From positions 62,001-126,000 of the forward strand of contig CACEKJ010000001.1 in assembly GCA_902560045.1 (NCBI GenBank): DNA of 64,000 nt. Direction: 5' to 3'. This document shows, in pieces, positions 1 through 64,000 of the stretch. How positions within the stretch are numbered: the first letter of the stretch is position 1; every line of letters starts with the position of its first letter. The notes beneath the pieces are model-generated. The model worked only from the letters and a program-made list of their open reading frames with translations, did not search any database and was not told the DNA's origin. This DNA is from an uncultured Bacteroidota bacterium (lineage in GTDB: Bacteria > Bacteroidota > Bacteroidia > Flavobacteriales > Flavobacteriaceae). The position numbers were made by a program, and so were the translations under genes.

Positions 1-1753
1 CGTTTTTATCTGAATCATCAATTTCAAACCTAACACCGTTTTTCTTTAACTTATTAATAATTTGAATGTTATCATTATCTAAAGCAAATTCTAGTATACT
101 ATTTGCAATCTTTTCACCAATTTCATCAACCAATATTAACTCGTCAAAACTGCTATTTAACATATTGTCGATGCTTTCAAAATGTTTTGCCAGCTTTTTA
201 GCAACGGTTTCTCCAACATATCTAATACCTAATCCATATAAAACCCTCTCAAATGGAATTTTTTTGGACTCAATAATTCCCTCTAACAAATTGTTAGCGC
301 TTTTATCAGCCATACGATCTAAATGAACTACTTGGTCAAATTTCAAATCATAGAGATCTGAACAATTCTTGATTAAATTTGCATTAACTAGCAGAGCTAC
401 AGTTTCTTGACCTAAGCCTTCAATATCCAAAGCTTTCCTAGAGATATAATGTTGTATTCTACCTATAATTTGAGGTTTACATCCGTTATAATTTAGACAG
501 TAGTGATTGGCTTCCCCTTCCAACCTGTGTAGTTTTGAACCACATTCAGGACAATATTCTGGAAATTCAAATTTCTTGGAATCCACTGCTCTTTTTGACT
601 TATCAACATTTGTAATTTTTGGTATAATATCTCCACCCTTTTCAACATAAACAAAATCTCCAACTCTAATATCCATAGATTCAATAAAATCAGCATTATG
701 AAGTGATGCGCGTTTTACAATTGTTCCTGCTAAATTTACAGGCTCTAAATTAGCGACAGGCGTTATTGAACCTGTTCTTCCAACCTGAAAAGAAATATTA
801 TTTAAGCTAGTACCAGTATTTTCAGGCTTAAACTTGTAGGCCATTGCCCATCTTGGAAACTTTGAGGTAAAACCAAGAATTTCCCTCTGATAAAAATCAT
901 TCACTTTTAAAACAACCCCGTCTATTTCAAATGGTAATTCAGATCTATTTTTTTCCCAGTGTTGTATAAATTCAAATATTTCTTCAATTGAATCACTATG
1001 CATATGATTTTGAAAAACATTGAACCCTATATTTTTGGCTTTTTCTAAAAAATCAATTTGACTTTTAAATAAATTAGGATTTTCAACAGAATAAAGCAGA
1101 CATTCTAATGGTCTTGTTGAAACCTCCTTACTATCTTGTAATTTTAAACTACCAGAGGCTGTATTTCTTGGATTTTTGAAAGGTTCCTCACCATTATGAA
1201 TTCTTAACTTATTTAGCTCATTAAAGCCTTCAATAGGCATTACAACCTCGCCTCTGGCTTCAAAATTATTTGAGAAATTACCAATTAACTTAAGTGGGAC
1301 CGTAGGGATGGTTTTTATATTAGCTGTTACGTCGTCTCCTTTCACTCCGTCTCCTCTGGTTACTGCTTTTATCAATTCACCGTTGCTATACAGTAAATTA
1401 ATAGAAACACCGTCAAATTTTAATTCACAAGTATATTGAACAGGCTCTTCTATTATCTTTTTAATTCTTTTCTCCCAATCTTTTAAATCTTCTAGGGAGT
1501 AAGAGTTATCTAGGGAGTACATTGGGGTTTCATGAACAGATGTGTTAAAAGATTTTGTAACCTCACCACCTACTCTTTGAGTTGGAGAGTTTTTATCAAA
1601 AAAATCAGGATTTGATTTTTCCAAGTCATTTAACTCCTTGAGCATCATATCAAATTCATAATCAGAAATCAGAGGGTCATCAAGAACATAATACCTATAA
1701 TTATGATCATGAAGTTTTTTCCTAAGACTAAAAATTTTTTCTGATATATTCAT
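1..1753 (-). CDS. ligA: NAD-dependent DNA ligase LigA (partial, runs off the left edge)
   Basis: Reverse-strand translation from CAT at 1751-1753: MNISEKIFSLRKKLHDHNYRYYVLDDPLISDYEFDMMLKELNDLEKSNPDFFDKNSPTQRVGGEVTKSF..., typical LigA N-terminus; open at window edge so absent from ORF track. Confidence 0.95.
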   Translation of the reverse strand, partial: MNISEKIFSLRKKLHDHNYRYYVLDDPLISDYEFDMMLKELNDLEKSNPDFFDKNSPTQRVGGEVTKSFNTSVHETPMYSLDNSYSLEDLKDWEKRIKKIIEEPVQYTCELKFDGVSINLLYSNGELIKAVTRGDGVKGDDVTANIKTIPTVPLKLIGNFSNNFEARGEVVMPIEGFNELNKLRIHNGEEPFKNPRNTASGSLKLQDSKEVSTRPLECLLYSVENPNLFKSQIDFLEKAKNIGFNVFQNHMHSDSIEEIFEFIQHWEKNRSELPFEIDGVVLKVNDFYQREILGFTSKFPRWAMAYKFKPENTGTSLNNISFQVGRTGSITPVANLEPVNLAGTIVKRASLHNADFIESMDIRVGDFVYVEKGGDIIPKITNVDKSKRAVDSKKFEFPEYCPECGSKLHRLEGEANHYCLNYNGCKPQIIGRIQHYISRKALDIEGLGQETVALLVNANLIKNCSDLYDLKFDQVVHLDRMADKSANNLLEGIIESKKIPFERVLYGLGIRYVGETVAKKLAKHFESIDNMLNSSFDELILVDEIGEKIANSILEFALDNDNIQIINKLKKNGVRFEIDDSDKN

Positions 1754-1803
1754 TACATTTATCAAGTTACATTGTAACAAAAAAACTACTCTAAGATAGT
1801 AAA

Positions 1804-3393
1804 TTGAAGCTCATGAATGCACTTAAAATAACTGTTTTTTTTATATTTTTTTCCCATATAAACATTCATTTTTCTCAAAATAATAAGATCATTCCTGAAC
1901 CCTATGAACAAACCATTAAACAAGGGGTTTTTTATTCGATTGAAAGTCCAGATATTATTACAGAATCTGATTTTAATTCTGCTGCTACTCTTCTAAAAGA
2001 TGCTCTTAAAAAATTAAACTTTAAGTCCGATAAAAAATCAAAAAATATTATAAAATTTATAATAAATAAAAATCTTGACATTGAGGAGTATACTCTTTCT
2101 ATCAATCCAAAAGAAATTCAAATTGAGGCATCGTCTAATCTTGGGGCTTTACATGCCTTCCAATCTCTAAATCAATTAATTTTATTTAATAATAAAAAAG
2201 GGGTTTTAAAGATTCAATCTCAGATAATCAATGATTCTCCAAGATTTAAATATAGAGGAATGCATCTTGATGTAGGAAGACATATGTTTTCTCTTGATTT
2301 TATAAAAAAATACATAGACGGATTGGCTATGCTAAAATTCAATAATTTTCATTGGCATTTGACTGAAGATCAAGGGTGGAGGGTTGAAATAGAGAAATAT
2401 CCAGAGTTAAATAATATCGGTTCATTCAGGGATTCTACATTAACTGGTCATTACACTGATAAACCATGGCAGTTTGATAAAACTAGGTATGGAGGTTTTT
2501 ATACTAAAAAAGAAATTAATGAGGTCGTCAGATACGCTAGCGATAGAGGAATTAATGTTATTCCAGAAATTGAAATGCCAGGTCATTCTCAGGCGGCCGT
2601 GTCCTCATATCCAGAACTGGGATGTACTGGTGAGCAAGTTGGAGTTGCTCCATTATGGGGTGTATTCAAAGAAATTTATTGTAGTAAAAATGAAACTTTT
2701 GATTTTTTAGAAGATATTATTGACGAAGTAGTTGAACTTTTTCCTGGAAAATACATACATATTGGTGGAGACGAAGCACCTAAAACAAATTGGAAAGCGT
2801 GTGGAAATTGTCAAAATGTGATTAAACGTGAAGAATTAAAAGATGAACATGAATTACAGAGCTATTTTATCACTCGAATGGAGAAGTACATTAATTTAAA
2901 AGGAAAGCAAATCATTGGGTGGGATGAGATCTTAGAAGGAGGATTAGCTCCTAATGCAACAGTTATGTCATGGAGAGGTGTTTCAGGTGGTATAGAAGCT
3001 GCAAAAATGAATCATGAAGTAATTATGACTCCAAATGCAACTTGTTATCTAGATCATTATCAAGCAAAAGACACTGGCAATGAACCTCTTGCGATTGGTG
3101 GTTATACCCCAATTGAAGAGATTTTCAATTATGAGCCAATCCCTAATGAATTGGATAAAAGTCTTCATAAATATGTGATAGGTGCCCAAGGAAATGTATG
3201 GACAGAGTACATGAAAACAAGCAAACAAGTTGAGTACATGGTTTTTCCAAGAATATTTGCATTATCAGAAGTTGTATGGTCAAAAAATAAGCCATCATTT
3301 GAAGTATTTGAAAAAAAGGTAATTGACTTCTACCCTATTTTAAATGATATGGACATAAATTACTCTAAACACTTAGAAAGATTGGAAGAATGA
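1804..3393 (+). CDS. Beta-N-acetylhexosaminidase (GH20); start TTG 1804 or ATG 1813
   Basis: RGMHLDVGRHMF...FHWHLTEDQGWR...EIEMPGHSQAA...HIGGDEAPK motifs of GH20. Confidence 0.93.
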   Translation: MKLMNALKITVFFIFFSHINIHFSQNNKIIPEPYEQTIKQGVFYSIESPDIITESDFNSAATLLKDALKKLNFKSDKKSKNIIKFIINKNLDIEEYTLSINPKEIQIEASSNLGALHAFQSLNQLILFNNKKGVLKIQSQIINDSPRFKYRGMHLDVGRHMFSLDFIKKYIDGLAMLKFNNFHWHLTEDQGWRVEIEKYPELNNIGSFRDSTLTGHYTDKPWQFDKTRYGGFYTKKEINEVVRYASDRGINVIPEIEMPGHSQAAVSSYPELGCTGEQVGVAPLWGVFKEIYCSKNETFDFLEDIIDEVVELFPGKYIHIGGDEAPKTNWKACGNCQNVIKREELKDEHELQSYFITRMEKYINLKGKQIIGWDEILEGGLAPNATVMSWRGVSGGIEAAKMNHEVIMTPNATCYLDHYQAKDTGNEPLAIGGYTPIEEIFNYEPIPNELDKSLHKYVIGAQGNVWTEYMKTSKQVEYMVFPRIFALSEVVWSKNKPSFEVFEKKVIDFYPILNDMDINYSKHLERLEE

Positions 3394-4013
3394 TTATTGA
3401 AGTATGTGCTGATTCCTATGAATACGCTGAAAAAGCTGAAAAAGCAGGTGCAGACAGAATTGAATTGTGTAAACACCTACATTTAGACGGATTAACCCCG
3501 AACTATAAAACTGCAAAAAAAACAATAGAAAATTTAAACATCCCTGTATTTGTATTAATTAGACCCAGGCATGGTGATTTCAATTATTCTGAAAAAGAAT
3601 TTGAGCTAATGAAAGCTGATATCGTTAAATTCAAAGAAATGGGCTGTAAAGGAATTGTTTCAGGTATTTTAAACAATGATAATACAATAGATATTAAAAG
3701 AACTAATGAGTTGGTTAACTTATCTAGACCCTTGGAATTTACTTTTCACAGGGCATTTGATGTGGTGACTGATCCGCTAAAAGAATTAGAAAAACTCATC
3801 CAATTAGGCGTTGAGAGGGTTTTAACTTCTGGACAGAAACAAAAAGCAGTCAAAGGAATAGAATTACTGAAAGAATTAAAAAAAAATGCAAAAGATAAAA
3901 TTATAATAATGCCTGGAAGCGGAATTAATAAATTAAATATTATGAATTTTAGATCTTTTAATGAAATTCACGGATCATTTAAAAATGAAATTAATACTAA
4001 TGTTTTGCTTTAA
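3390..4013 (+). CDS. cutC: Copper homeostasis protein CutC family
   Basis: MIIEVCADSYEYAEKAEKAGADRIELC...LIRPRHGDFNY...FHRAFDVV... CutC signature; overlaps upstream gene by 4 nt. Confidence 0.92.
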   Translation: MIIEVCADSYEYAEKAEKAGADRIELCKHLHLDGLTPNYKTAKKTIENLNIPVFVLIRPRHGDFNYSEKEFELMKADIVKFKEMGCKGIVSGILNNDNTIDIKRTNELVNLSRPLEFTFHRAFDVVTDPLKELEKLIQLGVERVLTSGQKQKAVKGIELLKELKKNAKDKIIIMPGSGINKLNIMNFRSFNEIHGSFKNEINTNVLL

Positions 4014-4830
4014 TAAATCTTGGAAATCCTGCAAAATCTTTTTTAACAGAAAAATTTAATTTACTATTTAACAATTCGGTTTTTAATTCACTACTAAACC
4101 TTTTATTTATTTCAAAATAAATCATTCCCTTACTTTTTAGACCATATTTTGAAAAATTAATAATTTCCAGATAATATTTTAAAGGTTCATTATCATCAAC
4201 AAAGAGAGCTAAATCTGGTTCAAAATCTAATACATTTTGTTTCATTATTATTTTTTCAGATTCTAATACATAAGGAGGGTTTGAAACAATAACATCATAT
4301 TTTTTATGGGATTTATATTTAAAAATATCAGCATTAATAAAATTAACCTCAACATTATTCAGCTTTGCATTTTCTTTAGCAACTTCAAGTGCGTCTTTTG
4401 AAATATCAATTGCGGTAACTTTTGCATTAGGTAGATTTTTAGCAAGGCTTATTGCAATGCAACCACTCCCCGTCCCTATGTCTAAAATATTTTTTCCGTC
4501 TAAATCTTCTTTTAACATTAATCTAACCAACTCTTCAGTTTCAGGCCTTGGAATCAAAACCGAACTATTAACCTTAAATTCCATATCCATAAAGCTTGTC
4601 TTACCTAAAACATACTGTATGGGTTCATGAGTTTTCAATCTTTCTAATGCACTTTGAAAAAAGGTTTGATTTGATTTGTTCAGATCAATCTCATTAGCTA
4701 ATAGAATTTTTGATCTAGGGATTTTTAAGGAATCCTCTGACAATAAATTAAAAATAGAGTTCAACTCATCCATTTCATAAATCGATGAAAGCTCTGAAAT
4801 CATTTTTAATTTAAAATCTTGTAATGTCAT
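3997..4830 (-). CDS. prmC: Peptide chain release factor N5-glutamine methyltransferase
   Basis: GTGSGCIAISLAK and NPPYV motifs; HemK/PrmC architecture. Confidence 0.92.
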   Translation of the reverse strand: MTLQDFKLKMISELSSIYEMDELNSIFNLLSEDSLKIPRSKILLANEIDLNKSNQTFFQSALERLKTHEPIQYVLGKTSFMDMEFKVNSSVLIPRPETEELVRLMLKEDLDGKNILDIGTGSGCIAISLAKNLPNAKVTAIDISKDALEVAKENAKLNNVEVNFINADIFKYKSHKKYDVIVSNPPYVLESEKIIMKQNVLDFEPDLALFVDDNEPLKYYLEIINFSKYGLKSKGMIYFEINKRFSSELKTELLNSKLNFSVKKDFAGFPRFIKAKH

Positions 4831-5324
4831 TGTAGCTTCTTAGTCATATGTACATCACAATTATGATGACTAGTATCACCCATTGGCCCATTTAAATTTT
4901 TAAAACCAAATATTTTATAAAGATGGTGCGATGTTTTCAAAGCCGATGTTGATTCTAGATAACAAACATCGTACTTAACTTCCTTTGCAAAGTCTAAGCA
5001 TAATCTCAAAAGATATTTACCTAATCCTTTTCCCCTTAATGAACTATGAAAATAAAACTTTTGGAGCTCACATATATTATCATCAATACCACTAAGTTGC
5101 TTTATCCCGCAGCCTCCAAAAATACTTCCCTCCTTTTCAACTACATAATATATAGATCTAGAATCTTGGTAAGCCTCATACATGCTTAAGGTTTCTTTAT
5201 CGGCATAAGCTGTTCCAACTAATGGTAATCCTAACTCATAAAATACTCCCTTTATAACGTGACATACTTGCTCGTTATCATTCTTCTCAATAACCCTTAT
5301 GTTATATCCATTATATTGAAGCAT
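4827..5324 (-). CDS. GNAT family N-acetyltransferase
   Basis: LQKFYFHSSLRGKGLGKYLL acetyl-CoA binding motif. Confidence 0.85.
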   Translation of the reverse strand: MLQYNGYNIRVIEKNDNEQVCHVIKGVFYELGLPLVGTAYADKETLSMYEAYQDSRSIYYVVEKEGSIFGGCGIKQLSGIDDNICELQKFYFHSSLRGKGLGKYLLRLCLDFAKEVKYDVCYLESTSALKTSHHLYKIFGFKNLNGPMGDTSHHNCDVHMTKKLQ

Positions 5325-5343
5325 TTTATACTATTTTTGTATT

Positions 5344-6366
5344 GTGAATATACACGAAAAATATATTAGTAGATGTATTGAACTTGGTAAATTGGGCATA
5401 GGAAATACTTATCCTAATCCAAGCGTTGGTTGCTGCATAGTCTTAGACGATAAAATTATTGGAGAAGGTTATACTTCAAAGGCTGGTGGAAACCATGCAG
5501 AGGTTAATGCAATAAATTCGGTTGAGGATAAATCACTTTTGAAACTTTCTACTATTTATGTGACACTGGAACCATGTTGTCATAACGGAAAAACACCTCC
5601 ATGTGTTGACAAAATTATTGCATCTGGAATGAAAAAAGTGGTTATTGGAATCAAAGACCCTAACCCACTTGTTTGTGGAAAAGGAATTGAAAAACTAAAA
5701 GAAAATGGAATTGAAGTAATTTCTGGAGTTTTAAAAAAAGAGTGTATAGAGCACCATAAAAGATTCCTCAGCTTCATTATAAATAAAAGACCATATATAA
5801 TTCTTAAGTGGGCAGAAACCGCTGACGGACATATTGCCCCAAAACAAAAGGATGTTAATGAACCCTATTGGATTTCTAATTCAAAATCAAGAGAATTAGT
5901 TCACAAGTGGAGAAGTAAGGAACAAGCAATTTTGGTTGGTGCTCAAACGATTCGTGAAGACGACCCAAGGCTAACAACAAGAGATTGTGAAGGGAAAAAT
6001 TGTGATATATATATATTGTCAAAAAAAGGACTTAAAAAAAAATATAAAATTTTCAATCAAGACTCAAAAGTTACAGTTCTTGACGGCGAAGAAATTAACT
6101 TTAATAAAAACTTAGCTAAACAAATATGCGATAAACTTTATGACGATAAAATTCTTTCTGTCATTATTGAAGGAGGAACTAAAACATTATCAAATTTTAT
6201 CGATTCTGATATGTGGGATGAAATGAGAGTTTTTAAAACTCAAGAGATATTAGGAGATGGAGTTAAAGGGCCTAAAATAAAATTCAATGCAAAAAGAAAA
6301 GTTCAAATTGAAAACAACATACTTGAATATCACTTAAACAATGGGGTAACTTTTTCCAGCATATAA
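5344..6366 (+). CDS. ribD: Bifunctional riboflavin deaminase/reductase RibD (GTG start)
   Basis: CIELGKLGIGNTYPNPSVGCCIV, HAEVNAI, TLEPCCHNGKTPPC deaminase motifs plus reductase domain. Confidence 0.95.
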   Translation: MNIHEKYISRCIELGKLGIGNTYPNPSVGCCIVLDDKIIGEGYTSKAGGNHAEVNAINSVEDKSLLKLSTIYVTLEPCCHNGKTPPCVDKIIASGMKKVVIGIKDPNPLVCGKGIEKLKENGIEVISGVLKKECIEHHKRFLSFIINKRPYIILKWAETADGHIAPKQKDVNEPYWISNSKSRELVHKWRSKEQAILVGAQTIREDDPRLTTRDCEGKNCDIYILSKKGLKKKYKIFNQDSKVTVLDGEEINFNKNLAKQICDKLYDDKILSVIIEGGTKTLSNFIDSDMWDEMRVFKTQEILGDGVKGPKIKFNAKRKVQIENNILEYHLNNGVTFSSI

Positions 6367-6734
6367 TCAGGACATCTTACTGGTCTTTTTGTTTTTTTAT
6401 TTAAAAAAGCAAGTACAGTACTTCCCTTTACGACTATATCATTTTCCCTTTTTATAATGTAGTTGAAGATTAATCTTGAAGTCGGAATTTTATGTAGCTC
6501 CACGCTAACATCTAACTCATCGTCAAAATATGCAGGCTTTAAATATTGTACATTTAGTTTAGAAACCGGTAAAATAATTCCAGACTTTTCCATTTCACTG
6601 TAAGACAAACCAAGATTTGAAATCCATGAAATTCTAGCTTCTTCAAAATAATTTACATAACTTCCGTGGTGTACCAAACCCATTTGATCTGTTTCACAAT
6701 AACGTACTTTTATTCTTTTAGAAAATTTTTTCAT
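6330..6734 (-). CDS. Acyl-CoA thioesterase, YbgC/4HBT family
   Basis: VRYCETDQMGLVHHGSYVNYFEEAR motif. Confidence 0.9.
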   Translation of the reverse strand: MKKFSKRIKVRYCETDQMGLVHHGSYVNYFEEARISWISNLGLSYSEMEKSGIILPVSKLNVQYLKPAYFDDELDVSVELHKIPTSRLIFNYIIKRENDIVVKGSTVLAFLNKKTKRPVRCPDYMLEKVTPLFK

Positions 6735-6932
6735 TATTCACAAAAAAAAGGGTTAAAAACTGATTATTTTTTAATGATTAAAACCTCGAAAAAAAAAATT
6801 TAAAAAACAACCCTTTTTAATTTTTTTTTTAAAAAATTTGTTTACATATTTGTTATTCAAGTTTTGGTAGACGTATGAATCCATACTAAATCAAAAGTGG
6901 ACTTAAATTCTGACAATTTAATTATTTAATAA

Positions 6933-8360
6933 ATGAATGTAAATGCTAATTCTGTGTGGTCTGACTGTCTTAAGTTTATTAAGGACAACATTCAACCACA
7001 AGCTTACAAGACATGGTTTGAGCCAATTAAAGCAATTAAATTAGCAGACAAAGTTTTAAGCGTTGAAGTTCCAAGCAAATTCTTTTACGAGTGGCTAGAA
7101 GAACATTATGTGAAGATTTTAAAGGTAGCATTACAAAAAACACTTGGTGATGATGCCAAACTTGTTTACATAATTAAAATGGAAAACACTTTTGGGAATT
7201 CACAAGCATTCACTGAAAAGATTCCTAGCTCAAACAGTTCTTCCTTTTCTGCGCAAAATGCAACAACTCCTATTAATAGATCTGTTCCAGAATTAAAAAA
7301 CCCGTTTATTATTCCGGGGATAAAAAATGTTAAAGTTGAGTCTCAATTAAATCCTAATTACACATTTGAAAATTTCTTAGAAGGTGATTCAAATAGGCTT
7401 GCAAGAAATGCAGGGATAGCTGTAGCTAACAAGCCAGGTGGAACTTCATTTAACCCATTTTTAATATTTGGTGGAGTTGGATTAGGAAAAACTCACTTAG
7501 CAAATGCAATTGGGATCGATATCAAAAAAAGTTATCCTGAAAAAACTGTTCTTTACACAACCGCTGAAAAATTTACTCAACAATATATTGAAGCTGTAAA
7601 AAAGAATAATAGAAATGATTTTATTTACTTCTATCAAATTATTGATGTTTTAATCATCGATGACATTCAATTCTTTTCTGGTAAACCCGGAACACAAGAT
7701 GTGTTTTTCCACATATTTAATCATCTACACCAAAATGGTAGACAGGTGGTATTGACAAGTGATAAGCCACCTGTTGACATGCAGGATATAGAGCTTAGGT
7801 TATTATCTAGATTTAAGTGGGGTCTTTCCGCTGAGCTACAGAAACCAGACTTTGAAACTCGAGTTTCAATTTTAAAAAATAAACTTTACCGTGACGGAAT
7901 TGAAATGAACGAAGATGTGATTCATTACGTTGCAAAAAACATCAAAAGTAATGTTCGTGAATTAGAGGGTGCGATAATTTCACTAATAGCTCAGGCTTCT
8001 TTTAACAGAAAAGAAATTAACATTGCATTGGCAAAAGAAATTATAGAAAAATTTGTAAAAAACACTAAGAGGGAAGTATCTATTGATTACATTCAAAAGA
8101 TTGTTTCTGACTATTTCCAAATGGATATACCTACTCTTCAATCAAAAACAAGAAAAAGACATATTGTACAGGCTAGACAACTTGCAATGTTTTTTGCAAA
8201 GAAATATACCAAAGCTTCATTAGCAAGTATCGGCTCTCAAATTGGAAAAAGAGATCATGCAACTGTTCTGCACGCTTGTAAAACTGTAGATAATTTATCC
8301 TCAACTGACAAGCAATTTAGAAAGTTTGTTGAAGATCTTGGAAAGAAACTTTCTGTTTAA
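6933..8360 (+). CDS. dnaA: Chromosomal replication initiator DnaA
   Basis: NPFLIFGGVGLGKTHLANAIG, DVLIIDDIQFFSGK, GKRDHATVLHA. Confidence 0.98.
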   Translation: MNVNANSVWSDCLKFIKDNIQPQAYKTWFEPIKAIKLADKVLSVEVPSKFFYEWLEEHYVKILKVALQKTLGDDAKLVYIIKMENTFGNSQAFTEKIPSSNSSSFSAQNATTPINRSVPELKNPFIIPGIKNVKVESQLNPNYTFENFLEGDSNRLARNAGIAVANKPGGTSFNPFLIFGGVGLGKTHLANAIGIDIKKSYPEKTVLYTTAEKFTQQYIEAVKKNNRNDFIYFYQIIDVLIIDDIQFFSGKPGTQDVFFHIFNHLHQNGRQVVLTSDKPPVDMQDIELRLLSRFKWGLSAELQKPDFETRVSILKNKLYRDGIEMNEDVIHYVAKNIKSNVRELEGAIISLIAQASFNRKEINIALAKEIIEKFVKNTKREVSIDYIQKIVSDYFQMDIPTLQSKTRKRHIVQARQLAMFFAKKYTKASLASIGSQIGKRDHATVLHACKTVDNLSSTDKQFRKFVEDLGKKLSV

Positions 8361-9080
8361 ATAGCCTCCACAATCAAAGGAAACTTATATATAATACCTA
8401 GTTCAATTAGTGAAATCAATCTCTTTCCAGAGATCAATAAAACGATAATAAACTCTATTGATTATTTTGTAGTAGAGAATATTAAAGTGTCCTTTGGCTT
8501 TGTTAAAAAAATATGTCCAGATAAAATTCTAAATTATGAGAATTTTGAATTGCTTAATGAAAAAGATCCAGTTCAAACTTCACAACAACTTAAGCCATGT
8601 TTAGATGGTAAAGATATTGGCCTGCTTACGGATGCAGGTTGTCCAAATATAGCAGATCCCGGATCTAAATTAATTCTCCATGCACATCAAAATGATATCA
8701 ATGTCATACCTCTTGTTGGCCCATCCTCTATTTTACTTGCAATGATGAGCTCTGGCTTAAATGGAAATAACTTTAGTTTTAACGGGTATTTTCCTGTAGA
8801 TAAAAATGAGAGAATAAAGAGGATAAAACAATTAGAGATTTTATCAAAAAATCATAATCAATCACAAATTTTTATTGAAACCCCTTATCGGAATAAAGCA
8901 TTATTTGAAGATTTAATAAAAAGTTTAAATGACAATACATTGTTGTGTATAGCAACAAATATAGGCTCCAAAAAAGAAAGGATTAAGACATTGTCGGTTA
9001 ACGACTGGAAAAGAAAAAAATTGAATTTAGAAAAAAATCCTACAATTTTTATATTTCACTGGGGAGATCTTATTTTTTAA
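8361..9080 (+). CDS. SAM-dependent methyltransferase (RsmI-like / tetrapyrrole methylase family); apparent ATA or ATC start
   Basis: Frame open from the dnaA stop: (ATA)ASTIKGNLYIIPSSISEIN...GLLTDAGCPNIADPG...VPLVGPSSILLA...FIETPYRN. Track start (GTG 8487) cuts off the conserved GNLYIIP N-terminus. Confidence 0.88.
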   Translation: MASTIKGNLYIIPSSISEINLFPEINKTIINSIDYFVVENIKVSFGFVKKICPDKILNYENFELLNEKDPVQTSQQLKPCLDGKDIGLLTDAGCPNIADPGSKLILHAHQNDINVIPLVGPSSILLAMMSSGLNGNNFSFNGYFPVDKNERIKRIKQLEILSKNHNQSQIFIETPYRNKALFEDLIKSLNDNTLLCIATNIGSKKERIKTLSVNDWKRKKLNLEKNPTIFIFHWGDLIF

Positions 9081-10107
9081 TTCCTTTGCTGTTTAAATAT
9101 CTGTGAAATTTCCTTGCATTTCTTTTATGTTCAGAAAGTGATTTGGCAAAACTATGATATCCAGGATTGCTTGGGTCAGCTGCGAAAAAATAATAATTGT
9201 GTTTTTCATAGTTTAAAACTGCATCAATGGCTTGAATTGAAGGCATTGAAATAATTCCAGGCGGCAAACCATAGTATTTATAAGTGTTATATGGCGAATC
9301 AATTTTTAAATGTTTATTTAAAACTCTTCGAATAATTGTGTTTTTATATTCTTTAAGCTGATATGCAGCAAATTTCACTGTTGGATCAGCCCCCAACTTC
9401 CAGTTATCATTTAATCTGTTTATATAAACTCCAGCTATTTTTCGTAATTCGATATTCTGCTTAGACTCTTCATAAACAATCGATGCAAGAATCATTACCT
9501 CATTTCTGGTTAAGCCTATTTTATTTGCTTTTTCAACCCTATTGTTTTTTTGCCAAAACTTAGTGTATTCTTCAAACATTCTTTTGTTAAACTTTTCGAC
9601 ACTTGTATTCCAGAAAAAATTATAACTGTTTGGAATATACATCGATAATATATTTCTTTCATCAAAACCTCTTTCTTTAAAAAATTCTGTTTTAAATGAA
9701 TTTAAAAAAGAAATACTATCAGCTTCAATTTGATTTGAAATTTTTCCAGCTAAATCATTTAAGTCAACAATATTATTATAAATTACATTGACTGTTATGT
9801 TATTTGACCTTAATGAATTAATAATCTCGTTATTATTCATCCCATTTTTAATTTGATATTTACCTGGTTTTACATTGTATTTCTTTCGTTTAGCTAAAAC
9901 ATCGAAATCATCTACATTTAATACATAGGATTCAATTTGATTTAGCAACTGATTGTAAGAAGTCCCGGTTTTAATATATAAATCTTTAGATTTTTCATCA
10001 AATGAGGTATTTGATTTAAACATAACTTTATAAACATACAAGGAAAATGACCCCATAAAGATCAATCCTAAAGCAACTATTAAAATTACTATTCTCTTTA
10101 TGTACAT
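9070..10107 (-). CDS. mltG: Endolytic transglycosylase MltG (YceG family)
   Basis: ASIVYEES...VYINRL...LGADPTVKFA...SPYNTYKYYGLPPGIISMPS...YFFAADPSNPGYHSFAKSLSEH. Confidence 0.95.
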   Translation of the reverse strand: MYIKRIVILIVALGLIFMGSFSLYVYKVMFKSNTSFDEKSKDLYIKTGTSYNQLLNQIESYVLNVDDFDVLAKRKKYNVKPGKYQIKNGMNNNEIINSLRSNNITVNVIYNNIVDLNDLAGKISNQIEADSISFLNSFKTEFFKERGFDERNILSMYIPNSYNFFWNTSVEKFNKRMFEEYTKFWQKNNRVEKANKIGLTRNEVMILASIVYEESKQNIELRKIAGVYINRLNDNWKLGADPTVKFAAYQLKEYKNTIIRRVLNKHLKIDSPYNTYKYYGLPPGIISMPSIQAIDAVLNYEKHNYYFFAADPSNPGYHSFAKSLSEHKRNARKFHRYLNSKGIKK

Positions 10108-10607
10108 ACGAATTGACTAATTGAATTAAAATTAAATTTTTTGGAAAGTGATTTAGTGTATTCTCCATTATATGAAACTTTTCTAAAACCTACAGACTCA
10201 AAACATTTTATACTAGCTAAATTTTTATTTGAAATATTACAATAAAGATTCTTGATTTTTAATCTTTTTAAAGTGTATTCAACGAGAATATTAAGTGCTA
10301 AAGATCCGTACCCCTTGGATCTGTTATTTTTTTCAGCAATAATCAAACTTACACCTGACCTACTATTTTTAAAATCAATATCAAATAAGTCTATAAAACC
10401 AATTCTAGAATGATCAGATTTTTTACAAATTACCAGTCTTAATTGCTTGGTTAAATTAATTGGAAGTTTTGATTGATTTATGAGTAATTTGAGTTCCTTA
10501 TTTTCAAATTTAGAAATCGTATTAGAGGATTTCCAATTTTCATGATCATTTTCCACATAATTGAGAAATGATAAGTCACTGTCGTTTAATTTTCTTAGGT
10601 AGATCAT
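10098..10607 (-). CDS. GNAT family N-acetyltransferase
   Basis: GVSLIIAEKNNRSKGYGSLALNILVEY...SIKCFESVGF. Confidence 0.85.
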   Translation of the reverse strand: MIYLRKLNDSDLSFLNYVENDHENWKSSNTISKFENKELKLLINQSKLPINLTKQLRLVICKKSDHSRIGFIDLFDIDFKNSRSGVSLIIAEKNNRSKGYGSLALNILVEYTLKRLKIKNLYCNISNKNLASIKCFESVGFRKVSYNGEYTKSLSKKFNFNSISQFVCT

Positions 10608-11404
10608 TTGTCTAGATTATATTCTCCCGAGTATACCAGCTCTACTCCACCTGAAAGCCATATGTCTGAATAGGTTGACTCGATTTTTTTTAAGGAAACT
10701 TTCAACTCTCCACCTTTAGTGTAAATTAGAACTTTATCATTATTGATTTTTGAATTAATTTCTAAACAAACTGCTAATGCTACTGCTCCTGTGCCACATG
10801 AAAGAGTTTCATCTTCAACTCCTCTTTCATAGGTTCTTAAATTGACTTCTTCATTTGAAACAGAAAAATAGTTAATGTTTACACCCTTAGTAAAATTTTT
10901 TTTAAAATGATTTTTAATAGATTTTGATTCATCAATGATATCAAAATTGTTAATGTCAGATTTTTGAATTAATAAATGTGGAGAACCTGAATCAACAAAA
11001 GTTGCATTGTACCCATTATTAAAATGTTTAATTTTTAGAGCATCAATGTTATTCATTTTAACGCTGATCGCATCATCAATTATTTTTGCCTGATGGATTC
11101 CATCAATTGCTTCAAATCTGGCACTATCTTTAACAATTCCCAAAAATTTTGCGAAATGAGTTATGCATCTTGATCCGTTACCGCAAAATCCAGACTCCGA
11201 TGAATCTGCATTGAAATAAACCATTTTAAAATCTAGATTTTTATGATTCTCTAGCAGAATTAAACCATCCGAACCTACTCCTGTTTTTCTATTACATAAT
11301 TTTTGAATCAGCAAGGAATTGTTTTTGTCAAAGGTTAAATTTCTATTATCAACAATAATAAAATCATTTCCAGTACCTTGATATTTATAAAATTTCAATG
11401 CCAT
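10604..11404 (-). CDS. dapF: Diaminopimelate epimerase
   Basis: MALKFYKYQGTGNDFIIVDNR...FCGNGSRC...ERGVEDETLSCGTGAVA. Confidence 0.96.
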   Translation of the reverse strand: MALKFYKYQGTGNDFIIVDNRNLTFDKNNSLLIQKLCNRKTGVGSDGLILLENHKNLDFKMVYFNADSSESGFCGNGSRCITHFAKFLGIVKDSARFEAIDGIHQAKIIDDAISVKMNNIDALKIKHFNNGYNATFVDSGSPHLLIQKSDINNFDIIDESKSIKNHFKKNFTKGVNINYFSVSNEEVNLRTYERGVEDETLSCGTGAVALAVCLEINSKINNDKVLIYTKGGELKVSLKKIESTYSDIWLSGGVELVYSGEYNLDK

Positions 11405-11509
11405 CAAAGCAAATATAGCAATATTTAACTCACTTAATATTGTTAAATATGAGTTAAAAAATTTAGCAGGAAAATTGATAATATATAATTTTAAATAAAG
11501 TTTTATGAC

Positions 11510-12937
11510 ATGAAAAAAATATTAATTTATTCTGTTGGAATTGTATCATTGATACTGTTTATGCTTCTTACTACCTACTACATTAAAAGCACTATTGAAT
11601 CTAATATTGAGAAAATCAAAAGTGATAATAGCAAGGAGGTAATGTTAGAGAATTTTAAAAAAACCAGAAATAATGATTTAACTTATTTAAACACGCAAAC
11701 TCCTGACTTTGTTGAAATAGCAAAAAAATCCATTAATACAGTAGTTCATGTCAAAAGCGCATCGTCTAATTCCTCAGATTTTAGTATAGAAGATTTTTTA
11801 TTTGGAAGAGCACAGAAAAGACCTCAGATGGGTTCTGGTTCTGGTGTGATCATTTCATCTGACGGTTACATAATAACAAATCACCATGTTATCGAAAATG
11901 CAGAAGATATACAAATAACAACTAATGACAATCAGTCCTATGAAGCTAAAATCATTGGTAGTGATGAACAAAATGATATTGCATTGCTTAAAATAGAATC
12001 CTCTGAAGAGTTACCTTATGCAGTTTTTGGTGATAGCGACTCAACTCAAATTGGGGAATGGGTTCTTGCAGTAGGCAACCCTTTCAATTTAACATCTACC
12101 GTAACGGCTGGAATTATTTCTGCAAAATCAAGAAGTTTGGATCCAACGGGTAGAACTACTCAATCCTATATCCAAACTGATGCTGCTGTTAATCCAGGAA
12201 ATTCAGGTGGTGCCTTAATTAATGATAAAGGTGAATTAATTGGAATAAATACAGCTATCCAAACGCAGACTGGATCTTACGTAGGTTATTCGTTTGCTGT
12301 TCCCAGTAATATTGCAAAAAAAGTAATTGAAGATATCTTAGAATATGGAATCGTTCAATATGGATTTTTAGGTGTCACAGGTACTTCATTAAATAGTGCT
12401 AGAGCAAAAGAATTAGATGTTTCTGATACAGAAGGTTTTTATATTAACGGAATTGATAAAGAATCAGGTGCAAAATCAGCAGGTATCAAAATTGGTGATA
12501 TAATAAAGGATATTGACGGAATTAAAATTTCAAAATTTTCTGATTTAAAAGGATATTTAAATACGAAAAGACCTAATGATATTGTAAATATTAATCTTAA
12601 AAGAGATAATGAATCAAGAAAAGTAAGTGTACAATTAAATAGAAATGAAAGAATAAATTTTTATTTAATTGGCATACTTAAAAATATGAGTAAAAAAGAG
12701 TTAAGTAAAAAAGAGTTAAATCAAGGGGTTAAAATTTCTGAATTTAACTCTGATTATAAAAATTACTGGGAAGACTATGGGGTAAAAGAAGGTGATGTAA
12801 TTAAAAAAATAAATGGAGCTGTGATTAACTCAATTGCTGATATTGATAAAATTGTAAAGTCCAGAAACTACTACGACCCTGTAACAATTGAAATATTAAC
12901 TACTGATAATAAGATAGAAAGATTTAACTTTAGATAA
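11510..12937 (+). CDS. degP: Do-like periplasmic serine protease DegP/HtrA (two PDZ-like regions)
   Basis: GSGSGVIISSDGYIITNHHVI...QNDIALLKI...DAAVNPGNSGGALIN catalytic triad motifs. Confidence 0.95.
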   Translation: MKKILIYSVGIVSLILFMLLTTYYIKSTIESNIEKIKSDNSKEVMLENFKKTRNNDLTYLNTQTPDFVEIAKKSINTVVHVKSASSNSSDFSIEDFLFGRAQKRPQMGSGSGVIISSDGYIITNHHVIENAEDIQITTNDNQSYEAKIIGSDEQNDIALLKIESSEELPYAVFGDSDSTQIGEWVLAVGNPFNLTSTVTAGIISAKSRSLDPTGRTTQSYIQTDAAVNPGNSGGALINDKGELIGINTAIQTQTGSYVGYSFAVPSNIAKKVIEDILEYGIVQYGFLGVTGTSLNSARAKELDVSDTEGFYINGIDKESGAKSAGIKIGDIIKDIDGIKISKFSDLKGYLNTKRPNDIVNINLKRDNESRKVSVQLNRNERINFYLIGILKNMSKKELSKKELNQGVKISEFNSDYKNYWEDYGVKEGDVIKKINGAVINSIADIDKIVKSRNYYDPVTIEILTTDNKIERFNFR

Positions 12938-12946
12938 ATATTTCGA

Positions 12947-13618
12947 ATGAGAATAGATATTATTTCTGCAGTGCCTGAATTATTGTCGGGTCCTTTTGAC
13001 TCTTCAATAATCAAAAAAAGTATTGATAAAAATTTAGCAGAAATACATATTCATAATTTAAGAAATTACGCTTCAAACAAATACAAATCCGTTGATGATT
13101 ATCAATACGGTGGAGGGGCTGGAATGGTAATGCTAATTGAACCGATTGACAAATGCATCTCACAACTTAAAAAAGAAAGAGATTACGACGAGATTATATA
13201 TATGAGTCCAGACGGCAAGAAATTAAATCAGCAAGTCTGTAACAAGTTGTCATGTTTTAAAAACATAATTATTTTATGTGGACACTATAAAGGAATTGAT
13301 CAAAGAGTAAGAGACAATTTAATTACAAGTGAAATATCTATAGGTGACTATGTATTAACTGGTGGAGAATTACCTGCAGCAATTTTAACTGACAGTATCA
13401 TTCGTTTAATCCCTGGAGTTTTAGGAGATGAAACCTCTGCATTAACAGATTCATTTCAGGATAATTTATTGTCGTTTCCAGTGTATACACGACCAAAAGA
13501 ATACAAATCTTGGGAAGTTCCTGAAATTCTACTAAGTGGAGATAGTAAAAAAATAGAAAAATGGAGGATTGAACAGTCAATCAAATCAACAAAGAAAAAA
13601 AGACCAGATTTATTATAA
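12947..13618 (+). CDS. trmD: tRNA (guanine-N1)-methyltransferase TrmD
   Basis: [40 protein letters not shown]. Confidence 0.97.
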
Positions 13619-13659
13619 ATTTATTAAGCATAAATTTCTCTGTAATTTATTTTTTTAAT

Positions 13660-13667
13660 TATATTTG
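13660..13667 (+). promoter_or_regulatory. Bacteroidota -7 element TATATTTG upstream of rplS
   Basis: Exact match to TAnnTTTG consensus, about 70 nt upstream of the rplS ATG. Confidence 0.6.
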
Positions 13668-13737
13668 CACGCGTTTCTATTCAACCTCTTAGTTAAAGAA
13701 ACTTACGTTGGCTAGAACTAACTCAAAAAAATTTAAA

Positions 13738-14088
13738 ATGAGTTCATTAGTAAAGTTTGTAGAAGATCAACTAGTTCAAAACAAAGATCTCCCATCTTTT
13801 AGCTCTGGAGATACCATTACTGTTTATTACGAAATCAAGGAAGGTAGCAAAACTAGAACACAGTTTTTTAAGGGGGTAGTATTACAAAGAAGGGGTTCTG
13901 GTTCAACAGAAACCTTTACAATTAGAAAAATGTCTGGTTCTACAGGCGTTGAAAGAATTTTTCCTATTAATTCACCTTCACTTCAAAAAATTGAAGTCAA
14001 CAAAAGAGGTAAAGTAAGAAGAGCAAGAATATTTTATTTTAGAAATCTTACTGGTAAAAAAGCTAAAATCAAGGAAAAGAGAAGTTAA
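13738..14088 (+). CDS. rplS: 50S ribosomal protein L19 (ATG 13738 preferred over the TTG 13708 in the track)
   Basis: MSSLVKFVEDQ...GDTITVYYEIKEGSKTRTQFFKGVVLQRRG...RKMSGSTGVERIFPI. Confidence 0.95.
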   Translation: MSSLVKFVEDQLVQNKDLPSFSSGDTITVYYEIKEGSKTRTQFFKGVVLQRRGSGSTETFTIRKMSGSTGVERIFPINSPSLQKIEVNKRGKVRRARIFYFRNLTGKKAKIKEKRS

Positions 14089-14168
14089 TTTATACTTTTC
14101 AACAATTGTTAATATCGTTAGTTCACAACAGGTTAACATCTTTATTTTAAAATTTCATTGAATACTCA

Positions 14169-14671
14169 ACATTCTTTATAAATTAGTGTCAGGATTTGTT
14201 TGTAGTGGATCCCAAAAGGATCAACAAACACTTTAAAGTGATTACAAATTCAAAGAATGTTCTTTAAAATAGATTGCTTACAGAATTAAGGGGTAACCCA
14301 AAATTCGAAATCAGAGAGAAACTAAATTTTAAAATGTGTGCCTGCACAATTTTAGAAAGAAAGACTCACTCTCCCGAGTGGCCTAGCCCCAAAGGAGTCC
14401 CAAAAAGCCTAGCTTCGAGGGAGAAAGCCCAATAGGCGAATCAAGTAACCCATCGGGTGCTATCTGATCGAAAGAAAAGATAGAAGTAAGTAATCAGGAA
14501 TCAAAAAGGGAAAATCTCTTAGGAGACGAGTAACAAAAAGATTCCGACAATAGCGAAGATGTTTACCAGCAAAGCTCCTAGAGCTATGCAATTCGGAAAC
14601 GAAGGCAAACATATTCGATATTAACAGAGCCGCACCGTGTAGCAATACATAAGTGCGGCTTTCGTTTTTTA
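14169..14671 (+). ncRNA. Large structured RNA candidate, family not recognised
   Basis: Noncoding gap with many nested perfect stems, e.g. 14169-14178/14253-14262, 14284-14288+14291-14293/14298-14300+14303-14307 capped by GTAA, 14368-14372/14377-14381, 14498-14503/14541-14546, 14574-14578/14582-14586, 14629-14636/14654-14661, and a final T6 tract. Confidence 0.7.
14629..14671 (+). terminator. Intrinsic terminator at 3' end of the RNA candidate
   Basis: AGCCGCAC ... TGTA GCAA TACA ... GTGCGGCT followed by TTCGTTTTTT. Confidence 0.8.
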
Positions 14672-14713
14672 ATAACTATTTTACTTTTATTCTTTTATTT
14701 TATCCCTGTTTTT

Positions 14714-14721
14714 TATATTTG
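14714..14721 (+). promoter_or_regulatory. Bacteroidota -7 element TATATTTG upstream of icd
   Basis: Exact TAnnTTTG match 26 nt upstream of the icd ATG and downstream of the RNA terminator. Confidence 0.6.
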
Positions 14722-14747
14722 AATCACTAACTATTCAGAAGAAATTA

Positions 14748-16958
14748 ATGTCGAAGATTATTTATACCAAAACAGATGAAGCGCCAGCTTTAGCTACGGT
14801 TTCATTGTTACCAATTATTCAAGCTTTTACAAAGTCATCAGGAGTTGAATTTGAAACTAGAGACATCTCTTTGTCTTCAAGAATATTAGCAACATTTAAT
14901 GATTATTTGGGTAGTAAAATAAAATATGAAAATGATTTAGAATTTTTAAGTAAACTTGTAAAAGATCCAGACGCAAACATTATCAAACTACCCAATATAA
15001 GTGCTTCAATTCCACAGCTTAAAAAAGCAATAAGCGAATTGCAATCCAAAGGATTTAAAATTCCAAATTACCCTGACAAACCTGATGATGAAAATCAATT
15101 AATCATTAAATCTATATATGATAAAATTAAAGGTAGTGCAGTTAATCCAGTACTAAGAGAAGGCAATTCAGATCGTAGAGTTCCTGATGCAATTAAAAAT
15201 TATATAAAATCAAACCCTCATAAACTTGGGAAATGGAGTTCAAATTCTAAAACACATGTTTCTTCTATGAAAAATGGTGATTTTAAAAATAATGAAAAAT
15301 CTTTGATAAGTGACAGGCACGAACTACTGAATATTTATCACTACGACTCTGATAATAAGAAAACAATATTAAAAGAAAATATAACTATTCATAAAGGAGC
15401 CATCATTGACTGTAGTTTTATGAGTATTAAAAGCCTACAAAAATTTATTGAACAAGAAATTTTTGATTGTAAGTTCAAAAATTTGCTTTTTTCATTACAC
15501 TTAAAGGCCTCAATGATGAAGGTTAGTGACCCAATAATTTTTGGACATGTATTAAAAGTTTTTTTTAAAAGATTTATTGAAAAAAATGATGATCTATTAA
15601 AAGATTTAAATGTTAATTTAAATAGTGGTTTATCTAATTTATATGATAAAATAAATGGTCTTGAAAAAACTGTAAAAGAAAAATTATTTTCAGAGCTGGA
15701 AGACGAATTTAATATTGGACCTGAAGTTGCTATGGTAAATTCTGAAAACAACATAACAAACTTTCATATACCTAGTGATGTAATTATAGATGCTTCTATG
15801 CCAGCTATGATCAAAAGCTCTGGAAAAATGTGGAATAAAAATGGGGAATTAAAAGATACCAAAGCAGTTATTCCTGATAGCAGTTATGCTTCAATATATC
15901 AGGCCACTATTGATTTTTGTAAAAAACATGGTGAATTTGATCCTTCAACTATGGGTACAGTTCAAAATGTCGGATTGATGGCTAAAAAGGCAGAAGAATA
16001 TGGATCACATGACAAAACTTTTGAAATAAAAGAATCTGGTAAAGTATGTGTTGAAACAAAAGACGGAAAAATATTATTTACCCATGATGTGATGATCGGG
16101 GATATATGGAGAATGTGCATTGTAAGAAATGAAGCAATAAATGACTGGATAAATTTAGCTATAAAAAGAGCAGAGACAACAAAATACCCAACCGTCTTCT
16201 GGTTAGATCAGGAACGTTCTCATGATAAACAATTGATTAAAGTAGTAAAAAATGAACTTAAAAAATTAGATATCTCCTCCTTAGATATTCAAATTCTATC
16301 TCCTTATGAAGCTACAGTATTTACTTTAAAAAAGATTAAAAAAGGAGAAAATGTAATCTCTGTTTCTGGAAATGTTTTAAGAGATTATTTAACAGACTTG
16401 TTCCCGATATTAGAATTAGGAACTAGTGCAAAAATGTTATCAATAGTACCATTAATGAATGGAGGTAAATTATTTGAAACAGGAGCAGGCGGATCAGCCC
16501 CAAAACATGTACAACAATTAAACGACGAAAATCATTTAAGATGGGATTCACTTGGTGAATTTTTAGCTATTTCCGTAGCATTAGAAAACATAGGAATACA
16601 AAATTCAAATTCTAAAATTCTTTCTGAATGTCTTACAAATGCAATAGAAAAACTACTTAAAAATCATAAATCTCCATCGAGAAATGTTGGGGAAATTGAT
16701 AATCGAGGAAGTCATTTTTATTTGGCTTTATTTTGGGCTGAATTTTTATCAATTCAAAATAAAAACATTTCACTTAAAGAAGAATTTAGTGATCTTTATA
16801 AAGTTCTTTCAGAAAATGAAAAAGTGATAATTGATGAGATTAATGAAAATCAAGGAAATAAAATTGATTTAAACGGTTACTACAAAACCGATGATCATAA
16901 GACCAAAAATGTTATGAGACCATCAAAAACTTTAAATTTGATCATTGACAATCTATAA
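14748..16958 (+). CDS. icd: NADP-dependent isocitrate dehydrogenase, monomeric type
   Basis: MSKIIYTKTDEAPALATVSLLPIIQAF...ILREGNSDRR-like VLREGNSDRRVP...GAGGSAPKHVQQL; 736 aa. Confidence 0.97.
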   Translation: MSKIIYTKTDEAPALATVSLLPIIQAFTKSSGVEFETRDISLSSRILATFNDYLGSKIKYENDLEFLSKLVKDPDANIIKLPNISASIPQLKKAISELQSKGFKIPNYPDKPDDENQLIIKSIYDKIKGSAVNPVLREGNSDRRVPDAIKNYIKSNPHKLGKWSSNSKTHVSSMKNGDFKNNEKSLISDRHELLNIYHYDSDNKKTILKENITIHKGAIIDCSFMSIKSLQKFIEQEIFDCKFKNLLFSLHLKASMMKVSDPIIFGHVLKVFFKRFIEKNDDLLKDLNVNLNSGLSNLYDKINGLEKTVKEKLFSELEDEFNIGPEVAMVNSENNITNFHIPSDVIIDASMPAMIKSSGKMWNKNGELKDTKAVIPDSSYASIYQATIDFCKKHGEFDPSTMGTVQNVGLMAKKAEEYGSHDKTFEIKESGKVCVETKDGKILFTHDVMIGDIWRMCIVRNEAINDWINLAIKRAETTKYPTVFWLDQERSHDKQLIKVVKNELKKLDISSLDIQILSPYEATVFTLKKIKKGENVISVSGNVLRDYLTDLFPILELGTSAKMLSIVPLMNGGKLFETGAGGSAPKHVQQLNDENHLRWDSLGEFLAISVALENIGIQNSNSKILSECLTNAIEKLLKNHKSPSRNVGEIDNRGSHFYLALFWAEFLSIQNKNISLKEEFSDLYKVLSENEKVIIDEINENQGNKIDLNGYYKTDDHKTKNVMRPSKTLNLIIDNL

Positions 16959-17782
16959 ATACACAAATCATTAAAACAACTGAAAAAGATTCAAACTACA
17001 CAAACTTAGAAAACAAATCAGTTCACGAAATATTAACGGAAATTAATTCTGAAGATAATTCTGTAGCAGAATCTGTAAAAAAATCGATTCCTCAAATTCT
17101 AAAACTAATTGAAAATGCTTCAAAATTGGTTTTAGATAACGGAAGGATTTTTTACATCGGCTCTGGAACAAGTGGTAGACTAGGAATTGTTGATGCATCT
17201 GAATGTTTACCCACTTTTGGAATTGATGATAAAATTTTCGGTATAATTGCTGGTGGGGATAAAGCGATAAGAGTTTCACAGGAATTTGCTGAAGATTCTA
17301 ATACTCAGGCATGGAATGACTTAAATAAACACAATCTGTCAAAAAATGATTTTGTTATTGGAATTTCTGCTTCAGGATCAACTCCCTATGTGGTTTCGGG
17401 AATAAAAAAATGTAAAGAGAACGGTATATCAACCGGTTGCATTAGTTGTAATGAAAACTCTGAATTATCTAATATCTGTGATTTTCCTGTAGAGGTTATC
17501 GTTGGCCCTGAATACATTACAGGAAGCTCTAGAATGAAAGCAGGTACAGCTCAAAAGATGATATTAAATATGATTTCAACAACTGTGATGATAAAACTAG
17601 GTAGAGTCTTTAACAATAAGATGGTTGATATGAAATTATCCAATAACAAATTACAGGAAAGAGCAATTAGAATGTTGCAATCAATCTTAAAAATTGACAG
17701 AGAATATGCAGAACAATTGATTAAAGAAAACAACAATGTTAGAATGTCAATAGAAAAATTTAAAAAAGATGAAGAAAGATAA
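16955..17782 (+). CDS. murQ: N-acetylmuramic acid 6-phosphate etherase MurQ; apparent ATA start overlapping icd stop
   Basis: (ATA)NTQIIKTTEKDSNYTNLENKSVHEILTEINSED...FYIGSGTSGRLGIVDASECLPTFGI...GPEYITGSSRMKAGTAQKMILNM. Track start (TTG 17126) removes the conserved N-terminal TTE...LE region. Confidence 0.93.
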   Translation: MNTQIIKTTEKDSNYTNLENKSVHEILTEINSEDNSVAESVKKSIPQILKLIENASKLVLDNGRIFYIGSGTSGRLGIVDASECLPTFGIDDKIFGIIAGGDKAIRVSQEFAEDSNTQAWNDLNKHNLSKNDFVIGISASGSTPYVVSGIKKCKENGISTGCISCNENSELSNICDFPVEVIVGPEYITGSSRMKAGTAQKMILNMISTTVMIKLGRVFNNKMVDMKLSNNKLQERAIRMLQSILKIDREYAEQLIKENNNVRMSIEKFKKDEER

Positions 17783-17972
17783 AATTGTCAAAGCTATAAG
17801 AATTTTAATTTCTTCTTTAATACCAATATTTTTTGGCCCATTAATGATTCATTTGGGTCAAATAAAAGACAATTATTTACTTATTATTTTAGGTGTATTT
17901 ATTTGTTTAATTGCCATTGCAATGATCTTTATTTCATTATTTGGAATAATAAACGAACTATTTAAAAAATGA
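17769..17972 (+). CDS. Small two-helix membrane protein (resembles DUF6095)
   Basis: Two hydrophobic helices, 67 aa, overlaps the murQ 3' end. Confidence 0.7.
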   Translation: MKKDKIVKAIRILISSLIPIFFGPLMIHLGQIKDNYLLIILGVFICLIAIAMIFISLFGIINELFKK

Positions 17973-18000
17973 TTCATAATTTTATCACTCAATTTTAAAG

Positions 18001-19926
18001 ATGATTAAAGTAACACTAAAAGACGGGTCTGTTAGAGAATTTAATGATAACACTGATGTAATCTCAATTGCTAAAGACATAAGCGAAGGGCTTGCTAGAA
18101 ATGTTATTTCTGCTAAATTTAATAACCAAACAGTTGAAACCCAATCATCTTTAAATTCTGATGGAAATATTGAATTTTTTACTTGGGATGACGATGAAGG
18201 TAAAAAGGCATTTTGGCATTCTTCATCTCACGTAATGGCGCAAGCACTTCAAGAAATGTATCCTGGTATAAAACTCACTATTGGACCCGCAATTAAAAAT
18301 GGGTTTTACTACGATGTTGATTTGGGAGAACATAAAATATCTGAAACTGATTTTGGCAAAATTGAAAACAAAATGCTTGAAATATGTAGAGGTAAATTTG
18401 ATTTCAACATGAGATTGGTTTCAAAAGATGAAGCATTGGATTTTTATAATAACAAAAAAAACAACTATAAAGTTGAACTAATCCAGGAATTGAAGGATGG
18501 AGAAATTTCTTTTTGTGATCACGACACTTTTACTGATTTGTGTAAAGGAGGTCACATTCCAAATACTTCTATTATTAAGGCTGTAAAAATATTAAATATT
18601 TCAGGTGCTTTTTGGAAAGCAGACCAAAACAACAAGCAATTAACAAGAATTTATGGGATTTCGTTTCCCAAACAAAAACTTCTGAAAGAATACTTACACA
18701 ACATTGAACAAGCAAAACTTAGAGACCACAGAAAAATCGGTAAAAATTTAAAGTTATTTGCGTTTTCAAATAAAGTAGGCCAAGGTTTACCTTTATGGCT
18801 ACCTAAAGGAGTAGATTTAAGGACAAGATTAGAAGATTTTCTTAAAAAAGCACAGAAAAAAGCAGGTTATCAAATGGTTATAACCCCTCATATAGGTAAT
18901 AAAGAGCTTTATGTTACATCTGGACATTATGAAAAATATGGGGAGGATAGTTTTCAGCCAATAAGAACTCCGAAAGAAAATGAAGAGTTTTATTTAAAAC
19001 CTATGAATTGTCCGCATCATTGCGAAATTTATAATTCTCAAAAATTCAGTTACAAAGACTTACCTGTAAGATATGCTGAATTTGGTACGGTATATAGGTA
19101 TGAACAAAGTGGCGAACTACACGGTTTAACAAGAGCAAGAGGGTTTACTCAAGATGATGCACATATCTTTTGTACTGAGGATCAACTCGTTAGTGAATTT
19201 AAAAATGTTATTGATTTAACTCTATATGTATTTAACTCACTTGGTTTAAATGATTACAGTGTTCAAATTTCGGTTAGAGATCCAAACAACTTAAAAAAAT
19301 ATATTGGAGAGGTTGAAGTATGGGAAAAGTCAGAAAATGCCATAATCAAAGCAGTAAAAGATAAAAAACTTAATTATAAGATTGTCGAAGGTGAAGCTGC
19401 ATTTTATGGACCTAAATTAGATTTTATGGTGAATGATGCGTTAGGCAGACAATGGCAACTTGGAACGATTCAGGTAGATTATAACCTTCCTGAAAGATTT
19501 GATCTGACGTATGTTGATAAAGACAATACATCTAAAAGACCTGTGATGATACACCGTGCACCGTTTGGTAGTATGGAAAGGTTCATAGCAATTCTTTTAG
19601 AAAATACTGCTGGTAATTTACCATTATGGTTAACACCAAATCAATTTATCATCCTTCCATTAAGCGAAAAGCATGAAAAATACTGTAAAAATGTTTTAAA
19701 TTTGTTAGAAAATGACGAAATTCGCGGCCTGATTGATAACAGAAGTGAAACTATCGGTAGAAAAATAAGGGATGCAGAAGTTGATAAAATTCCTTTTATG
19801 CTGATTGTAGGAGAACAAGAATCAAATCAAGAAATGGTTTCGGTGAGAAGCCATGGAGGTAAAGATTTTGGTGTAATGAGAGTTGAAGATTTTGTTAAAA
19901 TCATTAAAGAACAAATAAAAATATAA
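18001..19926 (+). CDS. thrS: Threonyl-tRNA synthetase
   Basis: TGS domain, SSHVMAQALQEMYP, KPMNCPHHCEIY, RPVMIHRAPFGSMERF. Confidence 0.98.
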   Translation: MIKVTLKDGSVREFNDNTDVISIAKDISEGLARNVISAKFNNQTVETQSSLNSDGNIEFFTWDDDEGKKAFWHSSSHVMAQALQEMYPGIKLTIGPAIKNGFYYDVDLGEHKISETDFGKIENKMLEICRGKFDFNMRLVSKDEALDFYNNKKNNYKVELIQELKDGEISFCDHDTFTDLCKGGHIPNTSIIKAVKILNISGAFWKADQNNKQLTRIYGISFPKQKLLKEYLHNIEQAKLRDHRKIGKNLKLFAFSNKVGQGLPLWLPKGVDLRTRLEDFLKKAQKKAGYQMVITPHIGNKELYVTSGHYEKYGEDSFQPIRTPKENEEFYLKPMNCPHHCEIYNSQKFSYKDLPVRYAEFGTVYRYEQSGELHGLTRARGFTQDDAHIFCTEDQLVSEFKNVIDLTLYVFNSLGLNDYSVQISVRDPNNLKKYIGEVEVWEKSENAIIKAVKDKKLNYKIVEGEAAFYGPKLDFMVNDALGRQWQLGTIQVDYNLPERFDLTYVDKDNTSKRPVMIHRAPFGSMERFIAILLENTAGNLPLWLTPNQFIILPLSEKHEKYCKNVLNLLENDEIRGLIDNRSETIGRKIRDAEVDKIPFMLIVGEQESNQEMVSVRSHGGKDFGVMRVEDFVKIIKEQIKI

Positions 19927-19947
19927 GTTTAATTAAAACAATTAATT

Positions 19948-20505
19948 ATAGCAATTAGAAGAACAAGAGGAAGAAGACCTTGGAGAGTAGTAAAAACTAA
20001 TCCTCACAAAATTAACGGTGAAATCACCGCTCAAGAGGTAAGATTAGTTGGAGATAATGTTGAAATAGGTGTCTACCCTATTCAAAAGGCACTAAACAAA
20101 TCAAATGATCTAGAGTTAGATCTTGTACAGATTTCTCCAAACGCGGTTCCTCCTGTCTGCAAAATAATGGACTACAAAAAATTCCTTTATGAGCAGAAAA
20201 AAAGAGAAAAACAAATCAAATCAAAAGCGACTAAAGTAGTCGTCAAGGAAATTCGTTTTGGACCTCAAACTGATGAACATGATTATGCGTTTAAGAAAAA
20301 ACATGCAGAAAAATTTCTCAAGGATGGTGCTAAGTTAAAGGCATTTGTCTTTTTTAAAGGGAGATCAATTATTTATAAAGACCAAGGTGAAATATTATTA
20401 TTAAAATTAGCTCAAGAATTAGAAGAATTTGGAAAAGTTGAACAGCTTCCAAAACTTGAGAGTAAAAAGATGATAATGATGATGTCTCCCAAAAAAACAA
20501 AATAA
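19948..20505 (+). CDS. infC: Translation initiation factor IF-3; ATA (19948) or ATT (19945) start
   Basis: (ATT ATA)[87 protein letters not shown]...; track start 20167 is internal. Confidence 0.96.
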
Positions 20506-20506
20506 T

Positions 20507-20704
20507 ATGCCAAAAATGAAAACAAAATCCAGTGCTAAAAAAAGATTTAAAGTAACTGGAACAGGTAAAATTAAAAGAAAACATGCTTTTAAAAATCATA
20601 TTTTGACCAAAAAGTCCAAAAAGAGAAAGTTAGCTTTGACTCATTCTGGATTAGTTCATGATAATGACATGAACAGTGTGAAAGAACAATTAAGATTAAA
20701 ATAA
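20507..20704 (+). CDS. rpmI: 50S ribosomal protein L35
   Basis: [42 protein letters not shown]. Confidence 0.97.
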
Positions 20705-20770
20705 GGGTTATACCCATAAATATAGGTAAGAAGAGTAAATTTTTTACCACCTAATTTAAAACTATAAATT

Positions 20771-21115
20771 ATGCCAAGATCAGTAAATTCAGTTGCCAAA
20801 AGAGCAAGAAGAAAAAAAATATTAAAACAAGCTAAAGGTTATTTCGGACGTAGAAAAAATGTTTGGACAGTTGCAAAAAATGCAGTTGAAAAAGGACTTC
20901 AATACGCTTACAGAGATAGAAAAACTAAGAAGAGAAACTTTAGAGCTTTATGGATTATGAGAATTAATGCAGCTTCAAGAATTCATGGATTAACTTACTC
21001 TGAGTTTATTAGCAAATTAAAGTCAAATAATATTGATATTAACAGAAAAGTTCTTGCTGATCTAGCGATGAACAACCCAGAAGGTTTTAAGCAACTTGTT
21101 GATAAGGTTAAGTAA
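20771..21115 (+). CDS. rplT: 50S ribosomal protein L20
   Basis: [51 protein letters not shown]. Confidence 0.98.
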
Positions 21116-21122
21116 TTAATCT

Positions 21123-22637
21123 TTAAAAGGGTAAATCTGTTTCATCATCTGATTGATTTCCAGAATTAAGATCAGTTTTAAAAGTGTCATCATTTGCAGC
21201 AGCATTCATTTTTGAATGGAATTCATAAGGAGATTCGTATTGCTCAATATCTTCAAATTTTCCAAGTGTTGGTATAAATCTTAGTCTTATATTTTCTAAT
21301 CCACCATTTCTGTGCTTTGATACGATAAATTCAGCCTCGCCCTCAGTTGAGGATCTATCATTATCATCCCAAGTATCAATTTTATAATATTCTGGTCTGT
21401 AAATAAAAGAAACAATATCTGCATCTTGTTCGATTGCGCCTGACTCTCTTAAGTCAGAAAGTAACGGTCTTTTAGAAGTTCTTCCTTCAACCATTCTAGA
21501 CAACTGGGAAAGTGCAATAACAGGAATATTCAACTCTTTTGCTAAAGCTTTTAAATTTCTTGAAATTGTTGAAATTTCCTGTTCTCTGTTACCAACTTTT
21601 ATATTTCCACCTGCAGTCATAAGCTGCAAATAATCAACAACAATGATTTTAACTCCTTTTTGTGAAACTAACCTCCTAGCCTTAGCTCTTAAATCAAAAA
21701 TTGATAAAGACGGTGTATCATCAATATACAGGGGTGCATTTTCTAGATTCTTTACCCTAACATTAAGTTGTTCCCATTCATGTTTTTCTAATTTACCCGT
21801 TCTTAACTTATCTGAATTTAATCCTGTTTCGGATGATATCATCCTAGTGATTAATTGAATAGAAGACATTTCAAGAGAGAAAAAAGCCAAGGGAATATTA
21901 TTGTTTATAGCAATATTACTTGCCATCGACAGAGATAATGCAGTTTTACCCATACCAGGTCTGGCCGCAATTATAACAAGATCACTTTCTTGCCATCCCG
22001 CTGTTAATTTATCAATCTTATTAAATCCGGAGGGAACTCCACTTAATCCTTTTTTATTAGAGACTGCCTCAATTTTATTTTTTGCTTGAATAACTAAACT
22101 TTGTGCAGTTTCAGATGACTTTTTAATATTTCCTTGTGTAACATCATAAAGTTTTGATTCAGCTGTATCTAAGAGATCAAAAACGTCTTTTGATTCATCA
22201 TAAGAGTCCGTAATTATTTCATTTGATATTTTAATCAAACTTCTTTGGATGTATTTCTGAAGTATTATTCTAGCATGAAATTCAATGTGAGCAGATGACG
22301 AAACCTTTTGAGTCAAGGATATTAAATAAAAGTCACCTCCTACTCTTTCATGATTTTCATCTTTTTTTAACTGATTTGATACAGTTAAAATATCGATTGG
22401 TTCACTTTTTTGAAATAGCTTGAATATAGCCTCAAATATATATTGATGAACCTCTTTATAAAAGGCTTCTGGATTTAAAATATCTATTACCTCATCAACA
22501 CCCTTTTTGTCAATCATCATTGCTCCAAGAACAACTTCTTCCAATTCTATAGCTTGTGGGGGTAGCTTACCCTTTTCCAAATTTATGATTGAATTCTTAT
22601 CTATATTTAAACCTTGAAATGATGCTGATTGTTTCAT
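21123..22637 (-). CDS. dnaB: Replicative DNA helicase DnaB
   Basis: PPQAIELEEVVLGAMMID, IIAARPGMGKTAL, FSLEMSSIQL, VDYLQLM, LSQLSR. Confidence 0.97.
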   Translation of the reverse strand: MKQSASFQGLNIDKNSIINLEKGKLPPQAIELEEVVLGAMMIDKKGVDEVIDILNPEAFYKEVHQYIFEAIFKLFQKSEPIDILTVSNQLKKDENHERVGGDFYLISLTQKVSSSAHIEFHARIILQKYIQRSLIKISNEIITDSYDESKDVFDLLDTAESKLYDVTQGNIKKSSETAQSLVIQAKNKIEAVSNKKGLSGVPSGFNKIDKLTAGWQESDLVIIAARPGMGKTALSLSMASNIAINNNIPLAFFSLEMSSIQLITRMISSETGLNSDKLRTGKLEKHEWEQLNVRVKNLENAPLYIDDTPSLSIFDLRAKARRLVSQKGVKIIVVDYLQLMTAGGNIKVGNREQEISTISRNLKALAKELNIPVIALSQLSRMVEGRTSKRPLLSDLRESGAIEQDADIVSFIYRPEYYKIDTWDDNDRSSTEGEAEFIVSKHRNGGLENIRLRFIPTLGKFEDIEQYESPYEFHSKMNAAANDDTFKTDLNSGNQSDDETDLPF

Positions 22638-22742
22638 AGATACTAATGTAATTAAAACTCATTTATATCTAATATTTATAAGTTTTTAATAATTAACATA
22701 GCTAATGTTAATAAAAGGAATAAAAATGTTAATAGTTATAAA

Positions 22743-23696
22743 TTATGATGAGAAAACACCCATGTTAGAGTATTTATCCATTCTTTTTGAAATAAGCTTT
22801 TCAGACGAAAGTTTGGAAAGCTCTCCGTAGGCTGTTAATATATTGGTTTTTACAACTTCAAATGTTTTTAATTGATTTCTATGTGCACCCCCATCTGGTT
22901 CTTTAATAACTTTATCTACTAAATTCATTTTTTTCATGTCTTTAGCAGTCAATTTTAGTGCAGATGCAGCAATTTCTTTATATTCCCAACTTCTCCACAA
23001 AATTGAAGAGCATGATTCAGGAGAAATAACTGAATACCATGTGTTTTCTAACATAAGAACAGTATCTCCAACTCCAATACCTAATGCACCACCTGAAGCT
23101 CCCTCTCCAATAATGACGGTAATTATAGGTACTTTTAATCTAGTCATCTCTAAAATATTTCTAGCAATTGCTTCTCCTTGACCTCTTTCCTCAGCTTCTA
23201 ATCCAGGATATGCTCCTGGCGTATCAATTAAAGTAACTACTGGGATGTTATACTTTTCAGCCATCTTCATTAATCTTAAGGCTTTCCTGTATCCCTCTGG
23301 ATTTGCCATTCCGAAGTTTCTATATTGTCTATCTTTGGTGTTGTGCCCCTTTTGTTGACCAATAAACATAAATGACTGATCACCAATTTTTCCCAAACCG
23401 CCAACCATAGCTTTATCGTCTTTAAAATTTCTATCTCCGTGTAATTCCAAAAATGACTCACCTAGTATATTATTGATGTAATCTAGGGTGTAGGGTCTGT
23501 CTGGATGTCTTGAAATTTGAACTTTTTGCCAAGGAGTTAAATTTCCATAAATCTCCCTTATAGTTGATTTTAATTTTGATCGAATCTGAGAGCAAGTTTC
23601 AGAGACATCTACATCTGACTTTTCACCTAACTCAATGCATTCAGCAAGTTGTGTGTCAAGCAGCTTTATAGGTTCTTCAAAATCAAGATAATTCAT
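22743..23696 (-). CDS. accA: Acetyl-CoA carboxylase carboxyltransferase subunit alpha
   Basis: [68 protein letters not shown]. Confidence 0.97.
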
Positions 23697-23739
23697 CTGT
23701 AAATTAATTAAGTATTAAATATAAAAAAGTTAACTCTTA

Positions 23740-24624
23740 TTAACCCTTATTAAGTGTTTTTTTTACGTACATATTAATTAAAACTGAAGATAAAATCAGA
23801 AATAAACCGATATAAAACTGAAAACTCATTTTTTCGTTATCACCAAAAAATAACAGGGCTAATAAAATCCCGTATATAGGTTCAAGGTTATAGGTTAAAA
23901 CAACAGAATAGGGAGTTATAAACTTTAACAAATAAACTGATGCGATAAACGCATAGGCAGTACAAACTGAGCCCAATATAAAAATATATAAATAATTAAG
24001 ACTAAGATAATTCTCAATATGTAGGGTATTAATATTTTCTGTGAATATTAAATAAATGGTAATGAAAATCACCCCAGAAACAAATTCGTAAAAAGAAATT
24101 TTAATAGCACTATCATTTTTTATCATAACCCCGTTTAAAACGGAAAAAAGAGAAGCAAAAAAAGCAGATAAAATCCCTAAGATAATGCCATTAATAAAAT
24201 TAAATTCAGCGTTAAATATTAGAAAGACACCAATTACAACTAATAGACCTAATATAATTTCATAAAAAATGATCTTTCTCTTAAAAAATAAGGGCTCCAA
24301 AAAGGATGTAAAAAAAGCAGCTGTTGAAAACATCGCTAATGTAACTGAAATGTTTGACTGTTCTATACCTTCAAAAAATGTTATCCAATGCAATGCTATT
24401 ATTAAACCTAAAAATGAATATTTAAGTAGCTGTTTAAGGTTAATTTTTAAACTTTTCTTTTTTAATAATATGAAAAAAATGGTAAGGATTGACGCAATTA
24501 ACATCCTATGCCAAACAATGGAAACAGATGAATTTGTAATTAGTTCTCCTAAGACAGCTGTAAAGCCTGCGATAAAAACCAAGAAATGTAAATGAATAAA
24601 ATGTTTTAGGTTATTTTTTTGCAT
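23740..24624 (-). CDS. EamA/DMT superfamily transporter
   Basis: Ten hydrophobic helices; C-terminal LEPIYGILLALLFFGD EamA motif. Confidence 0.88.
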   Translation of the reverse strand: MQKNNLKHFIHLHFLVFIAGFTAVLGELITNSSVSIVWHRMLIASILTIFFILLKKKSLKINLKQLLKYSFLGLIIALHWITFFEGIEQSNISVTLAMFSTAAFFTSFLEPLFFKRKIIFYEIILGLLVVIGVFLIFNAEFNFINGIILGILSAFFASLFSVLNGVMIKNDSAIKISFYEFVSGVIFITIYLIFTENINTLHIENYLSLNYLYIFILGSVCTAYAFIASVYLLKFITPYSVVLTYNLEPIYGILLALLFFGDNEKMSFQFYIGLFLILSSVLINMYVKKTLNKG

Positions 24625-25687
24625 TTCTGACTAAATAAATTGCTAATATTCCAAATAAAATATTTGGCAACCATACTGCTAAAATTGGTGATAAATCTGA
24701 TTGTTGAGCCAACACTCCAAATATTTTATCAAAAAAGACGTAAACCATTGCGACTCCGATACCAAATGCTAAATTAACTCCAGTCCCACCTCTTCTTTTT
24801 TCAGCTGAAACAGCAAAACCAATCAATGTTAAAATAAAAATAGAAAAAGGAATACTCCACTTTTTATATTTAACAACCATATATCTTTCAATATTTGTTG
24901 ATCCCCTACTCTTTTCTATCTCAATAAAACTAATTAGCTCGTCATAATTCAATGATTCCGCTACATAGTTCAAAGGGGTTAAATCTTCAACGCTAAAAGA
25001 AAATATAGTGTCAAATGTTCTTCTGTTTTCAAGTATGTCAATTGAGTCTGTTATTGTTCGTTTTGCATAGTTATTTAGTCTGTATTTTTTTAATTCTGGA
25101 ATGTATCTAATACTTGTTGAACTGATCTTAAAATTTAATTTTTCTTCAATAAAATTTTCAAGAGTAAAATTTGTACCTACATTATTTTTTTGATTAAACT
25201 GGGTTAAAAAAATATATTCGTCTTCGTTAATTTTTCTAAATATATTTTTATTGTCAACAGCTTTTCTGTTTCCTTTCAAATACTTGTAGGAAAAATCATT
25301 GTATTTTTTTGTTGACTCCGGAACAATAAACATTCCTGCAAAAAGAGAAAGTAATGCGATTATCAAGGAACCTATCATATACGGTTTTAAAATTCTTTTC
25401 AAGGAAACACCTGACGAGTATAATGCGATTATCTCAGAGTTTGAAGATAATTTTGAAGTAAACCATGTGATGGCTAAAAATAAAAATAACGGAAGTAAAC
25501 TTGATGAAAAATAAATACTAAAATTATAATAATGATCTAAGATTTCAACTAAAGGAACCTGCTTTTCTAATAATTTATCAATATTATCAGCAAGGTTAAC
25601 AACAATAGCAATTGGGATAAATAACAGCTGTATTAGAACATAAGTAGATATAAATTTCTTTAATATGTATTGATCAATCTTATTCAA
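24611..25687 (-). CDS. LptF/LptG (YjgP/YjgQ) family permease
   Basis: MNKIDQYILKKFISTYVLIQLLF...IALYSSGVSLKRILKPY typical of the family. Confidence 0.9.
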   Translation of the reverse strand: MNKIDQYILKKFISTYVLIQLLFIPIAIVVNLADNIDKLLEKQVPLVEILDHYYNFSIYFSSSLLPLFLFLAITWFTSKLSSNSEIIALYSSGVSLKRILKPYMIGSLIIALLSLFAGMFIVPESTKKYNDFSYKYLKGNRKAVDNKNIFRKINEDEYIFLTQFNQKNNVGTNFTLENFIEEKLNFKISSTSIRYIPELKKYRLNNYAKRTITDSIDILENRRTFDTIFSFSVEDLTPLNYVAESLNYDELISFIEIEKSRGSTNIERYMVVKYKKWSIPFSIFILTLIGFAVSAEKRRGGTGVNLAFGIGVAMVYVFFDKIFGVLAQQSDLSPILAVWLPNILFGILAIYLVRNAKK

Positions 25688-26824
25688 TTATAATCTATTT
25701 GTTAATTGTTTAACCATAATATTCTTCCAATTTAAAAAATCTCCGTCAATTATATGCTTTCTTGCTTCTTTTAGGAGTGAACAATAAAATCCTAAATTAT
25801 GAATTGATGCGATTTGCCTACCCAACATTTCATTTACGTTAAAAAGATGTCTTAAATAAGATTTTGAATAAGCATTATCAACCCAAGTTGTTCCATTTTC
25901 ATCAATAGAACTGTAGTCAAATTCCCACTTTTTATTTTTAATATTAATAACTCCTTGGGATGTAAACAGCATACCATTTCTTCCGTTTCTTGTAGGCATT
26001 ACGCAATCAAACATGTCAATACCTAAAGCTATATTTTCAAGAAGATTAGCAGGTGTTCCAACACCCATCAAATATCTAGGTTTATCATAAGGCAAAATAT
26101 TACAAACTGTTTCTGTCATTTCATACATTTCATCGTGTGGCTCTCCAACTGATAAACCTCCTATTGCATTTCCAAAACAGTTTTTTGATGCAACAAATTC
26201 AGCAGATTCTTTTCTTAAGTCTGTATAAGTACTTCCTTGAACGATTGGAAAAAATATTTGTTCATATCCGTATTTTGGAGGTGTATCATTAAATCTATTA
26301 ATACATCTATCAAGCCATCTATGAGTTAAATGCATAGAGTTTTTAGCATAGGAATAATCACAAGGATAAGGTGGACATTCATCAAATGCCATAATAATAT
26401 CTGCTCCTATCGACTTTTGGATATCTACTGCACTTTCCGGTGAAAAAAAATGTTTACTTCCATCAATATGGCTCTTAAATACAACACCTTCTTCTGAAAT
26501 TTTTCTTTTGGAAGACAAAGAATAGACCTGATAACCTCCGGAATCTGTCAAAATATTGCTTTCCCAGTTGATAAATTTATGTAAACCTCCAGCTTTTTCA
26601 ATTGTCTCAATTCCAGGTCTCAAATATAAATGATAGGTGTTACCTAATATTATGTCACTTTTAATTTCTTCCTTTAATTCCCTTTGATGAATTCCTTTTA
26701 CTGTTCCCTGAGTTCCAACCGGCATAAAAACTGGTGTTTCAATAGAACCATGACTGGTTTTTATTAAACAAGCCCTGGCATTTGATGATTTATCGGAGTA
26801 TTGTAAATTAAAAGTTGGTTTCAT
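25688..26824 (-). CDS. tgt: Queuine tRNA-ribosyltransferase
   Basis: TPVFMPVGTQGTVKG, LTDSGGYQVYSLS, DIIMAFDECPPYP, GGLSVGEP, MGVGTP. Confidence 0.97.
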   Translation of the reverse strand: MKPTFNLQYSDKSSNARACLIKTSHGSIETPVFMPVGTQGTVKGIHQRELKEEIKSDIILGNTYHLYLRPGIETIEKAGGLHKFINWESNILTDSGGYQVYSLSSKRKISEEGVVFKSHIDGSKHFFSPESAVDIQKSIGADIIMAFDECPPYPCDYSYAKNSMHLTHRWLDRCINRFNDTPPKYGYEQIFFPIVQGSTYTDLRKESAEFVASKNCFGNAIGGLSVGEPHDEMYEMTETVCNILPYDKPRYLMGVGTPANLLENIALGIDMFDCVMPTRNGRNGMLFTSQGVINIKNKKWEFDYSSIDENGTTWVDNAYSKSYLRHLFNVNEMLGRQIASIHNLGFYCSLLKEARKHIIDGDFLNWKNIMVKQLTNRL

Positions 26825-26831
26825 TTAATGG

Positions 26832-26839
26832 CAAATATA
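26832..26839 (-). promoter_or_regulatory. -7 element TATATTTG for tgt
   Basis: CAAATATA on + strand; ends 7 nt before the tgt ATG. Confidence 0.6.
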
Positions 26840-26917
26840 AATAAGAAAGACTCATTAATAATTTATGTTACTAAAAAAGTGTAATTGTTGATAAATGAGT
26901 TGTAAATATTTTCTTAA

Positions 26918-27805
26918 ATGAATATCGTTAATTTAAATTGCAATCAAATAAAACCAACGATGCAAGAGCTAGAAAAATTAAACAATATAACCACTCAAAC
27001 AAGAAGAGATATACTAAGAATGGTTCATAAAGTGAACTCAGGACACCCTGGCGGATCACTTGGATGTGCGGAATTTTTGGTTACACTTTTTAATTCTGTA
27101 ATGAAAAGAAATGACGATTTTTCAATGGATGGAATCAATGAAGATATTTTCTTTTTAAGTAATGGTCATATTTCCCCGGTTTTTTATAGTGTTCTTGCAA
27201 GATGTGGGTATTTTGATGTCGATGAATTAAATACTTTTAGATTAATTAACTCAAGATTGCAAGGACACCCAACTACCCACGAAGGTTTACCTGGTGTTAG
27301 AATTGCCTCAGGATCCTTAGGACAAGGTCTTTCTGTAGCAATAGGGGCATCTTTGAGTAAAAAAATTAATAAGGATGACAATCTGGTTTATTGTCTGATG
27401 GGTGACGGAGAGCTGCAGGAAGGTCAAAACTGGGAGGCGATAATGTATGCTGCAGCAAAAAATGTTGACAATATAATTGCGACAATTGATTTGAATGGAC
27501 AACAAATTGACGGCTCTACAGATGATGTAATAAAACTTGGGAACGTAAGAACTAAATTTGAGTCATTTGGATGGGATGTTATTGAAATTGATAACGGAAA
27601 TAATATTACAGATATTTTTAATGGCTTGGAAAAGGCAAAAAGCAAAACTTTTTTAGGAAAACCTGTATGCATTTTGCTTAAAACAATTATGGGTAACGGG
27701 GTAGATTTTATGATGCATACACACGAATGGCACGGAAAGGCACCAAACGACGAACAATTAGAAATTGGGCTTAAACAAAACCCTGAAACATTAGGAGACT
27801 ATTAA
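26918..27805 (+). CDS. Transketolase, N-terminal (thiamine-binding) subunit
   Basis: NSGHPGGSLGCAEFLV...GDGELQEGQNWEA...IDLNGQQIDG. Confidence 0.95.
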   Translation: MNIVNLNCNQIKPTMQELEKLNNITTQTRRDILRMVHKVNSGHPGGSLGCAEFLVTLFNSVMKRNDDFSMDGINEDIFFLSNGHISPVFYSVLARCGYFDVDELNTFRLINSRLQGHPTTHEGLPGVRIASGSLGQGLSVAIGASLSKKINKDDNLVYCLMGDGELQEGQNWEAIMYAAAKNVDNIIATIDLNGQQIDGSTDDVIKLGNVRTKFESFGWDVIEIDNGNNITDIFNGLEKAKSKTFLGKPVCILLKTIMGNGVDFMMHTHEWHGKAPNDEQLEIGLKQNPETLGDY

Positions 27806-27806
27806 T

Positions 27807-28760
27807 ATGAAAAATTACACATTTACAGAGAAAAAAGATACCAGAAGTGGTTTTGGGGACGGTCTTACCGAATTAGGGCTTAAAAACAATAACATTGTTG
27901 CTTTGTGTGCTGACTTAACTGGCTCACTTAAGATGAATGATTTCAAAAAAAATCATCCTGATAGATTCTTCCAAGTTGGAATTGCTGAAGCAAATATGAT
28001 GGGAATTGCTGCTGGATTAACTATAGGTGGAAAAATTCCCTTTACAGGAACCTTTGCTAACTTTTCTACCGGAAGAGTGTATGATCAAATAAGACAATCC
28101 ATTGCCTACTCTGGAAAGAACGTAAAGATTTGTGCTTCTCATGCTGGGATTACATTGGGTGAAGATGGAGCTACTCATCAAATTCTTGAAGATATCGGAA
28201 TGATGAAAATGCTTCCTGGAATGATGGTAATTAACACTTGTGATTACAATCAAACAAAGGCTGCAACAATTGCAATTGCCAACCACAAAGGACCTGTATA
28301 TTTGAGATTTGGTAGACCTAAAGTCCCTGTGTTTACAGATCCAAATCAAGAGTTTAAAATTGGTAAAGGAGTAAAAATGACCGAAGGAAATGATGTAACA
28401 ATAGTTGCTACAGGACATTTGGTTTGGGAAGCGTTGGAAGCTTCAAAAGTTCTTTTTGAACAAGGGATAAGTGCAGAAGTAATTAATATTCATACTATTA
28501 AGCCATTGGATGAAGAAATAATTTTAAAATCTGTTTCTAAGACAGGATGTATTGTTTCTGCTGAAGAACATAATTATCTAGGAGGATTAGGTGAAAGTAT
28601 TTCAAGACTATTATCTTTAAATAATCCTACTCCACAGGAATTTATTGCAACACAAGACACATTCGGAGAATCAGGAACTCCTGCTCAACTTATGGAGAAA
28701 TACGGACTAAATTCTGAAAATATAATTAAAAAAGTAAAATCTGTAATCCAGAGAAAATAA
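27807..28760 (+). CDS. Transketolase, C-terminal subunit
   Basis: RSGFGDGLTELG...RFFQVGIAEANMMGIAAGL...YLRFGRP. Confidence 0.95.
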   Translation: MKNYTFTEKKDTRSGFGDGLTELGLKNNNIVALCADLTGSLKMNDFKKNHPDRFFQVGIAEANMMGIAAGLTIGGKIPFTGTFANFSTGRVYDQIRQSIAYSGKNVKICASHAGITLGEDGATHQILEDIGMMKMLPGMMVINTCDYNQTKAATIAIANHKGPVYLRFGRPKVPVFTDPNQEFKIGKGVKMTEGNDVTIVATGHLVWEALEASKVLFEQGISAEVINIHTIKPLDEEIILKSVSKTGCIVSAEEHNYLGGLGESISRLLSLNNPTPQEFIATQDTFGESGTPAQLMEKYGLNSENIIKKVKSVIQRK

Positions 28761-28766
28761 GATTAT

Positions 28767-29744
28767 TTAGTCGTCTCTTGAAGCCGTATCATCAGAATCT
28801 AAATAATTAGGGATTCCGTCTCCATCAGTGTCATCATTAGTAGGATCTCCATCTCCAATATCATTGGTAGGATCTCCGTCTCCGTCGCGATCAACCTCTA
28901 AATCAGAGTCTGGCTCTAAATCTTCATCAATTGTGAGTGTGCCGTCATTATCATCATCACTGTCAACAAAATCAGCATATGAATCATCATCTGAATTATC
29001 ATCCGTTAAATCAGTGTTACCGTTAATGTCTTCAAGATGAGATGGAACATTATCAAAATCATGATCATTCTCTTCAGATTGAAAAACCTTAAATTTAAAA
29101 ATTAGATTTGAATACACCGGTACTGAACCTGCAGCAGAAGAATAATAGCCCAAACCAGAAGGAAGGAACATAACCCCAATTCCAGGATCATTAAAGGTTA
29201 TTGTACCATCACCGTTTACATTAAAATCAATAGCATTGTTAAACTCAGGAAGAACTCTTCCCCATCCTGCAATGGTAGCAGTCAAATCAAAATCTGCCGG
29301 AGAATAAGAACTGTCAAAAACAGTTGCATCCATTAAATTACCTTCATATGAAACCCTAACTTTATCTGAAAAATTTGGTGTATTTTCTCCCCCACCTTGA
29401 TTTAATTTAAGAACATAATATTCATAATCTGTTTCTGAGTAAGTAGTAGTATGAGTTTCAACCAAGTCAACCAAAAGAGTGTTAACATCAGGTTCAGGAA
29501 GTACTCCATCTTCAGGTAAAGAATTTATAACAATTTCGTCAAGTGAAATGTTCTGATTATTTATCAGAAAAGATGAATTAATATAATGTGTTTGTAAATA
29601 ACCTAACAAAGAATCATTATCTATTACCTGCTGCTCGTTTCTATCAGCCTCAGGAACAACGGTAACATCGGGCTCTCCATCATCACCACAAGAAAGACCT
29701 AAAAATAAGATTGTAAATAAAAAAATATGTAATTTAGACTTCAT
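28767..29744 (-). CDS. FKBP-type peptidyl-prolyl isomerase-like lipoprotein with C-terminal Asp-rich (thrombospondin type 3-like) repeats
   Basis: Lipobox LGLSCGD; FKBP-like core KVRYEGNLMDATVFDSSYSPADFDL; C-term DRDGDGDPTNDIGDGDPTNDDTDGDGIPNYLDSDD. Confidence 0.85.
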   Translation of the reverse strand: MKSKLHIFLFTILFLGLSCGDDGEPDVTVVPEADRNEQQVIDNDSLLGYLQTHYINSSFLINNQNISLDEIVINSLPEDGVLPEPDVNTLLVDLVETHTTTYSETDYEYYVLKLNQGGGENTPNFSDKVRVSYEGNLMDATVFDSSYSPADFDLTATIAGWGRVLPEFNNAIDFNVNGDGTITFNDPGIGVMFLPSGLGYYSSAAGSVPVYSNLIFKFKVFQSEENDHDFDNVPSHLEDINGNTDLTDDNSDDDSYADFVDSDDDNDGTLTIDEDLEPDSDLEVDRDGDGDPTNDIGDGDPTNDDTDGDGIPNYLDSDDTASRDD

Positions 29745-29811
29745 AGGTTAATTTTACTTTCAGCTAAAATACAATTATATCAATAATATCTAATTTATTT
29801 AACAATCTTTT

Positions 29812-30309
29812 ATGGACAAGAAAAAAATTTTAACTAATTCTCAAATTAAAAGAAAAATTAAACGAATTTCTCTTCAAATAATCGAATCAAATATTGAAGA
29901 AAAAGAAGTTGTTCTTGCAGGGATTGAACAAAATGGATTTCTTTTAGCAAAAGAATTAAACAAAATGATTACTGAATTTAGTAATCTAAATATAAAGTTA
30001 TGTAGCTTAAAGATTGATAAAAAAAATCCACTAAATAATATCATTACATCTTTAAATTATTCTGAATATAAAAATAAATCGATTGTTGTTGTGGATGATG
30101 TATTGAACTCGGGATCTACATTGATGTATGCTGTAAAACATTTTTTAGACACAGAATTAAGACAATTAAAAACTGCAGTTCTTGTTGATAGAAATCATAA
30201 AAAATTTCCGATAAAAGTTGACTTCAAAGGGGTTTCACTTTCAACATCCATACAAAATCATGTAAAAGTTCAATTTGACAAAAATTCTATAGAAGCATTT
30301 TTACTTTAG
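29812..30309 (+). CDS. Phosphoribosyltransferase (PyrR-like)
   Basis: SIVVVDDVLNSGSTLMYAV PRPP-binding motif. Confidence 0.85.
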   Translation: MDKKKILTNSQIKRKIKRISLQIIESNIEEKEVVLAGIEQNGFLLAKELNKMITEFSNLNIKLCSLKIDKKNPLNNIITSLNYSEYKNKSIVVVDDVLNSGSTLMYAVKHFLDTELRQLKTAVLVDRNHKKFPIKVDFKGVSLSTSIQNHVKVQFDKNSIEAFLL

Positions 30310-30819
30310 TCTTGATATAATATCATCAACTACATAAGAAACAGATTTATCATTACAATCAATTTTGTGTGTCGCAGAATTATAAAAAAACTCTCTTTCA
30401 AATAGATGTTTGGAAACAAACTCAAGCAATTTTTCTTCAGATGAAACATTCGATATTAAAGGTCTTTTATTTTTTTCATTAAATAGCCTTGAGGTCAACT
30501 GAATGTTTGAATTTTTTAAATAAAAAGAAATATTATTATTTGAAATCATCAGATCTAGATTATTAAAATAACAAGGGGTACCCCCTCCTACTGAAAGAAC
30601 CAAATCATTATTGTTATTAAGAATTTCTTTTAAATATTTTGATTCTTGTTTTCTAAAATAAAGATCTCCGTTATTTTGAAAAATATTACTTATTGAATCC
30701 TTTTCTTTTTCTTCAATGTAAGAGTCTAAATCAATAAATTTTTTATTGACTTTTAAAGATAATTCTCTGCCAATAATAGACTTTCCAGATCCCATATATC
30801 CAAGGATAATTATATTCAT
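30301..30819 (-). CDS. aroK: Shikimate kinase
   Basis: LGYMGSGKSIIGRELS Walker A, FRKQESKYL, VLSVGGGTPCY. Confidence 0.94.
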   Translation of the reverse strand: MNIIILGYMGSGKSIIGRELSLKVNKKFIDLDSYIEEKEKDSISNIFQNNGDLYFRKQESKYLKEILNNNNDLVLSVGGGTPCYFNNLDLMISNNNISFYLKNSNIQLTSRLFNEKNKRPLISNVSSEEKLLEFVSKHLFEREFFYNSATHKIDCNDKSVSYVVDDIISRLK

Positions 30820-30873
30820 AGAATTATAAGATATTTATTTATCAATAAGTATTGTAATATAAATTAAACATTT

Positions 30874-30881
30874 TATATTTG
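30874..30881 (+). promoter_or_regulatory. Promoter of tRNA-Lys (-7 TATATTTG; TTG at 30852-30854, 19-nt spacer)
   Basis: TTG-N19-TATATTTG, 22 nt upstream of the tRNA. Confidence 0.7.
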
Positions 30882-30903
30882 CAGGCCTAAAGTAATTAAA
30901 TTT

Positions 30904-30976
30904 GACCTGGTAGCTCAGTTGGTAGAGCATCTCCCTTTTAAGGAGAGGGTCCTGGGTTCGAGCCCCAGCCAGGTCA
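30904..30976 (+). tRNA. tRNA-Lys (anticodon TTT)
   Basis: GACCTGG...CCAGGTC acceptor stem, CTCCC TTTT AA GGAG anticodon arm, GGGTTCGAGCCCC T arm; 73 nt, no encoded CCA. Confidence 0.97.
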
Positions 30977-31027
30977 CTTTAATTTTTGATTGAAAAATCA
31001 TATATTCTGTTAGTAAGAGATTAAATT

Positions 31028-32263
31028 TTAGAAGTTTACATTATAAGATAAAAATTTACCATCTCTTTTTATTCTTATTGTTGTTTGATCTCCGTTATTA
31101 AACTTTGAAAGTGCGCTCATGTAACCCATCATATCAATGATGTCATATTCTCCAATTTTTACAACAATATCTCCTTTAATTAACCCGATTTTAGCAGCAG
31201 GTTTGTCCTCTGAGGTAATTGCTGATATTCTCATACCCCCTTCATTATATAAATAGTCAGGCATAACACCAAGTCCGACCTTAAATCTTGGTGTTGCATT
31301 TTTTGTTTCCTCTACTTTGACAAAATTTAGTTTTTCCTTAGAATCAAGTTCTTTTACAATATCAACTATATATTCAGAAATTTTAGATATTCCTTTAAAA
31401 TTTATTTTATCATAATCATCTGAAGGCTTATGATAATCCTCATGTTGACCAGTGAAAAAACTCAAAACAGGAATATCCTCATAATAAAAAGATGCATGAT
31501 CTGATGAGCCAAAACCAGTCGAAGATCCAAATTCAATAAGATTAAATTCACTATTGTTTGAGTTGACTATTTGTTTAAAAATTTTTGCACTTCCAATCCC
31601 TGAAACAGATAATTTATTTTCTTCATTTAATCTACCAACCATATCCATGTTAATCATGTAATTGATATTGTCTTTAGTGACTGTAGGGTTTTTCAAAAAA
31701 TAATTAGAGCCAAGTAAGCCCATTTCTTCACCAGAAAAAGCGATGAAAAGATAATTGCTTTGTAAATCTTCCATCACGAGTTTGTTTGCTAAATCTAATA
31801 AAAGGCTTGTGCCGCTTGCGTTATCATCCGCCCCGTTATGAATTAATACTTCATCTCCAAAATAAAGTGAAGATTCTTCACCATATCCTAAATGATCATA
31901 ATGAGCACCAATAACAACAGTATTTTCGCCACCATTATCCAAGAAACCAATTACATTTCTTGCGTGAATTTTATTATCAGAAATATTGTTATCAAATTTA
32001 ATTTCCTCATGTGGATTTGAATTGTTGCTGAAATAAAAATCTTGATAATAATTTGTGGCGCCCTTACTGCTTAAATTCAATTTTTCAAATCTGTCGGAAA
32101 TATACTTTGCAGCCAGTTTTTCACCTTCAGTCCCAGTTTTTCTTCCCTCTAATTTATCATCTGATAAATACATTACGTCACTTTTTATATTGTTTATATA
32201 ATCGACATTATTTACACAGGAAAAAAAGAAAATAAAAAAGGATAATTTTATTAGATTGTTCAT
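31028..32263 (-). CDS. M28 family metallopeptidase lipoprotein with C-terminal PDZ domain
   Basis: VIGAHYDHLGYG, HNGADDNASGTSLLLDLA, FSGEEMGLLGS, SSDHASFY; PAAKIGLIKGDIVVKIG PDZ. Confidence 0.93.
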   Translation of the reverse strand: MNNLIKLSFFIFFFSCVNNVDYINNIKSDVMYLSDDKLEGRKTGTEGEKLAAKYISDRFEKLNLSSKGATNYYQDFYFSNNSNPHEEIKFDNNISDNKIHARNVIGFLDNGGENTVVIGAHYDHLGYGEESSLYFGDEVLIHNGADDNASGTSLLLDLANKLVMEDLQSNYLFIAFSGEEMGLLGSNYFLKNPTVTKDNINYMINMDMVGRLNEENKLSVSGIGSAKIFKQIVNSNNSEFNLIEFGSSTGFGSSDHASFYYEDIPVLSFFTGQHEDYHKPSDDYDKINFKGISKISEYIVDIVKELDSKEKLNFVKVEETKNATPRFKVGLGVMPDYLYNEGGMRISAITSEDKPAAKIGLIKGDIVVKIGEYDIIDMMGYMSALSKFNNGDQTTIRIKRDGKFLSYNVNF

Positions 32264-32305
32264 TATTAGTATTTATTTTTGCAAAAATAACATGCAAACA
32301 TCTCA

Positions 32306-33364
32306 ATGAAAAATATATTACCCCTTTTATTAATATTAGTATTAACAGGTTGTAAAAAAAACCTAAACTCAAACCTTATTTATGAAGGTGAAAAGTATTT
32401 TAAAAATGTTAAGCAAATAACTTTTGGAGGAGACAATGCTGAAGCTTACTGGAGTTTTGATGATAAAAATTTAGTTTTTCAGTCAAATTATAATGAGTGG
32501 GGAGTTGAATGTGATCAGATGTTCTTAATGAGTGTAGATGAATCATTTGAGCTTAATACTCCTAAGATATTAAGCACTGGAGATGGAAGAACTACTTGTT
32601 CCTATTTTATGCCTGACAATAAACATATCCTTTATGCTTCAACTCATGAAGACAACATACTTTGTCCTGAAACCCCTCTTAGAGTTAACGGAAATTATGT
32701 TTGGCCTATTTATGATTCATATGATATTTACATTTCTGATTTAGAAGGTAATATTGTAACTAAATTGACGAATGAGAAGGGTTATGATGCAGAGGCTACT
32801 GTTTCACCAAAAGGCGATAAAATTGTGTTCACCTCTGACCGAAGCGGTGACCTTGAATTATATACTATGAATATTGATGGTTCTGATGTTAAACAGGTCA
32901 CAAATGAACTTGGTTATGACGGAGGGGCATTCTTTTCCCCTGACGGTAGCAAATTAATTTTTAGAGCTTCTAGACCTAAGTCAAAAGAAGAAATTGAAGA
33001 ATACAAAAGACTTCTTTCTGAAGGACTAGTAAAGCCTACTGAAATGGAATTATTTATATGTGATAGCGACGGAAGTAATTTAAAGCAAATCACTTTTTTA
33101 GGTAATGCGAATTGGAGTCCATTTTTTCATCCTTCTGGTAAAAAAGTAATATTTTCATCTAATTTTGAGGCTGTTTTAGGTTTTCCTTTTAATCTGTATA
33201 TGATTGATATTGACGGGAAAAATCTTGAAAGAATATCCTTTAGTGATTCTTTTGATGCGTTCCCTGTATTTTCAAATGACGGAAAAAAAATTGCTTTCTC
33301 GTCAAACAGAAATAACGGAGGAACAAGAGAAACAAATTTATTTATTGCAGACTGGGTAGAATAA
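32306..33364 (+). CDS. TolB-like / PD40 beta-propeller lipoprotein
   Basis: Lipobox LVLTGCKK; repeated SPKGDKIVFTSDRSGDLELYTMNIDGSD / SPDGSKLIFRASR blocks. Confidence 0.88.
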   Translation: MKNILPLLLILVLTGCKKNLNSNLIYEGEKYFKNVKQITFGGDNAEAYWSFDDKNLVFQSNYNEWGVECDQMFLMSVDESFELNTPKILSTGDGRTTCSYFMPDNKHILYASTHEDNILCPETPLRVNGNYVWPIYDSYDIYISDLEGNIVTKLTNEKGYDAEATVSPKGDKIVFTSDRSGDLELYTMNIDGSDVKQVTNELGYDGGAFFSPDGSKLIFRASRPKSKEEIEEYKRLLSEGLVKPTEMELFICDSDGSNLKQITFLGNANWSPFFHPSGKKVIFSSNFEAVLGFPFNLYMIDIDGKNLERISFSDSFDAFPVFSNDGKKIAFSSNRNNGGTRETNLFIADWVE

Positions 33365-33486
33365 ATTTTTATCTTTTAACATTATTACTTTTATCGATAT
33401 ATTATTAATTATAATTTTCTTTTTAAGAAGGCCTTATATTTATATTAATGAACCTTAATCGTTATTTTAGATATATTTATATATAA

Positions 33487-33494
33487 TATATTTG
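33487..33494 (+). promoter_or_regulatory. -7 element TATATTTG for the TonB receptor at 33508
   Basis: Exact TAnnTTTG match just upstream of the ORF. Confidence 0.5.
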
Positions 33495-33507
33495 CCAAAA
33501 AAAATTC

Positions 33508-35574
33508 ATCAAATATTTATTTTCAATATTATTAGTTTTTAATTTTCATGGGTTTTTTTCTCAGGAAAAACAGGCTAAAGACTCCCTTAATTTAAATTTA
33601 CTAAATGAGATTATAATCACTGGAACAAAGACAAATAGAATACTATCATCTCTTCCTTTGAATTCTAGTATTATTAAAAAGAAGGACATTGAAAAAACCA
33701 ACGCGTCAAGGTTATCAGATGTAATAAACGAAGAATTGGGCCTGATTACTGTTTCAGATTTTGGTGGTGGTGAAGGAATCCAAATGCAAGGATTAGACTC
33801 ACAATATACTCTTATATTAATCGATAATCAACCTATAATTGGACGCTCTGCAGGCACATTAGATTTAGATAGAATTTCTGTTGGTAATATAAAACAGGTG
33901 GAAATAGTAAGAGGTGCATCCTCAAGTTTGTATGGAAATGAAGCTTTGGCAGGAGTAATAAATATCATAACAGACGAGCCAAAAAAAGGATTTAACGGAT
34001 CATTATCCAGTTCCTACGAAACCCACAACACTCTTGATAATAATATTTCTTTAAGTTTCAGTAATAAAAATTTTAAGAGCACATTTTTTATTAATAGATA
34101 TTCAAGTGATGGATACGATTTAAATCAAAACGATGAATTAAACACTGTAAATAAATTTAGAAATTCAACTTTACAATTAAAACTAGGATATCAGATAAAT
34201 AAAAATTTTGATATTAAACTAAATTCGAGATATTTTTCGCAATCAATTGATAATATTGCATCTGATTTGTTATCCGGAGAAAGTTTTACTGCTGAAGACA
34301 ATATTAATTTATCTGTTACTCATAAATCAAAAAAAATCAACACTGATTTGGATATTTATTTTACATCGTTCTATGGTGATGAATACTTAGATGATGATAA
34401 TGGAGAGCGGTTCAGCGAGAGTTTTTATGATCAGATACTATTCAAACCTGAAATTAAATCAATATACTCTTTAAATAAAATGGATAATATCGTATTGGGA
34501 TTTGGTTTTAAACACGAATCTCTAAACAGAACATATTTTGATATAAATCCAAAACAAAATTCACCCTTTGCATATTTTCAATATGATTACCACCCAAACG
34601 AAAAAATTAATCTGATTTTTGGAGGTAGATTCGACAAATTTGAAGAGTATAAATCTCAGATTAGTCCAAAATTTTCAGGTAGATATAGGATAGATGACTC
34701 AAATTCATTAAAGCTTTCCTTAGGATATGGATTTAAAGCTCCTGATTTTAGACAATTATATTTTAATTTCTCAAATACAAGTGTAGGTTATTCTGTAATA
34801 GGATATAATGTTATAAATAGTGTTATAAATCAATTAATTGAAGAAGGTCAAATAGCAAATATAATAATCCCGCTAAGTGATTTTAATACACCTCTAAAAC
34901 CTGAAAGCTCGTTAAGTATTAATATTGGTTATGATAGAATTTTTAACGACTATATAAGTATTAAATCAAATCTATTCGTTAACTCAACAAAAAATTTAAT
35001 TGACTACAGGGTAATAGCAAATAAAACGAATGGACAGAATGTATTTAGTTATTACAATATAAATAATGTAAGTACTTACGGACTAGAAGTTGAAACAAAA
35101 TTTAAAGCTGATAATAATTTTGACATTTCATTTGGATACCAATTACTTTATGCTTTCGATATAGATGCTAGAAGATTATTTGAAAAAGGTGAAGTTTATG
35201 CAAGAGAGAATCCATCATCTCCAGCTTTCAGATTAAAAAAATCAGATTATTTTGGTTTATATAACAGATCTAGACATATGGGAGTGTTAAAAATAAACTA
35301 CACTAACCCAGAAAAGAATTTTAGCTCAAATTTTAGGTTAAAATATAGAAGTAAATATGGATTATATGACTCAAATTCAAATAACTATTTAGATATATAT
35401 GATGATTTTGTCAAAGGATACATTACTGCTAATTTTTCCTTTAACAAAAATTTAAAGAAAAACTTTATAGTTTCTTCAGGAATTGAAAATATCTTTAACT
35501 ATAAAGACCCTAATAACATACAAAACCTTAGCGGAAGAATTCTTTATCTAAAACTTAAATACAGGATTAATTAA
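33508..35574 (+). CDS. TonB-dependent outer membrane receptor (BtuB/heme-type plug); apparent ATC (33508) or ATT (33490) start
   Basis: Upstream frame encodes signal peptide (ATC)KYLFSILLVFNFHGFFSQEKQ then plug ...RLSDVINEELG...VEIVRGASSSLYGNEALAGVINIIT. Track start TTG 33658 is inside the plug. Confidence 0.9.
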   Translation: MKYLFSILLVFNFHGFFSQEKQAKDSLNLNLLNEIIITGTKTNRILSSLPLNSSIIKKKDIEKTNASRLSDVINEELGLITVSDFGGGEGIQMQGLDSQYTLILIDNQPIIGRSAGTLDLDRISVGNIKQVEIVRGASSSLYGNEALAGVINIITDEPKKGFNGSLSSSYETHNTLDNNISLSFSNKNFKSTFFINRYSSDGYDLNQNDELNTVNKFRNSTLQLKLGYQINKNFDIKLNSRYFSQSIDNIASDLLSGESFTAEDNINLSVTHKSKKINTDLDIYFTSFYGDEYLDDDNGERFSESFYDQILFKPEIKSIYSLNKMDNIVLGFGFKHESLNRTYFDINPKQNSPFAYFQYDYHPNEKINLIFGGRFDKFEEYKSQISPKFSGRYRIDDSNSLKLSLGYGFKAPDFRQLYFNFSNTSVGYSVIGYNVINSVINQLIEEGQIANIIIPLSDFNTPLKPESSLSINIGYDRIFNDYISIKSNLFVNSTKNLIDYRVIANKTNGQNVFSYYNINNVSTYGLEVETKFKADNNFDISFGYQLLYAFDIDARRLFEKGEVYARENPSSPAFRLKKSDYFGLYNRSRHMGVLKINYTNPEKNFSSNFRLKYRSKYGLYDSNSNNYLDIYDDFVKGYITANFSFNKNLKKNFIVSSGIENIFNYKDPNNIQNLSGRILYLKLKYRIN

Positions 35575-35969
35575 AATAAAATATTTTTATCATTAATGTT
35601 TTTTGGTACTTGGCAAGAATCATTTTTACCAAACAACCTATATCTATTCTTCGCTATCAAGTCATAAAAAATATCAATGATAAAATTTGGGGTAATATTA
35701 ATAATTGATTTGATAATAATATTAATTCTTATATAATTGATACAATATTTAATCGCTTTGGATTTTGTAAGAATATCATTTTTTTCATTAATTACAATTA
35801 CAGTGTTTCCCAATTTTAATTTTGGATACTTATCTTTTATATATTTACTTTCAAAATTTGTGAAATAAATATTTTTATCAGGATTATTTTTTGAAAGCCA
35901 ACTTGTATAATTGTTACATAAAATACAAAAACCATCAAATACGATTATAATTTCATTTTTTATTTTCAA
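35571..35969 (-). CDS. Thiol-disulfide oxidoreductase DCC family (DUF393)
   Basis: IIVFDGFCILCNNYTSWL DGxCxxC motif. Confidence 0.85.
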   Translation of the reverse strand: MKIKNEIIIVFDGFCILCNNYTSWLSKNNPDKNIYFTNFESKYIKDKYPKLKLGNTVIVINEKNDILTKSKAIKYCINYIRINIIIKSIINITPNFIIDIFYDLIAKNRYRLFGKNDSCQVPKNINDKNILF

Positions 35970-36006
35970 AATAAATATTAGAAAACATATAATTAAACAT
36001 TACCAA

Positions 36007-38199
36007 TTAAAACTTAAATTCAACGCCTGTATAAATTCCAAAAGGATGTCCAGGCCTTAATCCTGCAGGTGCTCTTGAAACTGCATACTTTTCATCAAAA
36101 ATATTTAGAATTTTTGATTTTAAGGTTAAATTGGATTTAATGATATAGTTAATTGATAAATCACAAACTAAATATGATGATATTTGTTCAGATCCATTAG
36201 CCAAAGTTGAAAACTTTCCGTTATAATTTGCATTTAAATTAAATTCTAATTTATTTGTTTTAAAACCTAAACTTGAATTAAGCTTATGTTGTGGAATATA
36301 TGGAATCCTATCTCCGTCATTTACTTCACCCCAAATATCTTGTGTGCTACCAAAACTAGTTAAAAATTTTGCGTCAGTATGTGTGTATGAAAGAGAGATG
36401 GGAAATTTCTTTAAAATTGTGGAGTTCAATAAGATTTCAAAACCACTAACTAATGCTTTACCTGCATTAAAAGGATCTAACTCTCCAAAACCTCCTGTTG
36501 CAGCAAGGTCATTTCCAAGTAAGTTATTATAATCATTTCTATATGCTATTATTTCACCACTTAATTGATTTATAGCAAACCTAACTCCTAATTCAGTATT
36601 TATACTTTCTTCCGCTTTTTGACCGACCGAACTTCCAGGAGGTGAGTAACCTTTATGTACACCTCCGAATAATGAAAAACTATTGTTAAATTTATAATTT
36701 AAACCTAGTCCTGGAATTAATACAGAAACTTTGTTTTGTCTAGATGATAAATTATCATCTTCTCTGTTTGGATTTGAATTACCATAATCATCTCTATTTA
36801 ACTTTATTGATTCATGTCTAATTCCTGGTGAAATTGTCAATCCTTTAATTTTATATTTATACATTATATAAGTAGCAAATGAGTTTGCTGAGCTAACCCT
36901 GTTTCCTTGAGACCCCATCTCTCCATAATTTTGCAATGACATAGATCCATTATTGATGTTGTAAATATCTTCCCATTGAAATCTATCTTCCTCATCATAA
37001 TGTAATCTCAGACCTATTTCTAAATCATTGAAAGATTTATTTTTTCCATACCAATGGTAATCAATTTTTGTTTGAACTCCCTTAGAAATATACTCTCTAT
37101 TATTAGCCTTTACTTTAATAGCACTTTCAGAATCTAAATCGCCATTTAATATAGATAAGTGACCAGCAAATTGATTTGGATTTGTAATAACTTTTGCTAT
37201 TTTTTGTGAATCTCCATCAAATACAACATCATCAATTTTGTACCAATTTCTTTTGAAACCATTGTGATAAAATTTTGAAGAAACTTTTAATTTTTTAGAA
37301 AAATTAATTTCATGAGTAAATATATATTGTATGTGATCAGCATCCATTTTGTCTTTTTCAGAACCAGGATAACGCAAATAGGGGTTGGTCCTAAAATCAG
37401 GGTCGGTTAAACCTAAGTATGTCTCATTAGAAATCTCATCATAGTAATGAAATTTTAATTCAAAACTTTGATTGATATTTGAATCCTTCAAAATTTTATA
37501 TTTGATCTTGGAGGTTATTTCGTTAATATCAAAGCCGGTATTCAGATTATTTCCTAAAGACTTAAAACCATCTGAACTATAATTTAAGTATTCTAGCATA
37601 TATCCCAAATTAGTAGAACTATCTCCAAAAGTTGCATGGGTTTGACCGGTATTAAAACTACCATAACTTGTGGTAATTTTACCCTTAAAGGTTTCTGGAA
37701 TTTCTGTGGATACAAAATTTATAGCACCACCAGTGGTATATGGTCCATATTGGATTTGACTACTTCCTTTTAAAACTTCAACAGCTTGCATTCTAGCAAC
37801 AGACGGGAAATAATATGCTGAAGAAGCACTGTATGGGGCAGGTGAAATTAAAATACCATCTTCCATAATGGCAATTTTTGAACTCCTTTCGGGTGAAGTT
37901 CCTCGAATACTAATATTTGGTCTTAATCCAAAACCATCTTCTTCATAAAAATTAACGCCTGAAATTTTATTAAAAGCTCTATTAATGTCTGTATAATAAA
38001 ATTCGGCGAGTTCATCAGTTGAAAGAAAATATGCAGCCCCTGTCCTATTTTTTGCTACAAACTTATTTCCTAAAATCGTATTGGATTTTATAATAACTTC
38101 TTCCATAGAAATAACAGAATCTAATTTTGGCGTACTTATTTCTTGTGAATTTATTTTAAAAGAGATTATTATTATACAGAATGTTATAAGATTTTTCAT
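36007..38199 (-). CDS. TonB-dependent receptor, FecA-like
   Basis: NISIRGTSPERSSKIAIMEDGILISPAPYSASSAYYFPSVARMQAVEVLKGSSQIQYGPYTTGGAINFVS. Confidence 0.93.
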   Translation of the reverse strand: MKNLITFCIIIISFKINSQEISTPKLDSVISMEEVIIKSNTILGNKFVAKNRTGAAYFLSTDELAEFYYTDINRAFNKISGVNFYEEDGFGLRPNISIRGTSPERSSKIAIMEDGILISPAPYSASSAYYFPSVARMQAVEVLKGSSQIQYGPYTTGGAINFVSTEIPETFKGKITTSYGSFNTGQTHATFGDSSTNLGYMLEYLNYSSDGFKSLGNNLNTGFDINEITSKIKYKILKDSNINQSFELKFHYYDEISNETYLGLTDPDFRTNPYLRYPGSEKDKMDADHIQYIFTHEINFSKKLKVSSKFYHNGFKRNWYKIDDVVFDGDSQKIAKVITNPNQFAGHLSILNGDLDSESAIKVKANNREYISKGVQTKIDYHWYGKNKSFNDLEIGLRLHYDEEDRFQWEDIYNINNGSMSLQNYGEMGSQGNRVSSANSFATYIMYKYKIKGLTISPGIRHESIKLNRDDYGNSNPNREDDNLSSRQNKVSVLIPGLGLNYKFNNSFSLFGGVHKGYSPPGSSVGQKAEESINTELGVRFAINQLSGEIIAYRNDYNNLLGNDLAATGGFGELDPFNAGKALVSGFEILLNSTILKKFPISLSYTHTDAKFLTSFGSTQDIWGEVNDGDRIPYIPQHKLNSSLGFKTNKLEFNLNANYNGKFSTLANGSEQISSYLVCDLSINYIIKSNLTLKSKILNIFDEKYAVSRAPAGLRPGHPFGIYTGVEFKF

Positions 38200-38239
38200 T
38201 TTATATTTATTTAGTTTCTATTTAATTTTTAATATTCCA

Positions 38240-38262
38240 TTATTTAGAATGTGTCTAAATAA
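38240..38262. promoter_or_regulatory. Candidate iron-regulator operator (TTATTTAGA-ATGTG-TCTAAATAA)
   Basis: Perfect 9-bp inverted repeat, 5-nt spacer, 41 bp upstream of the FecA-like gene; core shared with 42649-42667. Confidence 0.6.
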
Positions 38263-38425
38263 TTTTGACCAAATTTATAACTTTATTTATAATTAATCTA
38301 AATAAATATAATATTTTTTAAAATGAACTTATAGCGATACTTTTGAACAGATAATAAAATTATAAGATGAACTTTAAACTATATAAAAAAACCTTAAGCG
38401 TTATAAAAATTGTTGTATTCAATTA

Positions 38426-38433
38426 TATATTTG
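38426..38433 (+). promoter_or_regulatory. -7 element TATATTTG for the HmuY-like gene
   Basis: Exact TAnnTTTG match 40 nt upstream of ATG 38474. Confidence 0.5.
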
Positions 38434-38473
38434 CACCCTTATTAATTTTAACCATAAATAAAATACATTTATA

Positions 38474-39097
38474 ATGACAAAAGGAAGAATATTTTTATTA
38501 TCAATTCTAGTATTATTTTTTTACAATTGTGAAGAAGACAATACTTCACCATTAGATGTTGTTTACTCATCTATTGAAGATCTTCACGCTCCTCAACAAG
38601 GAGGTCAAGGTCAACCAATTGCTGGTGAATTTGCAAAGTTTGACTTTGAAACTGGACTTTCAACTCAAAGCCCCACAGAATGGGATATTGCTTTTAGAGG
38701 AACCGCAATTATTGTTAATGGTGGATCTTCACTTGGTACAACTGACGAGCCTGAAAGAACCGGAGATGCTGGTGTGTATATTTATGATGGGCTAATGTCA
38801 GAGATGAGTGTAGTAGACACCTCATTATTTAATCAAGATTCATCAGAGGGATATGCTATCAATACAGGTTCTGGAAATGGTTGGTATACATATGCTGGAC
38901 CCCCAACCTACTTAATTAGTCCAACTCCAGGGAAGATATTAGTTTTTAGAACCAGGGACGGAAAATTTGCTAAAGTAGAAATTCTAAGTTATTATTTGGG
39001 TTCACCTGAAAATCCTGATGCATTTGCTGATCAAAGTAGATATTATACATTTAACTACGTTTACCAACCAAATGAAGGCGTAACAGAATTTAATTAA
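38474..39097 (+). CDS. HmuY-family heme-binding lipoprotein
   Basis: Lipobox LFFYNCEE; FAKFDFETGLSTQSPTEWDIAFRGTAIIVNGG and FAKVEILSYYLG...RYYTFNYVYQPNEG. Confidence 0.88.
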   Translation: MTKGRIFLLSILVLFFYNCEEDNTSPLDVVYSSIEDLHAPQQGGQGQPIAGEFAKFDFETGLSTQSPTEWDIAFRGTAIIVNGGSSLGTTDEPERTGDAGVYIYDGLMSEMSVVDTSLFNQDSSEGYAINTGSGNGWYTYAGPPTYLISPTPGKILVFRTRDGKFAKVEILSYYLGSPENPDAFADQSRYYTFNYVYQPNEGVTEFN

Positions 39098-40057
39098 TTA
39101 AGAAAAAAACTTTGGGCAACTATCCCCAAAATAAATCAAATCGGAATCAGAGTATTCAAAAAACACTTTTGAGTTAATTTTCAGGGGTGTTTTTGAGTAT
39201 AATGACCATATATTATTATCATATTTACCTAAAAGCTTATAGCTTTTACCTTGAAAAAAACATTTTTCTATAATTATAGAATTAGAAGAAGAGTCAACTA
39301 CTTTGAGGTTTTCTGGCCTTATATAATAGATCTTGTCATCTTTTGGAAATTTATTTATCTCGCCTAAAACCTCTGCACAATAACAATTAGCTGGTTCACA
39401 ATACATCTTCTCTGGATCTGAATATTGCTGAACAATTCCCGCCTTAAATATCAATATTTTATCAGAAATATTTAAAGCATCATTAATATCATGTGTAACA
39501 AGTATAGTGGTTGTATTTGTTTTTTTGATAATCTTACAAATTTCATCCCTAATTGAATATTTAATATTTGCATCCAAATTACTAAATGGCTCATCAAGGA
39601 GTAGAAGATCAGGTTCTCTAATTATTGATCTAGCTATACTAACTCTTTGTTGCTCTCCACCAGAAATTTCATGAGGGTACCTCTCTAAAAGTTGCTTAAG
39701 ATTGGTAAGCTTAACTATATCTTCAAAATTTTTAAAATATCTTTTTTCTAAATTAAAACATATATTCTCTCTGATATTAAGATGAGGGAATAATGGATAA
39801 TCCTGAAATACATATCCTATTTTTCTTCTTTGTGGCTTGACAAATAGATTCTTATCATTTATGATTTTATTATTTAAAATTACTTTACCAGAATTAATAT
39901 TTTCTAGACCCGATAGACATTTTAAAAATGTCGATTTACCAGAACCGCTTTCACCTACAAAAGAAATAAGCTGACCTTTTTCAATAGAGAATGTTAAATT
40001 TTTGATAACCGGAATGTTACCGAAACTTTTTACCAGATTTTCAACTTCTAAATACAT
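39098..40057 (-). CDS. Fe3+ ABC transporter ATP-binding protein (FbpC-like)
   Basis: GESGSGKSTFLKCLSGL, ISGGEQQRVSIARSI, LLLDEPFSNLD. Confidence 0.92.
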   Translation of the reverse strand: MYLEVENLVKSFGNIPVIKNLTFSIEKGQLISFVGESGSGKSTFLKCLSGLENINSGKVILNNKIINDKNLFVKPQRRKIGYVFQDYPLFPHLNIRENICFNLEKRYFKNFEDIVKLTNLKQLLERYPHEISGGEQQRVSIARSIIREPDLLLLDEPFSNLDANIKYSIRDEICKIIKKTNTTTILVTHDINDALNISDKILIFKAGIVQQYSDPEKMYCEPANCYCAEVLGEINKFPKDDKIYYIRPENLKVVDSSSNSIIIEKCFFQGKSYKLLGKYDNNIWSLYSKTPLKINSKVFFEYSDSDLIYFGDSCPKFFS

Positions 40058-41609
40058 CAGATTTATCTAAAAAAATTTTTAAAAATATCAGCAATATACT
40101 GCAAATAAAAATAATCATAAATGAATATATGCTAGAGAGGGGAATCATTTCTTCAACCGCAAATTCATACGTTTGTGTTGCAAGAGTATCAAAATTAAAA
40201 GGTCTTAAAATTAAGGTAATTGGCAACTCTTTCATTATGTCGATAAAAACTAATGTTAAAGCTATAAAAAAGGAATATTTATTTATAGGAAAATATATTT
40301 TTTGAAAAATTTTAAAATTAGACATTCCTAAGTTTTTAGCAGAATTATCATAGGAGTCAGGATGTTTTTCAAAACTTGATTTTATTGGAGATTTTCCAAC
40401 AGCCAAAAACCTGATTATATAAGCATAAATAAGTATCATAAAATATACGGTAAAACTTCCCAATAAATTTATATCACTAAAAACATCATCAATATATGTT
40501 AAATAAATAATCACAGATAAAGCTACAACTGCTCCAGGAATAGAGTATCCTAACGATATAAATTGATTTATATAAAAATATATTTTAGACTTTGAGATCT
40601 TTTCATTATAAATAAAATATGTTGATATAATTAAAATAAAAATTGAAGCAATTAAAGAAATAGAAAAAGAATTAAATGTGAGGGTAAACAACCTGCTTAA
40701 ATCAATACTTTCAAAGATTGAAATAACATTTAAAACATTGAATAATACTGGAATTAAAAATGCCAGAACAATAGGAATTAAACAAACCATATATATCAAA
40801 AACAAATTCCTTTTGCTCGTGTAATTTAGAGTATTAATCTTGCTGTTTTTTGAAAAACTAAATCTTTTATACTGATTCAGATATTTTTCAGTAAAAAATA
40901 AAAAAGCAACTATAAATAAAAGAATTGATGATAACTGGATTGCAGCTCCGGTATCATTCATTGAATTCCATGATCTAAAAATACCTATAGTAAAAGTATT
41001 AACTCCAAAGTACTTGACGGCACCATATTCATTCAAAATCTCCATTATAACTAGAAATAATCCTGAGAAAATTGCTGGTCGAGATAAAGGCAAAACCACT
41101 TTATACAGTGTTTGAAATCCTGATAAACCAAGATTTTTTGCAATCTCCAAGTATCTTGAACCAAATAAACTGAAAGAAATTCTTGAAACGCTGTATATGT
41201 AAGGATATAATGAAAATGAAAGCAAAATCCCCAAAACTTCTATTTGTAAGAAATCATATTTAATTTTAAATGGCCCTGTAAAGCTTAATAATTCACTATA
41301 TGTAAAAGCCATAATATAAGTTGGAATGGCCAAAGGCAAATAGAGAATCAAATCAATAATTCTTCTGAATTTGAATTTATAATTACTTATAAACCATGCA
41401 GGCACTAAACCAAGTAACAAGGAAAAAAAAGATGTAATTACTACGAGATATAGTGTATTTATAGAATAATCAAGTAATAAATTGTCTATTAAATAATTTA
41501 AAGATTCTGTTTCCTGAAAAAAGGAATTAATCAATAAAAAAATTATCGGACAAAAAATTATTATAAAAATAATTACAGAATAATATTCTTGGAATCTACT
41601 TTTTTTCAA
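40041..41609 (-). CDS. Fe3+ ABC transporter permease, two fused permease domains (FbpB-like)
   Basis: 12 predicted helices; two EAA-type loops (EIAKNLGLSGFQTLYKVVLPLSRPAI; DNSAKNLGMSNFKIFQKIYFP). Confidence 0.92.
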   Translation of the reverse strand: MKKSRFQEYYSVIIFIIIFCPIIFLLINSFFQETESLNYLIDNLLLDYSINTLYLVVITSFFSLLLGLVPAWFISNYKFKFRRIIDLILYLPLAIPTYIMAFTYSELLSFTGPFKIKYDFLQIEVLGILLSFSLYPYIYSVSRISFSLFGSRYLEIAKNLGLSGFQTLYKVVLPLSRPAIFSGLFLVIMEILNEYGAVKYFGVNTFTIGIFRSWNSMNDTGAAIQLSSILLFIVAFLFFTEKYLNQYKRFSFSKNSKINTLNYTSKRNLFLIYMVCLIPIVLAFLIPVLFNVLNVISIFESIDLSRLFTLTFNSFSISLIASIFILIISTYFIYNEKISKSKIYFYINQFISLGYSIPGAVVALSVIIYLTYIDDVFSDINLLGSFTVYFMILIYAYIIRFLAVGKSPIKSSFEKHPDSYDNSAKNLGMSNFKIFQKIYFPINKYSFFIALTLVFIDIMKELPITLILRPFNFDTLATQTYEFAVEEMIPLSSIYSFMIIFICSILLIFLKIFLDKSDVFRS

Positions 41610-41618
41610 ACTACTATT

Positions 41619-42641
41619 TTATTTCCAACCAGTTTGATCAAAAACTCTTATTGCATCATTACGATAGATTCCTAAAGTATTTAAATCTAGTGTATCGCGC
41701 TTAAAATCCCCCCAAGACTGAACAATTTTGGACGGGAAAACATTAGGATTTGCAGGATATTCATAACTGTTATTAACATAGGTGTTCTGAGCCTCAATTC
41801 CAGTAAGATATTCCAACAACTTTATTGCATTTTCTTTATGTGGGGCATTTTTAGTCATTGCAAAACCTGAAATATTTATATGCGTACCTCTTTCATTATT
41901 TTCTTGATTTGGAAAAAAAACCGAAACAGCTTTTCCAGCATCAACTTCAGACTGTTTTTCAGATGAAAGTAATAAGCCTATATAATAGGAATTTACAATT
42001 GCAATATCTCCTTGACCAGCCGCTATTGCCTTAACCTGATCTCTATCATTCCCTTTTGGATCTCTAGCAAAATTAGCCACAACATTTGCTGACCAATCTG
42101 TAACCGCTTCCTTTCCTAAATTTGCATACAATGAGGACATTAATGCCTGATTATAGGCATTGGACGAGGACCTCACCAATAATCTTTTTCTCCATTTTTT
42201 ATTAGCTAAATCTTCGTATGTGCTCAAATCTGATTCAGAAACTCTATCATTGCTATAGACCAATAATCTTGCCCTATATGTAATCGGAATCCAATAACCA
42301 TTTTGATCTTTTAAATCATCACTCACATTTGAGTTAATAACGCTGTTATCAATTTTCTGAAAAAGCCCAATTTCCACCCCCTTTTGTAATTTTCCAGCAT
42401 CAACCGTAACAAATAAATCTGCAGGAGTGTTTTTACCTTCATTTTTAAGCCGTTCCAGTAACTCATCAGCGCCTGCCTTTATGACATTAACTTTAATGCC
42501 AGTAAGTTTTTCAAAGTTTTCATATTGAATTCTATCTACTTCATAATGTCTTTGACTATAAATATTGATCTCATTAGAGTTATTAATTTTACAGGAAAGG
42601 ACAGATGTTAGAGTAAAAAAAGCAATCAAGTAATACTTCAT
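41619..42641 (-). CDS. Fe3+ ABC transporter substrate-binding lipoprotein (FbpA/FutA-like)
   Basis: NEINIYSQRHYEVDRIQYENFEKLTGIKVNV; YYIGLL; GTHINISGFAMTKNAPHKENAIKLLEYL. Confidence 0.93.
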   Translation of the reverse strand: MKYYLIAFFTLTSVLSCKINNSNEINIYSQRHYEVDRIQYENFEKLTGIKVNVIKAGADELLERLKNEGKNTPADLFVTVDAGKLQKGVEIGLFQKIDNSVINSNVSDDLKDQNGYWIPITYRARLLVYSNDRVSESDLSTYEDLANKKWRKRLLVRSSSNAYNQALMSSLYANLGKEAVTDWSANVVANFARDPKGNDRDQVKAIAAGQGDIAIVNSYYIGLLLSSEKQSEVDAGKAVSVFFPNQENNERGTHINISGFAMTKNAPHKENAIKLLEYLTGIEAQNTYVNNSYEYPANPNVFPSKIVQSWGDFKRDTLDLNTLGIYRNDAIRVFDQTGWK

Positions 42642-42648
42642 AATTATT

Positions 42649-42667
42649 ATTTAGAGTAATTCTAAAT
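42649..42667. promoter_or_regulatory. Candidate iron-regulator operator (ATTTAGA-GTAAT-TCTAAAT)
   Basis: Perfect 7-bp inverted repeat starting 8 nt upstream of the FbpA-like ATG. Confidence 0.6.
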
Positions 42668-42828
42668 TGCAAGTTAATTATTATAAATAATAATATTTGA
42701 AAATATTTTAGAATATTTATTAATTAATTGAATTTTTAAACTAAAAAAATTCTGTAGATTAATTAAATTGGTTCAATTATTGATATTTTTCATGTCTAAT
42801 AATTATTAATAAAGATTAAATTAAATAA

Positions 42829-43686
42829 ATGACAGCATTTAACGCGGAGATAGAAGGTGGATTTAATATTTTAAATAATACTAATGAAGGCAATAAAAAA
42901 AGCCATTTAAAAAAAGAGATTGACGCTTCTTACATTCAATTTCATTTTATGCTTGAGGGAAAATCTACATTTATTTTTAATGATGGAGCATATAAAATGA
43001 CAGTTGAAAATGGAAAATATATTGTTTTGTATAATCCCATAAAAAACCTACCCATTAATGCAGTTATTTCAGAAAAATCTTCTTTAATTTCAATATTAAT
43101 TTCGATAAAAAAATTTCATAAACTTTTTTCTGAGGATAGTAATAACATTCAATTTCTAAAAGATGAAAATGTTAATCAAAAATATTATTTTGAAAATAAA
43201 ATTTCAAATCCAATATTTCTTGTTTTAAACGAAATAAAGAGGTTTGACATTAAAAGTTCAACAAAAAACCTTTTCTTAAAAGCAAAAGTGTATGAGCTTT
43301 TCAGTCATTTATATAATCGAAATAGGGATTTAAATATTGAACAATGTCCTTTTTTAACTAATGAGGAAAATTTTAAAAAAATTAAAAAAGCTAAAGATAT
43401 AATTATTGAAAATATGACTAACCCACCCTCATTAGTCGAACTTTCAGAAGAAATTAACCTTAGCTTAAAGAAATTAAAAGAAGGATTTAAAAAAATATAC
43501 GGAAAACCTGTATATCAGTTTTTGATTGAATATAAAATGGAATTAGCTAAAAAACTTCTTTCTGATAATAATTACAATGTAAACGAAGTAAGTTTAAAAC
43601 TTGGATATAGTACAGCCAGTCATTTTATCACTGCTTTCAAGAATAAATATGGATTAACTCCCAAAAGTTTTAAACAAAATTATTAA
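42829..43686 (+). CDS. AraC-family transcriptional regulator
   Basis: C-terminal HTH: PSLVELSEEINLSLKKLKEGFKKIYGKPVYQFLIEYKMELAKKLL...VSLKLGYSTASHFITAFKNKYGLTPKSFK. Confidence 0.92.
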   Translation: MTAFNAEIEGGFNILNNTNEGNKKSHLKKEIDASYIQFHFMLEGKSTFIFNDGAYKMTVENGKYIVLYNPIKNLPINAVISEKSSLISILISIKKFHKLFSEDSNNIQFLKDENVNQKYYFENKISNPIFLVLNEIKRFDIKSSTKNLFLKAKVYELFSHLYNRNRDLNIEQCPFLTNEENFKKIKKAKDIIIENMTNPPSLVELSEEINLSLKKLKEGFKKIYGKPVYQFLIEYKMELAKKLLSDNNYNVNEVSLKLGYSTASHFITAFKNKYGLTPKSFKQNY

Positions 43687-43692
43687 AAAAAA

Positions 43693-43777
43693 GCGCACGT
43701 GGCGGAATTGGTAGACGCGTTAGGTTGAGGGCCTAATAATCAAATTGATTGTGGAAGTTCGAGTCTTCTCGTGCGCA
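43693..43777 (+). tRNA. tRNA-Leu (anticodon GAG)
   Basis: GCGCACG...CGTGCGC acceptor stem, TTAGG TTGAGGG CCTAA anticodon arm, variable arm, GTTCGAGTC T arm; 85 nt. Confidence 0.95.
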
Positions 43778-43786
43778 CTTAAACAT

Positions 43787-45244
43787 ATGAAAAAAAATAT
43801 AGCAATTATTGGTTCTGGATTTTCATCATTATCTGCTGCTTGTTATTTAGCAAAAGCTGGGCATAATGTTACAATTTATGAAAAAAATGATGCTCTTGGA
43901 GGTAGAGCAAGACAATTCAAAGCTGCGGGATTTACTTTTGATATGGGACCCAGCTGGTATTGGATGCCAGACGTATTTGATAAATTTTTTAACGATTTCG
44001 GGAAAAAAGTTTCTGACTATTTTACATTAACTAAATTAAGTCCTGCTTACAGGGTTTATTTTGGAAAAGATGATTTTATTGATATTGAAGACACACCTGA
44101 AAAAATTTGCAAAAAATTTGAATCGATTGAAAAAGGAAGTGGAGAAAAACTCAAAAAGTACTTGAAAATTGCAAAAGAAAATTACGAAATAGGTGTTACA
44201 GACATGCTATATAAAATGCCTGGGAATAGCCCATTGGAGTTGGTTTCAAAAAAAACAATTAAACGAGTTAGATTTTTCCTATCCAACATTAGAAAAGATA
44301 TTCGTAGAGATTTTAAAAATCCTAAATTACGCTCCATATTGGAGTTTCCAGTTTTATTTTTAGGAGCAAAAGCCTCAAATACACCAGCTTTTTACAATTT
44401 TATGAATTATGCAGATTTTGGTATTGGGACATTTCAACCACCAAATGGATTCCATGATTTGGTTAATGCAATGGTAGATCTGGGTAAGTCATTAGGGGTC
44501 AAATACAAAGTCAACCATGAACTTTCAAAAATCAATGTTAGTAACAAAAAAGTTGAGAATATTGTGATAAATGGCAAATCAACAGATTGTGACTTAATTT
44601 TATCAGGCGCTGATTATCACCACACAGAAAGCTTATTACCCGTTAAATCTAGACAATACAACAACAGATATTGGAAATCTAGGGTCTTTGCACCCTCCTC
44701 TTTACTTTTTTATGTAGGCTTTAATAAAAAATTAAAAAATGTTCAACATCACAATCTAATATTTGATACGGATTTCAATAAACATGCTGAAGAAATTTAT
44801 GATTCACCCAAATGGCCAACGGACCCACTTTTTTATGCAAATTTTACCTCCAAAACAAATAGTAAAACCGCACCAGAAGGTTCTGAAAATGCATTTTTTT
44901 TAATACCCATAGCAATTGATCTTATTGACAACGAGGAGACAAGGGATAAGTATTTTGAAAAAATTATTAAAAAAATGGAACTCTACACGGGTCAAGAGCT
45001 TAAAGATTCCATAACATATAAAAGAAGTTTTTGTGTAAATGACTTTAAGAATGAATACAATTCCTATGGTGGAAATGCATACGGCTTGGCCAACACATTA
45101 TTTCAAACTGCATTCTTGAGACCAAATATTAAAAGTAAATTGGTACAAAATTTGTATTTCTGTGGTCAACTCACTGTTCCAGGGCCTGGTGTACCACCTG
45201 CTGTTGTTTCTGGTGAGTTAGTTGCTAATTTGATTAATAAATAA
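43787..45244 (+). CDS. crtI: Phytoene desaturase CrtI (start at ATG 43787; track start lies inside the tRNA)
   Basis: NIAIIGSGFSSLSAACYLAKAGHNVTIYEKNDALGGRARQF...GGNAYGLANTLFQTAFLRP...LYFCGQLTVPGPGVPPAVVSGELVA. Confidence 0.96.
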   Translation: MKKNIAIIGSGFSSLSAACYLAKAGHNVTIYEKNDALGGRARQFKAAGFTFDMGPSWYWMPDVFDKFFNDFGKKVSDYFTLTKLSPAYRVYFGKDDFIDIEDTPEKICKKFESIEKGSGEKLKKYLKIAKENYEIGVTDMLYKMPGNSPLELVSKKTIKRVRFFLSNIRKDIRRDFKNPKLRSILEFPVLFLGAKASNTPAFYNFMNYADFGIGTFQPPNGFHDLVNAMVDLGKSLGVKYKVNHELSKINVSNKKVENIVINGKSTDCDLILSGADYHHTESLLPVKSRQYNNRYWKSRVFAPSSLLFYVGFNKKLKNVQHHNLIFDTDFNKHAEEIYDSPKWPTDPLFYANFTSKTNSKTAPEGSENAFFLIPIAIDLIDNEETRDKYFEKIIKKMELYTGQELKDSITYKRSFCVNDFKNEYNSYGGNAYGLANTLFQTAFLRPNIKSKLVQNLYFCGQLTVPGPGVPPAVVSGELVANLINK

Positions 45245-45275
45245 TAATTTATCTTTAAATTGTAAAAAAATTCTA

Positions 45276-46115
45276 ATGAAAAAAATTTTCGACGAAGTAT
45301 CATACAGTTGTAGTAAAAAAGTTACTAAAACATATAGCACATCTTTTTCATTAGCAACAAGACTTCTTTCTGAAAATATCAGAAGAGATATTTACAATAT
45401 TTATGGCTTTGTTAGATTTGCAGATGAAATTGTAGACTCTTTCCATGATTATGATAAAAAAGAATTATTTCAAGATTTTTCTTTAGACCTAGACAAAGCC
45501 CTAAAAAATAAAATTCATTTAAACCCAATCTTAAATTCATTTCAACACACTTTTCACAAATATGATATTGACATTAGTTTAGTTGATGCTTTTATGAAAA
45601 GTATGAAAATGGACTTAAGTAAAAAGAAATACTCTACTGTTAAAGAATTTAAAGAATACATTTATGGATCCGCAGATGTGGTTGGACTTATGTGTTTAAA
45701 AGTCTTTGTACAGGGAAATAAAAAACTATATTTAAGTCTTAAGGAAAATGCAATGAGTTTAGGTTCTGCTTTTCAAAAAGTTAATTTCCTTAGAGATTTA
45801 AAAGCCGATAAGGAAGATTTAAACAGGTCTTATTTTCCAAATACAAGTTTTAAAAACTTAGACGAAAAAGATAAAGGTTTTATAATCTCTGATATTGAAA
45901 ATGATTTTTCAAAAGGACTTGAAGGAATAAAGAACCTTCCCATAGAAGCAAAATTTGGAGTTTTTATGGCATACAGATATTATAATCAACTACTTAAAAA
46001 GTTAAAGAAAACGCCTGCAACAGAAATTATAAATAGAAGAATTAGGGTTCCTAATCTAAAAAAATTAGAACTTCTTACTAGAAGTTATGTAAAATATCAG
46101 CTAAACCTACTTTAA
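45276..46115 (+). CDS. crtB: Phytoene synthase CrtB
   Basis: SFSLATRLLSENIRRDIYNIYGFVRFADEIVDSF; AFQKVNFLRDLKAD. Confidence 0.95.
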   Translation: MKKIFDEVSYSCSKKVTKTYSTSFSLATRLLSENIRRDIYNIYGFVRFADEIVDSFHDYDKKELFQDFSLDLDKALKNKIHLNPILNSFQHTFHKYDIDISLVDAFMKSMKMDLSKKKYSTVKEFKEYIYGSADVVGLMCLKVFVQGNKKLYLSLKENAMSLGSAFQKVNFLRDLKADKEDLNRSYFPNTSFKNLDEKDKGFIISDIENDFSKGLEGIKNLPIEAKFGVFMAYRYYNQLLKKLKKTPATEIINRRIRVPNLKKLELLTRSYVKYQLNLL

Positions 46116-46570
46116 TGAATATACTATTACAAATTTTAATATTTTTTATCACTTTTTGCTTCATGGAATTTATGGCTTGGTTTTCTCATAAATACATCAT
46201 GCATGGATTTTTATGGACATTGCACAAAGACCACCACAATCAAAACCTCAAGACCTCTTGGTGGGAAAGAAATGATTTATTTTTTGTTTTCTATGCTGTT
46301 GTTAGTATGATATGTTTTTATTCTCAAGTTGAATTAGGATTTAGTTTTGGTTTTTCTATAGGTTTTGGAATTATGGCCTACGGACTTACCTATTTTATTG
46401 TTCACGATATTTTTATTCATCAGAGATTTAAATTCTTACGCAAAGCAAATAATTGGTATGCTAAGGGAGTCAGAAAGGCACACAAAATGCATCACGCTAA
46501 TATCAAAAAAAATGGTGGGGAAAGTTTTGGAATGTTATTTCCTCCGTTAAAATACTTCAAAAAGAACTAA
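46115..46570 (+). CDS. crtZ: Beta-carotene hydroxylase CrtZ
   Basis: EFMAWFSHKYIMHGFLWTLHKDHH; HDIFIHQRF; HKMHH His clusters. Confidence 0.95.
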   Translation: MNILLQILIFFITFCFMEFMAWFSHKYIMHGFLWTLHKDHHNQNLKTSWWERNDLFFVFYAVVSMICFYSQVELGFSFGFSIGFGIMAYGLTYFIVHDIFIHQRFKFLRKANNWYAKGVRKAHKMHHANIKKNGGESFGMLFPPLKYFKKN

Positions 46571-46588
46571 TTATCTTAATAAATTTTC

Positions 46589-47743
46589 ATGAAACAAAAC
46601 CATTATGATTATATAATAGTTGGTGGTGGAGTTTCTGGTTTACACTTATCTTATAGTTTTATTAATGATGAATATTTTAAGAATCACAAAATATTAGTAA
46701 TTGATAATTCAAAGTCCAAAAAACAAAATAATTCTTTTTCATTTTGGGAAAAAGGTATAGGGAAATGGGACTCAATTCTTGAAAACAAATGGAGTAAAGG
46801 GAAATTTCATTCTAAATTTGGAAGTATAGAAATGGATTTTTCTAATTACAACTATAAAACTCTCAATTCATTTAGTTTTTCAAATTTTGTTAAGAAAAAT
46901 TTGAAACAGAACAATCAAATCAAGTTAGTAAAAGATACTATTCTGAAAATTCGACAAGAAAATAAGAAGCTTATTGTAGTTGGAAATAAAAAAAACTATT
47001 ATGCAAATCATGTCTTTGATTCTAGGCCTAATAAAAGATTTAAAAAGGAACAAAATAATTATACCTCACTTAAACAGCATTTTCTTGGTTGGGTTGTAAG
47101 AACAAAAAAAGCTAAATTTAATAAGGATTCTTTTGTTTTTATGGATTACAGAATAAGAGACAAAAATCATACAGCCTTCACATATGTTTTACCTTTTAAA
47201 GAAAATGAAGCTTTAATCGAACACACATATTTTTCTAAAAATGAGTGCGAAAAAAAAGTATATGAAAATTACATTAGAGATTATATGAATAACTATTATA
47301 CATCTGATTATGAGGTAATCAAGTCTGAATTTGGTGTAATACCAATGACTTCTTATCCGTTTTATATAGATTCAACAAAAAATATAACAAAAATTGGATC
47401 TGCTGGTGGCTGGATTAAACCCTCTACAGGTTATTCTTTTAAGAACTGTGAAAAAAATACATTAAAAATATTAGAAAATATTAAAAAAGGTAAAAGCTTA
47501 ATAATACATCCAAAGACAAAATATAAATTTTTAGATAATATCTTACTTGGAGTTTTATCACAATATAACCACATGGGTGAAATGATTTTTTATAAAATGA
47601 TAAAAAAAAATAAAACCGAAAACGTCCTTCGTTTTTTAGATGAAGAAAGCAGTCTCCTTGAAGACATAAATATTATTCTATCGGTAAAGTCTAAAGAGTT
47701 TATTAAAGTTTTTTTTCAAAGCTTTTATAAAAAAGCATTATAA
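46589..47743 (+). CDS. crtY: Lycopene beta-cyclase CrtY
   Basis: [47 protein letters not shown]. Confidence 0.94.
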
Positions 47744-49996
47744 ATTTTCTTTTTTTATAAGATTTAAAGCTGACCCTTCATCATACCATTCGATTTGAGA
47801 CTTATTGTAAGTATGGTTCAAGAAAATTATATCTTTAGAACCATCAGAATGATTCAACAGAATCTCAAGCTGTTTTCCAGGTGAAAAACTATCTAAGTTG
47901 ACGAAGGTGAATAAGTCATCTTCCATGATTAAATCATAATCTTTCTCATTTGAGAATGTTAAAGCTAACATTCCTTGCTTTTTAAGGTTGGTTTCGTGTA
48001 TTCTAGCAAAAGATTTAACAATAACAGCACAAACACCTAAATGACGTGGCTCCATTGCAGCATGTTCCCTGGATGACCCTTCTCCATAATTATGATCACC
48101 AACTACCACAGTTTTAATATTATTAGACTTATAATCTCTTTGAGTATCTGGAACTCCCCCATAGTCTCCGTTTAAATGATTCTTAATGAAATTTGTTTTC
48201 ATATTATAGCTATTCACAGCTCCAATTAAACAATTATTAGAAATATTATCCAGATGTCCTCTATACCTCAACCATGGTCCTGCCATAGAAATGTGGTCAG
48301 TTGTACATTTTCCATGAGCTTTTATTAATAGCCTAGCATCTTTTATATCTCTACCAATCGGTAAAAATGGCTCTAAGAGCTGTAATCTTTCAGATTTTGG
48401 ATCAACAGAAACAACCACTTTACTACCATCTGTTTCTGGTTCAATATATCCTGAATCTTCACAATCAAAACCGTCACTTGGCAATTCAACTCCTACAGGT
48501 GGATCAAGCATAACTTCTTCTCCTAATTCATTTAAGAGCTTGTCTTTTGTTGGATCAAAATCTAATTTACCTGCTATAGCGATGGCAGCAACAATTTCAG
48601 GTGAACCAACAAATGCATGTGTATTTGGATTTCCGTCAGCCCTTTTAGAAAAGTTTCTGTTAAACGAGTGAACTATTGTATTCTTTTCTTGGTCTTTTAA
48701 ATCACTTCTATCCCATTGCCCAATACAAGGTCCACAAGCATTTGTAAATATAGTAGCATTCAAATCTTCGAAGATTTTTAAAATTCCGTCTCTTTCAGCA
48801 GTATACCTTACCTGTTCTGATCCGGGATTTATTCCAAAATCAGATTTGGTAATTAAATTCTTATCAATAGCTTGTTTAGCTATTGAAGCTGCCCTTGTTA
48901 AATCTTCGTAAGACGAATTTGTACATGAACCAATTAAACCCCAGTCAACTTTTAACGGCCAATCATTTTCTTTTGCTTTATCTCCAATTTCTGAAACAGG
49001 AGTTGCAAGATCTGGTGTAAATGGACCATTTAAATGAGGCTTTAACTCAGAAAGATTAATTTCAATAACCTGGTCAAAATATTTTTCAGGATCATCATAA
49101 ACATCAGGATCTGCAGTAAGATAATCTTTTATTTTATTTGCCTCTTCCGCAACATCAACCCTATCTGTTGATTTTAAATATCTTTCCATAGACTCGTCGT
49201 ACCCAAAAGTAGAAGTGGTTGCTCCAACTTCTGCTCCCATATTACAAATAGTACCTTTACCAGTACATGATAGAGATTTAGCACCAGGGCCAAAATATTC
49301 AATAATACACCCGGTTCCACCTTTAACGGTTAAAATTCCCGCAACTTTTAAAATAACATCTTTAGCTGAAGTCCAACCATTTAACTCACCTACTAATTTT
49401 ACTCCGATAATCTTGGGAAATTTTAACTCCCATGGCATTCCAGCCATTACGTCAACTGCATCAGCTCCTCCAACACCAATTGCAACCATACCCAAACCAC
49501 CAGCGTTTACAGTGTGTGAATCTGTACCAATCATCATCCCACCAGGGAAAGCATAATTTTCTAAAACTACTTGATGTATAATCCCAGCGCCAGGTTTCCA
49601 AAATCCAATTCCGTACTTATTTGAAACATTCTTTAAAAACTCAAAAACCTCATTACTTACTTTATTAGCCTGAAATAAGTCTTCTTTGGCACCCATTTTA
49701 GCTTGAATTAGGTGGTCACAATGAACAGTAGTTGGAACAGCAACTTTTTGTTTACCTGCCTGCATAAATTGTAATAATGCCATTTGAGCAGTAGCATCCT
49801 GACAAGCAATTCTGTCAGGTTTAAAATCTACATAATCTTTACCTCTTTTAAAAGATTTATTTGTTTGACTCCATAAGTGTGAGTATAAGATCTTTTCAGA
49901 CAATGAAAGAGGTTTATTGACTATACCTCTAACATCATCAACATTTTTTACAATGTTAGAATAAACCTTTTTTATCATTTCAATATCAAACGCCAT
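47738..49996 (-). CDS. Aconitate hydratase
   Basis: [82 protein letters not shown]. Confidence 0.97.
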
Positions 49997-50033
49997 ATCT
50001 TATTTTAGTTTATAAAGTTAATTTAAAAAAATA

Positions 50034-51383
50034 TTAATTTTTTAACCAATTACTAAAGAATTCACAACTTCCAAAATCATTACTTATATTAATATAAGTA
50101 TCAAAAATTTTTTCATTTTGCCATTTTTCAATTTCTTTTAATTGTTTATTCTGCAATGCTAATTTTTGAATCTTAATATAATCCTTTGAAAAATCAGCAA
50201 CATGCTCATCGTACCTGTTTGAAACAGTTAATATTTTAAATTTTACTGGATTATACCTATCTTCATCTTGATATACAATACTAACTTCACCCTCTTTCAA
50301 ATTAGCTATTTGAGCATATAATTCAGGATCCATCTTAGTCAATTCAAAATTATAATCTTGTGTTTCAGGGTTAATTAGTAGTCCACCATCAAATCTTGTT
50401 TCAATTTCATCACTAGCTTCAATGGCAGCATCAGCAAAAGAAATTTCACCAGAAACAATTCTTTCTCTTACATTTACCAATCTGCTTTTTGTCTCTTGAA
50501 TTTCTTTTTGACTAAATTTTGGTCTTAATAATATTGTTCGTATATCATATTCTTGACCTCTGATCTTTTCGAGATAGATTATAAAAAACCCATATTCTGT
50601 TTCGAAAGGTTCAGAAATCTCACCTTCAGATAACGAAAAAGCGACCTCGTTAAATCTCTTAACCATTGGAGAGTTTTTACGGTTAATTGAATATTTTCCT
50701 CCTTTGGTTCTGGAGCCAGGATCTTCACTATACAATACAGCTTTTGAAATAAAACTTGCACCATTATCAATTACATCTGCTTTAAAATCTTTTAATCTAT
50801 TAATAACATTTTGTTTTTCCTGTTGACTAACAGTAGGATAAACTACTATTTGAGAGACTCTCAGCTCGGTACCGAAGACAGGTCTGTCATTCTTAGGAAT
50901 AGAATTAAAAAACTGTCTAACTTCTTCAGGGGTTATTTCAATTTCTTCAATTATAGATTGTTGCATCTTTTTGGCTAGCTCAGAATTTTTATTAAGTTCA
51001 AACATTTCGGATCTTAACTCTTGTTCAGAGTCTTTTTTATAATATTCTAAAAGCTTATCCATAGAACCTATTTGTTGAGCAAATGCATTAACTTGTTGAT
51101 CGACATAGGATTGTATTTCTGCTTGATTGACTTCAATACTATCCTGAATAGCATGATGCTGATATAACTTATCTTCTAAAAGTTTACCAAACACCTGACA
51201 TTTAGAAATATTTTCCATTGAAACACCCGAAACTCTAAGTTGTGTAAACTGTTTATCTATATCAGACTCGAGAACAACAAAATCACCAATCACAGCAGCA
51301 ACACCATCAATTTTTTCTCGCTCTTGTGAAAATAAAAATTGTGATAAAAAAAACAGAACGGTTAATAATTTTATATTTCTCAT
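50034..51383 (-). CDS. SurA-like peptidyl-prolyl isomerase (parvulin)
   Basis: KIDGVAAVIGDFVVLESDIDKQ; parvulin repeats LYSEDPGSRTKGGKY...EPFETEYGFFIIYLEKIRG. Confidence 0.92.
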   Translation of the reverse strand: MRNIKLLTVLFFLSQFLFSQEREKIDGVAAVIGDFVVLESDIDKQFTQLRVSGVSMENISKCQVFGKLLEDKLYQHHAIQDSIEVNQAEIQSYVDQQVNAFAQQIGSMDKLLEYYKKDSEQELRSEMFELNKNSELAKKMQQSIIEEIEITPEEVRQFFNSIPKNDRPVFGTELRVSQIVVYPTVSQQEKQNVINRLKDFKADVIDNGASFISKAVLYSEDPGSRTKGGKYSINRKNSPMVKRFNEVAFSLSEGEISEPFETEYGFFIIYLEKIRGQEYDIRTILLRPKFSQKEIQETKSRLVNVRERIVSGEISFADAAIEASDEIETRFDGGLLINPETQDYNFELTKMDPELYAQIANLKEGEVSIVYQDEDRYNPVKFKILTVSNRYDEHVADFSKDYIKIQKLALQNKQLKEIEKWQNEKIFDTYINISNDFGSCEFFSNWLKN

Positions 51384-51385
51384 AT

Positions 51386-52219
51386 TTAATAAATTTCTAA
51401 TTTATTGTTTAATAATGCATCTTTAAGAATATTAGCCTTAATCTTTAACATCACCTCTTTTTTTCTTTGATTTAATGACATATACTCTAGTGTTGATAAT
51501 ACATTTTCAATGGGTGATATCTCACCTTTTCTAGCTGAATCAACTATTTTAATCAAATATAAACTTAATGAGTCTTTGTATTGATAAAAATTATAATTTT
51601 TTAAGCTTCGATAGGAGTAAGAATTTAAAAAATCAAACTCATTAAGTAATTTTTTTTCAGAAACCCATGTTTTTGTATCAAAGGAATAACTGTTATATCT
51701 ATATGAAATTGAATCTAAAAAATATTGGTCTTTTTCATTGAATCTTCTTATTCTTTTTCTAACCTCATAAGTATCAGAAAAATCTTGAGGTAATTCAATA
51801 AAAATTAATCTATATATATCTTCATTTAACAAAAAGAGATCTTTATTGCTGTCAAATAAAGATTGAATTTCTGATGAATCAACCTCCAAATTGATTGTAG
51901 AATTTACCAAGGCTTCTAAATAAGAGTCAGACAAAAGATCTGAACGATAATCATCGACCAATGACTCTATCTCATTTAATCTAGATTCAGTTAAATTTAG
52001 TTTGGCCCTCTCAATTAATATTTTATTGATTGCCCAATTATTAATAATATTATTAGCCTTAACTACAGAGTCCTCTTCAGAATAATTTGTCATCAATTCC
52101 GAAAAATCACTTTTATTTAAATATGAATCATTAAATCTAGCTACATTTTGCCCGTCTTCATCGCCAGACATTTTACAACCTACAAACAGAATTGATATTA
52201 TAATAAAAAACTTATTCAT
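51386..52219 (-). CDS. Lipoprotein located between two parvulin-type isomerases; likely related periplasmic chaperone
   Basis: Lipobox ILFVGCK; SurA-N-like helical content; neighbourhood. Confidence 0.6.
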   Translation of the reverse strand: MNKFFIIISILFVGCKMSGDEDGQNVARFNDSYLNKSDFSELMTNYSEEDSVVKANNIINNWAINKILIERAKLNLTESRLNEIESLVDDYRSDLLSDSYLEALVNSTINLEVDSSEIQSLFDSNKDLFLLNEDIYRLIFIELPQDFSDTYEVRKRIRRFNEKDQYFLDSISYRYNSYSFDTKTWVSEKKLLNEFDFLNSYSYRSLKNYNFYQYKDSLSLYLIKIVDSARKGEISPIENVLSTLEYMSLNQRKKEVMLKIKANILKDALLNNKLEIY

Positions 52220-53846
52220 ATGAATACATTTTTTTTATCCTTCGAAAAGCCTTTTTGTTGATTAAAACAGGGTATTTTAATTTTAATTCTTTTATCCATT
52301 CTAATTCAAGTTTTTCTTGGTAGTCTCCAATTATTTTTCCTTTATCAGATTCAAAAGACTTATAATTAACACTATTTTTATTAAAGAAGTCTTTTAACTT
52401 TAGTGAATCACTTTCATTATATGTCCATATTTTATCCTGCATCAAATTAAAAAGCAATAGCCCCTCTCTGTATTCGTTTAATACATTTCTGTAATCAGCA
52501 TTTTCCTTTTCTAAATTATCTTTATAAATTTTTAACATTTTTAAATTTAAAAATGATCTATACTTTTCTCTTAATACATTATAGAGAGATTTTTTAGGGT
52601 TTTTAGATTGATTATTTTCTAAATAATCGGCAAAATCTAACAGAGAATAGGTGTTGTTTAGAATAGCAACCATATTTGTCTTATCACTGATTCCCTCAGG
52701 CATACTCCAATTCGCATTAAGAAGAGAGTTATCAACTATCGAATCAAAATATTTTAGCTCTTTATTTTCATAACTTAGATTATATTTTGTCAAGAGAGAC
52801 TCGTAAAAAGAATCTGAAATAAAATCAAATCTTGAGCTTTTCTTTAGCTTATTTAACAACTCATATTTAATTTCTTCATATGATTGAATATTCTTTTTGG
52901 AATACAACTTAATAATATGCCAGCCGTATTTTGTTTCAACAACTTCAGAAATATCTCCAGGATTTTTTAATTTAAAAGCAGCATTTTCAAAAGGAATTGA
53001 GTTAATCTGACCACTAGAGAACGAATTCAATCTCCCTCCTTTAAAAGACGAGTTTTTGTCTTCAGAATATTTTTTTGCTAAATATTCAAAACTTGCACCC
53101 TTATTGATTGAATCAAGCACAGAATTAATTTTCTCTACTGAATTTTCTTTTGACTTATATATCATAATATGACCTACATTTATTTCTCCAAGTGAGGGTC
53201 TTTTATCATGCACCTTAATTATATGATAACCAAATCTTGTTTTGAATGGTAATGAAACTTCACCAATTTGAGTGTCATATGCAACATTTTCAAAATTGTA
53301 TATCATTTTAAAAGCAGAAAAATATCCTAAATCTTCAACAATATATTCATTGTTTTTATTATGTTTTTTATTGAAATTGTCGATGTTTAATTCTAAAAAA
53401 TCGTTTCTAAAATTTTTTAACTTTTGAATGACTTTAATTGAATCTTTATCTGATTCACTATATCTTATTAAAACATGTGAAACCTTAACCTCATATTTAG
53501 TTCTTTCGTATGCTTCTTTCAGAAACTTTTGTTCAGTTTTTTTATCTGTTAAGTAAGAGTTTTGTAATTGTTTTGCATATTTATTTAATTCTTTCAGATA
53601 GGTGTTTTCCTTGTGCAAGTCTAAACTATATGCTTCAGCCAATTTCAATTTGTAATTAATAAATAAATCTAAGTAGGTCTGAACGTCTCTTTGATCTGAG
53701 TCTTTAATCAAATCAATATTTTTATTATACACCCTATGGAACTCTTCCACATATACAGGGCTATCGCTTACAGTGAATAGCACATCTTTTTCATTTTGTG
53801 AAAAAGAAAAAGAAAAACAGAAAAAAAACAGAAATATCTTGTACAT
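52212..53846 (-). CDS. PpiC-type peptidyl-prolyl isomerase
   Basis: VSHVLIRYS...YDTQIGEVSLPFKTRFGYHIIKVHDKRP...VGHIMI...SEVVETKYGWHIIKLYSKK, two parvulin domains. Confidence 0.92.
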   Translation of the reverse strand: MYKIFLFFFCFSFSFSQNEKDVLFTVSDSPVYVEEFHRVYNKNIDLIKDSDQRDVQTYLDLFINYKLKLAEAYSLDLHKENTYLKELNKYAKQLQNSYLTDKKTEQKFLKEAYERTKYEVKVSHVLIRYSESDKDSIKVIQKLKNFRNDFLELNIDNFNKKHNKNNEYIVEDLGYFSAFKMIYNFENVAYDTQIGEVSLPFKTRFGYHIIKVHDKRPSLGEINVGHIMIYKSKENSVEKINSVLDSINKGASFEYLAKKYSEDKNSSFKGGRLNSFSSGQINSIPFENAAFKLKNPGDISEVVETKYGWHIIKLYSKKNIQSYEEIKYELLNKLKKSSRFDFISDSFYESLLTKYNLSYENKELKYFDSIVDNSLLNANWSMPEGISDKTNMVAILNNTYSLLDFADYLENNQSKNPKKSLYNVLREKYRSFLNLKMLKIYKDNLEKENADYRNVLNEYREGLLLFNLMQDKIWTYNESDSLKLKDFFNKNSVNYKSFESDKGKIIGDYQEKLELEWIKELKLKYPVLINKKAFRRIKKMYSYE

Positions 53847-53896
53847 ATAATCACATTAGTGGGCAAAAATAAAAATATATAAACAATTTAAAATAT

Positions 53897-55366
53897 TTAT
53901 CTGGAGTAATTTGGGGCTTCTTTAGTAATATTTACCCCGTGAGGGTGGCTCTCAACAATTCCTGAAGTAGTAATTTTTACAAATTTTGCGTTTTTCTGTA
54001 AAGAAGAAATATCTTCAGCTCCACAATACCCCATACCCGCTCTAAGTCCGCCAACAAATTGATGAATACTCTCAACTAAATCCCCTTTATAGGGAACTCT
54101 ACCGACTATTCCTTCAGGAACTAACTTTTTCACATCACTTTCTACATCTTGAAAATATCTGTCTTTACTACCCTTTTTCATAGCTTCTAAGGAACCCATT
54201 CCTCTGTAAGATTTAAATTTTCTTCCTTCATATATAATAGTTTCACCGGGTGATTCTTTTGTTCCTGCTAGTAAAGAACCCAACATTACGGAGGATGCGC
54301 CGGCTGCAATTGCTTTGGCAATATCACCCGTATATTTTATCCCTCCATCTGCAATAACTGGAACCTCTGTGTTTATTTCCTGGCAAACCTGTAAAATTGC
54401 AGAAAATTGGGGGAAACCAACTCCAGCAACAATTCTGGTTGTACAAATTGAACCTGGTCCAATTCCTACTTTAATTCCATCAGCCCCCGCTTTGATTAAA
54501 AATTTTGCTGCTTCCGCGGTCGCAATATTTCCAACAATGATATCAACATCATTAAAATTCTTTTTTAATTTTTTGAGTAAGTTAACAACCCTTTCTGTAT
54601 GTCCATGAGCAGTATCAACAACTATAGCATCTACGCCACATTTAATTAGAGCTTCAGATCTTTCTAATGAATCATCAGTGACTCCAATAGCTGCTGCAAC
54701 TCTCAATCTACCATATTTGTCCTTATTGGCTATGGGTTTAAGTTTAAGCTTAATGATGTCACTGAAAGTAATAAGACCGACTAATTTATTTGATTTTGTA
54801 ACTACTGGAAGTTTTTCAATCTTATTTTCTTGTAAAATTACCTCTGCCTCCTCTAATGAAGTCCCTACTCCAACAGTTATTAAATTGTCTTTTGTCATTA
54901 CCTCGGCAATAAGTTTATCATCTTTCTTTTCAAACCTCATGTCACGGTTGGTAACAATTCCCTTAAGTAAACCTGAATTATCAACAATCGGAATACCTCC
55001 AATTTTATTTTCTTTCATACTTTTTTTGGCATCAGAAACTTTGGAATCCATTGGTAAGGTTACTGGATCCATTATCATACCGCTCTCAGCTCTTTTTACT
55101 CTTCTTATTTTTTCAGCCTGTTTTTTTATAGGCATATTTTTATGTATCACACCAATTCCTCCTTCTTGTGCAATTGCAATTGCCATTCTACTCTCAGTTA
55201 CAGTGTCCATTGCAGCTGAAACAATCGGAATATTTAATGGAATATTTTTTGAAAATTTTGATCTGATACTTACCTCTCTAGGTAAAACATTGGAATATCC
55301 AGGGACTAATAATACATCGTCATATGTTAAGGCTTCGGAAATAATTTTATCGGAGATAGGTTTCAT
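53897..55366 (-). CDS. guaB: IMP dehydrogenase (ATG 55366 preferred; in-frame ATGs also at 55387 and 55399)
   Basis: [15 protein letters not shown], two CBS domains, [46 protein letters not shown]. Confidence 0.97.
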
Positions 55367-55388
55367 GCAATTAGAGATTAATTGCATG
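55364..55388. repeat. Perfect 10-bp inverted repeat CATGCAATTA-GAGAT-TAATTGCATG over the guaB start
   Basis: Direct reading; includes the guaB ATG and abuts the -7 TATATTTG (55389-55396, minus). Confidence 0.9.
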
Positions 55389-55407
55389 CAAATATACAAT
55401 TTGCTAA

Positions 55408-55433
55408 TTAAACATCACTCATTTTAAACATCA
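55408..55433. repeat. Direct repeat TTAAACATCA x2 (16-bp period) upstream of the guaB promoter
   Basis: TTAAACATCA at 55408-55417 and 55424-55433. Confidence 0.9.
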
Positions 55434-55473
55434 ATTAATTTGTACAGGGAAAATAATATATTGACTTATTTAA

Positions 55474-56337
55474 TTATCTATAATTTTTAAATATGTCATT
55501 CGCATAGTTGTAGGAAACTTCAAAGTTAAACGGGTTTATAAATGAATTAATTTTATTTTCATTACAAAAAGAGATAATCTTTTCTGTTGGCATATTCCCG
55601 ACTAAATCATCGGAGGCCATTGGACATCCACCAAATCCTTGAATTGCTCCGTCAAGCCTTTTACATCCAGATTTTACAGAAGCTTCAACTTTATCTCTCC
55701 ACAAACTAGGAGTTGTGTGCAGGTGTAAACCAAACTCTATATCAGGATATTTTAAAGACATGTATGTATATACCTTATTAATTGATTCGGGCGTAGCAGA
55801 ACCTATTGTATCACTTAAGGAAATAATTTTTATTCCTACAGAAACAAGTTTTGAAACCCATTTATCAATTAAATTTAAATTCCACACCTCTCCATAAGGA
55901 TTGCCAAAGCACATGGATAAATAAACAACCAATTCCTTATCAACTGACTTCGTAATCTCATTAATATTCATAAGAATATCAAATGACTCAACAACTGTCT
56001 TATTGGTATTTCTCATTTGAAAATTTTCAGAAATGGAAAATGGATAACCAACATAGGAAATATTATTAAATTTTGCGGCACTTTCAGCTCCTCTAATGTT
56101 GGCAACAATTACCAATAGTTTTGTTTTTGACATGGAAACATCTAAAGAATTAAGAACATCAGCTGTATCTTTTAGCTGAGGAATAGCTTTTTGAGAAACG
56201 AAACTACCCATATCTAATGTGTCAAATTCCACTCCAATTAAGCTTTGAATGTATTTGATCTTTTTTTCAGTAGGGATAAACATTTTTACGCTTTGCATTG
56301 CATCCCTGGGGCATTCGATTATTTTAAATTTAGACAT
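55474..56337 (-). CDS. Hydroxymethylglutaryl-CoA lyase family protein
   Basis: IIECPRDAMQSVKMFIPTEKKIKYIQSL; ISLSDTIGSATPESI; FGLHLHTT; GAIQGFGGCPMA. Confidence 0.9.
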   Translation of the reverse strand: MSKFKIIECPRDAMQSVKMFIPTEKKIKYIQSLIGVEFDTLDMGSFVSQKAIPQLKDTADVLNSLDVSMSKTKLLVIVANIRGAESAAKFNNISYVGYPFSISENFQMRNTNKTVVESFDILMNINEITKSVDKELVVYLSMCFGNPYGEVWNLNLIDKWVSKLVSVGIKIISLSDTIGSATPESINKVYTYMSLKYPDIEFGLHLHTTPSLWRDKVEASVKSGCKRLDGAIQGFGGCPMASDDLVGNMPTEKIISFCNENKINSFINPFNFEVSYNYANDIFKNYR

Positions 56338-56347
56338 CTGAACCTTT

Positions 56348-56977
56348 CTATTCTAAAGTTAAATTATTTTCTGTAAATAAAATTAAAATCGAAATGATCA
56401 ATAGGACAATTACATTTATGTACTTAACTATTTTATTTGAATTTGAAGTTTTATTAAATTTTGAATAAAAAGAATTAGAGAAAATTACTAAAATTCCAAA
56501 AACCAGAATTGTTGAGCAAATAAAAATTAGTCCCAGGTATATTAACTGGATCTCGATAGAAATAGTTTGGGAAAAAATAAAGTTTGGAAAAAAAGCAACA
56601 AAAAAAAGAAACACTTTTGGATTCAATAAGTTCATTAAAACCCCTTTTTTAAAAAAATTAAAATATGAGCTATTTGATTCTAAATCATCTTTAAAGTTGT
56701 TTTGTTGTTTTGAAAACAACAATTGAATAGCAAGAAACATTATGTAAGTAAAACCAAATAACTTTAATAAATTAAAAGCAAACTTACTTTCTAAAATAAA
56801 AACGCTTAATCCAAAAGAAAGTAATAAAGTATGTATAAAACAGCCTACTACCAAACCTGATAAAAATAAAAATCCTGCATTTTTTCCAGATCTCATGGTA
56901 AGAGAAATAAGGTACATGTTATCAGGGCCAGGGCTGATGGCTAAAAGCACACATGAAATCAAAAACGAAGTCAGCAT
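56348..56977 (-). CDS. LysE family amino-acid exporter
   Basis: LLAISPGPDNMYLISLTMRSGKNAGFLFLSGLVVGC; LNPKVFLFFVAFFPNF. Confidence 0.92.
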   Translation of the reverse strand: MLTSFLISCVLLAISPGPDNMYLISLTMRSGKNAGFLFLSGLVVGCFIHTLLLSFGLSVFILESKFAFNLLKLFGFTYIMFLAIQLLFSKQQNNFKDDLESNSSYFNFFKKGVLMNLLNPKVFLFFVAFFPNFIFSQTISIEIQLIYLGLIFICSTILVFGILVIFSNSFYSKFNKTSNSNKIVKYINVIVLLIISILILFTENNLTLE

Positions 56978-57039
56978 TAATCGGAATAATTATTGATATA
57001 AGTATAATATTACATAAATTTACACTTTAAAATAAAAAT

Positions 57040-58782
57040 ATGTATAAAATAAGATTCATACTTTTAATAATTTTATCATTGATTTTCTCTTTCAATTATT
57101 CTCAGGAAAATCTGGTAAGTTGTGGGACGATTATGCCAGAAAATTACAATGAAATTGAATTGAATTCAAAATCAAATTATGATTATTACCTAAATGAATT
57201 TTATGATAAATATCAAACCAAAACATCAACTGCCTTAACTGATGTTCCTGCAAAGTTACATATTATAACCGATGATGGTGGAGATACAAGTATCACAGTT
57301 GATGAAATTTTTTCTGAAATTGATGAGGCCAACGAATGGTTGGCAAATTCGTTCTTGAGAATTAATGTATGTGATGATATTAACTATATAAACAGTAGCT
57401 TTCTTTATGACTTTGATATGGCAGAGGAAATGCCATATTTGTATGAAAATCATCAACAAGATATTTTAAATATTTATTTTGTTGAATCAATTACTAGCGG
57501 TAGCGGCTCTGGTATTTGTGGATATACATATATGCCTGGAAATCCTAACCAGTATTATGATGTAATTGTAATGGATAATCAATGTACCAATTCGTCAGTA
57601 AACCAAACTTTAGCTCACGAATTTGGTCATCACTTTAACCTAATTCACACACACGGACCAGAAAATGGTGTGTTAACTGACGAGCTTGTTACCGGTACAA
57701 ACTGCTCTAGTGCCGGAGATAGAGTATGTGACACGCCAGCTGATCCACAGCTTAGTTCATCAAATGTTAGTAATGTGAATTGCCTATACAGTGGAACTGC
57801 GATGGATGAATACGGCTTTTTATTTCAACCTGACCCTTCAAACATAATGTCATATGCACCCCAAGTATGTCGTGATAACTTTACAATTGAACAATATGCT
57901 AGAATGTATGCTGGATTTCACACATTTAAAACATATTATGAATGCCCATCTTTTAACGTTGATTTTTATTCTGAAAACATTATCGATTACTGTAATGATG
58001 TAATGACTGTTAACTTTTTTGATGACAGTGTTGGAGCAATATCATGGGAATGGGATGTTAACGGAGATGATATAGTTGATTATACAGAACAAAACTTTTC
58101 TCATAATTATACACCTGGAGTTTATGATGTAACACTCAAAATATCCAACGAAAATGAAAGTATAACAAAAGTTTTTCCTGAGTATATTAATCTTAATTCA
58201 AGCTTATTTGAAACATCAAAAATAATCTTAAAATTGGTTGTTGTTGATACAGATGAAAATACTTGGGAATTGAAAAATAGTAATGATGAAATTATTTATT
58301 CTGGTGGACCATATTCAGAAACTGGAGAGCATATAGAAGAGCTTGATGTCATCCAATCTGAATGTTACAACTTTACCATTTATGATTCTTCTGGAAATGG
58401 GTTAGCTGCAAATTTCTGGACTGTTGGGACTGAATACTATGAATTAACAACAGAAGAGGGTGAGTTAATTAGGTTTAATCAAGAATTCGAATTTGAGGAA
58501 ACAACCTATATCAGCACAAATTATTTAAATAATAACGAGATTATTAAGTCTGATTTTTTCATCTCTCCAAATCCATCCGATTCATTTATTAGAATAAACT
58601 ACTTTGATGGATTACCTGACTACTTTGAAATTTATAATATCAATGGAAGACTTATTAAAAAGGGTGAGATATATGATGAAAATGATTTAACAATCTCAAC
58701 AAATGATTTAAGTGGTGGAATGTATTTTATTTCAATATTTAGGGGATTCGAAACAGAAAAACTAAAGTTTATAGTTAAGTAA
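57040..58782 (+). CDS. Secreted M43-family zinc metalloprotease with PKD domain and T9SS type A sorting domain
   Basis: [14 protein letters not shown] zinc motif, NIMSYAP Met-turn, [51 protein letters not shown]...GRLIKKGE...[10 protein letters not shown] sorting domain. Confidence 0.93.
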
Positions 58783-59784
58783 TTCTTTGTTTATTCTTTT
58801 AATAAATCCAGGTCCCTCATAAATTAAACCAGTATATATTTGTATAAGATGTGCCCCTGCTTTAATTTTTTCAATCGCTTGATCAACTGACGAGATACCA
58901 CCAACACCAATTATTGGTAATTTTCCATTTGTAGATTTTGATATAAACGAAATTACCTCATTACTCCTATCATAAATTGGAGCACCACTCAACCCCCCCT
59001 TTTCATTTCTGTTTTTAGAATTTAGTTTTGGGAAATTTACAGATGTATTAGTGGCAATTATTCCATCGATTTTATTAATACTAATTACATCTAAAATTTC
59101 TAAGATTTTTTGCTCATTTAAATCCGGTGAAATTTTTAAAAGAATAGGTTTTGGGTTTGAAGATTCAAATCTGATTTTATTCAAATCACAAAATAAATCA
59201 TTTAAAAATTCTTTGGATTGTAATTCTCTCAAACCAGGGGTATTTGGGGAACTTACATTTACAACAAAATAATCAACTTGATTATATAATTCCTTGAAAC
59301 AATAGATGTAATCACTTTTTGCGTCAGAGTTAGGAGTTATTTTGTTTTTACCAATATTTCCACCAATAATAACATTGAAACTTTTTTTTAATCTTTTCTT
59401 GATTAATTCGGTACCATCATTATTAAAACCCATTCTGTTGATTACGGCCTTGTCTTCTTTTAATCTAAATAACCTCTTTTTGGGATTTCCAATTTGGGGT
59501 TTTGGAGTTACAGTTCCTATCTCAATAAAACCAAAACCGAAATTTTCAAACTCACTTATATGGGTAGCATTTTTATCAAAACCAGCAGCCATACCCACAG
59601 GGTTAGGGAATTTTAAACCAAATAATTCTCTTTCAAGACTATCGTGTTTGACTGTATATATGGATTTTATAAGAAAACCACTAAATGGAATTTTAAAGAG
59701 AATTTTTAATAAATAAAAAGTAAAATGGTGGATTTTTTCGGGGTCAAATAGAAATAAAAATGGAGAAATAAACTTCTTATACAT
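58762..59784 (-). CDS. pyrD: Dihydroorotate dehydrogenase (quinone)
   Basis: [63 protein letters not shown]. Confidence 0.96.
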
Positions 59785-59800
59785 TAATTCGCAACATTTT

Positions 59801-60076
59801 CTATTTATTTAGTTCATTTGACGCATCCATCGAGATCATTGATTTATTAAATTTTAATTTACCCGCAGTAGTTTCAATAATACAAGTGCCCTCTTTTGGA
59901 TTTATATGGTTAATTCTACCATGCATACCACTTTTCATAACCACCCTATCACCAGATTTAAGATCTTTTAAAAATGTTCTTTCCTTCTTTGCTTTTCTCA
60001 TTTGAGGGGCAATCATAAAAAAATAGATTACCGCAAACATTAAGAGAAACGGAGTAAATTGTGAAAAACCTTCCAT
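59801..60076 (-). CDS. yajC: Preprotein translocase subunit YajC
   Basis: [44 protein letters not shown]. Confidence 0.93.
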
Positions 60077-60077
60077 T

Positions 60078-60554
60078 TTAATTAATTACCATTCCAGATG
60101 GAGATCCGCCTGAGGTAGATTTATTAATAAATGCCATTATTCTTACAGATTCAGATCCGTTTTGGGTATTTGCATTGATAGTAACAGTTTTTGTAGTTTT
60201 ATTTGCACCTTTCCCATTAAATTTAACGGTAAATTGCGATGATTCACCAGGTAATAACGGAGCTCTACTCCAATCTTGAGGAACTGTACAACCACATGTT
60301 GATTTAATCTCACTGATGACTAAGGGTGCATCACCTGTATTGGTATAAGAAAAAACCGTTTCTTGAGCAGCCCCATCTTCAATCGTTCCAAAATCATGTA
60401 TTTTCCTGTCAAAAGTCATAACAGGATATTTAAACGGAGCATTATCACGAACCGCAGCAGATTTTACATTCTCAGACTTTACTTTGCTAAATGGATCATC
60501 ACCACAGCTAGTAAATACAAACATTATTGCAAAGAGATAAATAATTTTTTTCAT
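60078..60554 (-). CDS. DUF1573 domain lipoprotein
   Basis: DFGTIEDGAAQETVFSYTNTGDAPLVISEIKSTCGCTVPQDW. Confidence 0.92.
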   Translation of the reverse strand: MKKIIYLFAIMFVFTSCGDDPFSKVKSENVKSAAVRDNAPFKYPVMTFDRKIHDFGTIEDGAAQETVFSYTNTGDAPLVISEIKSTCGCTVPQDWSRAPLLPGESSQFTVKFNGKGANKTTKTVTINANTQNGSESVRIMAFINKSTSGGSPSGMVIN

Positions 60555-60592
60555 TGATATAAATATTTAGATTTCAAAAATAAAGAAAAATA

Positions 60593-61540
60593 TTATTCCC
60601 TCAAACCTCTTCCCTCCTTAATTAGAGATTTTTTTTCTAAAAGATCTTTAACTAACTTGTCCAATATTCCATTTATAAAAAAACTACTCTTTTCGGTTGA
60701 ATAGTCCTTAGAAATTTCAATAAATTCATTTAAACTTACTTTTACAGGTATCAACTTGAAATCTATTATTTCCGTTATCGCTAAATTAAGAATAACTAAA
60801 TCTATTTTTGCAATTCTATCAACATCCCAGTTCGAAACATATTTATTGATTAACCCATTATTTTTTTTAAAATTTCTCAAGGAAAGATTTGCCAAATCAT
60901 TTGAGTATTTTTTATCTGAACTATTAGAGTATAACTTAAAATAAAAATTTTTATCAAAACTTTTGACTGTAGAATTCTTAATGAATTTTAAAATCATTGT
61001 ATTTACAAGCGGAAAGTCATCCATCCAAAAGATATTCTTTTCCTCTAAAAATTCCTGAAATTTTTCATTAGGCATAATAATATCTTTACAAAGATTATAA
61101 ATAAGTTTTCTATCTGAATCAAAAGAATTATCATCGGATGAAATATAATCTTTGAAAAGGTCTGTGTTTATAAATTCATTGTAAATCATTGTTACATATT
61201 TATAATCAACCTCCCAGTTAATAAAATCCCTTGAATTTATTAAGGAAGTAATCTTAGAATTTTGTGATACAAGTTCAAGAAATATGTTTTTTGACATTCT
61301 TTCATTAGAATACTTTGAACTTGCATTTCCGTATAGATTGTCTTTTGAAATTGTATAGGTACTTTTTGCTTTTTTATAAATTTCAATTAAGAAAGATATT
61401 TGTAATATGTATTGGTCATGAATAGATTCAATACCCTTAAGAAGATTTTTATGATGTTCTTTTGTATCTTCGAAATCGGAGATTTCAAGTGCATACAAAT
61501 ATTGCATTATTTTAAGCCGAATATGTCTTCGATTTAACAT
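60593..61540 (-). CDS. nusB: Transcription antitermination protein NusB
   Basis: LNRRHIRLKIMQYLYAL; ILNLAITEIIDFKLIPVKVSLNEFIEISKDYSTEKSSFFINGILDKL. Confidence 0.92.
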   Translation of the reverse strand: MLNRRHIRLKIMQYLYALEISDFEDTKEHHKNLLKGIESIHDQYILQISFLIEIYKKAKSTYTISKDNLYGNASSKYSNERMSKNIFLELVSQNSKITSLINSRDFINWEVDYKYVTMIYNEFINTDLFKDYISSDDNSFDSDRKLIYNLCKDIIMPNEKFQEFLEEKNIFWMDDFPLVNTMILKFIKNSTVKSFDKNFYFKLYSNSSDKKYSNDLANLSLRNFKKNNGLINKYVSNWDVDRIAKIDLVILNLAITEIIDFKLIPVKVSLNEFIEISKDYSTEKSSFFINGILDKLVKDLLEKKSLIKEGRGLRE

Positions 61541-61600
61541 TTTAAAGAACGATCAAAAGTTGCTGCAAGATAATACTAATAATTATATAATTTAATCCCC

Positions 61601-63358
61601 TTGAAAGAATTAAAATATTTAAATAAATATTTATTAAAGTACAAAACGAATCTCCTATTAGGGTTCTTTATAATTATTATAGCAAGAATTTTATTATTAT
61701 TCACACCAGGTCTGATAAGAAATTCTGTTAATGTTATTGATGAGTTTAGAAAAGGAAATGTAACGGATATAGAAATCGTACAAACAGAACTCATTGAAAA
61801 TATTTTTTTAATCTTACTTGCTGCAATCTCAGCAGGTATATTTACTTTTTTAACCCGGCAAACAATTATTAATGTTTCAAGGTATGTGGAGTTTGATCTC
61901 AAAAATGAGATTTACAAGCAATATCAGAAACTTTCATTACGTTTTTATAAAAAAAATCAAACAGGGGATCTAATGAATAGAATTAGTGAGGATGTTTCAA
62001 GAGTTAGGATGTATGTTGGACCTGCAATAATGTACTCAACGAATACGATTACTTTGTTAATAATCACTTTTTTTTACATGTACAAACAATCTCCAGAATT
62101 GACTCTTTATACAGTTAGCCCACTACCAATTCTATCATTTACAATTTATAAATTAAGTAGAATAATAAATATTAAAAGTAAAATAGTTCAAGAATCTTTG
62201 TCAAATCTATCCTCCTTTTCACAAGAAATATTTACAGGAATTAAAATTGTAAAATCCTATTCAATGCAAGATTCAACTTCAGATAAATTTGAAGAAATAT
62301 CTCAATTAAATAAGGAAAACCAAGTGAGCCTTGCAAAAATGCAAGCGCTATTCTTTCCCTTAATGATATTATTAATAGGAGTCAGTAACATTTTTGTAAT
62401 TTATATTGGAGGTAAACAATATTTAGATGGATCTATTGAAAGTATAGGTATTATTGCTGAATTTATAATTTATGTTAATATGCTAACATGGCCAGTAGCA
62501 TCATTAGGCTGGATCAGTTCAATCGTTCAGCAGGCAGAAGCATCCCAAAAAAGAATCAATGAATTTTTGATAGAAAAATCAGAAATTAAAAACCTTAAAA
62601 ATGGCATAAAAAAAGTAAACGGAAAAATTGAGTTTAAAAATATATTTTTCGAATACTCTGATTCTAATGTTCAAGCGTTAAATGGAATAAGTTTTGTGAT
62701 AAAACCAAAGTCATCTCTAGGGATAATTGGGGTGACTGGTTCAGGAAAAACTACAGCATTAAAACTTATTACAAGATCCTACAATATAAGCTCAGGTGAA
62801 ATTCTTTTAGATGATCATTCCTTAAATAAAATTGACTTGATCCATTTGAGAGAAAATATAGGAGTGGTTCCTCAGGACTCTTTTCTTTTTTCTGACACAA
62901 TTATAAATAATATTAGATTTGGAAACGAAAAAGCAAGTAAAAAAGAAATTGAAAAAGTTTGTGAGATAGCTGGAATACATAAAGAAATTTTAAAATTTAA
63001 AGATCAATACAACACAATGCTAGGTGAAAGAGGTGTAAACTTAAGTGGTGGTCAAAAACAACGTGTCTGCATTGCCAGAGCTTTGGTAAAAAAACCTAAA
63101 ATATTAATTATGGATGACTGTCTTTCTGCACTAGATACAGAAACTGAGGAAAAAATCATAAAGTCCCTTAATGAGTATATTAAGGATACAACAACGATTA
63201 TTTCAAGTCACAGAATTTCATCGATTCAAAACTTGGACAAGATAATTGTTTTAAATGATGGTAAGATTATTCAAAAAGGGTCTCATGAAGAGTTAATTAA
63301 CGAAAATGGATACTATAAACAGTTATATTTCAAACAATTAACAGAAAAAGAAGATTAG
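61601..63358 (+). CDS. ABC transporter, fused permease/ATPase (MsbA-like; TTG start)
   Basis: GVTGSGKTTALKLITR, GVVPQDSFLFSDTI, LSGGQKQRVCIARAL. Confidence 0.94.
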   Translation: MKELKYLNKYLLKYKTNLLLGFFIIIIARILLLFTPGLIRNSVNVIDEFRKGNVTDIEIVQTELIENIFLILLAAISAGIFTFLTRQTIINVSRYVEFDLKNEIYKQYQKLSLRFYKKNQTGDLMNRISEDVSRVRMYVGPAIMYSTNTITLLIITFFYMYKQSPELTLYTVSPLPILSFTIYKLSRIINIKSKIVQESLSNLSSFSQEIFTGIKIVKSYSMQDSTSDKFEEISQLNKENQVSLAKMQALFFPLMILLIGVSNIFVIYIGGKQYLDGSIESIGIIAEFIIYVNMLTWPVASLGWISSIVQQAEASQKRINEFLIEKSEIKNLKNGIKKVNGKIEFKNIFFEYSDSNVQALNGISFVIKPKSSLGIIGVTGSGKTTALKLITRSYNISSGEILLDDHSLNKIDLIHLRENIGVVPQDSFLFSDTIINNIRFGNEKASKKEIEKVCEIAGIHKEILKFKDQYNTMLGERGVNLSGGQKQRVCIARALVKKPKILIMDDCLSALDTETEEKIIKSLNEYIKDTTTIISSHRISSIQNLDKIIVLNDGKIIQKGSHEELINENGYYKQLYFKQLTEKED

Positions 63359-63421
63359 AATAACTTGATAACATATTTTTTTTTTTACATTTATAAATAA
63401 TAACCCAATAATTACCTGAAG

Positions 63422-63799
63422 ATGGAGAGAGAAGAAATTTTTTCCAAAGTACTTAGAGCAGGAAGAAGAACATACTTTTTTGATGTTAGATCTACCAAAG
63501 CTGGAGACTATTATTTGACACTTACAGAAAGTAAAAAATTTACAAATGATGATGGTTCATTTCATTATAAGAAACACAAAATTTATTTATACAAAGAAGA
63601 TTTTAATGAATTCTCTGAAATTTTAAATGAAATGACAAACTACATTATTTCTGAAAAAGGCGAAGAAGTTATCAGTGAAAGACACCAAAAAGATTTCAAA
63701 AAGGAAGAAAATCATGAAACCAAAAATGATGAAGATAATGAAGATTCAAAAGATGACTCGTCTAATGAATTTACGGATGTAAGTTTTGATGATATTTAA
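63422..63799 (+). CDS. DUF3276 / PUR-family DNA/RNA-binding protein
   Basis: IFSKVLRAGRRTYFFDVRSTKAGDYYLTLTESKK...HKIYLYKEDFNEF. Confidence 0.92.
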   Translation: MEREEIFSKVLRAGRRTYFFDVRSTKAGDYYLTLTESKKFTNDDGSFHYKKHKIYLYKEDFNEFSEILNEMTNYIISEKGEEVISERHQKDFKKEENHETKNDEDNEDSKDDSSNEFTDVSFDDI

Positions 63800-63812
63800 G
63801 CCTAAAGCTTCT

Positions 63813-64000
63813 ATGAGAATATTTTTAATTGCTATTATTCTGAGTATAAATGTTTATTCTCAGAGTTCAAACGATAATCTTGACTATTATTTTTCCCAAT
63901 TAGATAAAGATTTAAATGAATCCATTCCAAAACCCCAAGATGTAATTGGACATAACATTGGCGATTGGCATGTTACACACGATAAACTAGTTCAATACAT
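63813..64000 (+). CDS. M14 family zinc carboxypeptidase-like protein, N-terminal fragment (runs off the right edge)
   Basis: Signal peptide MRIFLIAIILSINVYSQ then PKPQDVIGHNIGDWHVTHDKLVQYM, resembling Bacteroidota M14 peptidase N-termini. Confidence 0.7.
   Translation, partial: MRIFLIAIILSINVYSQSSNDNLDYYFSQLDKDLNESIPKPQDVIGHNIGDWHVTHDKLVQY

Follow-up and report, generated by a model that had tools for sequence, protein, structure and literature searches.

The gap between rplS (ending at 14088) and icd (starting at 14748) in an uncultured Flavobacteriaceae genome holds a structured non-coding RNA of ~480 nt on the + strand (~14190–14669), which is best regarded as a new family among large, structured bacterial ncRNAs without a known function. 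The family is so far known only from the Flavobacteriaceae, where it recurs across many genera with folds that covary over dozens. Its conserved fold, its strand, its boundaries as set by sequence signals and its independence of the neighbouring genes are established here. The window is the whole 64,000-nt stretch of DNA that was analysed (positions 62,001 to 126,000 of contig CACEKJ010000001.1, assembly GCA_902560045.1), and coordinates without a genome or locus label refer to it (Table 1).

Table 1. Features of the RNA locus and its neighbours, in window coordinates
Feature	Position	Strand	Basis
rplS (L19), upstream neighbour	13738..14088	+	ORF and tblastn
Putative upstream regulatory element: palindrome CAACAATTGTTAATA, then GTT(A/C)A half-sites	14097..14140	.	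~45–90 bp upstream of predicted start
Predicted promoter: -33 TTG (14158–14160), -7 TAAATTAG (14179–14186), 18-nt spacer	14158..14186	+	read from sequence
Non-coding RNA	14190..14669	+	Rfam-negative; fold z -6.4; covariation; strand from G-U vs A-C cells
5' hairpin domain, closed by GGATTTGT/CAAATTC	14192..14251	+	alignment A1 and consensus fold
boxA-like antitermination motif TGTTCTTTAAAA (family consensus AACGTTCTTTA)	14258..14269	+	sequence similarity
D1, multi-branched, closed by long-range stem GATTGCTTAC/GTAAGTAATC (14272–14281/14486–14495)	14272..14495	+	
D1 apical hairpin AAAATGTGTGCCTGCACAATTTT	14331..14353	+	A1 and A2 alignments; invariant in window genus
D2 hairpin GGAATC/GATTCC around TCTC-TTAG-GAGA	14497..14545	+	helices 17–18 of A1, 15–17 of A2
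D3, closed by AATAGCGA/TCGATATT around AGCTC-CTA-GAGCT hairpin	14549..14622	+	helices 19–21 of A1, 18–21 of A2
Intrinsic terminator AGAGCCGCAC/GTGCGGCTTT, GTA-GCAA-TAC top, T-run	14626..14670	+	helices 22–23 of A1, helix 22 of A2
-7 element TATATTTG of separate icd promoter, downstream of terminator	14714..14721	+	sequence
icd (monomeric isocitrate dehydrogenase), downstream neighbour	14748..16958	+	ORF and searches

Conserved fold and strand

A sequence-only reading of the window had proposed a structured RNA of unassigned family in this gap, and the proposal is borne out in that no Rfam family matches and the stems are kept by covariation, with transcription still unproven. It had also seen no credible protein and a raised GC content; no ORF is conserved in the gap across the loci compared, and GC is 0.395 inside the RNA (14190–14662) versus 0.22 and 0.18 in the two flanks. 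No phage match was found. Folding of 14189–14662 gave -133.5 kcal/mol (z = -6.4 against dinucleotide shuffles), a value that none of 100 shuffles equalled. Folding energies of the two strands are similar (z -6.4 and -6.8), leaving the strand undecidable from energy alone; the sense strand is assigned as + from the excess of G-U cells (235) over A-C cells (39), a pattern that is reversed on the minus strand.

Covariation was scored in one alignment of the window genus (A1) and another of 21 genera (A2, mean column identity 63%). The A2 consensus fold comprises 121 pairs, with 92.6% of cells paired and 69 pairs doubly changed, and no measure was reached by any of 500 shuffles; the A1 fold has 139 pairs, 40 of them doubly changed. 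As both folds were derived from the alignments on which they were scored, a hold-out test was also run, in which a fold from 10 random genera was scored on the other 11, in six repeats. The left-out genera had 85–92% of cells paired and 50–70 doubly changed pairs, against 38–47% paired (about 42%) in a control with the partners slid. Compensatory changes are thus present in genera that had no part in deriving the fold, and the RNA is a conserved structured RNA; homologues with such changes, on which the sequence-only reading had made its RNA call depend, are present in many genera. Additionally, in 43 of 54 loci the minimum-energy folds of single sequences, taken from boxA onward, placed the elements in the order boxA-D1-D2-D3-terminator, which none of 1080 shuffles did. 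These shuffles kept boxA and the terminator, the test requires a boxA match, and its size limits for the domains were chosen after the folds had been seen, a weakness from which the hold-out test is free.

Domain architecture

All of the stems listed from sequence alone exist, but their coordinates were one base too high: GATCC-CAAAA-GGATC, for example, lies at 14208–14222, while the TGTG/CACA hairpin has its true position at 14331–14353 and the final hairpin, AGCCGCAC/GTGCGGCT, at 14628–14635/14653–14660. The listed hairpins are real elements of a layout that proves to be one of consecutive domains, and the RNA is likewise real, with boundaries at ~14190–14669 and not at 14169–14671. A proposed outer 10-bp stem, AACATTCTTT/AAAGAATGTT (14168–14177/14252–14261), occurs in the DNA but has to be removed from the RNA. 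The 5' arm belongs to the promoter DNA: it precedes the predicted start, sits beside the -7 element and is not conserved in relatives. The 3' arm shares bases with the boxA-like motif. The long-range stem of D1, the upstream palindrome and boxA had all been missed.

The 5' hairpin domain is almost invariant within the window genus and has another sequence in other genera. D1 starts ~10 nt past the start of boxA and ranges from 63 to 260 nt across loci. Its closing stem (pairing 100% as helix 5 of A1 and 97% as helix 3 of A2) occupies the same place in other genera with other letters, AATTGTTTTTTGA/TCAAGAAAAACAATT. At the D1 apex, other genera retain a hairpin with a U-G-closed tetraloop (CACGU-GUAU-GCGUG), a possible protein or kissing contact. 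The U-G-closed tetraloop hairpin is common to the window genus (GU-GCCU-GC) and other genera (GU-GUAU-GC). In single-sequence folds D2 measures ~50 nt and D3 ~75–100 nt. The RNA as a whole spans 235–510 nt across loci, and the short forms (~235 nt) retain D2, D3 and the terminator together with a small D1 (~65 nt). Pairing in the terminator is 100% in both alignments, and its GCAA loop, correctly recognised from the sequence, is almost invariant in the genus.

Predicted transcription signals

The Bacteroidetes-type promoter consensus is established, and a promoter of this type is predicted ahead of the RNA, with a start at ~14190 that has not been measured; its TAnnTT element is conserved across genera. 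The palindrome upstream was seen in 48 of the 54 loci having a gap of 400–1000 nt, and its distance to boxA is near-constant (~160 bp) in the window genus and most other genera. Across 17 Flavobacteriaceae genomes, the palindrome TTAACnnnnGTTAATA with GTTnATAA half-sites is almost unique per genome, and when 0–2 mismatches were allowed the best or only palindrome match was the rplS–icd locus in most of the 17. What binds it is unknown, a regulator and a DnaA-like protein being candidates only.

The boxA-like motif, GTTC[TAG]TT, also occurs in 48 of 54 loci, and its form GTTCTTTA(A)CA resembles the motif of the rRNA leaders of the same genomes, which carry GTTCATTAACA and in one case GTTCTTTACA. 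In those rRNA operon leaders, as in the rplS–icd RNA, a motif of the form GTTC(A/T)TTA(A)CA stands shortly after the promoter; the difference is that the motif here precedes a non-ribosomal structured RNA. A boxA-antiterminated transcript is inferred from this similarity only, and NusB/S10 binding and Rho resistance are likewise inferences.

Distribution and genomic context

In most members of the window genus the gap is conserved at 74–99% identity, in single copy and in the order trmD-rplS-RNA-icd, and the closest named records come from marine single-cell or metagenome assemblies of Bacteroidetes/Flavobacteriaceae (AG-390-J14, AG-894-C03, MED649). In the family sample of 121 genomes, icd could be placed in 106, and the region preceding it was compared for 60. 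Most of these 60 loci have rplS followed by a gap of ~550–910 nt (~1090–1610 nt in eight), and the accepted covariance-model matches are single copy and adjoin rplS and/or icd. Carriers include the cultured relatives Bizionia argentinensis and Paucihalobacter ruber. The RNA is dispensable: the gap is only ~185–303 nt, without the RNA, in a Flavobacterium-like genus (g140; name inferred), in g142 and in one g141 genome, and the RNA is also missing at the locus in several other genomes, mostly small or reduced.

A model of the 3' part of the RNA, built without the window genus, found more than 12 held-out loci strongly and some window-genus loci weakly (21.9–24.3 bits), at the right place. With scores this low, homology to the family forms rests on synteny, element order and shared topology, and the two forms are treated as homologues on their agreement in position, palindrome, spacing, boxA and the order of the domains. 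Outside the Flavobacteriaceae, no family was confirmed to carry the RNA in an insensitive order-wide scan. The scan missed known carriers, and no more than 8 candidates per genome were scored in its first pass, so that absence there is weak evidence. A match in genome G168 (33 bits; 22.5 bits on re-search, terminator only) was not accepted as a homologue, and blastn matches in G047, G054 and G001 were chance, low-complexity or coding.

Other features of the neighbourhood concern rplS. Its mechanical ORF begins at a TTG (13708), and the ATG at 13738 is favoured by homology as the likelier start. The L19-Flavobacteria leader (RF03130) lies upstream of rplS in most relatives and was undetected in the window (13684–13737), from which the rplS terminator found in other genera is also missing. 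Flavo-1 RNA (RF01705) lies directly upstream of rplS in some genera (L041 1449–1592 (-), L043 368–512 (+), L048 507–588 (+)), and up to three structured RNAs are therefore clustered round rplS. Both known families share the neighbourhood of the rplS–icd RNA in relatives, but both are upstream of rplS and outside the gap.

Discussion

The best explanation of the locus is an autonomous, boxA-antiterminated, trans-acting structural RNA gene (RNP or scaffold), an account we consider probable in the absence of transcript data, with transcription, antitermination and trans action all inferred. RNA polymerase would start at the predicted promoter, under the control of the upstream palindromic element. 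The boxA-like sequence, ~70 nt into the transcript, would let NusB/S10 load as on rRNA operons, and the untranslated transcript may in this way escape Rho, both steps being read from the sequence. The RNA would then fold into the 5' hairpin domain, an expandable D1, hairpin D2, composite hairpin D3 and the terminator, a fold demonstrated by covariation, and is inferred to be a stable, trans-acting RNA, most likely a scaffold or ribonucleoprotein. That some free-living relatives lack the RNA suggests a physiological and not an essential role. It is possible, although we hold the idea only tentatively, that the RNA belongs to a new class of large RNA machines in bacteria, combining rRNA-type antitermination, a fixed D2-D3-terminator frame with an expandable domain, and a function (RNP, oligomeric assembly or catalysis, all inferred) unlike that of any described RNA.

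Apical segments conserved within the genus, such as the GUGUGCCUGCAC hairpin, could belong to an antisense-type regulator that base-pairs in trans and is embedded in a large folded carrier, and shorter regulatory sRNAs such as Rfp18 occur in F. psychrophilum (PMC9723704). This is unlikely for an RNA of 235–510 nt in which, between genera, most letters diverge while the pairs are kept, unlike a seed-bearing sRNA; the same retention of the fold points to a scaffold or RNP role. Further, Hfq (PF17209) was found in none of 41 genomes while control searches gave matches, which makes Hfq-dependent antisense pairing unlikely.

In the window the RNA ends in a terminator and stops ~80 nt short of icd, and in most genera icd follows it. 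Such a position would suit a cis-acting icd leader or attenuator whose terminator is read through under some conditions, switching on icd. The arrangement in other genomes leaves this reading only a slim chance. In seven genera (L036, L038, L057, L061, L062, L068 and L077) a 190-codon gene, presumably a pentapeptide-repeat gene from its repeat pattern, stands between the RNA and icd; L070 has the RNA ahead of icd without rplS; and in an inversion in G130 (L216, G130:C1:1510400-1512800) the RNA and palindrome stay beside rplS, convergent on icd from the icd 3' side. From these cases the RNA is concluded to be an independent gene, and both an icd leader and an rplS tail were rejected on the intervening gene (seven genera) and the convergent orientation (one genome). 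The separate icd promoter past the terminator, also recognised in the sequence-only reading, is conserved in relatives as TATATT(T/C)G, and no alternative antiterminator pairing was seen in the conserved fold, although this was not tested systematically.

Sequence that changes this fast between genera (mean column identity 63%) might conceal a known class (RNase P RNA, tmRNA, 6S, group I/II intron or OLE/ROOL/GOLLD) in a form too divergent for covariance models to recognise, which we judge very unlikely. At gathering cut-offs, cmscan of the whole window returned two tRNAs only and no Rfam 15 family in the rplS–icd gap, and no Rfam match fell inside the RNA in 40 homologous loci from relatives either, the outcome that the sequence-only reading had left to this check. 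At E<=10, 14000–14800 gave only sub-cut-off chance matches, the lowest-E sub-threshold match being Ocean-VII (13.9 bits versus a gathering score of 53.5). tmRNA and RNase P RNA, whose signatures that reading could not find, have copies on other contigs of the same genome: bacterial type A RNase P RNA at C6:40711-41007 (190.9 bits) and tmRNA on contig C15 (130.3 bits), with no RNase P RNA at the rplS–icd locus and no tmRNA found in the window by ARAGORN. 6S-Flavo RNA also lies elsewhere (C6:59328-59434, 103.4 bits) and not at the locus, and OLE, ROOL and GOLLD had no Rfam covariance model match in the window or the 40 loci. To our knowledge the topology is unlike that of any of the classes named, and no description of an RNA in the rplS–icd gap was found in the literature.

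The hardest reading to credit, a replication origin or other DNA-level element with the palindromes as DnaA-like boxes and the RNA incidental, draws on the near-uniqueness of the palindrome/half-site cluster per genome and on several complete records that begin near the locus, and has against it a GC skew that flips near 2.2 Mb and 0.6 Mb and not at the locus (a rough estimate from 20 chunks of G156) and covariation that falls in the transcribed part and not in the palindrome.

OLE RNA has partner proteins and a kink-turn element. Like the rplS–icd RNA it is long, structured, limited in taxonomic range, conserved as a fold and of long unclear biochemical function, but it belongs to another phylum (Bacillota, ~600 nt; PMC9723947, PMC12054373) and has no Rfam match here. 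ROOL and GOLLD, which form RNA-only homo-oligomers (PMC12286853), are also large ornate bacterial RNAs; again there is no Rfam match, and the RNA here is a single copy at a chromosomal housekeeping locus. The raiA-motif RNA, or ModT (PMC11706538), is similarly a conserved structured bacterial ncRNA that acts as its own transcript, but differs in phyla and sequence and has no Rfam match, and the neighbours here are rplS and icd. The resemblance to all of these is one of size and style, not homology. The icd motif, a Pseudomonas cis-regulatory candidate (PMC2864571), shares a name and proximity to icd with the rplS–icd RNA but comes from a different phylum.

As the RNA is absent at the locus in the Flavobacterium-like genus, it may have escaped Flavobacterium transcriptome work; neither rplS nor isocitrate dehydrogenase is named in the main text of PMC9723704, its supplement aside. 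The carriers are Flavobacteriaceae, common in the surface ocean, and include streamlined single-cell genomes as well as cultured relatives, and the availability of cultured carriers (B. argentinensis and P. ruber) makes deletion and pull-down tests possible. Large structured bacterial RNAs whose function is unknown are few, and such RNAs have led to surprising biology.
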